From contig PKTI01000055.1 in NCBI GenBank assembly GCA_002869235.1, forward strand, positions 1 through 34,779: a stretch of DNA of 34,779 nt, given 5' to 3'. Within the stretch, counting starts at the first letter, position 1. The number at the start of each line of letters is the position of its first letter. The notes under the pieces are model-generated. The model was not told where the DNA came from, made no database searches, and saw only the letters and a list, made by a program, of their open reading frames with translations. A program made the position numbers and the translations under genes. This DNA comes from Candidatus Parcubacteria bacterium. GTDB lineage: Bacteria > Patescibacteriota > Patescibacteriia > UBA1558 > GWA2-36-10. Positions 1 through 34,779 of this stretch are shown piece by piece.

Positions 1-2019
1 ACCACCGACACGACGTTCATTTTTTTGGTTGTCTTCATTTTCTTGGAAGTGATATGGAGTCAGGTCAATGACATTGTCCAAAAATCGGGTCAAAGTACGG
101 GCAGCTTTTTTGAGCTCATCCCAGTCCATATCATAGGTAGGGCCTAGATCGTCTTGGCCAACCTCTCTGGCAAAACTAGCTAGGTAGAGATGGCCTAGAT
201 TACACACACCCCAGCCTGGTAGACCTTGTTCACCACAAGGGTTGGTACAGATGACTTGGTTGAAGTAATGTGAGTTGGACATCTTGTTGTAGCGTTCCAT
301 AAATACTACCCCTGGTTCAGCACTAGCGTGAGCAGAAGCGACTAGCTTTTCCCAAAGATCACGAGCTTTGACGGTTTTGTAGACTTTGGTAGGATAGCCA
401 GCTGCTTTCCAGGCGTGTAGATCACCTTTCCAGGTGTTGTCATATATATCAGAGTAAGCTGGGTTTTCATAATCAGGGAATTCTAGGTTCCATTCACGGT
501 TGTTTTTGACTGCATCCATGAAATCATCAGATACCATGACAGATATATTGGCGTTTTCTATTTGGCCAGCTGCTGTTTTTGAAGCAATAAACTCTATGAC
601 ATCTGGATGCCAGTCCCATTGCATGAGCATCAAAGCTCCGCGACGGCTACCACCTTGTTCTATTAGGCCAGTAGCATAGGAAAACAGCCCAGCCCATGAT
701 ACAGAGCCAGATGATTTGCCGTGGACGCCTTTGACATAGGCATATCTAGGACGAAGAGCTGATAGTGACATACCTACGCCACCACCACGAGACATGACTT
801 CTACCATTTGGTGAAGACTGTCTTTTACTATAGCTTTTCTAGAGTCTAGAGGACTTGGTAGGACATAACAGTTAAACAAAGTCAAGTTGGAAGTATAGTT
901 GCCATGTTGGTCTACATTGGCACCAGTCATGATACGTCCGCCTGGTTGGATATACTTTTTTTGTAAAGCTTCAAAGAATTCCTCAAAAAACTTACTTTTT
1001 TTGTCTTCACCTTCTTCTACAGAAGCTACAGCTTTAGCTATTCTTCTATGGGCATCATTGATAGATTCGCGTGGTTTGTCACATTTGAAGATATCTTGAA
1101 CAAATTCAAAGTTATTTTGCTTGTCAGCGTAGACACCAGTGAGCATCCTCAGACGAGCCTTATCGCCTGGGAGCATTTCCTGGATTATACCTAGGTCTTT
1201 TTTGGGATATTTGCGGTCTTCTTTGGTAATAACTATTACTAGATCACCCAGGGCAATATCTTCTCTTTTGTCTTTGATAGAATATCGGTCCAAAAAAATA
1301 ATCCTACCCAATTCATCAAAATTGGTAGAATTATTGATTATAAGTTTGGCTTGCTTGCTCAAAGTGACATTTTCTTCTTGAAGTTTTTTGACCTCTTCAG
1401 AAGTGACTTCTTTGCCTTTTTCTAAACGGATATTCTTTCTTTGTTCACGGTAGAGGATAAAGTGCTTGGCAGTTCTAGCCCAATTTGATTGGATCAAAAT
1501 GATCTCAATGATGTCTTGGATCTCCTCTACGCTAGGGACAGTGCTTTGGCTGAATTTGTGCTCTACTACAGAAGTGACAATATCAGCTAGCTTGTGAGCT
1601 TCATCGTGTCCATACTCACCACTAGCTTGGCCAGCCTTATAAACAGCGTTGAATACTTTGTTTTTATCAAAATCAACTACAGAGCCGTCTCTTTTTGTGA
1701 TTTTTTTGACGCCAATAGGTGCCTGAGCCTGTTTGTCCATCTTTTTACCACGAGTTTTGAAGTAAATTTTGGCTACTTCAGGAAAATCATTGTCCAAGAG
1801 TACAATATTAACAGCACTACGGATATCATCAGTAGTGATCTGACTTTCATCGACCAGGTTTTCTTCCAAATACGATATAACTTGACGGGATAGCTTCCCA
1901 GAAAGGGGATTATCCTTCAAGCCGGCATTGATGATTGCCTGAGAAATAGATTTTTTAATCTTATCTGGTTCAAAAGTTTGGTTGCTACCACCTCTTTTGA
2001 TGACATGATCGATCTGCAT
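1..2019 (-). CDS. nrdJ: Adenosylcobalamin-dependent (class II) ribonucleotide reductase, 3' end beyond window
   Basis: This cytoplasmic enzyme reduces ribonucleotides to deoxyribonucleotides for DNA synthesis. I translated 673 codons by eye; the ORF runs off the left edge. Residues 1-95 and about 102-198 are two tandem ATP-cones, each with a K-R-x-G-x-x-x-x-F start (IKRGGSNQTF, ITKRDGSVVDF). Residues about 250-312 form an unusual SH3/KOW-like insert before the barrel. The catalytic barrel then shows LFNCYVLPSP (redox Cys 384), SRGGGVGMS, GGSRRGA, QWDWHP and NPCGEQ (thiyl Cys and catalytic Glu). QWDWHP and NPCGEQ favour class II over class I; no class I partner is visible. The C-terminal redox cysteines lie outside the window. 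The start ATG (2017-2019) lacks an SD. A promoter and NrdR box lie upstream. Confidence 0.93.
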   Translation of the reverse strand, partial: MQIDHVIKRGGSNQTFEPDKIKKSISQAIINAGLKDNPLSGKLSRQVISYLEENLVDESQITTDDIRSAVNIVLLDNDFPEVAKIYFKTRGKKMDKQAQAPIGVKKITKRDGSVVDFDKNKVFNAVYKAGQASGEYGHDEAHKLADIVTSVVEHKFSQSTVPSVEEIQDIIEIILIQSNWARTAKHFILYREQRKNIRLEKGKEVTSEEVKKLQEENVTLSKQAKLIINNSTNFDELGRIIFLDRYSIKDKREDIALGDLVIVITKEDRKYPKKDLGIIQEMLPGDKARLRMLTGVYADKQNNFEFVQDIFKCDKPRESINDAHRRIAKAVASVEEGEDKKSKFFEEFFEALQKKYIQPGGRIMTGANVDQHGNYTSNLTLFNCYVLPSPLDSRKAIVKDSLHQMVEVMSRGGGVGMSLSALRPRYAYVKGVHGKSSGSVSWAGLFSYATGLIEQGGSRRGALMLMQWDWHPDVIEFIASKTAAGQIENANISVMVSDDFMDAVKNNREWNLEFPDYENPAYSDIYDNTWKGDLHAWKAAGYPTKVYKTVKARDLWEKLVASAHASAEPGVVFMERYNKMSNSHYFNQVICTNPCGEQGLPGWGVCNLGHLYLASFAREVGQDDLGPTYDMDWDELKKAARTLTRFLDNVIDLTPYHFQENEDNQKNERRVGG

Positions 2020-2104
2020 GGGTTTATTTTGTTTTAGACTGATTAGATTTTAAATCAAATTTTAGACAAAAAAAGAAACACGATATTGAAATTTGGCTAA
2101 AAAA

Positions 2105-2120
2105 CCACTATATGTTGTGT
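2105..2120. promoter_or_regulatory. NrdR box upstream of nrdJ
   Basis: CCACTATATGTTGTGT matches the known NrdR consensus acaCwAtATaTwGtgt at 14 of 16 positions. It sits just downstream of the -10 of the nrdJ promoter, where a repressor would cover the transcription start. A weaker box-like stretch (AAACACGATATTGAAA, 2076-2091) lies 29 nt further downstream. NrdR is an ATP-cone repressor of nrd genes; its gene is not in this window, so regulation is inferred. Confidence 0.75.
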
Positions 2121-2128
2121 TCTAATTT

Positions 2129-2158
2129 ATTATAGCACACAAGATATGCCCTTGCCAA
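2129..2158 (-). promoter_or_regulatory. Sigma70-type promoter of nrdJ
   Basis: On the minus strand TTGGCA (2158-2153) is followed by 18 nt and TATAAT (2134-2129). TGC directly precedes the -10, giving an extended -10. The start of transcription should be near 2122, leaving a leader of about 100 nt with the NrdR box at its beginning. Confidence 0.75.
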
Positions 2159-2254
2159 ATTTTCGTGTTTTGGTGTTTATTTTCGCCCTCCTTAAGGGGC
2201 TTTTATTATAGACCAAGGAAAATAAATTGTCCAATCTAGGGATTTTTTTGGCTA

Positions 2255-2289
2255 TTGTCAGCCAATCGCATATCTGTTAGTATAGATTT
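2255..2289 (+). promoter_or_regulatory. Leaderless promoter of the 68-aa ORF
   Basis: TTGTCA (2255-2260), 17 nt, then TAGTAT (2278-2283) preceded by TGT as extended -10. The ATG follows 6 nt after the -10, so the mRNA probably starts at or next to the start codon. The same spacing recurs at several genes in this window. Confidence 0.55.
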
Positions 2290-2496
2290 ATGCCAAAAGT
2301 ATTCAAAAACAAAATGAAGAAACAGGGAAATAGACCCAGAGGACCTCGCCGTGGACCCAAGAGTAATGAAAAAGTAGACTTGATGGATCCGATTCGTTAT
2401 CAGGGTGGTCTAGATGAAGAAAAGTATCCTGTTTTGCCTTTGGGAAACGAAGAAACTGAAGAAGAGGAGATTGAAAATCCCCTCAACAAACGTTAG
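2290..2496 (+). CDS. Small charged hypothetical protein (68 aa)
   Basis: I do not recognise a family. The first 30 residues are strongly basic (KNKMKKQ, RPRGPRRGPK) and suggest nucleic-acid or ribosome contact. The last 20 are acidic (EETEEEEIE). There is no signal peptide or membrane segment. It is transcribed divergently from nrdJ and converges on the beta-CASP gene, whose stop lies 15 nt away. A plausible promoter with 6 nt between -10 and ATG supports it as a real gene. Confidence 0.6.
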   Translation: MPKVFKNKMKKQGNRPRGPRRGPKSNEKVDLMDPIRYQGGLDEEKYPVLPLGNEETEEEEIENPLNKR

Positions 2497-2511
2497 TTTT
2501 TGTTTTTTGGC

Positions 2512-3870
2512 TCAACTCAAGACAATTGGCTCAGCAAATTCAATCACTTGGCTCTCGTAGCCGAGTTTTTCTTTTATGCTTTGGGAAAATTTTTCCAAAA
2601 CCTTGTCATCTCCGTGGCTAAGGAGTATTTTTTTGGGATTTTGGAAGTGTCCTAGCCAATCAAGTAGGGCATTTTTGTCAGCATGAGCAGAAAACCCGTC
2701 TATTTGGTCAACACCAGCCTTGACTGGTACCTTGCGTCCATAATAATCAAAATCAAAAGCTCCGCTCAGTACTTTGTTGCCCAAAGTACCTGGTACCTGG
2801 TAGCCCATAAATAGTACGTGGTTGTTTTTGTCAGATAGATAGCGACCAAAATGATGCAGCATTCGGCCACCCTCGACCATACCAGAGCCAGCTAGGATTA
2901 TTTTTGGTGGAGGTACAGAATTTATTTTTTTGGATTCTCGAGAATGATTGGTTATTTTCAGATGTGGGAATCGGAAGATGTCATTGTCGCGTTTTAGGGT
3001 ATCCTGGGCATCTTCATTGAGGTATTTTATTTCTTCTTTGTATATCTTGGTAGCTTCAGCAGCCATAGGACTATCTAGATAGACCGGTACCTTGAAGTCT
3101 AGATGGGTTTCATAATAATCATTGAGGACCTTGAGTATGTCTTGAGTACGCTCAATGGCAAAGATAGTAATCAGCAAAGTAGAATTGTTGAGGGTAACTC
3201 TTTTGACAGCATCGATAAGTTTTTTGTCTCTGTCAGCCAAGTCTTCGTGGACACGATCACCATAAGTACTTTCACAAACTACCCAGTCAGCTTTGTCTAT
3301 ATAATCTATATCTTTGACTAGGGGCATATTGTGTCCACCAATGTCGCCAGAAAAAACAATGCTTTTTCCATCTACTTCTATTTTGGCTGTAGCTGAACCT
3401 AGAATGTGTCCAGCGTTGTTGAAAGTAAAGCTAATACCTTGGCCTAATTCTATTTTTTGATAATAGTCAGCTTTTATCCAGCTGATATTTGTCTTCATCA
3501 AGTCAGTAGAGCTGTATAGAGGGGTGAGGTTTTGTTTGATTGATTTTTCAGTCATTATTTGTAGGTTGTCCTCTAGGACTATTTTGGCTAGTTTGATAGT
3601 AGGGCCAGTAGCATAAATCTTGCCTTTGTAGCCATTTTTGTAGAGTACAGGCAAGCGGCCACAGTGATCCAAGTGAGCGTGAGTCAGTATAACTACGTCT
3701 ATATCTCGGGCCGAAAACAAAATATTATCCCAGTTTTTGAGATAGTTTTTTGAGCCGCCCTGAAAAAGACCACAGTCTACAAGTATCCTAAAACCATTTA
3801 TATTGAGCAGGTGACAAGAGCCAGTGACTTCCTGGCTAGCACCATAGGATGTGAGTTTTATGTTTGGCAT
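2512..3870 (-). CDS. Metallo-beta-lactamase/beta-CASP nuclease, CPSF73-like
   Basis: A 452-aa zinc-dependent RNase of the bacterial YsnF/CPSF-like type, complete at the family's usual length, expected to act on RNA in the cytoplasm. Residues 1-200 form the metallo-beta-lactamase core with HAHLDHCG (His64, His66, Asp68, His69) and later GHILGSA and SGDIG. The beta-CASP insert has FAIERTQ, LDSPMA and LAGSGMVEGGRMLHHF. The C-terminal RMMBL part carries DGFSAHAD and LSHGDD. It is the third gene of an apparent operon; the gap to the CYTH gene is 7 nt. It ends with TGA. Exact substrates cannot be read from sequence. Confidence 0.92.
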   Translation of the reverse strand: MPNIKLTSYGASQEVTGSCHLLNINGFRILVDCGLFQGGSKNYLKNWDNILFSARDIDVVILTHAHLDHCGRLPVLYKNGYKGKIYATGPTIKLAKIVLEDNLQIMTEKSIKQNLTPLYSSTDLMKTNISWIKADYYQKIELGQGISFTFNNAGHILGSATAKIEVDGKSIVFSGDIGGHNMPLVKDIDYIDKADWVVCESTYGDRVHEDLADRDKKLIDAVKRVTLNNSTLLITIFAIERTQDILKVLNDYYETHLDFKVPVYLDSPMAAEATKIYKEEIKYLNEDAQDTLKRDNDIFRFPHLKITNHSRESKKINSVPPPKIILAGSGMVEGGRMLHHFGRYLSDKNNHVLFMGYQVPGTLGNKVLSGAFDFDYYGRKVPVKAGVDQIDGFSAHADKNALLDWLGHFQNPKKILLSHGDDKVLEKFSQSIKEKLGYESQVIEFAEPIVLS

Positions 3871-3877
3871 TTTGTTT

Positions 3878-4459
3878 TTATTTTACAAATGGATTTTTCA
3901 TATCAAAAGTTATATGAGGTGTTTGTTCGTTGATTTGTTCTAGACTAATATTGTATTTTTCAGCATATTGGAAATCTACTGAGCCAAATAGAGCAGCGCT
4001 ATAATCAAAGCCTAGTTTTTTGGCTACAGCTCTGACTATTTTTTCATCCTTGGCTTCTATTTCTACAAAGGGTTCTAGAAACGGCCATTCATCTATAGTC
4101 ACTTCGGCGCCATCTAGCAGCCATAGCTCACGTTTACTTTCTTGATAGGCCCTTTCTTGGCAGCCTATCATATTGATGATATCTCTGGCCTGGTCAAAGT
4201 CACTTATTTCTACGCAGAGTTCTTTTTGGTCTTCTATTTTTTTGTTGTCAGCTACTATTTTGAGACTCATGGTACTTTTGTCAGCTTCTTGTCGGACCCT
4301 CATCCAACTGCCTGGTATATCTATGCCTTTGGGCAAGTGCCAGACATACCTTTTCATGAGAAATTCAGGATAGATCATTTTAGCGCCAACTTTTTTGAGA
4401 GTTTGTCTGACTTTGTCTTTGTCTATATCTGAGAAAGTTGCTTCGTACTCTATTTTCAT
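3878..4459 (-). CDS. CYTH-domain protein (class IV adenylate cyclase / triphosphate tunnel family)
   Basis: A 193-aa protein with the CYTH layout. An N-terminal IEYEAT stands where the family has ExExK, with Thr for Lys. It is followed by WMRVRQE and MSLKIV strands that would line the tunnel, and EWPFLEPFVEIE with acidic metal-binding residues. Family members hydrolyse triphosphates (thiamine-triphosphatase, tripolyphosphatase, RNA triphosphatase) or cyclise ATP; the activity here is not decidable. The Thr replacing Lys may change catalysis. It sits 2 nt after the nucleotidyltransferase-like gene and 7 nt before the beta-CASP gene, so co-transcription is very likely. Confidence 0.82.
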   Translation of the reverse strand: MKIEYEATFSDIDKDKVRQTLKKVGAKMIYPEFLMKRYVWHLPKGIDIPGSWMRVRQEADKSTMSLKIVADNKKIEDQKELCVEISDFDQARDIINMIGCQERAYQESKRELWLLDGAEVTIDEWPFLEPFVEIEAKDEKIVRAVAKKLGFDYSAALFGSVDFQYAEKYNISLEQINEQTPHITFDMKNPFVK

Positions 4460-4461
4460 AA

Positions 4462-5571
4462 TTATTGTTCTATATTTCCTCGTAGTTTTTCTAATTTTAC
4501 TTGATCAATTATCATTTTGCGAATGGCATCTATTTCAGCCCTTTTAGAATCAAAGCTTTCTTGAACCTTGAATATCGCTAGAGCCTGCTCCATGATGTTT
4601 GCCGGAGACATTTCTTCGCTATCAGCTATAGCTTGAGCAAATGCTCTGATAGAAGATTCTATATATTTTATTTTTTCAGCGATTACAGGGTGTTGAGTCA
4701 AAACATTAAAGACTTCTTCAACAGACATACCTGGTTTTGTTTTTTGTAGTAAATCTTTAATCACAGCTTCAAACTGATTTTGTCTGTTTGAGAATTCTTG
4801 TTCAAATATTTGGGCGATTTCTTCTACATCCTCTATAGAAAGGGTACCGGTTTTGGCTAGAGCTTCTAGGTCAGTTTTATCATAAGAACGTTCACTGTGT
4901 AGTTTGTAGTAAGCAACTTTGGCTGGATGAGAAATTTTTATTTCTTGCCCTTTAAAATCACGCTCTTGTCCAACAAACCACTCTTCTGGCAACTCCACTC
5001 CAGTAGAGCCAATTGGCTTGCCTTCGGCATTTCGTTCTATGACGTGTACATCTACAAAGTTTAGTGATTGACCTTCCAAGATATTGCCGCCCTCATCTAT
5101 AGCAGCCAGCATTAGATGTTTTCCTTCTTCTATTTGTTCGCCGCTAGCAAAGTTTATTCTTTGCATCACATGCCCTTTACTACGATCGGAATCATCTTCT
5201 GGGTAAGACAAGAAAAAACCATAGCCCATTTCTTCAATATGTTGGTCAGTGTCAGCCAATTCGGCAGCTTCCAATGATATATCTACATCTTTATGTATGC
5301 CAATATATTCACCTTTTAGTATGGAGATGTTTAGAGCGCCATCAATATGCCAATTATTGTTTGTATTTTCAAATATTTGTCCAAGTTGGATCAAATTGCG
5401 GTCCATTGCCTCTATTTCAATTTCGGTCGGAGCGCGTCTTTCTGCTTCTTGATCAATGTGTTCCATAAAATCATCAAAAGGGTCTCTTTTCTGAAATATA
5501 TTAAGACGAGCACCTGTTTCTTCGGCATTGTCTGGATTTGCTTTTATGGGTTGATTTTCTGGTTTTTCCAT
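4462..5571 (-). CDS. Nucleotidyltransferase-like protein with helical C-terminus (369 aa)
   Basis: The ATG at 5571 was chosen over an upstream in-frame start at 5637 because a TATAAT lies 6 nt before it and the extra residues overlap the preceding terminator. Residues about 75-100 read WHIDGALN then GIHKDVDISLE, the D-x-D pattern of MNT-type nucleotidyltransferases such as aminoglycoside adenylyltransferases. A later KLHSERSYDKTDLEAL matches the K-x-R-x-K-D-x-x-D helix of that fold. The last 150 residues are helical and charged. The substrate is unknown. It heads an operon with a CYTH protein and a beta-CASP nuclease. Confidence 0.65.
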   Translation of the reverse strand: MEKPENQPIKANPDNAEETGARLNIFQKRDPFDDFMEHIDQEAERRAPTEIEIEAMDRNLIQLGQIFENTNNNWHIDGALNISILKGEYIGIHKDVDISLEAAELADTDQHIEEMGYGFFLSYPEDDSDRSKGHVMQRINFASGEQIEEGKHLMLAAIDEGGNILEGQSLNFVDVHVIERNAEGKPIGSTGVELPEEWFVGQERDFKGQEIKISHPAKVAYYKLHSERSYDKTDLEALAKTGTLSIEDVEEIAQIFEQEFSNRQNQFEAVIKDLLQKTKPGMSVEEVFNVLTQHPVIAEKIKYIESSIRAFAQAIADSEEMSPANIMEQALAIFKVQESFDSKRAEIDAIRKMIIDQVKLEKLRGNIEQ

Positions 5572-5577
5572 ATAAAA

Positions 5578-5583
5578 ATTATA
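5578..5583 (-). promoter_or_regulatory. Extended -10 of the nucleotidyltransferase-CYTH-beta-CASP operon
   Basis: TATAAT on the minus strand preceded by TGC; the start ATG follows after 6 nt, predicting a leaderless mRNA. No convincing -35. The element lies immediately after the T-tract of the upstream ahpC terminator. Confidence 0.6.
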
Positions 5584-5607
5584 GCATTTTTGAGATAAAA
5601 TAAAAAA

Positions 5608-5633
5608 CCGCTCCTGGCCAAAGCCAGGAGCGG
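5608..5633 (-). terminator. Rho-independent terminator after ahpC
   Basis: An 11-bp perfect stem (5608-5618 with 5623-5633, 4-nt loop) is followed on the minus strand by TTTTTTA. It closes the redox operon 13 nt after the ahpC stop. Confidence 0.9.
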
Positions 5634-5646
5634 ACAAAGTATGTTT

Positions 5647-6279
5647 TTAGATTTTTCCCACTAGGTCTAGGCCTGGTTTCAGGGTATCCTTACCTGGCTG
5701 CCAATTGGCAGGGCAGACTTGGTCACCGTGTTTGGCTACAAATTGAGCAGCTTGTAATTTGCGTGTCAATTCTTCACCATTTCTACCAATGCCGTCACCA
5801 TGTATTTCTATGGTTTGTAAGATTCCTTCAGGAGATATGATAAATGTACCTCTTAGGGCCACACCCTCTTCCTCGATCAATACGCCGTATTTGCGGCAGA
5901 TTTCATGAGTAGGATCAGCTACCATAGGGAATTTTATTTTTTGGATTGTTTCACTATCATCATGCCAAGCTTTGTGGACAGGAACAGTGTCAGTAGATAC
6001 TGACAAGACTTCTGCATTGAGCTTTTGCAATTCATCGTAGCGATCAGCAATATCACCTAGCTCAGTAGGACAGACAAAGGTAAAGTCTTTTGGATAAAAC
6101 ATAAGTATTACCCATTTGCCTTTGTAGTCAGCTAGACTTACTTTTTTGCTATCGTCATTGTGATAGGCTTCAGCTATAAAATCTGGAGCCGGTTTACCTA
6201 TTTTGGGAGTATGGTTGTCGCAGCAAATTTCATCTTCACAGCAACAGCCATTTCCACAGCATTCCTTTTCTTCTTGCAT
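5647..6279 (-). CDS. Typical 2-Cys peroxiredoxin (AhpC/Prx family) with Cys-rich N-terminus
   Basis: A thiol peroxidase reducing H2O2, organic peroxides or peroxynitrite in the cytoplasm. The peroxidatic site is FTFVCPTEL (Cys70) and the resolving cysteine is in QVCPANW (Cys189), both intact. Length is 210 aa, a little longer than the usual 190 because of an N-terminal extension. That extension has seven cysteines in the first 20 residues, in CC, CCC and CC groups, followed by a normal start of the thioredoxin fold. The extension could bind a metal or Fe-S cluster, which is inference only. It is the last gene of the redox block, 28 nt after the patatin gene, with a strong terminator behind it. 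Confidence 0.93.
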   Translation of the reverse strand: MQEEKECCGNGCCCEDEICCDNHTPKIGKPAPDFIAEAYHNDDSKKVSLADYKGKWVILMFYPKDFTFVCPTELGDIADRYDELQKLNAEVLSVSTDTVPVHKAWHDDSETIQKIKFPMVADPTHEICRKYGVLIEEEGVALRGTFIISPEGILQTIEIHGDGIGRNGEELTRKLQAAQFVAKHGDQVCPANWQPGKDTLKPGLDLVGKI

Positions 6280-6307
6280 ATATTTTTCTTTCTTAAGTGT
6301 TAACTAA

Positions 6308-7186
6308 TTATTTAATAAAATTTATCTCTTTTAATAATTCCTCGCCTTTTTGAAAGCCTAGTTCATAGGCAGCATATATCTTGTCTTTGTTTTTTTCTCT
6401 TTTGGAGTTACCAGTTTCATCGTATAAGACATGAGTATTTTTGTGTTTTTTGAGATTACCTACATAGGTGTAACCATAGATATTGAACAAATGTTTTATA
6501 CCATAGCGTAACCCCAAAAACCTGGTTTTGAATATCACGTCTATCATGTCTGGTAATATATGCTTGGTTACCTTTTTGACGGTTTTTTTGTCATTGAAAA
6601 TATAAATAATTTTTTTATCTGGATTGGTTTTGACTACTTTGGTGAGAAAGTCTCTTGAGGGCATGACACCTCCGTCTATATAGCCGGTATCATCTTTGGT
6701 ATAAGCATAAGGAGGAACCTTGGAGCTTTGTAGCAATCTTTCGACAGTATCTTTTTTGGCATCTACAAAAAGATTTTTTCTGGTTTTGGGATCAAATACG
6801 CGAACATAAAATTTTATAGGGGTATTTTTGATCCTTTCCAAATCTAGGGGAACAATCTCTGTTTCTAGTTTTTTGATATATTCTAAATCAATAATATCAA
6901 AGCTCTTGCCTAGCAAAAAAAGTCCTAGTATTTTTTTGGCAACCACCATAGGAGACAGTTGTTTGAGAAAATCGTGTCTTTTGAGTAGATAGTCATAGTA
7001 TATTTCTCTGCCAATTTCGGATCTGCCGGATAAAAAATAAGCAGCGTTGTGAGCGCCTGATGATACGGCGTATATACTATGGATGCGCGGACGGAGATTG
7101 TGTTTTTGGAAAGCGTTCATCACTCCGGAACTAAATACTCCCTGAATGGTGCCTCCTTCCATAACCAGAATAATATCTCTTTTCAT
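6308..7186 (-). CDS. Patatin-like phospholipase (YjjU-like)
   Basis: A 292-aa patatin-family lipid acyl hydrolase. The oxyanion-hole loop EGGTIQGVFSSG lies at residues 10-21. The nucleophile motif reads AVSSGA with Ser42; the usual first Gly of GxSxG is Ala. The catalytic Asp is in YIDGGVM. No signal peptide or clear membrane segment, so it probably works at the inner face of the membrane. It lies between sod and ahpC with gaps of 25 and 28 nt, which may link it to removal of oxidised lipids. That link is inference. Confidence 0.85.
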   Translation of the reverse strand: MKRDIILVMEGGTIQGVFSSGVMNAFQKHNLRPRIHSIYAVSSGAHNAAYFLSGRSEIGREIYYDYLLKRHDFLKQLSPMVVAKKILGLFLLGKSFDIIDLEYIKKLETEIVPLDLERIKNTPIKFYVRVFDPKTRKNLFVDAKKDTVERLLQSSKVPPYAYTKDDTGYIDGGVMPSRDFLTKVVKTNPDKKIIYIFNDKKTVKKVTKHILPDMIDVIFKTRFLGLRYGIKHLFNIYGYTYVGNLKKHKNTHVLYDETGNSKREKNKDKIYAAYELGFQKGEELLKEINFIK

Positions 7187-7211
7187 TTGTTATAAAGTGG
7201 TTGTTTATATT

Positions 7212-7826
7212 TTATTTTGCTTGCGCAAATTTTTCGCCTACTACTTGCCAATTTATTACCTTCCAGAAGTTTTCTACAAATTCAGCTCGACGATTTTGAT
7301 ATTTGAGGTAATATGAGTGCTCCCAAACATCTATGCCCAGTATGGGAGTATGTCCTAGAGAATATGGGCTATCTTGGTTTGAGGTTTTTTCTATTATTAG
7401 CTTGCCATCGGCCACTGATAGCCAAGCCCAACCAGCACCAAATACTGTCATAGCAGCTTGGTCAAACTCTTCCTTAAATTTATCAAAACTACCAAAAGAG
7501 TCAACGATAGCTTGGAGTAATTCCCCCTCAGCTTCTCCACTGTCTTTGGCTGGTGCAAGTATTTCCCAAAATAGGGCGTGATGTACATGTCCACCACCAT
7601 GGTTTTTGACAGCTGGTCTGACATCTTCAGGTACAGAATCTATATTTTTCAAAATATCTTCAGCAGATTGTTCTGTTAGCTTAGGATATTTTTCCAAAGC
7701 TTTGTTGAAATTTGTTGTATAAGCTACATGGTGCTTATTATGGTGAATTTTCATTGTAGCTTCATCTATATATGGCTCCAGAGCATCGTATGTATAAGGC
7801 AAGTCTGGGGTTTCAAATTTTTTCAT
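7212..7826 (-). CDS. Superoxide dismutase (Fe/Mn family)
   Basis: Converts superoxide to H2O2 and O2, which the neighbouring peroxiredoxins can then remove. All four metal ligands are visible: His28 in MKIHHNKHH, His83 in HHALFW, and Asp and His in DVWEHSYYLKY. Length of 204 aa is normal. No signal peptide, so it is cytoplasmic. Fe versus Mn preference is not certain from sequence. The start ATG has no SD. A hairpin repeat lies 28 nt upstream, between this gene and iscU. Confidence 0.95.
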   Translation of the reverse strand: MKKFETPDLPYTYDALEPYIDEATMKIHHNKHHVAYTTNFNKALEKYPKLTEQSAEDILKNIDSVPEDVRPAVKNHGGGHVHHALFWEILAPAKDSGEAEGELLQAIVDSFGSFDKFKEEFDQAAMTVFGAGWAWLSVADGKLIIEKTSNQDSPYSLGHTPILGIDVWEHSYYLKYQNRRAEFVENFWKVINWQVVGEKFAQAK

Positions 7827-7853
7827 ATATTTATTCTTTAATAATTAATTTTA

Positions 7854-7878
7854 TTTGTTCGAGCTTGTCGAGAACAAA
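7854..7878. repeat. Hairpin repeat with GAGCTTGTCGA loop, copy 1
   Basis: TTTGTTC (7854-7860) and GAACAAA (7872-7878) are perfect 7-bp arms around the 11-nt loop GAGCTTGTCGA. The same 11-nt loop occurs at 12096-12106 between different complementary arms. It lies in the 98-nt gap between iscU and sod and might also stop transcription, though it has no T-tract. Confidence 0.75.
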
Positions 7879-7924
7879 ACTTCTCGATGCATTTTATTTA
7901 CTCGAAGAAATGTATACTTATATC

Positions 7925-8593
7925 TTAACCAAAATATTTTTCAGTGTAAAATCTTATCAATTGTTCTACTTCTGGTATGACAGATGGATTGCCAATACCA
8001 ACTTTGGTTTTCTTTTGTACTTCTTCCAAGTTCTGGGCTCCCTCTAGGACAGCCTCTTCTATATCATGATCAGTGACTTTGGCTTGCTTGTCTATGATGC
8101 GGACTTGCTCTTTGATGACTCTATCTTTTTGTCCGGATTTTATAAAATAATTATTGATAGCAGACCTGAGAGCCTTGTCGCCTAGTACAGAACAGTGTAT
8201 TTTTCTCACTGGCAGTCCACCTAGTCTTTCGGTGATGTGTTGGGCTTTTATTTCCAAAGCATCATCTAGTTTCATGCCGCCATTTTCAGTTGCCATGACA
8301 GATAGCATAGAGGTGGCAGAGATAGCCGAACCACAACCAAAGGTTTGCCATTTCATCTCTTTTATCTTATCTTCTTTTTCATCTATCCAGAGCCAGACTT
8401 TCATCATGTCTCCGCAGGCTGGTGAACCAACCATACCCAGTCCATTATAGCCTTTGACATCTTTGGCATCTAGGATGAGGTTGCGTGGTTTGAAAAAATG
8501 ATCTTTTATTATTTTGCTGTAGGCCCAAGCCTCGTCAGAACCCTTGGGTACTATATCGATATCAGCGGCTGCTGATTTTTTTGTTTGTGACAT
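7925..8593 (-). CDS. iscU: IscU-type Fe-S scaffold with degenerate BFD-like C-terminus
   Basis: Scaffold on which Fe-S clusters are built with sulfur from the IscS encoded just upstream. Residues 20-155 are the IscU/NifU-N fold with all three cluster cysteines: GSPACGD (Cys60), FGCGSA (Cys87), KIHCSVLG (Cys134). Residues about 164-216 align with the NifU [2Fe-2S] BFD domain (VTDHDIEEAVLEGAQNLEEV, then PEVEQLI), but the four cysteine positions are Asp168, Gln170, Asn202 and Val205, so it cannot bind a cluster in the usual way. The protein is 222 aa against about 130 for plain IscU. The gap to iscS is 25 nt. Confidence 0.88.
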   Translation of the reverse strand: MSQTKKSAAADIDIVPKGSDEAWAYSKIIKDHFFKPRNLILDAKDVKGYNGLGMVGSPACGDMMKVWLWIDEKEDKIKEMKWQTFGCGSAISATSMLSVMATENGGMKLDDALEIKAQHITERLGGLPVRKIHCSVLGDKALRSAINNYFIKSGQKDRVIKEQVRIIDKQAKVTDHDIEEAVLEGAQNLEEVQKKTKVGIGNPSVIPEVEQLIRFYTEKYFG

Positions 8594-8618
8594 ATATATA
8601 ATTGAGTTAATTTTTAGA

Positions 8619-9863
8619 TTATAGGTCTAAAATTTTTCTTTCGGCGTCGACAAAAGTTTTTTCTACTTCAGCCATGTCGACATTGGCTGGAGAAGCTTGT
8701 CTTAATTTTTTTACAATTTCTGGGAAATTTTCTAGGACGTGTTGTAGGTCTTTTTTGGTAGTACTTTTGCCCATAGTAAAACGGATAGAACCGTGAGCCA
8801 CTTCATAGGGAGCACCCAAAGCACGAATAACGTGTGATGGTTCTAGGCTGCTAGAAGTACAGGCAGATCCAGTAGAAGCCATGACGCCTATTTCGTCCAA
8901 ATAGAGGAGTACAGCCTCACCCTCTATATCCAAAAAAGAAATATTTATATTGTTGGGCAATCTTTTTTTAGGATCACCATTTAAGATTGATTTGTCTATA
9001 GTTTTGAGAAGTTGTTCTATAAACCAATCACGCAGCTCTATTTGTCTTTTGTTTTCTTTTTCTTTTTCTTGGTAAGCAATATCAAGAGCTTCAGCCATAC
9101 CCACTATACCAGGGACATTTTCTGTACCAGAACGCATTTTCTTTTCTTGGCCACCACCGTCTATAATAGGGATTAGTTTGGTGCCTGGTTTTAGATAGAG
9201 CACGCCAACTCCTTTGGGACCATATATTTTGCTACCATTTATAGTTATCATGTCTACGTGTAATTTTTTGACATCAATATCTAGTGCACCAGCAGCTTGG
9301 CAGGCATCAGTATGAAAATATATTTTGTCCAAGCCTTTTTCTACTCTTTCCTTGTTGAGTTTTTCTATATAAACTCCAATTTCTTGGATTGGTTGGATAG
9401 TACCTATTTCATTATTGGCCATCATGATACTGACAAGTAATGTATCGTCTTTGATGGCTTTTTTGACATCTTCTAGTGAGACGAAACCATATCTATCAAC
9501 TGGTAGGATAGACAATTTGTGTCCTTGACTGTTTAGTCTTTGACAAGAATTGAGTACAGCTGGGTGTTCTACTTTTGAAGTGATGATATGAACAGGTTTT
9601 TTGGCTGCCCAAACACTTCCCTTGATGGCTAGGTTGATACTTTCAGTCCCTCCACCAGTAAAAATGATTTCATCTGGCTGGCAGTTGAGAACTTTGGCAA
9701 TTTTTTCTCTAGAATCTATAATAGCCTGTTTACTTGCCAGAGACAGTCTATACAAACTGGAAGGATTGCCATATTTTTCATTCCAGTATGGCTCCATGGC
9801 CTTTACCACACGAGGATCGGTGGGAGTAGTGGAAGCGTGGTCTAAATATATGTGTTTGTTCAT
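8619..9863 (-). CDS. iscS: Cysteine desulfurase (IscS-like, class V aminotransferase)
   Basis: A 414-aa PLP enzyme that removes sulfur from cysteine and hands it to the IscU scaffold. N-terminal YLDHASTTPTDPRV and GNPSSLYRL are family hallmarks. The PLP lysine is in INGSKIYGPKG, preceded by HTDACQAAG. The sulfur-carrying cysteine is in STGSACTSSSLEPSHV, the IscS (group I) form. The N-terminus overlaps no other gene; the stop of bcp is 2 nt before its start, so translation is probably coupled. Confidence 0.94.
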   Translation of the reverse strand: MNKHIYLDHASTTPTDPRVVKAMEPYWNEKYGNPSSLYRLSLASKQAIIDSREKIAKVLNCQPDEIIFTGGGTESINLAIKGSVWAAKKPVHIITSKVEHPAVLNSCQRLNSQGHKLSILPVDRYGFVSLEDVKKAIKDDTLLVSIMMANNEIGTIQPIQEIGVYIEKLNKERVEKGLDKIYFHTDACQAAGALDIDVKKLHVDMITINGSKIYGPKGVGVLYLKPGTKLIPIIDGGGQEKKMRSGTENVPGIVGMAEALDIAYQEKEKENKRQIELRDWFIEQLLKTIDKSILNGDPKKRLPNNINISFLDIEGEAVLLYLDEIGVMASTGSACTSSSLEPSHVIRALGAPYEVAHGSIRFTMGKSTTKKDLQHVLENFPEIVKKLRQASPANVDMAEVEKTFVDAERKILDL

Positions 9864-9865
9864 AA

Positions 9866-10330
9866 TTATTTTTTTAGTGAGTCAATGATTTCCTGGTCAG
9901 AGGGCATACCTCTTTTGAGGAAAACTATCTTTCCTTGTTTGTCTATCAAGACTACTGATCTTTTGATGCTCTCATGACCAAACATAAATTTGAGAGCCTT
10001 ATATTTGCGAGATACTTTTTTATCACTGTCTATCAAAAGGTCAAAAGGAAATTTGTACTTGTCTATAAACTTTTGATGGGATGTGTCATCGGCGTGATTA
10101 ACACCAAATATTATGGTGTCCAATTTTTGGAATTTCGAGAAGTCATTCCTGACAGCGCAAAGTTGTTTGGTGCAACCAGGTGTATTATCTCCAGGATAAA
10201 AAATTAGTAGTACGTTTTTTTTGCCCAAAAAATCTTTGAGAGCAACTTTTTGTCCGCTTTGATTTTTGAGTGTAAATAAAGGTGCCTTATCACCAACTTT
10301 GATAGGAGGAATATCCTTGTAATTTGTCAT
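9866..10330 (-). CDS. bcp: Peroxiredoxin of the Bcp/PrxQ type
   Basis: A 154-aa thiol peroxidase, full family length. The active site is YPGDNTPGCTKQLC, with peroxidatic Cys and a resolving Cys five residues later, the atypical 2-Cys PrxQ arrangement. It lies 6 nt after the ferredoxin gene and 2 nt before iscS, as part of the redox and Fe-S operon. No signal peptide, so it acts in the cytoplasm. Confidence 0.93.
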   Translation of the reverse strand: MTNYKDIPPIKVGDKAPLFTLKNQSGQKVALKDFLGKKNVLLIFYPGDNTPGCTKQLCAVRNDFSKFQKLDTIIFGVNHADDTSHQKFIDKYKFPFDLLIDSDKKVSRKYKALKFMFGHESIKRSVVLIDKQGKIVFLKRGMPSDQEIIDSLKK

Positions 10331-10336
10331 AGTGAT

Positions 10337-10552
10337 TTATTCTTCAGGATAAATCTGTTTGCCATTGTCATCTGTAATGATGATAGCATTTACAGGACAA
10401 CTTTTAGCAGCTTGAAGGATAGTGTCTTCAGCATCACCTTTTGGGTCTTTTATTACAGCAATACCTTCATCATCTAATTCAAAGGTTCCAGGGGCTACTT
10501 CTACACAAGTAGCTACGCTAGTGCAAAGTTCTATATCTACTTTGATTTTCAT
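10337..10552 (-). CDS. Single-cluster ferredoxin, probably [3Fe-4S]
   Basis: A 71-aa acidic electron carrier. The cluster ligands seen are Cys10, Cys16 and Cys52 (in SCPVNAI). The position that would hold the second cysteine of a [4Fe-4S] motif, residue 13, is Val, which favours a three-cysteine [3Fe-4S] cluster. It is the first gene of the redox operon (6 nt before bcp). It could also serve the 2-oxoacid:ferredoxin oxidoreductase at 12910-15520, but that pairing is inference. Confidence 0.88.
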   Translation of the reverse strand: MKIKVDIELCTSVATCVEVAPGTFELDDEGIAVIKDPKGDAEDTILQAAKSCPVNAIIITDDNGKQIYPEE

Positions 10553-10620
10553 ATATTTTTTAGGGTTAATTATTGTAAACAGTATACTTATTTTAGCTTA
10601 AATTTGCCTTTTTTAAAACC

Positions 10621-10649
10621 TTGACAAAATATGCTTTATATGATATACT
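10621..10649 (+). promoter_or_regulatory. Strong sigma70 promoter of the GC-rich gene
   Basis: TTGACA (10621-10626), exactly 17 nt, TATACT (10644-10649), with TGA before the -10. The predicted start near 10656 gives an untranslated leader of about 135 nt. Confidence 0.8.
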
Positions 10650-10737
10650 TACAAATCCAAAATAGGCATAATGTGCTGATTTTGGGCTCTTTTACAAGGG
10701 TTGTTATAAAAAAATATTTCCAAGACTGTATTTGCGG

Positions 10738-10788
10738 TGGTTCTAGAACCAGGTTTCAGCCGAGCCCTAGGGCTCAGGAGGAGGAAGG
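10738..10788 (+). promoter_or_regulatory. Structured leader with two palindromes and a strong SD
   Basis: TGGTTCTAGAACCA (10738-10751) and GAGCCCTAGGGCTC (10762-10775) are two perfect 14-nt palindromes. They are followed directly by AGGAGG (10776-10781) and GAGGAAGG (10781-10788), then ATG at 10792. A long folded leader in front of a cold-shock-like gene recalls cspA-type control, which is inference. Base composition becomes GC-rich here, about 100 nt after the AT-rich promoter. Confidence 0.6.
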
Positions 10789-10791
10789 ACA

Positions 10792-11619
10792 ATGTCCAAG
10801 CAGATCATCGAAGGAGCGGAGATTTGTCTCATGCTCAACGACCGCGAAGGACCGATCACGATCACCAACACCGAAAGGTGGCAGCACGTCGGTCGCTTGA
10901 CCGATCAGAGCAACGCCATCATCATGGTGACGGTCAAGCGTGACAGCGGCCTCTTCGGCCTCAACGTCGACGGCTCCAAGAACGTCACCCTGAAGCGGGA
11001 TCACAGTCCCGACAACAACCAGACCGCGTTCTTCAGCACCAAGGTGCCGATCAAGGCGTCGCCGTCCGACAGCAAGGACGACACCCTGTTCTACACCGAG
11101 TACCCGGCCAACCACATCCGCCTCCTGGCGGTGGAGACCAACGGCAGCATTTCGCTGTTCGAGATCTCCTTGGTCAGCCAGAAGGGCGAGTTCTTCGTCG
11201 GTTTGCAGCGGGTCTACCAGACTCGCGTCTACAAGGACGGCACCGACGTCTACTGTCCGCTCTGGCCTGACAACAAGTGGCCGCAACTGATGGAGCTCCT
11301 GGGCGCCCTGCTCAGGAACCATCGTTCCAAGCTGCTGGATCGCAGCGAGTGTCCGCCGCCGGAGAAGGTCCGTGCCAAGTCCATCGAGGACAACACCGGC
11401 CACGTCCTGTGGTACAACCTGGCTCAGGGATTGGGCTGTGTCATGACCAAGCGGGGCGCGGCTCGCGTCCACTGGAGCAATCTGGCCGGCATGAACGGGC
11501 AGTGCTACTTGGAGGAGGGCCAGCTGGTCCGCATCGGCGAGCTCGGCAAGCCCGCGGCCAGTCTGCGCAGGCAGACGAGTTTCCGCCGCGAGGCCTACGA
11601 AGTCGAGGTTGCCAACTAG
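10792..11619 (+). CDS. GC-rich protein with C-terminal cold-shock-like domain (275 aa)
   Basis: Residues about 202-273 resemble a cold-shock OB fold: GHVLWYNLAQGLGCVM matches the G-x-V-x-W-F/Y-N-x-x-x-G-x-G pattern, followed by VHWSNL and EEGQLVRI. Aromatic RNA-binding residues are partly kept. The first 200 residues, rich in beta-type segments, match nothing I know. There is no signal peptide or membrane segment. The gene is far more GC-rich, with C/G-ending codons, than the AT-rich neighbours, and has an AGGAGGAGG SD while most genes here have none. Horizontal transfer or strong selection for expression could explain this. A 232-aa ORF on the opposite strand is a codon-bias shadow. Confidence 0.75.
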   Translation: MSKQIIEGAEICLMLNDREGPITITNTERWQHVGRLTDQSNAIIMVTVKRDSGLFGLNVDGSKNVTLKRDHSPDNNQTAFFSTKVPIKASPSDSKDDTLFYTEYPANHIRLLAVETNGSISLFEISLVSQKGEFFVGLQRVYQTRVYKDGTDVYCPLWPDNKWPQLMELLGALLRNHRSKLLDRSECPPPEKVRAKSIEDNTGHVLWYNLAQGLGCVMTKRGAARVHWSNLAGMNGQCYLEEGQLVRIGELGKPAASLRRQTSFRREAYEVEVAN

Positions 11620-11637
11620 GCAACAACAACCCTCAAC

Positions 11638-11699
11638 CCGGCGCGACGACGATCAACGTCGTCGCGCCGGAACCCAACTATCTTTCGAGGTAGTTTTTT
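11638..11699 (+). terminator. Tandem hairpins ending the GC-rich gene
   Basis: A perfect 14-bp stem (11638-11651 with 11657-11670, loop ATCAA) has no T-tract. A second hairpin (11676-11682 with 11689-11695, one G-T pair) runs into six T residues, giving a standard terminator. The tandem arrangement is unusual. Confidence 0.85.
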
Positions 11700-11701
11700 C
11701 T

Positions 11702-11730
11702 TTGACTAATAAAACAATAAATGATAATTT
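11702..11730 (+). promoter_or_regulatory. Promoter of the small membrane protein
   Basis: TTGACT (11702-11707), 17 nt, TAATTT (11725-11730) with TGA before the -10 (extended -10). Predicted leader of about 30 nt, which contains the SD. Confidence 0.5.
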
Positions 11731-11765
11731 AGTTTTGTACCCGAACCTTGAGAGGAGGTGTAATA

Positions 11766-12050
11766 TTGTCGGAAAAAGACAAAGAGCCGGGCCTGCTAAA
11801 GGTCGTATACAGCCAATATCGAATTTTTCACATTGTAGTGGTCATAATCGCCATTGTTGGCAGCATACTCTTCATAAGAGAGATCAACACTGAATCACTG
11901 GCCAATGGCGGTCAAACTCTAACCTTGTGGCGAAGCGTTGTTGTCACGATATGCTTTTCTCTGATGGCGTTGGTCATAAGTGGTGCTATAGTTGTTTTGG
12001 CCATTGTTGCCGATGTGATTGAACGAGGCGGAAAGCCTCACTCTTCCTGA
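11766..12050 (+). CDS. Small two-helix membrane protein, TTG start (94 aa)
   Basis: I chose the TTG at 11766 because AGGAGGTG (11753-11760), a full anti-SD complement, sits 7 nt before it. The upstream ATG at 11748 would overlap that SD. Two hydrophobic segments, about residues 22-38 (HIVVVIIAIVGSILFI) and 57-82, are joined by a short polar loop, with charged ends. No family recognised. Like its GC-rich neighbour it has a strong SD and richer GC than the flanks. A terminator follows at once. Confidence 0.7.
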   Translation: MSEKDKEPGLLKVVYSQYRIFHIVVVIIAIVGSILFIREINTESLANGGQTLTLWRSVVVTICFSLMALVISGAIVVLAIVADVIERGGKPHSS

Positions 12051-12053
12051 TTT

Positions 12054-12077
12054 TCCCTGCTAGGCGGGGATTTTTTT
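12054..12077 (+). terminator. Rho-independent terminator
   Basis: A 7-bp stem (12054-12060 with 12064-12070, one G-T pair, loop TAG) followed by seven T residues, directly after the stop of the small membrane protein. Confidence 0.85.
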
Positions 12078-12087
12078 ATTTTTTAGG

Positions 12088-12114
12088 GTCAAGTTGAGCT
12101 TGTCGAAACTTGAC
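12088..12114. repeat. Hairpin repeat with GAGCTTGTCGA loop, copy 2
   Basis: GTCAAGTT (12088-12095) and AACTTGAC (12107-12114) form perfect 8-bp arms around GAGCTTGTCGA, the same 11-nt loop as at 7861-7871 but with unrelated arms. Its right arm supplies most of the -35 hexamer TTGACA of the next promoter. Confidence 0.8.
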
Positions 12115-12138
12115 AAAAGCGTTTTTTTGTGCTATCCT
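12110..12138 (+). promoter_or_regulatory. Promoter of the small-ORF cluster
   Basis: TTGACA (12110-12115), 17 nt, TATCCT (12133-12138) preceded by TGC. The -35 overlaps the right arm of the hairpin repeat. Transcription should begin near 12145. Confidence 0.65.
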
Positions 12139-12144
12139 TATTGT

Positions 12145-12202
12145 ATAGCTAGAATTGGTGACCCAAATTTTATTTGGCCGCCAATTTTTTGTTTGTAGCT
12201 AT
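12145..12202 (+). ncRNA. Nested-stem structured RNA leader of the small-ORF cluster
   Basis: Three nested perfect stems are visible: ATAGCTA (12145-12151) with TAGCTAT (12196-12202); AATTGG (12153-12158) with CCAATT (12181-12186); CCAAAT (12163-12168) with ATTTGG (12172-12177), loop TTT. A competing small hairpin TTGG-CCG-CCAA (12174-12184) runs into TTTTTT, so an attenuator-like switch is possible. The structure starts at the predicted transcription start. No known riboswitch class recognised. Confidence 0.5.
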
Positions 12203-12247
12203 TTATCAAGTAAAAAACTTCCAAAATATAAACATTAACAATTTATT

Positions 12248-12394
12248 ATGGTAGAGGAAAACAAGGTCGAGTCTTTTAAATTAATAATTAAGCCAGGAGA
12301 TAAAAAGCTCAAAGCGGGCGATTACTGGGCAATAGTCGCTTTGTGCGCAGTTGGGGCTTTTGTTCTTCTAGCAGTAGTAGGAACAGCGGTATAA
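12248..12394 (+). CDS. 48-aa single-pass membrane peptide
   Basis: Read directly from sequence: an N-terminal charged part (MVEENKVESFKLIIK) is followed by a hydrophobic helix (about residues 27-48, WAIVALCAVGAFVLLAVV). First of four tiny ORFs behind the structured leader. No SD; the region before the ATG is AT-rich. No family recognised. Reality is supported by promoter, spacing and amphipathic logic, not by homology. Confidence 0.5.
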   Translation: MVEENKVESFKLIIKPGDKKLKAGDYWAIVALCAVGAFVLLAVVGTAV

Positions 12395-12404
12395 AAACAA
12401 AGAC

Positions 12405-12521
12405 ATGAAAGAAGTAAAATCATTTCGACTAGCAGGATTGTATTGCAATCCTAGTGTGGAGAGTCACGAAAACTGGTCGATACTAGCACTTTATCTATTT
12501 GCTATTGTGCTACTTGCATAA
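12405..12521 (+). CDS. 38-aa membrane peptide
   Basis: MKEVKSFRLAG, a polar stretch (CNPSVESHENW), then a short hydrophobic C-terminus (SILALYLFAIVLLA). It begins 10 nt after the previous ORF. The ATG is preceded by AAAAACAAAGAC rather than an SD. Family unknown. Confidence 0.4.
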   Translation: MKEVKSFRLAGLYCNPSVESHENWSILALYLFAIVLLA

Positions 12522-12554
12522 ACTTACAACTAAATAACAAAAACAAAAACAAAA

Positions 12555-12614
12555 ATGTACAAAACATTTTATATCTTGCTAATTTTTAGCATGGCGCCAG
12601 TGGCGTATTGTTAG
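12555..12614 (+). CDS. 19-aa hydrophobic peptide (doubtful)
   Basis: ATG preceded by AACAAAAACAAAAACAAAA; encodes MYKTFYILLIFSMAPVAYC and ends in TAG. It is very short, but sits in line with the other tiny ORFs and shares the A/C-rich leader before its start. It could be a leader peptide or chance. Confidence 0.25.
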   Translation: MYKTFYILLIFSMAPVAYC

Positions 12615-12647
12615 ATCGAACATTAAAAAATAAAAACAAAAATAAAT

Positions 12648-12821
12648 ATGTCATTTTTAGACAAATTGTTGGGAAAAAACAATAAACAAATAATAAAACA
12701 ACCTGAAAATGAAATAATGAAACGACCGTCAGAAGATATAATGACAGTCAAAAAAGAAGATCAGCAACCAGCTGATAATCAACAAAAAGAATATACAAAC
12801 AATAAAGACTCTCCTCCATGA
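12648..12821 (+). CDS. 57-aa hydrophilic small protein
   Basis: MSFLDKLLGKNNKQ starts with a short amphipathic helix; the rest is polar, rich in Lys, Gln, Asn and Glu, and probably disordered. The leader is AAAAACAAAAATAAAT before the ATG. It ends with TGA 3 nt before a strong terminator, which supports it as the last gene of the unit. No family recognised. Confidence 0.5.
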   Translation: MSFLDKLLGKNNKQIIKQPENEIMKRPSEDIMTVKKEDQQPADNQQKEYTNNKDSPP

Positions 12822-12823
12822 TA

Positions 12824-12856
12824 AACCTCCCCCTCTCGTTTTGGGGGCGGTTTTTT
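12824..12856 (+). terminator. Terminator of the small-ORF cluster
   Basis: AACC-T-CCCCC (12824-12833) pairs with GGGGG-C-GGTT (12843-12852) around a 9-nt loop and ends in a run of T residues (12851-12856). Confidence 0.85.
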
Positions 12857-12871
12857 GTTTGCCCAAAAAAT

Positions 12872-12879
12872 GTTATAAT
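12872..12879 (+). promoter_or_regulatory. Extended -10 promoter of korAB
   Basis: TATAAT (12874-12879), part of a TG-T-TATAAT extended -10 (T12871, G12872). The -35 region is only T-rich. Leader of about 24 nt containing TTAAAAACAAAA instead of an SD. Confidence 0.5.
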
Positions 12880-12909
12880 AAAAATGATTTTATTAAAAAC
12901 AAAATAGAC

Positions 12910-14649
12910 ATGAAAACAAAAAACAATCTTAGTTGGAAAGTCTGCGGTGAAGCTGGTTTTGGCATAAAATCTGCCGGTATGATGTTTGGCAAGATATTTA
13001 TGCGAGCTGGTTATGAGATTTTTGACTACACTGAGTATCCTTCACTTATTCGTGGTGGGCACAATACTTTTCAATTGATAGTAGATACTAGACCGGTAAA
13101 TAGTGTGACCAAGTCAATAGATATTTTGGTAGCACTCAATCAAAACACAATCTCAGAGAATCTAGATGAAGTAGCTCCTGGTGGGGTACTTATTTTTGAT
13201 AAAGAAAAAGTAAAAGTTTCTCCAGCCAAACTGCAGAACAGAAAAATAAAAGGACTTGGCTTGCCACTGACTACTATGGCCAAAGAAGCGGGTAATCCTT
13301 TGATGAGAAATGTAGTAGCTATTGGCGCTAGTATGGATTTGGTAGGACAAAACCTGACTATTGCCAATAGGGTAGTCACACAAAACTTCAAACGCAAAGG
13401 CAAAAAGATAGTGGATCAAAATATAAAAGCTTTGAAGCTGGGATATGATTTTGCCAAAGAAAATTTCCAAGGAGAAGCTATTTGTCATTTGCCTACCATA
13501 GAAAAGAAAGACAATATTTTGATCACAGCCAACGAATCTTTGGCTTTAGGTACATTGGCGGCTGGTTTGAATTTTTATGTAGCTTATCCGATGACACCAT
13601 CTTCATCTATACTTCACTATTTGGCATCTATAGCCGAGAAGGCTGGCATTGTAGTCAAGCACGCTGAAGATGAAATTGCAGTACTCAATATGGCTTTGGG
13701 AGCAGCTCATGTAGGTGCTAGAGCTATGGTGGCTACTTCAGGAGGAGGATTTGCTCTTATGGTAGAAACACTCGGACTAGCTGGCATGACCGAAACCCCA
13801 ATAGTAATGGTAGACGTACAGCGCGGTGGTCCAGCCACAGGATTGCCAACTTGGACAGAGCAGGGAGATTTACAATTTATTTTGAAAGCTGCACCAGGTG
13901 AAGTACAGAGAATAGTTTTGGCTCCTGGAGACGCAGTTGAAGCTTATGAGCTGGGAACGCAAGCTCACAATTTGGCAGAAACTTATCAATTGCCAGTTAT
14001 TATTTTGTCTGACAAATTTATTGCCGAAGGCAATACTACTATGCCACTGCCAAGTGTAGCTAAGGTAAAAATAAAACGTGGAAAACTTTTGACCCAGGCA
14101 CAGCTCAACAAAATAAAAGAGTACAGACGTTATAAAGTCACAGAAGATGGTATTTCACCAAGAGCTCTACCTGGTATGAAAAAAGGTCTTTATATTGCCA
14201 ATAGCGATGAGCATGATCCTTATGGTTTTTCTGAAGAAAGCTCTGAAAATAGAATTGCCCAAGCTGACAAAAGAGCGCGTAAGCTAGAATCTTTTGCCAA
14301 AAATTTGCCAGAACCATTGGTCTATGGCAATCCTAAGGCCAAAAATACAGTTGTGATTTGGGGTTCTAGTAAGGGAGTTGTACTTGACGCTTATGCTCAC
14401 CTGGAAGCAAAATACAAAAAGAAAATAAAAATACTTCAACTGCAATACATCTGGCCATTTCCAGCCAAGTTTGTTAGCAAGGTTTTGGAGGCTTCCAAAA
14501 ATACTTTGTTGATTGAGACAAATCAGGCTGGCCAATTGGGACAATTGATTGCTCAAGAAACTGGTATAATGATAAAAAATAAATTATTAAAATATGATGG
14601 CCGGCCTTTCTTTAGAGAGGAAATAACCAAGGCTTTAAAAAAGTTTTAA
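12910..14649 (+). CDS. korA: 2-oxoacid:ferredoxin oxidoreductase, fused gamma-alpha subunit
   Basis: Part of an Fe-S/TPP enzyme that oxidises a 2-oxoacid to its acyl-CoA and passes electrons to ferredoxin. I start at the ATG at 12910, not at the in-frame TTG inside the terminator, giving 579 aa. Residues 1-190 are the gamma domain (GEAGFGIKSAG, YPSLIRGGHN). The alpha domain follows with NFYVAYPMTPSSS, HAEDEIAVLNMALGA, TSGGGFALM and QRGGPATGLPTWTEQGDLQF. The C-terminal third is the transketolase-C-like domain. The beta subunit follows 13 nt later. Which 2-oxoacid is used is uncertain; the gamma-alpha fusion is typical of the 2-oxoglutarate-type (KorA) group. Confidence 0.92.
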   Translation: MKTKNNLSWKVCGEAGFGIKSAGMMFGKIFMRAGYEIFDYTEYPSLIRGGHNTFQLIVDTRPVNSVTKSIDILVALNQNTISENLDEVAPGGVLIFDKEKVKVSPAKLQNRKIKGLGLPLTTMAKEAGNPLMRNVVAIGASMDLVGQNLTIANRVVTQNFKRKGKKIVDQNIKALKLGYDFAKENFQGEAICHLPTIEKKDNILITANESLALGTLAAGLNFYVAYPMTPSSSILHYLASIAEKAGIVVKHAEDEIAVLNMALGAAHVGARAMVATSGGGFALMVETLGLAGMTETPIVMVDVQRGGPATGLPTWTEQGDLQFILKAAPGEVQRIVLAPGDAVEAYELGTQAHNLAETYQLPVIILSDKFIAEGNTTMPLPSVAKVKIKRGKLLTQAQLNKIKEYRRYKVTEDGISPRALPGMKKGLYIANSDEHDPYGFSEESSENRIAQADKRARKLESFAKNLPEPLVYGNPKAKNTVVIWGSSKGVVLDAYAHLEAKYKKKIKILQLQYIWPFPAKFVSKVLEASKNTLLIETNQAGQLGQLIAQETGIMIKNKLLKYDGRPFFREEITKALKKF

Positions 14650-14662
14650 AATAAAAACAAAT

Positions 14663-15520
14663 ATGAAAGCAAAAGATTTTGATACAAGTTATAAACCATC
14701 ATGGTGTCCAGGTTGCGGAAACTTTGGCATGCAGATAGCCATGAAAAATGCCTTGGTTGAGCTGGGACTCAAACCAGAAAATGTTTTGATAGTTTATGGC
14801 ATTGGTTGTTCTGGAAATGGGGCCAACTTCACCAAAACTTATGTCTGGCATTCACTTCACGGCAGATCACTACCAACAGCAGTTGGTGCCAAACTAGCCA
14901 ACAAAGATCTCAAAGTAATTGTCATGGCTGGCGATGGCGATGGTTATGGTGAGGGCATGGGGCATTTTATCCATGCTTTGCGTGGTAATGCGGATATAAC
15001 TTATGTGACTCATAACAACAAATTGTATAGTCTAACTACTGGTCAAGCTGCACCAACATCTGACAAGGGCACCAAGACAAAGTCCACCCCAGATGGGCTG
15101 ATAGAAGTATCGGCCAATCCAATGGCATTGGCTTTGTCAGCTGGTTGTAGTTTTGTATCTCGTGGTTTTGCCGGAGACGCTGATCATCTCAAAGAATTAT
15201 TTAAGAGCGCTATAAAACACGAAGGCTTTTCTTTGGTGGATGTATTCCAACCTTGTGTGACTTTCAACAAGATAAATACCTTTAAATTTTATTTTGATAG
15301 ATTGTATAAACTAGAAGAAAAAGCTGGCTACAAGAGCACAGATATATATCAGGCTATGAAAGAAGCTTTGGTCTGGGGCAACAAGATACCTTATGGACTT
15401 TTTTATAAAAAACAAAGAGATACTTATGGCAGCAATTTGCCACAACTTCAGGGTAAGGCTCTAGTCAAAAGACCAATGAAGGTAAAAGACATCAAGGCTT
15501 TAGCTAAAGAATTTGCTTAA
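14663..15520 (+). CDS. korB: 2-oxoacid:ferredoxin oxidoreductase, TPP-binding beta subunit
   Basis: A 285-aa catalytic subunit. TPP and Mg binding is shown by WCPGCGNFG at the start, GIGCSG, then AGDGDGYGEGMGH and HNNKLYSLTTGQ. All expected motifs are present at normal length. No dedicated ferredoxin-like delta subunit is in the cluster, so electrons must leave through a separate ferredoxin. The ATG is preceded by AAATAAAAACAAAT. Its TAA overlaps the ATG of the pilin-like gene by one base (TAATG). Confidence 0.93.
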   Translation: MKAKDFDTSYKPSWCPGCGNFGMQIAMKNALVELGLKPENVLIVYGIGCSGNGANFTKTYVWHSLHGRSLPTAVGAKLANKDLKVIVMAGDGDGYGEGMGHFIHALRGNADITYVTHNNKLYSLTTGQAAPTSDKGTKTKSTPDGLIEVSANPMALALSAGCSFVSRGFAGDADHLKELFKSAIKHEGFSLVDVFQPCVTFNKINTFKFYFDRLYKLEEKAGYKSTDIYQAMKEALVWGNKIPYGLFYKKQRDTYGSNLPQLQGKALVKRPMKVKDIKALAKEFA

Positions 15521-16326
15521 TGAAAAAAGTGTCTGACAACAGGGGTCTTACTTTGATAGGCCTGATAATGGTAGTTTTGTTGATAGCAGTACTCTCAGCA
15601 GCAGTTTTGATTTGGATAGATCCTGGAGCTATAGTAGGTAGTGCAGAGGATAACAAAAGAGAGCAGGATGTTTTGGCTATTGCTACAGCTATATCTGAGT
15701 ATGTAAATGATCACAATGGTGTTTTGCCAGTTTTGGGATCTGTCACTACTGAAAAGAAAACTCTTTGTTTTGAGCAGGGTGCTTCTACTATCAGTTGTGG
15801 TGGTTCTACAGAATATTGTCTGCGTATTGCCCATGAAGATTTTTATAATAAATATCTACGTGAATTGCCAATAGACCCAGACAAAACTAACAATACAGAC
15901 ACTGGTTATTATCTACAAAAAGACAGCAATGGATTTTTGGTAGTTGGCGCTTGTTCGGTGACTGGTTCATCTGCTGTGGCCAAGACTACTAGCGTCAAAG
16001 TAACATGTGATGCTTATGCTGGAGGGCATTGTTGGTATTTGTCTGCTAGTGCCGGCAGTCATTGTGATGCAGTCTGTGCCACCCAAAATAAAGTATGTGT
16101 AGAAAAAGCTCAGTATGCTTCTGATGTTGATTCAGGCGGCACAGGCTTTTGTGCTCTAAATAGAGATTTGGCGGACAATCAACTTATTTGTGGATCTGGT
16201 TGTGCGGTGACTACAGCTGATTCACCAGGCAATTATAATGGAGCCTCTACTTGTGTATACAGAGAATATCCTTTGGTTTGTGATTCTAAAAATGTAAATT
16301 ATTTTAATCTTTGCCCTTGCGAATAA
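15520..16326 (+). CDS. Type IV pilin-like, cysteine-rich surface protein (268 aa)
   Basis: The N-terminus NRGLTLIGLIMVVLLIAVL looks like a prepilin signal: Gly then Leu-Thr-Leu-Ile, with a long hydrophobic helix. The usual Glu at +5 is Gly. Residues about 50-130 resemble a pseudopilin body. The C-terminal half (about 140-268) has many cysteines (CDAYAGGHCW, SHCDAVCA, CGSGCAV, LCPCE) and is probably disulfide-bonded outside the cell. Coupled by TAATG to korB, although a shared function is unlikely. A clear terminator follows. Confidence 0.7.
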   Translation: MKKVSDNRGLTLIGLIMVVLLIAVLSAAVLIWIDPGAIVGSAEDNKREQDVLAIATAISEYVNDHNGVLPVLGSVTTEKKTLCFEQGASTISCGGSTEYCLRIAHEDFYNKYLRELPIDPDKTNNTDTGYYLQKDSNGFLVVGACSVTGSSAVAKTTSVKVTCDAYAGGHCWYLSASAGSHCDAVCATQNKVCVEKAQYASDVDSGGTGFCALNRDLADNQLICGSGCAVTTADSPGNYNGASTCVYREYPLVCDSKNVNYFNLCPCE

Positions 16327-16345
16327 TATCTTTTTTTGTTCAAAG

Positions 16346-16369
16346 TCTCACCTCTGGTGAGATTTTTTT
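16346..16369 (+). terminator. Terminator after the pilin-like gene
   Basis: TCTCACC (16346-16352), loop TCT, GGTGAGA (16356-16362), then seven T residues. Confidence 0.93.
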
Positions 16370-16384
16370 ATTTACCTTAATTTA

Positions 16385-16400
16385 TGGTATAATATAGTAT
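16385..16400 (+). promoter_or_regulatory. Leaderless extended -10 promoter
   Basis: TGG-TATAAT (16385-16393), 7 nt before the ATG at 16401. No SD. The mRNA is expected to start at or next to the start codon. Confidence 0.7.
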
Positions 16401-17285
16401 ATGTTTTTAGAAAGAATACAAAAACACCTTAGATCAATTTTTATTTTATCTTTGGTGTTTACTCAGGGTTTGGTTTTTATAGCAACCAAAGCTTCTGATG
16501 GTGACAATTATAATTTGCAAGCTACTTTTATTGAGCCAATCTTGGGGCAAAATATTGAAGTAGGTCAAAGCTTGTCTTTGCAGGCGCAACTGGAAACAGA
16601 TGGTGCGGTAGATTTTTCTACTGTGTTTTTTACGATTGAAAGTATAGCTGGTTTTGGTGAGATGAATTTTGAAGCCCAAGGTCAGGCCGGTAATTATCAG
16701 GCAGCTAGCTCTTGGGACACCTCAGCTTGGCAAACAGGTACGTACAGAATTTTTGCCACAGCTTATGTATATGACAACGAGGGATTATTACAAGATACAT
16801 ATCAATCAGCTCCAGGCTTTGTAAATCTTTATAGCAATTATCAAATAGCCGCCGATGCTCTTCCTGCTGCTGGCGGGGAGATAAACTGGCTTCAGCCAGA
16901 TCCGGACGAAGCATTTCCGCCAGGAGAAGTTATAACTGGGAACACTATGTCATTTCAGTTTGAATTACCAGGAGGTAATTTGAACATTGCCAATGGCCCT
17001 ACTATAGAAATAAGACCATGGGGAGAGGCTGACAATACCCTGATGACATTGTCTGTGGGGAATGACGCAGGAGATACCTATGGTACTGGCCCAGTAGATA
17101 TTTCAGGTCTAGAAGACGGTGTATACAACGCAGTTTTTGAGGGCTTACTTGATGAAGAAAATGGAAATATAGATAATCCAGGTGAACCAATAAGCGCTGC
17201 TATTGGCTTTACTGTAGACAGAGGTCCAGTAGCAGTAGATTTGGTTTTGCCTGATTTGCAAATACTCCATCCAAACAATAGTTAA
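16401..17285 (+). CDS. Large surface protein, N-terminal part, ended by in-frame TAA
   Basis: A signal peptide (residues 1-31, hydrophobic core SIFILSLVFTQGLVFIA) precedes Ig-like beta domains with IEPILGQNIEVGQSLSL and YRIFATAYVYD. The frame is closed by TAA at 17283-17285, after HPNNS. The next ORF (17292) continues in the same frame 6 nt later. Together they would make one protein of about 1277 residues with a signal peptide at one end and a membrane anchor at the other. This part alone has no anchor. Nonsense mutation, sequencing error, readthrough or a real split gene are all possible. Confidence 0.75.
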   Translation: MFLERIQKHLRSIFILSLVFTQGLVFIATKASDGDNYNLQATFIEPILGQNIEVGQSLSLQAQLETDGAVDFSTVFFTIESIAGFGEMNFEAQGQAGNYQAASSWDTSAWQTGTYRIFATAYVYDNEGLLQDTYQSAPGFVNLYSNYQIAADALPAAGGEINWLQPDPDEAFPPGEVITGNTMSFQFELPGGNLNIANGPTIEIRPWGEADNTLMTLSVGNDAGDTYGTGPVDISGLEDGVYNAVFEGLLDEENGNIDNPGEPISAAIGFTVDRGPVAVDLVLPDLQILHPNNS

Positions 17286-17291
17286 AGAGAA

Positions 17292-20234
17292 GTGAGTGAC
17301 AATTTGCGTATACAGGTAGCTGTAGCTGAAACAGAATTTGGCGCTAATATTTTTTATGCTCGTTTAGGTGATGACAATCATGATCACGAGGTCTTTGCTA
17401 TAGATGATATACAAGAATACGGTGGCAACACTACTTATAGTGTGAATATAGCTATAAATCCAGATGAATATCCAAATGGCGAATATCCACTTACTTTTTA
17501 TATGTCTCAGGCTGGTAGTGCTGCTGGAGATATAGTGCGTCTGCAAACACCAGAAATTATTATTAGCGTAAACAACGAAGTAATAGATACAGAAGAGCCA
17601 GATTATTCTATTTATTTGGATAGTCCTACAGTAGGCCAAATAGTGCCTAGAAATTTTTTGTTAAATTTTCATACAGGTTTTGTTGCTTCAGAAATAGAGA
17701 TTACTTTGACTAGTCAGGACGGTTTATTTTCTGAATCAGATGTCATAAATTTGCCTGGTACTTATTGGACTTGGGGAGCAGAGCTCCCTGGTGTCTGGCC
17801 AGCTGGTCCATCAAACCTAAATATTTTTGCTACTCATGCTAGCGGCACAGTAGAAGAGAATTTTTCTATCAATATAGAAACATTGGAGCAGCCTGTAGAA
17901 ATAAATCCAGCTGATGTGACTTTGAATTTGCTGCCTGGAAATGCTCAAGTATCAGGTCAGACTAATTTGAAAGCGCAAGCTAACTTTTCTGGGTTAACAG
18001 TTGAATTTTTTGCCCTGGATCAACTTCAGGAACAGGTATGGCAAGCTACAGCTGGTGAGGTAAATCAGCAATATGTAGTTGCTCTTGATACTACTGATTT
18101 GCCAAATGGCAATTATGAGATAAATGCCAAAACAGAAATTGATGATACGGTGATATATGCACCAAATGCTTATACAATCCAAGTGTTTAATGGCGAGGCT
18201 CAAGACAATGAAAATCAAATATATTTTGATATTTTGGATAGCTATAGAGCAAATGAAACAGGAAGAATTATCAACTATCATGTTTTTAGTGGGGAGGACT
18301 TTGGAATTTTGGTTGATTTTGATTATTATGACGAAAATCACGAGTCAATACCAGAGAGCGCAGATTTTGCTCCCAATAATTTTACCTCACTTTTTAGTGA
18401 AGATTGGGAAGATGTGGGAAAATATAATATTGATAGAAATAGTTATCCGGAAGCAAATTATTTTGGCAAATTACAAGTGATATTATCTAGCGCCAATTTA
18501 AATAATTTTTCAGATGGTAAGTACTATGTAGAAGTAAGTATTTTTGGTGGTGAATCAAATGATCTATTAGCCAAGGACGAGGTGTCATTTGAAGTGACAA
18601 ATGGTTTGGCAGGAGATTATACACAATCAGAATCTCATAATTTTAGTTTTTACGGTTTGGCAGGAGAAAAAAGTGGCTTATTTAGGGTTGTCTCAAAAAC
18701 AAGCTCCTTTGATCTTGATGGCTATGATTTGGTTTTGACCAACGATGAAACTGGGGAAGAGATAACGATTTTTATACCTCGTAGTTCTGCAGAGGAAGTA
18801 CGCAGGACAGGGCTTGAAGGCTTTTCAAATTTACCTGGCGTACACGTTTATATGAAAAAAGACATAGATTCAACTCAGATACCCAATGGTACTTATTCTT
18901 TAAGAGTTCCTATTTATGATCATGATTTCGGTGAGTATGCAAAATTGATTATAAACAATACTATTGAACAGGATAATTCAGAAAACAGAGTTAATGTAAA
19001 TTATTCTCGCGGAGATGTGGCCATAGTACTATATACTACCTGCCTGGATGTAGGCATCTCAGATCCAGACGCCTGTTCTAGATTTAGGGCTACCTTAAAC
19101 AGCCTGGATGATTCCTGTATAGAAGAGGGTATTTATGAAGCTGCTGCTTGTGAAGACTATTTGGCACGTACTCAAGTGGAAGCTGAATGTCAAGCAGAGG
19201 GCATAGTCAATTCTGATGAGTGTGTAAATTATTTATTAGAAAAATATAGCAGTACTGTAGATTGTCAGTTGTCAGATACAAGTACTTGTAGTCAAGTTTT
19301 GCGAGATAATTTTCTCAATCGTTTGGTAGTGGCTCGCAAAAAACAAGACGCCATCGGTGAAGTGGTTGACCCACTATTTGGTCAGACCGTAACAGCATTG
19401 GACCTAAATCAAAGATTGTTGCAAAAAGGTGTGGCAGATAGGTCAATGGCCTTGGCGCCTACAGCTGATAGTAATGTTTATGTAGCCAAATCAACCAAAG
19501 AAACAGTTTTGGAAGATGAGGATAGGCTGACAGTACTCAACCAAGCGGTATTGATATTGGATAGTGATGGTGACGGCTTGTCAGATGATCTAGAAAAATA
19601 TTATGGTACTAGAGCTGACAACAAAGATACAGATGGAGATGGCTATGATGACGCTACAGAAATCAAAAACGGTTATAATCCAAATGGTGAAGGTCGTTTG
19701 GACAAAGAAAGGACAACAATAGATAAAATAATTTTGTCAGACAATGTATTGGAGCAGCCAAAGGTGCTTTCCAAGAAAACCGACAACAATTTTTCTGTAA
19801 GACAAGTTGAGAGCACCGAAGGACAGCTAAGTCTTGGCGGTAAAGCCGATGCCAACTCTTGGGTATTGATATATCTTTATAGTGACCTACCTTTGGTCAT
19901 GACAACCAAAACTGACAATAGCGGTAACTGGGTTTATGATATACAGGATTCTCTGACTGATGGACATCATCAAGTATATGTGACGGTCAATGATGATACT
20001 GGCAAGATAGTCAAACAATCAAAGCCAATATCCTTCTTGGTCCGGTCAGCCCAGGCAGTTTCAGCAGAAGATTATTTTGATGCTGCTGAGTCATCAGATA
20101 GTATCAGAAGTATGACTATTTACTATATTTTGGGAGCTGTTCTGCTAGTATTTATAGCTTTGGGTACAATTATATTTGTGCATAGTCGTAAAAACAATAA
20201 TATAAACATAGGACCAGGCAATGGCCAAATCTAA
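17292..20234 (+). CDS. Large surface protein, C-terminal part with Ig-like, TSP3-type repeats and anchor
   Basis: Starts at a GTG (17292) or, more likely, is the continuation of the preceding ORF, because it lacks a signal peptide. It has several Ig-like/beta repeats (SPTVGQIVPRNF, LPNGNYEINAKTEID, IPNGTYSLRVPIYD). A Cys-bearing region lies at residues about 585-680 (DVGISDPDACSRF). Calcium-binding TSP3-like loops follow (DSDGDGLSDDLEKYYG, DTDGDGYDDATEI), then an Ig-like fold with GKADANSW and NSGNWVYDI. A C-terminal helix (YYILGAVLLVFIALGTIIF) has a short basic tail. Likely an extracellular adhesin or envelope protein. It overlaps the histidine kinase gene by 14 nt. Confidence 0.8.
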   Translation: MSDNLRIQVAVAETEFGANIFYARLGDDNHDHEVFAIDDIQEYGGNTTYSVNIAINPDEYPNGEYPLTFYMSQAGSAAGDIVRLQTPEIIISVNNEVIDTEEPDYSIYLDSPTVGQIVPRNFLLNFHTGFVASEIEITLTSQDGLFSESDVINLPGTYWTWGAELPGVWPAGPSNLNIFATHASGTVEENFSINIETLEQPVEINPADVTLNLLPGNAQVSGQTNLKAQANFSGLTVEFFALDQLQEQVWQATAGEVNQQYVVALDTTDLPNGNYEINAKTEIDDTVIYAPNAYTIQVFNGEAQDNENQIYFDILDSYRANETGRIINYHVFSGEDFGILVDFDYYDENHESIPESADFAPNNFTSLFSEDWEDVGKYNIDRNSYPEANYFGKLQVILSSANLNNFSDGKYYVEVSIFGGESNDLLAKDEVSFEVTNGLAGDYTQSESHNFSFYGLAGEKSGLFRVVSKTSSFDLDGYDLVLTNDETGEEITIFIPRSSAEEVRRTGLEGFSNLPGVHVYMKKDIDSTQIPNGTYSLRVPIYDHDFGEYAKLIINNTIEQDNSENRVNVNYSRGDVAIVLYTTCLDVGISDPDACSRFRATLNSLDDSCIEEGIYEAAACEDYLARTQVEAECQAEGIVNSDECVNYLLEKYSSTVDCQLSDTSTCSQVLRDNFLNRLVVARKKQDAIGEVVDPLFGQTVTALDLNQRLLQKGVADRSMALAPTADSNVYVAKSTKETVLEDEDRLTVLNQAVLILDSDGDGLSDDLEKYYGTRADNKDTDGDGYDDATEIKNGYNPNGEGRLDKERTTIDKIILSDNVLEQPKVLSKKTDNNFSVRQVESTEGQLSLGGKADANSWVLIYLYSDLPLVMTTKTDNSGNWVYDIQDSLTDGHHQVYVTVNDDTGKIVKQSKPISFLVRSAQAVSAEDYFDAAESSDSIRSMTIYYILGAVLLVFIALGTIIFVHSRKNNNINIGPGNGQI

Positions 20235-21615
20235 AAATCTTTTTTTCTTAAAACAAAGCCATCAGGTAATATATGGTATTATCCTGATTGTTTTGATTCC
20301 TATATTTATTGTATTTAATACCTTGAGGACTGTTGATTTATTTAGAGACAATATTGACATAAGTCTGCAGAGGCAAGCTTTTTCTTTGGCCAGAATGTTT
20401 GATAGCGCCATCTATCAGGGGGCTGATGACATAGACGATGCTCAAGAAAAAATAGATTTGATTCAACAGTCCAACCCATCTCTTGATATTTTTAATATTT
20501 ATATCCGAGAGGGGGATGAGTTCAAGTTGGTAGCAGGTTTTGACGAAGCTAGTATAGGCCAAACGAGTAACGATCTTAATTATGTAATATCTTGGCACAG
20601 AGAAGATGATAGTGGGACAGCCACAATCATTTCCAAAGAGGGTAGTGATAAGAGAGTTCAGCGCTTTTGGGAGCTAGCAGTGCCACTTCACAATCTTGAA
20701 GGTGATAGGGATGCGCTTTTGGTTTTGAATATGTCTCTTAAGGTAATGGATGATTTGGTAGCAGATAGTCTTTGGGATTCAGGTATCTTTATAGTTATTA
20801 CTCTTTTGGTTGTGGTTTTACTTTTGATTTTGAACACCAGATTATTTGAACACGCTATATTATTTAGAAAACTCAAAGAGGTAGATAAGATGAAAGATGA
20901 GTTTATTTCTATTGCGTCTCATGAATTGAGAACCCCTATCACAACCATCAAGGGATTTTTGTCTATGGCTCAAGAAGGTGATTATGGTCAGCTCAACGAA
21001 GCTGGAGAAAAGGGATTCAAGATAATGGAGGCCTCAGTTAATCGTTTGGGAAATTTGGTGGAAGACTTACTCAATGTTTCTCGCATTGAACAGAATCGTT
21101 TAGTTATAAAACCAAAACCAATTGACACCAAAGAGATATTAAATTCTTTGGCTGATGAATTTGATTTGCGTATTGGGCAAAAAGGATTGCAGTTTAAAAG
21201 AAGTTTTGATGATGATTTGCCACAAATTTGGGTAGATGAAGACAAGTTTAGGCAAGTAGTAATAAATCTTTTGGGCAATGCAGTCAAATATACCAAGAAA
21301 GGTGAGATAGAGCTCATTGCCAAAAAAGAAAGTGACAATATGCTCACAGTTACGGTCAAAGATAGCGGCATTGGCATGTCTGCTGAGGAAAGAAAAAGTT
21401 TGTTTGAAAAATTTTATAGAATTCAAGGCGAGGAAACTCGTGGTATTATAGGGACTGGTTTGGGACTTTGGATTACCAAGCAGATTGTTGAGTTGATGGG
21501 TGGTCAGATTTTTGTTGATAGTATCAAGCATGTTGGTTCTCAGTTTTATTTTACGGTACCTATTTATGATTCCAAAATACACAAAGTAGAAGAGAAAAAA
21601 GAAAACAAAAAATAG
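20221..21615 (+). CDS. Membrane sensor histidine kinase
   Basis: A 464-aa sensor kinase. Helix 1 is at residues 17-33 and helix 2 at about 189-205, flanking an extracytoplasmic sensor of about 150 residues. The HisKA domain has ASHELRTPI with phospho-accepting His234. The ATPase part has NLLGNAVKY (N box), DSGIGMS (G1), FEKFYR (F box) and GTGLGLWI (G2). No response regulator lies next to it, so the partner is unknown. It overlaps the surface protein gene by 14 nt and precedes an MFS gene by 3 nt, suggesting a shared transcript and perhaps envelope-related sensing. Confidence 0.93.
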   Translation: MAKSKNLFFLKQSHQVIYGIILIVLIPIFIVFNTLRTVDLFRDNIDISLQRQAFSLARMFDSAIYQGADDIDDAQEKIDLIQQSNPSLDIFNIYIREGDEFKLVAGFDEASIGQTSNDLNYVISWHREDDSGTATIISKEGSDKRVQRFWELAVPLHNLEGDRDALLVLNMSLKVMDDLVADSLWDSGIFIVITLLVVVLLLILNTRLFEHAILFRKLKEVDKMKDEFISIASHELRTPITTIKGFLSMAQEGDYGQLNEAGEKGFKIMEASVNRLGNLVEDLLNVSRIEQNRLVIKPKPIDTKEILNSLADEFDLRIGQKGLQFKRSFDDDLPQIWVDEDKFRQVVINLLGNAVKYTKKGEIELIAKKESDNMLTVTVKDSGIGMSAEERKSLFEKFYRIQGEETRGIIGTGLGLWITKQIVELMGGQIFVDSIKHVGSQFYFTVPIYDSKIHKVEEKKENKK

Positions 21616-21618
21616 TAT

Positions 21619-22233
21619 ATGTATTCACGTTCAATTTTAAGATCAATAAAAAATTACCAGGTTAACCTGGTAATTAAGGTTTTGATAATATCTGATTTTT
21701 TGATTTGGTCCTCTTATCAGTTACTCGCGCCTTTTTTTGCTATCTTCATTACTGACAAAATTGATCACGGAACCATAGAGGTAGTAGGTATTGCCTCAGC
21801 TATTTATCTGATAGTAAAATCAATTTTTGAAATACCAGTTGGCATACATATAGACAAGAGTAAGTCAGAGACAGATGATTTGTTTGTTTCTATTTTGGGC
21901 ACAGCTTTGATGGCTGTGGTTTATTTTTCTTATATTTTTATAGATTCAATTAGTCAGCTTTATATATTACAAGGATTTTTGGGCTTGGGAGCAGCTATAG
22001 CTTTTCCTGGTTGGTATTCTATCTTTACTCATCATATAGACAAAGGAAAAGAGGCTTTTGAATGGAGCCTCTATGATGTTTTGTTGGGCGTTGGTATGGC
22101 AGCCGCAGCGGCTGGCGGAGGATTTTTGGCCAACAATTATGGTTTTGATTTGTTGTTTCTAGTAGTTGGTTTGTTTACTATAGCTGGAGCAATACTTCTT
22201 TTTACAGTTAAGCGAAAAATAAGACACAATTAG
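21619..22233 (+). CDS. Half-length MFS-like membrane protein (204 aa)
   Basis: About six hydrophobic helices, the size of one half of a 12-helix major facilitator protein. SIFEIPVGIHIDKSKS resembles the MFS loop 2-3 signature with basic residues, and AFPGWYSIFTHH and ASAIYLIVK fit MFS helices. It either works as a dimer of halves or is a truncated relic; the frame itself is clean. The first codons contain a 24-bp perfect palindrome. It lies 3 nt after the kinase and its stop overlaps the stop of rpe on the other strand by 4 nt. Substrate unknown. Confidence 0.75.
   Translation: MYSRSILRSIKNYQVNLVIKVLIISDFLIWSSYQLLAPFFAIFITDKIDHGTIEVVGIASAIYLIVKSIFEIPVGIHIDKSKSETDDLFVSILGTALMAVVYFSYIFIDSISQLYILQGFLGLGAAIAFPGWYSIFTHHIDKGKEAFEWSLYDVLLGVGMAAAAAGGGFLANNYGFDLLFLVVGLFTIAGAILLFTVKRKIRHN
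21652..21675. repeat. 24-bp perfect palindrome inside the MFS gene
   Basis: AATTACCAGGTT followed directly by its reverse complement AACCTGGTAATT, with no loop base. It occupies codons 12-19 of the MFS-like gene. In RNA it would fold into a hairpin near the start of translation; as DNA it could be an operator. Confidence 0.85.
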
Positions 22234-22877
22234 TTTTTGATATTCTCTAAAGTTTTTTTGATATCTTTGGATTTTTGTAGATATGAGCCGATAGCAATTA
22301 TGTTTGCTCCGGCTTTTTTGATAGCTGAGATATTTTTGTCATTTACGCCACCATCTACGGCAATATTTATATCGGGAAAGTGGTGTCTAAGAGCGCTAAT
22401 ATTTTTGAGCACCTTTGGCTGAAATTTTCTACCTTGAGCACCAGGTTTGATGCCCATTATTTGTATGGTGTTGAATTGGGGTATTAGTTTTTTTATTTTA
22501 GCTAGGGAAGTGTTGGGATTAATAGCTAGGCCCGTTTGGATTTTTTTGTTTTTTAGTAATTTGTTGAGAGCCAGTATACGATCATGGTCAGTATTGGCCT
22601 CATAGTGCCAGATTATTTTTTTGACATTTGATAGACCAGACCAGCGTATAGCATATTTGGATGGTCCGTCTACCATTAGATGTACTTCTAATTTGTATCC
22701 ACGGATTATGTTTTTTATGACATCAGGTCGGATGTCATTCTTTTCTTTGACAAAGACTCCATCCATGATATCTACTTGGATGTATTTGAAATGTTTTTTT
22801 ATTTTATCAAATTGTTTTTGAAAACCAACTTTATTTTTTACCAAAATAGCTGGCACAATTTTTGTTTGTTTGGGCAT
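22230..22877 (-). CDS. rpe: Ribulose-phosphate 3-epimerase
   Basis: Interconverts ribulose 5-phosphate and xylulose 5-phosphate in the non-oxidative pentose phosphate pathway. TIM-barrel signatures are seen: VPAIL, QVDIMDGVFV (metal ligands), VHLMVDGP, WHYEA, IMGIKPGAQGRKF, AVDGGVN and AIGSYL. The 215-aa length is normal, although some motifs are divergent (KNKVG for the usual SADF start). It lies 16 nt after rpiB in the same direction, so both act on the same pathway and are probably co-transcribed. Confidence 0.85.
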   Translation of the reverse strand: MPKQTKIVPAILVKNKVGFQKQFDKIKKHFKYIQVDIMDGVFVKEKNDIRPDVIKNIIRGYKLEVHLMVDGPSKYAIRWSGLSNVKKIIWHYEANTDHDRILALNKLLKNKKIQTGLAINPNTSLAKIKKLIPQFNTIQIMGIKPGAQGRKFQPKVLKNISALRHHFPDINIAVDGGVNDKNISAIKKAGANIIAIGSYLQKSKDIKKTLENIKN

Positions 22878-22893
22878 AGTTCAATTTTACTCA

Positions 22894-23328
22894 CTATGTA
22901 TGAATCTTTTTTATTCTTCTTTTGTATCTAGCCTTGTTGCCAAACTCTGTTGTCAGCCAACCATTTATAATTCTCCGGGTTTGATCTTGGGTGATACGCC
23001 AAGCAGGTAGGCAAATTATATTTGAATCGTCATCGTAGCGAGATTTTTTGGCAGCTCCAACTGACCAGGCAAGAGCGGCTCTAATTCCTTTGAATTTGTT
23101 GGCAGTCATACACATACCCTGGCCACTACCACAAAATAGGATGCCCAAGGCATTTTTGGACTTTTGGACTTTTTTGGCCACAGCTTTGGCATAATCTGGG
23201 TAATCATCTTTGAGTTGTAGTTTTACGTTACCCAAATCTTCTACCTTATAGCCCTTGCCCTCTAGATAATCCTGGACATATTCTTTTAGCTTAAAGCCAT
23301 TGTGGTCGGCCCCTAGATAGATTTTCAT
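22894..23328 (-). CDS. rpiB: Ribose-5-phosphate isomerase B
   Basis: Interconverts ribose 5-phosphate and ribulose 5-phosphate, the step before the epimerase encoded next. RpiB/LacAB family signatures are clear: YLGADHNGFKLKE, VEDLGN, DYPDYAKAVA, GILFCGSGQGMCM (active-site Cys) and NKFKGIRAAL. It has 144 aa, the usual size. Its start is 1 nt from the stop of the membrane protein upstream and it is followed 16 nt later by rpe, forming a three-gene unit. Confidence 0.95.
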   Translation of the reverse strand: MKIYLGADHNGFKLKEYVQDYLEGKGYKVEDLGNVKLQLKDDYPDYAKAVAKKVQKSKNALGILFCGSGQGMCMTANKFKGIRAALAWSVGAAKKSRYDDDSNIICLPAWRITQDQTRRIINGWLTTEFGNKARYKRRIKKIHT

Positions 23329-23329
23329 A

Positions 23330-23713
23330 TTATTTTATTTTTAAAGTTTTTGATTTTAATGAAATAGCAAATATTCCTAGTACAGACAGATAAGTAGCGG
23401 TGTATTGAGATTGTACCTTGTAGTCTGGATTGAGGGCGCTGATCATGATAAATGCTACCATTAGTATAGTCCAGACAAAGACAAATACTTCACCGTGGTA
23501 TTTGGATAGAAATTTACCACTTTTCCAACGGCTATATTCTTTGGTGCCAGTAAAAATAGAGAGAATGGATAGGTATATAATGGTGATATTGGTTAAAAGA
23601 TGAGATAAATCCCAGATTTTAAAGAAGGTCAACATAAAGACTATGGCTGTAAGCCAGGCCCAGAAGTTGGTCAGACCCTTCCAAAATAGTAATTCTTTTT
23701 TTGTTTTTTTCAT
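23330..23713 (-). CDS. Small membrane protein (127 aa, about four helices)
   Basis: Four hydrophobic segments: FWAWLTAIVFMLTFF, LLTNITIIYLSILSIF, VFVFVWTILMVAFIM and YTATYLSVLGIFAI. Basic ends and loops (KSGKFLSKYHGE). No family recognised. First gene of the unit with rpiB and rpe; a metabolic link is not evident. TAAAAT preceded by TGG, 6 nt before the ATG, indicates a leaderless transcript. Confidence 0.65.
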   Translation of the reverse strand: MKKTKKELLFWKGLTNFWAWLTAIVFMLTFFKIWDLSHLLTNITIIYLSILSIFTGTKEYSRWKSGKFLSKYHGEVFVFVWTILMVAFIMISALNPDYKVQSQYTATYLSVLGIFAISLKSKTLKIK

Positions 23714-23719
23714 AAATTC

Positions 23720-23780
23720 ATTTTACCATATTTTATCTTTGATATAAAATAAAAAGCATGTTAATATATCTTTCTAATAT
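23720..23780. promoter_or_regulatory. Divergent leaderless promoters (minus rpiB unit, plus ABC gene)
   Basis: Minus strand: TGG-TAAAAT with the hexamer at 23725-23720, 6 nt before the ATG at 23713. Plus strand: TAATAT (23775-23780), 6 nt before the ATG at 23787. No SD for either gene. The 73-nt gap is otherwise AT-rich and empty. Confidence 0.5.
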
Positions 23781-23786
23781 AAATTT

Positions 23787-25535
23787 ATGAGACTTATTTT
23801 TCAATATATAAAAGAATACAAAAAGATGTTGATAGGCGTCTTGGTTTTGGCTGCAATCAACCAGTCTTTTTCTTTGATGGACCCACAGATTTTTAGGATG
23901 CTAATAGACAACTATGCCTCCAAAGCAGGGGAATTGACTAGCGATGAATTTTTTCGTGGATCTGGATTACTACTCTTGGCTTTTGTAGGAGTGGCCCTAG
24001 TTTCTAGGATAGCCAAAAATTTTCAGGACTACTATGTCAATGTAATTACTCACCGTATTGGCACCAAGCTTTATGCCAAGAGTGTGCATCATTCTTTTTA
24101 TCTGCCTTACAAAGTTTTTGAAGATCAAAGCTCTGGTCAGATTTTGCAAAAAATGCAAAAAGCCAAAGAAGATATTCAGCAACTTATCACAGGCCTAGTC
24201 AATCTTTTGTTTGTTTATGTATTGGGCATTACTATTGTTTTGGCTTATGCTTTTTGGGTCAACTGGATTATTGGTCTGACAATATCTTTGATAGTACCAT
24301 CTTTGGGTATTACTATATTTTTGATTTCTCGTCGTATCAAAGTGGTCCAAAACAAGGTAGTCAAACAACAAGCTGATCTAGCTGGCTTTACTACTGAGAC
24401 TTTGCGCAATGTAGAATTGGTCAAAAGCCTGGGCCTAGAAAAACAAGAAATAGATCGTCTCAACAAGGTAAATGATAATATTTTGGAGTTGGAGCTAGAA
24501 AGAGTCAAGCTTGTCCGTACCCTTAGTTTTATCCAAGGGACTTTGCTCAATGGCTTGAGAGCCTTGATTATGTTTGTCATGCTTTATTTGATGTTCAACA
24601 AAGGCCTTAGTCTTGGAGAATTTTTTACTCTTTTGTTTTATTCTTTCTTTTTGTTCAATCCCTTGGCAGAGTTGGGCAACTTGGCAGAAAAATATCAAGA
24701 AGCAAAGTCTAGTAGCGAAGCCCTGGACAAAGTTTTGCAAATGCCTCCAGAAAAAGAGCCAGAGAATCCAATACCAGTTGGCAATATAAAATCAATTTCC
24801 TTTGATAAGGTCAGCTTTGCTTATCAAGACAAGGCCAAGCATGCAGTCAAAGGTTTGAACCTCAAGATACAAGCTGGCCAATCAATAGCTCTAGTGGGCC
24901 CTTCTGGTAGTGGTAAGAGTACTATTATAAAATTGCTGACAAAATTGTATCGTCCCCAAGAAGGTAAAATCGCCATTAATGATAATACAAGTATAAATGA
25001 TGTAAGTAGTCGTGACTTTAGAAAAAAAATTGGCCTAGTATCTCAGGAAACACAACTTTTTTCAGGTACTATCAAGGACAATTTACTTTTTGTCAGACCA
25101 GATGCTACAGACAAAGATTGTTTGTCAGTGCTCAAGTCAGCCTCAGCTCTGACTATAGTAGAAAGAGGGGACAATGGCTTGGATACCAAGATAGGAGAAG
25201 GTGGTATCAGACTTTCTGGTGGAGAAAAGCAACGTTTGGCAATTGCCAGAGCTCTTCTTAGGGATCCTGATATATTGATCTTTGATGAGGCCACATCTAG
25301 CCTTGATTCTTTGACAGAAAAAGATATTACCAAAACTATAAAAGATATTGAAAAGAGTAATCCAAACTTGATCACAGTTTTGGTAGCTCATAGATTATCT
25401 ACAATATCTCATGTAAAAAATATCTATGTGTTGGAAAAAGGTAGTATAGTAGAGCAGGGCACTCATGAAGAGTTGATAAAGTCGGATGGACTTTATCAGG
25501 CCTTGTGGAAGCAGCAGGCTGCCATAGTAAATTAG
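23787..25535 (+). CDS. ABC exporter, fused membrane and ATPase domains
   Basis: A 582-aa half-transporter of the MsbA/multidrug type that works as a homo- or heterodimer. Six membrane helices fill residues 1-300. The ATPase domain has Walker A GPSGSGKST (about residue 371), a Q loop in VSQETQLFSG, signature LSGGEKQR, Walker B ILIFDEATSSLD and switch His in VAHRLS. All catalytic residues are present. Cargo is unknown (lipid, peptide or drug). It stands alone, with a divergent promoter upstream. Confidence 0.94.
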   Translation: MRLIFQYIKEYKKMLIGVLVLAAINQSFSLMDPQIFRMLIDNYASKAGELTSDEFFRGSGLLLLAFVGVALVSRIAKNFQDYYVNVITHRIGTKLYAKSVHHSFYLPYKVFEDQSSGQILQKMQKAKEDIQQLITGLVNLLFVYVLGITIVLAYAFWVNWIIGLTISLIVPSLGITIFLISRRIKVVQNKVVKQQADLAGFTTETLRNVELVKSLGLEKQEIDRLNKVNDNILELELERVKLVRTLSFIQGTLLNGLRALIMFVMLYLMFNKGLSLGEFFTLLFYSFFLFNPLAELGNLAEKYQEAKSSSEALDKVLQMPPEKEPENPIPVGNIKSISFDKVSFAYQDKAKHAVKGLNLKIQAGQSIALVGPSGSGKSTIIKLLTKLYRPQEGKIAINDNTSINDVSSRDFRKKIGLVSQETQLFSGTIKDNLLFVRPDATDKDCLSVLKSASALTIVERGDNGLDTKIGEGGIRLSGGEKQRLAIARALLRDPDILIFDEATSSLDSLTEKDITKTIKDIEKSNPNLITVLVAHRLSTISHVKNIYVLEKGSIVEQGTHEELIKSDGLYQALWKQQAAIVN

Positions 25536-25594
25536 CCTTGACTAATTGCCTTATTATTGTTATACTTTGCTTTGTTTAAAATATAATGCCCCCA

Positions 25595-25650
25595 CCCGCC
25601 TAGACTCAATGTCCTCGCCTCGATTCGGCGAAGCAGGTAGTCGAGGTTGG
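25595..25650. repeat. GC-rich palindromic insert 1 in the tRNA remnant
   Basis: Contains CCTCG and CGAGG at its inner ends (25613-25617 and 25641-25645) and the hairpin TCGCC-TCGATTC-GGCGA near 25615-25631. Its boundaries coincide with the junction between tRNA bases 7 and 8. Far more GC-rich than its surroundings. Confidence 0.6.
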
Positions 25651-25664
25651 TAGTTCAACGGATA

Positions 25665-25684
25665 CCTGCCTGCCGGTAGGCAGG
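25665..25684. repeat. 20-nt palindromic insert 2 in the tRNA remnant
   Basis: CCTGCCT and AGGCAGG are perfect arms around GCCGGT. The insert lies exactly between GGATA and GAAC, that is at the end of the D loop of the intact tRNA, whose sequence is continuous there. Confidence 0.8.
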
Positions 25685-25734
25685 GAACAGCGCTTTTCCT
25701 CGTGGGTTTATTTATAAAATTTTTATTCTATTCT

Positions 25735-25809
25735 GCCCCCATAGTTCAACGGATAGAACAGCGGCCTTCTAAGCCGTCGATGTAGGTTCGATTCCTGCTG
25801 GGGGTACCA
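25735..25809 (+). tRNA. tRNA-Arg (anticodon TCT)
   Basis: Cloverleaf read by eye: acceptor GCCCCCA with TGGGGGT, D stem GTTC/GAAC, anticodon stem GCGGC/GCCGT with loop CTTCTAA (anticodon TCT), T arm GTAGG-TTCGATT-CCTGC, discriminator A and encoded CCA. Its CCA is also the first three bases of the hairpin that follows. Confidence 0.95.
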
Positions 25810-25849
25810 CGTAAAGCGAGCATAGCTCGCCACGTGGCACGGCCACGTG
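25807..25849. repeat. CACGTG hairpin pair between tRNA-Arg and the GIY-YIG gene
   Basis: Outer arms CCACGT (25807-25812) and ACGTGG (25832-25837) enclose GCGAGC-ATA-GCTCGC (25816-25830). The right part can instead pair as CACGTGGC (25831-25838) with GCCACGTG (25842-25849), loop ACG. The two folds exclude each other. The first arm overlaps the tRNA 3' CCA. Confidence 0.8.
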
Positions 25850-25866
25850 TTGTTAAGAAAAGCGAT

Positions 25867-26142
25867 ATGTATTATGTGTACGTTTTACAAAGTTTAAAAG
25901 ATGGATCTCTTTATACGGGTTTTACTAGATCGGTTAGTAAAAGGTTTTCTGAGCATAATAGTGGTTTGGATAAACACACTATTAAACTCCGTCCTTGGAA
26001 AATTATATATTATGAAGCCTACCTATTAAAGAAAGATGCTATTAGCAGAGAAAAATTTTTAAAAAGCGGATCTGGTAAGCGATATCTAGATAAGCAACTT
26101 AAAGAATATTTTAAAAGTCATCCACGTAAAAAGTTCACGTGA
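25867..26142 (+). CDS. GIY-YIG endonuclease (UPF0213/YhbQ type)
   Basis: A 91-aa single-domain nuclease if it starts at the ATG at 25867; an in-frame GTG at 25834 lies inside the hairpin and is less likely. The GIY-YIG core reads MYYVYVLQSLKDGSLYTGFT, with Tyr residues at both motif halves and Ile/Gly replaced as often in this family. The arginine is in VSKRFSEHN and the catalytic Glu in SREKFLKS. Small GIY-YIG proteins of this kind may repair DNA or act as homing-like enzymes. Its TGA lies in a CACGTG motif. Hairpins and tRNA genes lie on both sides. It is more AT-rich than the flanking repeats. Confidence 0.88.
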   Translation: MYYVYVLQSLKDGSLYTGFTRSVSKRFSEHNSGLDKHTIKLRPWKIIYYEAYLLKKDAISREKFLKSGSGKRYLDKQLKEYFKSHPRKKFT

Positions 26143-26201
26143 CGTTCTATTTTTAAAAATGGCGCGCCACGTGAACTATGCGTAGCATAGTTTTTACGTG
26201 G
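26133..26201. repeat. CACGTG hairpins between the GIY-YIG gene and tRNA-His
   Basis: GTTCACGTG (26133-26141) is repeated inverted as CACGTGAAC (26168-26176). A second hairpin has outer arms CCACGT (26167-26172) and ACGTGG (26196-26201) around AACTATGC-GTA-GCATAGTT (26174-26192). The architecture equals the hairpin at 25807 (same outer arms, different inner stem). The palindrome GGCGCGCC lies at 26161-26168. The last arm overlaps the 5' end of tRNA-His. Confidence 0.8.
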
Positions 26202-26275
26202 TGCCTATGGTGTAATGGTTAACACAGCGGTTTGTGGTACCGCTAATGAGGGTTCAATTCCCTCTAGGCACCCCA
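26200..26275 (+). tRNA. tRNA-His (anticodon GTG)
   Basis: Acceptor GTGCCTA/TAGGCAC with the extra G-1 (26200) opposite C73, the His identity feature. D stem GTGT/ACAC, anticodon stem GCGGT/ACCGC with loop TTGTGGT (anticodon GTG), T arm GAGGG-TTCAATT-CCCTC, encoded CCA. Confidence 0.95.
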
Positions 26276-26283
26276 TCAAAATG

Positions 26284-26307
26284 ATAGCTAATCTTAGCTA
26301 TTTTTTT
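26284..26307 (+). terminator. Terminator after tRNA-His
   Basis: ATAGCTAA-TC-TTAGCTAT, a perfect 8-bp stem, followed by a run of T residues (26302-26307). Confidence 0.9.
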
Positions 26308-26347
26308 GATACATCCAAATGGGTTATCGAACTTTTTTGTTGTTTTT

Positions 26348-26395
26348 TTGACACAATGTAAAAAATACTTTACAATTAGTAATATATATTTTACA
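26348..26395 (+). promoter_or_regulatory. Promoter with overlapping TGTAAA/TTTACA operator
   Basis: TTGACA (26348-26353), 17 nt, TACAAT (26371-26376). The inverted repeat TGTAAA-AAATAC-TTTACA (26357-26374) covers the spacer and the -10. A third half-site TTTTACA lies at 26389-26395. The XRE-type regulator encoded as second gene is the obvious candidate to bind it. Confidence 0.7.
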
Positions 26396-26412
26396 TATTT
26401 TTAAATAAATTT

Positions 26413-26808
26413 ATGAATTATAAAAATTATTTACAGATTAGATCTCTAATTACCCTTTTGATTGTCTCTATAATATCGATGGCAGTCATTAGTAATAATT
26501 TGTATTTAGCTATAGTGGGTATTTTTATAGGCGTATTATTTATTTTTTTGGTAAGGAATAAATTTAAGAAAATTGTTGTTGATGAAAGAGTACTCTCAGT
26601 CAGCGGTAAAGCTTCGCGGATAACTTATGTGATTGGTACTATATTTTTAGCTTTACTTGGGCTTTTCTTTATTTTTTTAGCAAAGTTATACAAATATCCT
26701 TATCTTGAGTCATTGGGAATAGTATTTTCTTATATAGCTTTATTGATGATTACAATTTATTCAATCTCTTATCATTATTATAATAGAGAATATGGCGCAG
26801 ATGAGTAA
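26413..26808 (+). CDS. DUF2178-like membrane protein (131 aa)
   Basis: Four hydrophobic helices in two pairs (residues about 12-27, 31-46, 74-90 and 100-118). Between the pairs a cytoplasmic loop reads IVVDERVLSVSGKASR, the conserved part of DUF2178-type proteins. Such proteins are commonly encoded next to a small XRE regulator, as here, where the genes overlap by 8 nt. The function of the family is unknown. The promoter has an operator-like repeat, so the pair is probably autoregulated. Confidence 0.75.
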   Translation: MNYKNYLQIRSLITLLIVSIISMAVISNNLYLAIVGIFIGVLFIFLVRNKFKKIVVDERVLSVSGKASRITYVIGTIFLALLGLFFIFLAKLYKYPYLESLGIVFSYIALLMITIYSISYHYYNREYGADE

Positions 26809-26998
26809 TAAAATAAAAATTTTTCGCGCTGAACATAATATGACGCAGGAGGACTTGGCAATCAAGTGTGATGTGACTAGACAAACGATAATTGCCGTGG
26901 AAAAAAACAAATATATTCCTTCCTTGGAGTTGGCTTTTAAAATAGCTATTATTTTTAAGCAGTCAATTGAGAATATATTTAATTATAGAGCAGAATAA
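26801..26998 (+). CDS. Small XRE-family regulator (HTH_3)
   Basis: About 65 aa, almost only a helix-turn-helix: IKIFRAEHNMTQEDLAIKCD (helices 1-2), VTRQTIIAVEKNKYIPS (recognition helix and following turn), LELAFKIAIIF. I prefer the ATG at 26801 (MSNKIKIF) to the one at 26792. It overlaps the end of the DUF2178 gene by 8 nt. It likely represses its own operon through the TGTAAA/TTTACA repeat. Confidence 0.9.
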   Translation: MSNKIKIFRAEHNMTQEDLAIKCDVTRQTIIAVEKNKYIPSLELAFKIAIIFKQSIENIFNYRAE

Positions 26999-27011
26999 TT
27001 AACAAAAATAT

Positions 27012-27353
27012 ATGAACAAAGAACAGTTAAAAATTTATAAATGGTTTGCTAGAATTTTTGCCTTAGCAATTTTATTATTGGGCACACCTTTTTATTTTGG
27101 TTATGGCAATCCATTGCCGTTTGTAAATCCAGAATATACTTTGGCGTAAAATTTTGGCCTTTCAGCATTTCCTTTGATTCTTCTAGGCTTAGCTCTTGGT
27201 TGGAAATATGAAAAGCTGGGTGGCTATTTGATAATCATTCCAATGATAGTTGGCTTTATAGTAGGCATAGCAACTCAGGCAGATTTTCCTAGTACTTTTC
27301 TTATAGCCTTAATTCCTGGAATTTTGTATTTAATAGTTGGTTATAAAAAATAA
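27012..27353 (+). pseudogene. Small membrane protein with nonsense codon 46 (paralogue of 32883-33224)
   Basis: Reads through 113 codons in one frame except for TAA at 27147-27149. The paralogue at 32883 has the same length and GAA (Glu46) there, so a single G-to-T change explains the stop. Both share FYFGYGNPLPFVN, ALGWKYEKLG, LIIIPM, and ADFPS. Otherwise the copy is well preserved, which suggests a recent event or a sequencing error. It follows the XRE gene by 13 nt. Confidence 0.8.
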
Positions 27354-27439
27354 TTTTATTATTTTTTCAATATAGCAGGAATACTAAAATTAGGATTTTC
27401 ATAACAAAAAGTTCTGAACACGTCCCATAAGGGATCCCA

Positions 27440-27475
27440 CAAAAACAAGTTTATAAAAATATAAACTTGTTTTTG
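27440..27475. repeat. 16-bp perfect inverted repeat before the DUF1295 gene
   Basis: CAAAAACAAGTTTATA (27440-27455) and its reverse complement (27460-27475) around an AAAA loop. The T-rich right arm makes it able to end transcription from the left, and it stands 8 nt before the next -10. Confidence 0.85.
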
Positions 27476-27480
27476 TTTTG

Positions 27481-27489
27481 TGGTATAAT
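27481..27489 (+). promoter_or_regulatory. Leaderless extended -10 promoter
   Basis: TGG-TATAAT, followed 6 nt later by the ATG at 27496. No clear -35; the upstream position is filled by the inverted repeat. Confidence 0.65.
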
Positions 27490-27495
27490 ATAAAT

Positions 27496-28266
27496 ATGTT
27501 AGAACAATTATTTATATTATTAAGCGTATCAATTGTTATTCAAATAATTCTTTTTATCCCAGCTTTTATATATAAGACAGACAAGCTAACCGATTTATCA
27601 TACAGCTTTAGTTTTTTTATCTTGTCCCTTTTTGCTTTTTGGCAGAGCCCTCAAAATACCGGGCATATTTTGTTATTTGCTATGATATCTTTATGGGCTT
27701 TTCGGTTGGGCGGATATCTTTTTGTTAGGATTAGGAAAATAAAAAGAGATAAGAGGTTTGATGGTATTCGTGAAAATTTTTTTAGATTTTTAAAATTTTG
27801 GTTAGGGCAGGGAGTGGTAGTTTGGCTAGTTATGATTTCTTCTATTTTATATTTTGGAGAATTGGTGCAATTAAATTATTTTGCCTATACTGCTATTGTA
27901 GCTTGGGGCATAGCTCTTATAATAGAAATTGTGTCTGATTGGCAGAAATATGTTTTTATAAATAATAAAGAAAATAAAGGTAAGTGGATAGAATCAGGAC
28001 TTTGGAAGTATTCCCGTCATCCAAATTATTTTGGGGAGATATTACATTGGGTAGCTATTTATTTGTTTGTTTTTGGTAGTTTAGAAACATTAGGTAAGCT
28101 AATTGGATTAATTAGTCCAGTGGCCATTTTTGTGATAATAGTTTTTGCTACCGGATTACCTATATTAGAAAGAGAAGCAGATAAAAGATGGGGAAGTGAT
28201 CAAAATTATATTAAATACAAAAAGAGAACAAGTGTTTTAATTCCTTGGTTTAATAAAAAAATATGA
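27496..28266 (+). CDS. DUF1295 / steroid 5-alpha-reductase-like membrane protein
   Basis: A 256-aa protein with about seven membrane helices. The C-terminal part carries the DUF1295 and isoprenylcysteine methyltransferase-like signature: SGLWKYSRHPNYFGEILHW, then PILEREADKRWG and NYIKYKKRTSVLIPWF. The family is thought to act on lipids with a NAD(P)H or SAM cofactor, but the substrate is unknown. It overlaps the TspO-like gene by 4 nt (ATGA). The ATG at 27496 was chosen from the promoter position. Confidence 0.85.
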   Translation: MLEQLFILLSVSIVIQIILFIPAFIYKTDKLTDLSYSFSFFILSLFAFWQSPQNTGHILLFAMISLWAFRLGGYLFVRIRKIKRDKRFDGIRENFFRFLKFWLGQGVVVWLVMISSILYFGELVQLNYFAYTAIVAWGIALIIEIVSDWQKYVFINNKENKGKWIESGLWKYSRHPNYFGEILHWVAIYLFVFGSLETLGKLIGLISPVAIFVIIVFATGLPILEREADKRWGSDQNYIKYKKRTSVLIPWFNKKI

Positions 28267-29051
28267 AAAAGAATTTTGTGCTCAAAATAGCAGTTACCAT
28301 TGCCTATTTTGCCATGATAATAGTGAATTATTTGGCTAACGCTCTGCCCATTGGTGGAGTGACCACTGGCCAAGCATCGGATAATTTTGCCAACCTTTTT
28401 ACACCAGCGGGCATTACTTTTTCAATTTGGGGTCTAATTTATCTATTATTATTGGGATACACAATCTATCAATTCAATTGGAAAAAAAATAAAAATCAAG
28501 ATAAGTTATTTAAAAAAATTAACAAGTTATTTCTATTAACATCTTTGGCTAATATGGCTTGGATATTTGCTTGGCATTATGGAATAATATGGCTGTCACT
28601 TTTAATCATGATAGCTTTACTTACTTTGTTGATTAAAATAGCTGATATTGTGAACCACAAAAAACAAGACGCCGTAAATACAATATTTGTTCGCTTGCCC
28701 TTTAGTATTTATTTTGGCTGGATTACTATTGCAACTATTGCCAACGTAACAGTTTTTTTACAAAGTATTAATTGGAATGGTTTTGGTATTTCTGACCAGA
28801 CTTGGATGATTGTTGTTTTATTCGTTGGAGCAGCCATAGGTATCATCAGAATGTTTAAAGACAAAAATATTTACTACGGTTTAGTTTTGGTTTGGGCTTA
28901 TTTTGGTATTTGGATCAAGCATACTTCGCTAGATGGATTCAACTCAACCTATCCAAATATTATAAATGTTGTTGTTTTTTGTATCGCTCTTTTTATAATT
29001 AACATTGGATATTTAGGTTACAAAAAATTAAGTTATAACCAAGGTCAGTAA
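28263..29051 (+). CDS. TspO/MBR-like tryptophan-rich membrane protein (262 aa)
   Basis: About eight hydrophobic helices with many Trp and Tyr. The region NALPIGGVTTGQASDNF followed by FTPAGITFSIWGLIYLLLLG is typical of the longer TspO-related proteins. Later WIFAWHYG and IKHTSL also fit. TspO relatives bind porphyrins or other hydrophobic ligands; the role here is unknown. It is translationally coupled to the DUF1295 gene and ends before a bidirectional terminator. Confidence 0.75.
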   Translation: MKKNFVLKIAVTIAYFAMIIVNYLANALPIGGVTTGQASDNFANLFTPAGITFSIWGLIYLLLLGYTIYQFNWKKNKNQDKLFKKINKLFLLTSLANMAWIFAWHYGIIWLSLLIMIALLTLLIKIADIVNHKKQDAVNTIFVRLPFSIYFGWITIATIANVTVFLQSINWNGFGISDQTWMIVVLFVGAAIGIIRMFKDKNIYYGLVLVWAYFGIWIKHTSLDGFNSTYPNIINVVVFCIALFIINIGYLGYKKLSYNQGQ

Positions 29052-29062
29052 GGGACAAAATA

Positions 29063-29089
29063 AAAAACACCCCCAAAAGGGGTGTTTTT
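29063..29089. terminator. Bidirectional terminator
   Basis: AAAAACACCCC pairs with GGGGTGTTTTT around CAAAA. A and T runs on both sides serve the plus-strand TspO-like gene and the minus-strand APH-like gene. Confidence 0.92.
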
Positions 29090-29099
29090 AGAACTAGAT

Positions 29100-29972
29100 T
29101 TATATTTTAAATCTCTGCCGGAACATTTTATGAGAATTCTTAAAGCTCAAAGGATAACCTTCTATAACTCCTTGCATAACCAAGATGGGTATTTTTTTAA
29201 AATAAAGTTTTGATCTGTTTAGAAATTCAGCATCTTTTTTACCACGATAGAGTTCATAGACTCTCTTAGTAAATTTATCACCAAAAGCCCAGAAGCTTGT
29301 AAAATCAATAGCGGGGTCTCCAAATTCACGGTCGCTGAAATCAATGATATTTAATTTTTTCTTTTTAGAATTCCAGAGTAAATGTTCCCATTTTAAGTCA
29401 GTGTGTATCAATACATTCGGACCATCATAATCAAGAGTAGTTTTTAACTCAGTGAAGAATTTTTCAATTGCCGCAATTTCCTTTTTATTAAGTTTAGGAA
29501 AAATTAATTTTTTTGCATTAAGAACCATATCTAAATAATCTTTTTTTGGATTTGCGACGGGGACATTAAATTTTTTAACAGCTGATTTTGGAGTCGAGTG
29601 TAAAAAAGTTATAAAGTTGGCTAGCTGTTTAGCAATTTTTTCTTTATCAGTAGAATTTATTTTTTTGAATTTAGATGGGCTTAATTCTTTGCCACCAAGT
29701 ATATTATATCCAGCGATTGATTTATCTTTAGAAATATAAGTATAGTTAGGAATACCGACGGAGATTTTATTTTTTAAGTACTTTAAAAGACGCGTTTCAT
29801 CATATAGCAATCCTTCTACGTCTTTGGAAACACCTTTTGTAGTACGAAATACTATTTTATCATCGAGGATAATAGCAAAATGATCCCAGCCATGGTCAAG
29901 GAATTTATATTTTTTCCATTCTAATTTTGGAAATTCATCTTTTATTTTTTGTAAAAAAATCTTTTCATTCAT
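29100..29972 (-). CDS. Aminoglycoside phosphotransferase-family kinase
   Basis: A 290-aa small-molecule kinase of the APH/choline kinase fold. The catalytic loop reads IHTDLKWEHLLW, with Asp as base and His where Asn is common. The metal-binding motif is NIIDFSDREFGDPAIDF. An N-lobe with FLDHGWDHFAIILDDKIVFR is also typical. Antibiotic resistance should not be assumed; the family also phosphorylates sugars, choline and other substrates. It is a single gene, flanked by a terminator and a 220-nt gap with a repeat. Confidence 0.85.
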   Translation of the reverse strand: MNEKIFLQKIKDEFPKLEWKKYKFLDHGWDHFAIILDDKIVFRTTKGVSKDVEGLLYDETRLLKYLKNKISVGIPNYTYISKDKSIAGYNILGGKELSPSKFKKINSTDKEKIAKQLANFITFLHSTPKSAVKKFNVPVANPKKDYLDMVLNAKKLIFPKLNKKEIAAIEKFFTELKTTLDYDGPNVLIHTDLKWEHLLWNSKKKKLNIIDFSDREFGDPAIDFTSFWAFGDKFTKRVYELYRGKKDAEFLNRSKLYFKKIPILVMQGVIEGYPLSFKNSHKMFRQRFKI

Positions 29973-30062
29973 ATATTAAATTGTAGCTAATTTAGATTAT
30001 TTAATCAATTTTGGAATATTATATTGAAATTTAGACCAATCTAGGGTTCTGAAAGTGTCCCT

Positions 30063-30083
30063 CCGCCATCTGGCGGATGGCGG
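30063..30083. repeat. GC-rich palindromic repeat
   Basis: CCGCCATC-TGGCG-GATGGCGG, a perfect 8-bp stem in an AT-rich gap (29973-30192), with an alternative pairing CCGCCA-TC-TGGCGG. A T-run follows 10 nt later, so weak termination is possible. It is of the same general type as the inserts in the tRNA remnant, but a different sequence. Confidence 0.75.
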
Positions 30084-30104
30084 ATTAGATCGTTTTTTGT
30101 TTTG

Positions 30105-30113
30105 TGATATAAT
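30105..30113 (+). promoter_or_regulatory. Extended -10 promoter of the ArsM-like gene
   Basis: TGA-TATAAT (30105-30113), giving a leader of about 70 nt. The leader holds GGGGGTGG and the small palindrome TGGCCTGGGCCA, unlike the leaderless genes here. No -35 is obvious. Confidence 0.55.
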
Positions 30114-30192
30114 GAATGTAAGGTGAATAGCGAAGACAGAGGGGGTGGCCTGGGCCATGTTATTAAAATAAATAAAACGTAGTATATATTTT

Positions 30193-30936
30193 ATGAAATC
30201 AGACCAAATAAAAAAAATAGTAAAAAGTGGTTATTCCAAAATAGCCAAAGAATCCAACTGCTGTTCCAAGTGTAGTTGTGGTTCAAAAAATGATCATGAT
30301 ATTGCAAAAGCTATTGGCTATTCTAAAGAAGATATAAATAATATTTCAGAGGCTGAGATGGGGCTTGGTTGTGGTAACCCAGTAGCTATCAGTAGTATAA
30401 AAGAAGGGGATGTTGTATTGGATCTTGGCAGTGGAGCTGGTTTCGATGCATTTTTGGCGGCCAAAAAAGTAGGCAGCACAGGCAAGGTTATTGGCGTAGA
30501 CATGACCGAAGAAATGATTACCAAGGCCACTATTATTGCTGCTAAGCATGGCTATAGTAATGTAGAGTTTAAATTGGCGGATATTGAAAAATTACCTCTA
30601 GAGGACAATTCAATTGATATTATAATCAGCAATTGTGTTATTAATTTAGCTCCAGACAAATCAAAGGTATTTGCCGAAAGCTATAGAGTGCTCAAGTCAG
30701 GCGGTAAGATGTATATTTCAGACATCGTGTTACTGGAAGAATTGTCAGAGGAGCAAAAAAATGATGAAAAATTGATTACTGGTTGTGTGGCTGGAGCAGT
30801 TTTGAAAGAAAAGTATATAGATATAGTAAGACAGGCTGGTTTTGAGTTAAAGATTTTGGGAGAAAACAAAGATATTAGCAAACAACAATATCAAGGTATA
30901 CCACTTGAAAGTTTATCTTTGGAAATTAGTAAATAG
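30193..30936 (+). CDS. arsM: ArsM-like arsenite S-adenosylmethionine methyltransferase
   Basis: A 247-aa class I methyltransferase. The SAM site is VLDLGSGAGFDAF, followed by GVDMTEEMI. Cysteines at ArsM-specific places: CCSKCSC (Cys23, 24, 27, 29), GLGCGNP (Cys60), SNCVINL (Cys148) and TGCVAGA (Cys198). The last three correspond to the As(III)-binding cysteines known in ArsM, so arsenite methylation is a reasonable call. No ars regulator or pump is adjacent. The start ATG has no SD. Confidence 0.85.
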   Translation: MKSDQIKKIVKSGYSKIAKESNCCSKCSCGSKNDHDIAKAIGYSKEDINNISEAEMGLGCGNPVAISSIKEGDVVLDLGSGAGFDAFLAAKKVGSTGKVIGVDMTEEMITKATIIAAKHGYSNVEFKLADIEKLPLEDNSIDIIISNCVINLAPDKSKVFAESYRVLKSGGKMYISDIVLLEELSEEQKNDEKLITGCVAGAVLKEKYIDIVRQAGFELKILGENKDISKQQYQGIPLESLSLEISK

Positions 30937-30990
30937 TTTTTATTAAAAAATGAGCCAGTATTGGTTTGTTTTTTATTTATTTTAAAATAA

Positions 30991-30999
30991 TGATATAAT
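30991..30999 (+). promoter_or_regulatory. Extended -10 promoter of the 113-aa membrane protein
   Basis: TGA-TATAAT (30991-30999), 9 nt before the ATG at 31009. Short or no leader. Confidence 0.6.
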
Positions 31000-31008
31000 T
31001 TAAGTATT

Positions 31009-31350
31009 ATGAAAAAAAGAATAATTTTAGCAATTTTAACGGGGGCGTTATTAGGTATATTTTGTATTATAGGAGTTAGTTATAGATTTGGTTTTTCAGG
31101 AAATGAACTTTTTATATTTGCCACTTGGTTCAACCGCGTAGTAATGGGTATTTTCATTGGGTTGGCAGGACCGTTGATTTTTATTAAAAATAGATTTAAT
31201 TTTTTAATTAGAGGAGCAGTTTTTGGTTTTATTATTAGTTTTTCTTTTTATATTGCAACAGAGTTTAGAGATACCATAGGGTTTATTGCGGGCATATTAT
31301 ATGGAGTTATAATTGATTATATTGCTACAAAATTTAATAAAGTAAAATAA
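31009..31350 (+). CDS. Small membrane protein (113 aa, four helices)
   Basis: Hydrophobic segments at residues about 5-23, 38-58, 65-83 and 88-104. Mixed Gly/Phe/Ile helices and a basic C-terminus (KFNKVK). No motif or family recognised. It is preceded by its own promoter and followed, after 45 nt, by the DKNYY-repeat gene. Confidence 0.6.
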   Translation: MKKRIILAILTGALLGIFCIIGVSYRFGFSGNELFIFATWFNRVVMGIFIGLAGPLIFIKNRFNFLIRGAVFGFIISFSFYIATEFRDTIGFIAGILYGVIIDYIATKFNKVK

Positions 31351-31395
31351 AATTATACTTACTATTTTTATATTGATAAATTTTAATTTGAAAAT

Positions 31396-32586
31396 ATGAA
31401 ACTATTTAAAAATCAAAAAGGTTTCAACGACACAATTATTATGACCATTGTCGGCGGAATTATTGGAGCTTTGTTTATTACAGGAGTTTTTGTGTGGCAG
31501 GAAATAAATGGTCAAAAAGAAGAGGCAAGAATATTGAGTGCTATCTCGGGCATGGTTGATCATCTCGCAGAAAGTAAAGAAAACAAAGACTCAGAAGATG
31601 TTGCCTGGCGTGTGCATGAAAATTTTAATTTGGGATTTTCTTTGGAATATCCTGAAAATCTTACTATCATAGATAGCAGTGATGAAGGAGCTAATTACAT
31701 GGATTTTGTAAACTATGATGTAAATGATCCTCAGCGTAAAAGAGGTCTTGGTCAAGATGATATAGACATACAAGTACAACGTCATGATTTTAGTTCTAAG
31801 TTTACGCGAGAAGATCTAATAGATAAATTAAAATTTGAGGGTGTAGAATATTTTAGTCAGGCCACAGTCAAAGCAGCGGCAGAAGTTGAATTAGGTGACT
31901 ACGTTAAATATTCTCAATATACAGTTTCAGGTCCAAGCGGCCCAATGATGAATTATATTGCACTTGATGAAGATAGTGACCGTTATTATTATATTCTTGT
32001 TTTTGAGCCTGGATATACCAACAACAAAGAGCTTATTGAAGAAATAGTATCAAGCTTTAAATTTTTGGACGAATATATAGATATTGATGATTTAACATAT
32101 TTGGGCTATGGGTATTATAAAGATGGTCAAAGTGTATATTATAGAGGATTAGAAAATAGACCGATTGAAGGCAAGCAATATGAATATGAACAAATACCCG
32201 TAGGTAAAATTATACAAATGGAAGATGTAGATTACGATACATTTATTTCATTAAACAAAGAGTGTGGTATGGGTTCATGTAGTGGAGTGGGAAAAGATAA
32301 AAATAACATATATGTTGGAACAATGATTCATCCTCGTTTAAGTGGGGTCAATCATAATGCAGATGTAGAAACATTTGAATACCTAGATTATAATTTTTAT
32401 AGAGATAAAGATAGGTTGTATTATTATGGTATGGGCTGGGGTGTAGCAGATTATGTTGACTTAGATACATTTGAGTTTTTGAACCATATGTATATGAAAG
32501 ATAAAAATAATGTATATCAATTTGTAGATGGTTTTAGAATATTAGAAGGCGAAGATCCAGACACATTTGAACTGCCCCAATACTAG
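31396..32586 (+). CDS. Membrane-anchored DKNYY-repeat protein (396 aa)
   Basis: The N-terminus QKGFNDTIIMTIVGGIIGALFITGV is a single hydrophobic helix whose KG-F start resembles a prepilin signal without the +5 Glu. The middle part (about 70-230) is a soluble domain with FSLEYPENLTI and a later YSQYTVSGPSGPMM. The C-terminal third has tandem units of the DKNYY type: DKNNIYVG, DKDRLYYYG and DKNNVYQF, each followed by DxxTFE. The protein probably lies outside the membrane; function unknown. Confidence 0.75.
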   Translation: MKLFKNQKGFNDTIIMTIVGGIIGALFITGVFVWQEINGQKEEARILSAISGMVDHLAESKENKDSEDVAWRVHENFNLGFSLEYPENLTIIDSSDEGANYMDFVNYDVNDPQRKRGLGQDDIDIQVQRHDFSSKFTREDLIDKLKFEGVEYFSQATVKAAAEVELGDYVKYSQYTVSGPSGPMMNYIALDEDSDRYYYILVFEPGYTNNKELIEEIVSSFKFLDEYIDIDDLTYLGYGYYKDGQSVYYRGLENRPIEGKQYEYEQIPVGKIIQMEDVDYDTFISLNKECGMGSCSGVGKDKNNIYVGTMIHPRLSGVNHNADVETFEYLDYNFYRDKDRLYYYGMGWGVADYVDLDTFEFLNHMYMKDKNNVYQFVDGFRILEGEDPDTFELPQY

Positions 32587-32617
32587 AGTATTATTTTTTT
32601 GTTAAAAAGATCAAGTA

Positions 32618-32857
32618 ATGATGGTTTATGTTTCAGCTGGAATAATGTTATTGGCAATTGTAGTTGCTGTATTTGTTGTCAAAAAGTTAGCACCAAAAAC
32701 AGACCTGTGGAATGTACCAAGTCCTTGGAATAAACATTTTCCATTTTCTACTATGGGTTTGAATGGTCTGAAGAGGTATTGGAAGAGAATTATTTTACCA
32801 CTTTTGGTACTTTGGATTTTGGTTTTAATTTGGGGGGCTATAAAGTTAGGATTATAA
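32618..32857 (+). CDS. Small two-helix membrane protein (79 aa)
   Basis: Helix 1 at residues 2-24 and helix 2 at about 57-77, joined by a loop with proline, tryptophan and basic residues (PSPWNKHFPFS). No family recognised. It lies 31 nt after the DKNYY gene and 25 nt before the paralogue of the pseudogene, suggesting a common transcript of small membrane proteins. Confidence 0.6.
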   Translation: MMVYVSAGIMLLAIVVAVFVVKKLAPKTDLWNVPSPWNKHFPFSTMGLNGLKRYWKRIILPLLVLWILVLIWGAIKLGL

Positions 32858-32882
32858 TATAAATATTAATAATTTTAAAAAT

Positions 32883-33224
32883 ATGACTCCTAAAAAATTA
32901 AAAAAAATCAGATGGACAGCTAGAATAATAGCTTTGTTAATTTTGGCTTTAGGGCTGCCATTTTATTTTGGTTATGGCAATCCATTACCATTTGTAAATT
33001 CTGAATACACTTTAGCAGAAAATGTTGGGCTTACAGCCTTCCCTTTAATTTTATTAGGCTTGGCTCTTGGTTGGAAATATGAAAAACTAGGTGCTTATTT
33101 GATAATAATTCCTATGGTAGTTGGTTTTGTAGTAGGTATAGCAACCGAAGCTGATTTTCCTAGCGTTTTCTTGATAGCCTTGGTGCCAGCAGTGTTGTAT
33201 TTAATGGCTGCTTATAAAAATTAA
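32883..33224 (+). CDS. Small membrane protein (113 aa), intact paralogue of 27012-27353
   Basis: Three hydrophobic segments (about 12-29, 48-63, 70-88) and a fourth at 92-108. It contains LPFYFGYGNPLPFVN and ALGWKYEKLG, shared almost unchanged with the pseudogene at 27012, including similar codons, which shows a fairly recent duplication. Residue 46 is Glu (GAA) where the other copy has TAA. Function unknown. Confidence 0.7.
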   Translation: MTPKKLKKIRWTARIIALLILALGLPFYFGYGNPLPFVNSEYTLAENVGLTAFPLILLGLALGWKYEKLGAYLIIIPMVVGFVVGIATEADFPSVFLIALVPAVLYLMAAYKN

Positions 33225-33247
33225 AAATTAATTAGAAAAATATTTTT

Positions 33248-33943
33248 ATGAATATATTTGAGAAAATAGCTAACACTGTTGATTTTTTCCAAAAACAAAC
33301 AGTGACAGCTTTGAGGATTATTTTTCCTCTTTGGTCCATAGTGGCTATGTTTAGTATTCTCTATGTACCAGGAAAGATTATGGTGCAAGGAGATGAAGCT
33401 GCTACTTTAAGCAACTTGATGACTTATGAAAATTTGTTTCGTTGGAGTATTTTTGGTAATTTATTGACCCAAGTACTTCTTATATTTGCCGCTTTACTTT
33501 TGTACAAATTGTTTAAGTCAGTTGATAAAAAACACTCACTCATGATAGTAGTATTTGCTTTTTTGGGCATACCAATTGACATGGTAAATAATTTAAACAA
33601 GTTTGCGGCTTTGCATATAATTCATAATCCTGATGTAGCCGATTCATTGGCTATATTATTTTTGAATTTGAGTGAGCAGGGCTTGATAATAGCTTCTATA
33701 TTTTGGGGTTTATGGCTCTTGCCTTATGGTTGGCTGGTTTACAAGTCTGGGTATTTTCCAAAATTTTTAGGCACCTTAGTTATTATTGCGGGCATTGGTT
33801 ATTTATTGCTTGTTTCTATATCTATTATAGCTCCAGAGCAAAAAACATTAATTGAGTCAGTTAATTATCTTACTATGGGAGAATTGATATTTATGTTTTG
33901 GTTGATATTTAAAGGAGCAAAACTGCCGTCGGTAGAAAATTAA
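33248..33943 (+). CDS. DUF4386-like membrane protein (231 aa)
   Basis: About six helices. LLYKLFKSVDKKHSLMIV and FWGLWLLPYGWLVYKSGYFP followed by LGTLVIIAGIGYLL match the usual pattern of DUF4386 proteins, with the conserved W-L-P-x-G-x-L-V-x-x-S-G. Family function unknown. It lies 23 nt after the previous gene and is closed by a terminator. Confidence 0.8.
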   Translation: MNIFEKIANTVDFFQKQTVTALRIIFPLWSIVAMFSILYVPGKIMVQGDEAATLSNLMTYENLFRWSIFGNLLTQVLLIFAALLLYKLFKSVDKKHSLMIVVFAFLGIPIDMVNNLNKFAALHIIHNPDVADSLAILFLNLSEQGLIIASIFWGLWLLPYGWLVYKSGYFPKFLGTLVIIAGIGYLLLVSISIIAPEQKTLIESVNYLTMGELIFMFWLIFKGAKLPSVEN

Positions 33944-33957
33944 TTTTTATTTAAAAA

Positions 33958-33982
33958 CCACTTTTTTATAAAGTGGTTTTTT
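33958..33982 (+). terminator. Terminator after the DUF4386 gene
   Basis: CCACTTT (33958-33964) with AAAGTGG (33970-33976), A-run before and T-run after. Confidence 0.9.
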
Positions 33983-33990
33983 GTTTGGGA

Positions 33991-34023
33991 TAAAAAAAGG
34001 GGCCGACCAGCGTGGGTCAGCCC
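33991..34023 (-). terminator. Terminator of the Clp ATPase gene
   Basis: GGGCCGACC (34000-34008) pairs with GGTCAGCCC (34015-34023), one mismatch or wobble in the middle, and the minus strand continues with a T-run (33991-33998). A second small hairpin CATGCT-CTTGT-AGCATG (34026-34042) stands between it and the stop codon. Confidence 0.88.
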
Positions 34024-34042
34024 ATCATGCTCTTGTAGCATG

Positions 34043-34779
34043 TTATTTTGAAAAAACGATTGTATCTTCCTTCAGGTCGACGATGATCTTATCACCTTCC
34101 TGAAAGTTGCCTTCCAGGATCAGTCTGCCCAGACGGGTCATGATCAGCCGTTCGATGGTGCGACGCATTTCGCGAGCCCCATACTGTCGGCTATATCCTT
34201 GGGTGATCAGAAGATCTTTGACTGTGGCCGTGACTTCGGCCAGCTCCATGTGTCGATCACGGAGGACCCGACTCGTCTTGTCCAACTCTAGGTTGACAAT
34301 ACTTGTCAGAGCTTCGTGATCAAGATCGTGGAACATGATGATCTGATCAAGTCGATTGAGGAATTCTCTCCGGAAACCTCTCTTCATCAAGGCCTGCGCC
34401 AGAGCTTCATCGTCGGAGATCGACGATTCTTCACTGGCAAAGCCGAGTTGTCTACTGGTTTCCGGTACCACATTGGAGGTCATGATGATGATGGTGTTTT
34501 TGAAACTCACCTTGCGTCCTTGACCATCGGTCAGATGACCCTTTTCCAGCACTTGCAGCAGGAGATCGAAGACGTCGACATGGGCCTTTTCGATTTCATC
34601 GAGTAGGACCACGCAAAACGGTTTGCGTCTGACCTTTTCGGTCAACTGTCCACCTTCTTCGTGCCCCACATAGCCGGGAGGAGCTCCAACCAATCTGCTG
34701 ACAGAGTGCTTCTCTTGATATTCGCTCATGTCGATTTGCACTAGAGCGGAGCTATCACCAAAGAGAGATCCTGCCAACA
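34043..34779 (-). CDS. Clp ATPase (ClpA/B/C family), C-terminal part, 5' end beyond window
   Basis: An unfoldase or disaggregase AAA+ protein. The visible 245 codons cover most of the second ATPase domain: DMSEYQEKHSVSRLVGAPPGYVGHEE, split here as DMSEYQEKHSVS and RLVGAPPGYVG, Walker B CVVLLDEIEKAH, sensor 1 IIIMTSN and the arginine finger in RREFLNRLD. Then comes the Clp D2-small domain with SRQYGAREMRRTIERL. ClpB, ClpC and ClpA are not separable without the N-terminal and middle regions. The GC content is clearly higher than in the flanking genes. Confidence 0.93.
   Translation of the reverse strand, partial: LAGSLFGDSSALVQIDMSEYQEKHSVSRLVGAPPGYVGHEEGGQLTEKVRRKPFCVVLLDEIEKAHVDVFDLLLQVLEKGHLTDGQGRKVSFKNTIIIMTSNVVPETSRQLGFASEESSISDDEALAQALMKRGFRREFLNRLDQIIMFHDLDHEALTSIVNLELDKTSRVLRDRHMELAEVTATVKDLLITQGYSRQYGAREMRRTIERLIMTRLGRLILEGNFQEGDKIIVDLKEDTIVFSK

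Follow-up and report, generated by a model that had tools for sequence, protein, structure and literature searches.

The small GIY-YIG nuclease gene that lies between the tRNA-Arg and tRNA-His genes of a 34,779-nt contig from a Candidatus Parcubacteria bacterium (the window, by which we mean this whole stretch) appears to form, together with its cognate hairpins, a minimal selfish, homing-like element of REP type that inserts behind tRNA and tmRNA ends, a reading to which we assign a probability of about 60%. A minimal mobile or homing-like unit tied to tRNA ends had been proposed in a sequence-only reading of this DNA, and it gains support from a junction that is occupied in two sister species and empty in other relatives, from hairpin modules that begin exactly at the CCA, and from their partnership with one nuclease clade. 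Since that clade travels in several phyla with its own hairpin repeats, typically placed exactly at a tRNA or tmRNA end, our results point to a kind of minimal selfish element not described in the open-access papers searched. No dedicated enzyme is known for many of the REP palindromes of bacteria, and small GIY-YIG genes without an explanation abound in CPR genomes; with clade and module paired, a 91-residue protein and a few short oligonucleotides are enough to test both questions, and the pairing would add a selfish element that lands at RNA genes of the highest conservation, tmRNA among them, without breaking them.

A one-gene unit between two tRNA genes

tRNA-Arg(TCT) (25735-25809; ARAGORN and Rfam) and tRNA-His(GTG) (26201-26275; ARAGORN), both intact and on the plus strand, are separated by 391 nt enclosing one complete GIY-YIG gene, also on the plus strand (25867-26142, ATG at 25867, TGA at 26142, 91 aa), and the element measures ~392 nt. 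The gene had been described earlier as framed by hairpins with the same outer arms and different inner stems, the first overlapping the CCA of tRNA-Arg and the last the 5' end of tRNA-His, and the tRNA coordinates confirm this arrangement. The 5' hairpin (CCACGTAAA-GCGAGCATAGCTCGC-CACGTGG, plus strand, 25807-25837; z -4.6 against dinucleotide shuffles) starts at the first C of the CCA, the triplet with which the element opens, and its CGTAAA side faces the tRNA. The 3' hairpin (CCACGTGAACTATGC-GTA-GCATAGTTTTTACGTGG, 26167-26201; z -6.4 against dinucleotide shuffles) ends on G1 of tRNA-His; the distal arm is closed by this base together with G-1 (26200). The CCACGT/ACGTGG arms are common to both hairpins, and the inner stems are unrelated.

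Both ends can fold further. At the proximal end, an alternative hairpin (CACGTGGC-ACG-GCCACGTG, plus strand, 25831-25849), found in the MFE and centroid folds, uses the right arm of the 5' hairpin. At the distal end, the arm CCACGTAAAAA at 26122-26132, contributed by the last codons of the GIY-YIG gene (PRKKFT-stop), pairs with TTTTTACGTGG in an outer stem around two hairpins, including the inverted module at 26167-26201, and so produces a three-way junction (26122-26201, plus strand; z -5.95, with 0 of 200 shuffles equally stable). CACGTG is found four times in the 34.8-kb window, every time within the element; the count is unremarkable against the 2.0 expected, and it is the clustering that is notable. 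Above gathering scores, Rfam detected tRNA families and no other RNA at the locus. There is no intron in the flanking RNA genes, as a group I intron with a GIY-YIG ORF would require, and no tyrosine or serine integrase within the ~392 nt, as would be expected of a tRNA-targeting integrative element.

The order tRNA-Arg(TCT) then tRNA-His(GTG) is conserved within the taxonomic order, and both occupied and empty alleles of this junction were found, as for a homing endonuclease element. The same element occupies the junction in G000 and its sister species G001; in at least nine relatives (G004, G008, G013, G015, G017, G019, G023, G027 and G029) the junction is a spacer of 2-115 nt without the gene, for instance 34 nt in G019, 9 nt in G008 and 2 nt in G027; and in G018 it holds a different GIY-YIG gene and an extra tRNA-Lys. 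Neither a gene-bearing junction fixed in distant relatives nor other copies devoid of hairpins, the two outcomes that would have spoken against mobility, was seen for the cognate subfamily. Comparison of G000 with G001 shows a wholly different inner stem in the distal hairpin, its pairing kept, and the outer arm in G001 carries a compensatory change (GTTCACGTG/CACGTGAAC to GCTCACGTG/CACGTGAGC). A gene-less module behind tRNA-Lys(TTT) is likewise present in G000 and missing in G001, a member of the same genus, with flanks that align.

The encoded protein belongs to the GIY-YIG superfamily. It matches PF01541 (E=1e-15), contains the YVY, YTG, R26, H30, E62 and KSGSG motifs, and has all of the residues that are invariant (V4, Y5, Y16, G18, H30, E62) or near-invariant (R26) in alignment A1. 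The protein consists of the GIY-YIG domain alone and lacks a DNA-binding domain of its own; its AlphaFold model (pLDDT 95) is closest among solved folds to UPF0213/BH0048 and Slx1, with I-TevI further off (E-values slightly above 1e-3, probability 1.0). Comparison with the G001 copy gives dN 0.20 and dS 1.53, the latter near saturation, and a dN/dS of ~0.13; the protein is therefore under constraint, which a role in the host could also explain. The G001 copy may be inactive, because its Arg26 is replaced by His. A viral origin was considered and rejected: relatives are limited to three weak ones in IMG/VR and two Staphylococcus phage records (39% identity), and with matches so few and weak this is not a typical phage gene.

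A polar hairpin module and its enzyme clade

The 5' hairpin is one copy of a polar module (CCACGTAAAA-stem-TCACGTGG) that is also present behind other tRNAs and tmRNA. A search of the window's own genome for the exact pattern CCACGT-N-ACGTGG found it six times per strand, and the reversed pattern never. Two of the six are the window's hairpins, one (C37) lies in apparently ordinary coding sequence, and the other three are AAAA-tagged copies without a GIY-YIG gene, behind tRNA-Lys(TTT), tRNA-Lys(CTT) and tRNA-Gln (~90 nt between). A stricter pattern gave 13 matches in eight of 110 relatives and 0 with the reversed control, and nine proximal modules begin exactly at the CCA of a tRNA (Leu, Leu, Glu, Glu, Arg, Ile, Lys, Lys) or of tmRNA. 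A scan of GTDB genomes returned at least 120 matches; among the 120 listed, 29 begin exactly at a tRNA or tmRNA CCA (more than a dozen isotypes, plus tmRNA), none is placed there the other way round, an arrangement that the symmetric arms would permit, and for 23 a small GIY-YIG gene lies no more than 1.2 kb away. Most module copies have no gene, many being apart from any, and some (L015, and in Verrucomicrobia) are apart from any tRNA. At L010, L023 and L008 modules form inverted pairs with the AAAA side outward, which resemble REP/BIME or MITE elements.

These distributions modify the idea that the hairpins are the unit's own ends. They do frame the gene here; but the module is mostly gene-less, with three further copies in this genome, and is thus better described as a REP/MITE-like family with few gene-bearing copies than simply as the ends of a unit. 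Terminal repeats of a single composite unit were rejected because modules occur alone. The expectation that CCACGT hairpins flank small GIY-YIG genes is borne out in the cognate subfamily and fails for the other five such genes of this genome, which lack this hairpin type.

The cognate subfamily was delimited with a profile (A1) of 18 module-adjacent proteins from CPR, Verrucomicrobia and Omnitrophota (motif GREKFLKSGSGRRFLKKQL), used to search 380 genomes of the phylum by protein only, with 70 loci read. A strict module lies within 400 nt at 12 of the 15 best-scoring loci (>=109 bits) against 2 of the 55 others (<107 bits), and at 10 of 13 top loci after dropping two identical to profile rows; the held-out genes are only 57-76% identical to the profile rows, but the profile was itself built from hairpin-associated proteins and independence is incomplete. 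The three exceptions carry variant modules in the same place (CCACGTAAAGG.., CCACGAAAAG..CTCGTGG and CCACGTATAGCGC..GCGCACGTGG), behind tRNA-Arg, tRNA-Gln and tRNA-Glu. In a tree of 189 protein-sampled genes the 13 top genes, 10 with strict and 3 with variant modules, form one supported clade (96/81). A second tree, sampled partly by hairpin, includes the window and Verrucomicrobia genes; in it the module label changes 10 times against 31.5 when shuffled, and the window falls within a weakly supported group of 27 rows, 26 of which have the module. The association reaches Verrucomicrobia and Omnitrophota, and one GIY-YIG subfamily is thus the cognate partner of the CGTAAAA/TCACG module.

Near the top genes, 17 of 30 CGTAAA..CACG pairs have complementary 3-nt arms, against 0.47 expected, and fall into eight arm types; the outer arm is therefore not fixed as CCACGT, as had been supposed, and co-varies. 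The main rival is a role of the hairpins in tRNA 3' processing or termination, in which they would be host cis-elements acting at the RNA level (terminators or processing signals of tRNA and tmRNA precursors that pair with the CCA) and the nuclease gene a passenger in a tRNA operon. Modules that begin exactly at mature 3' ends would suit such elements, as would the T-runs that end the distal hairpins of L010 and L017, the existence of two alternative pairings, and the other palindromes of these genomes that also start at CCA. We nevertheless think it unlikely: few tRNAs per genome carry a module and sister species differ in its presence, the CGTAAAA/TCACG letters are conserved further than pairing demands, and a single GIY-YIG clade accompanies the modules across phyla, including Verrucomicrobia copies with no adjacent tRNA. 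When six genomes of the latter phylum were searched for a high-copy family with CGCGTAAAA..TCACGCG, five contained 3-14 copies, numbers that in G111 and G112 came near those of the reversed control.

It is also conceivable that a different enzyme, such as a transposase of the IS200/RAYT type, moves the modules as REPs and that the GIY-YIG protein is domesticated. The REP-like inverted pairs and the dN/dS of ~0.13 agree with this; it is, however, the GIY-YIG nuclease whose gene lies inside the hairpin array and which follows the module through the tree, and we regard this explanation as very improbable.

Other palindromes and tRNA ends deserve mention. At L378, L388, L381 and L389, further palindrome families begin at the tRNA CCA (CCATTCGAC..TCATGG; CCATCCTTCG..GGATGGC), and downstream at L378 the 3' end of tRNA-Lys occurs a second time. 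In L316, L319 and L321 the module arm is CCGCG and the tRNA 3' end is CCG, not CCA, as if supplied by the element.

tRNA fragments and a possible mode of movement

Small GIY-YIG genes, of which nearly every relative searched has one or more, are frequent neighbours of tRNAs: in 53 relatives, 63 of 117 such genes have a tRNA within 400 nt, and in 223 neighbourhoods, a set that includes hairpin-sampled loci, a same-strand tRNA lies upstream in 79 and downstream in 66, against 4 on the opposite strand. The adjacent intact tRNAs are often accompanied by a duplicated fragment, commonly broken by palindromes, either a 5' half that stops at nt ~35 and lies upstream of the gene (Glu, Tyr, Lys), a 3' end that starts at nt 57 and lies downstream (Lys, Pro), or the two together (Met, L102), and in other subfamilies a duplication of nt 57-77 is found at L124 and L105. 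Such fragments match what insertion into a tRNA gene followed by restoration of that gene, as in homing, would leave. The window has a fragment of the same kind upstream of tRNA-Arg, where a relic of its 5' half (25588-25698, plus strand) forms a direct repeat with the intact gene, its pieces (GCCCCCA at 25588-25594, TAGTTCAACGGATA at 25651-25664, GAACAGCG at 25685-25692) being separated by inserts, one of which is the palindrome CCTGCCTGCCGGTAGGCAGG at 25665-25684. Comparable palindrome-broken tRNA-Arg 5' halves lie upstream of the same gene in G001, G010, G015 and G022.

These fragments could also be due to a freestanding homing endonuclease of the classical kind, comparable to the phage enzymes Seg and F-Tev, that cuts the T or anticodon arm of tRNA genes, the palindromes being unrelated REPs that arrived later in tolerated DNA. 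Displaced tRNA 5' halves (nt 1-~35) and 3' ends (57-77) beside other tRNA-adjacent GIY-YIG subfamilies, and palindromes located within the relics, agree with it. For the window we give it a low probability, as the hairpins of this subfamily are specific and polar and group with the protein in a single clade, and the gene is not followed by a displaced 3' end of tRNA-Arg.

Displaced, palindrome-broken halves, whose breaks fall close to nt 35 in the anticodon and to nt 57 in the T loop, were recorded at L006, L005, L079, L075, L095, L020, L102, L124 and L105; at L006, L095, L020 and L052 the GIY-YIG frame extends into the downstream tRNA gene, with its stop inside or just before the tRNA. A separate group of 29 of the 117 genes, with an 'NPNWxDL' C-terminus, is flanked by GTCAT-tagged palindromes (L001, L002, L028, L057, L065, L112 and others, in the window's genome and in relatives). 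GTCAT density is 5.85 per kb near these genes and 1.69 far from them, and inverted pairs occur at 15 of the 29 against 7 of the 88 other GIY-YIG genes. The leader AAAAGCGAT stands right before the start codon in the window (25857-25866) and at several loci of different subfamilies (8 of 29 flanks of 'NPNWxDL' genes and 11 of 88 of the others).

Under the selfish, homing-like reading that we prefer, the element would consist of a small GIY-YIG gene and polar modules (NNNCGTAAAA-stem-TCACGNNN'), placed in inverse orientation at either end so that their CGTAAAA sides face away from the gene, and would sit on the same strand directly behind the CCA of a tRNA or tmRNA. Its nuclease could recognise hairpins or junctions extruded from its own element, the tRNA end, or both, and nick or break the DNA there, after which repair would copy the segment delimited by the hairpins to the end of a further tRNA or tmRNA gene. 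We infer a structure-selective nuclease because the fold is nearest to UPF0213 and Slx1, and because ANKLE1, another GIY-YIG enzyme, cleaves cruciforms and Y-junctions (PMC10287932). With a hairpin that takes in the CCA and a same-strand placement, the tRNA would still mature and the gene would be read from the tRNA promoter, and gene-less copies would persist as REP/MITE-like passengers. Counting against a selfish element are the many modules apart from the GIY-YIG gene and the some that are apart from any tRNA as well, the replaced Arg26 of the G001 copy, the constraint on the protein, and the lack of a clean target-site duplication of the tRNA 3' end at the window, L010, L023 and L017; at L250, in Verrucomicrobia, repeated tRNA-Gln 3' ends (TTCGAATCCTAGCGAGGCAGCCA) alternate with modules around the GIY-YIG gene.

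Comparison with known systems

In the open-access papers that formed our scope we found no report of GIY-YIG enzymes with REPs or at bacterial tRNA ends, and within that scope our claim of novelty is provisional. UPF0213 (BH0048) and the nuclease domain of Slx1 share the fold and the catalytic residues of the window protein. Slx1 acts on branched DNA as an enzyme of the host, and neither is known to have a mobile or hairpin association.

The GIY-YIG homing endonucleases, whether freestanding or intron-encoded (I-TevI, Seg), are similar in having a GIY-YIG domain, a one-gene unit, occupied and empty sites, and conserved non-coding-RNA genes as targets. The window element differs in its size (91 aa), in lacking a separate DNA-binding domain and an intron, in being bounded by hairpins and in its many tRNA targets, and its protein is nearer in fold to UPF0213 and Slx1 than to I-TevI. 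Selfish nuclease genes at RNA genes of CPR bacteria have a precedent in the LAGLIDADG-enzyme insertions that lie inside CPR rRNA genes, over half of them group-I-intron-like (PMC11270868); unlike these, the window element lies outside the tRNA, has no intron and encodes a GIY-YIG enzyme.

A close parallel in way of working is RAYT (TnpA-REP) with its REPs, BIMEs and REPINs, where small, polar, tagged palindromes occur as inverted pairs, a dedicated enzyme gene lies among them and many copies are gene-less; the modules described here likewise cluster with one enzyme clade, form inverted pairs and occur without a gene. The enzyme, however, is a Y1 HUH transposase in RAYTs and a GIY-YIG nuclease here, the sole gene between the window's hairpins, with no Y1 (HUH) transposase among them; the tag is GTAG in RAYT-REPs and CGTAAAA/TCACG here, with no GTAG beside the palindrome; and copies of the window module are few and mostly at tRNA or tmRNA 3' ends. 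CGTC-tagged REPs are palindromic repeats with no known dedicated transposase (PMC3733652), from which the window module differs in its tag and in having a candidate enzyme. The element thus works like REP/RAYT systems and homing genes, and by enzyme class and tag falls outside the RAYT definition. We tentatively suggest, at somewhat less than even odds, a new category of bacterial mobile elements in which GIY-YIG nucleases each have their own REP-type hairpins, as RAYTs do: the window's clade with CGTAAAA/TCACG at tRNA and tmRNA ends, and the 'NPNWxDL' clade, which might even be the missing enzyme of the CGTC-tagged REPs, with GTCAT-tagged palindromes.
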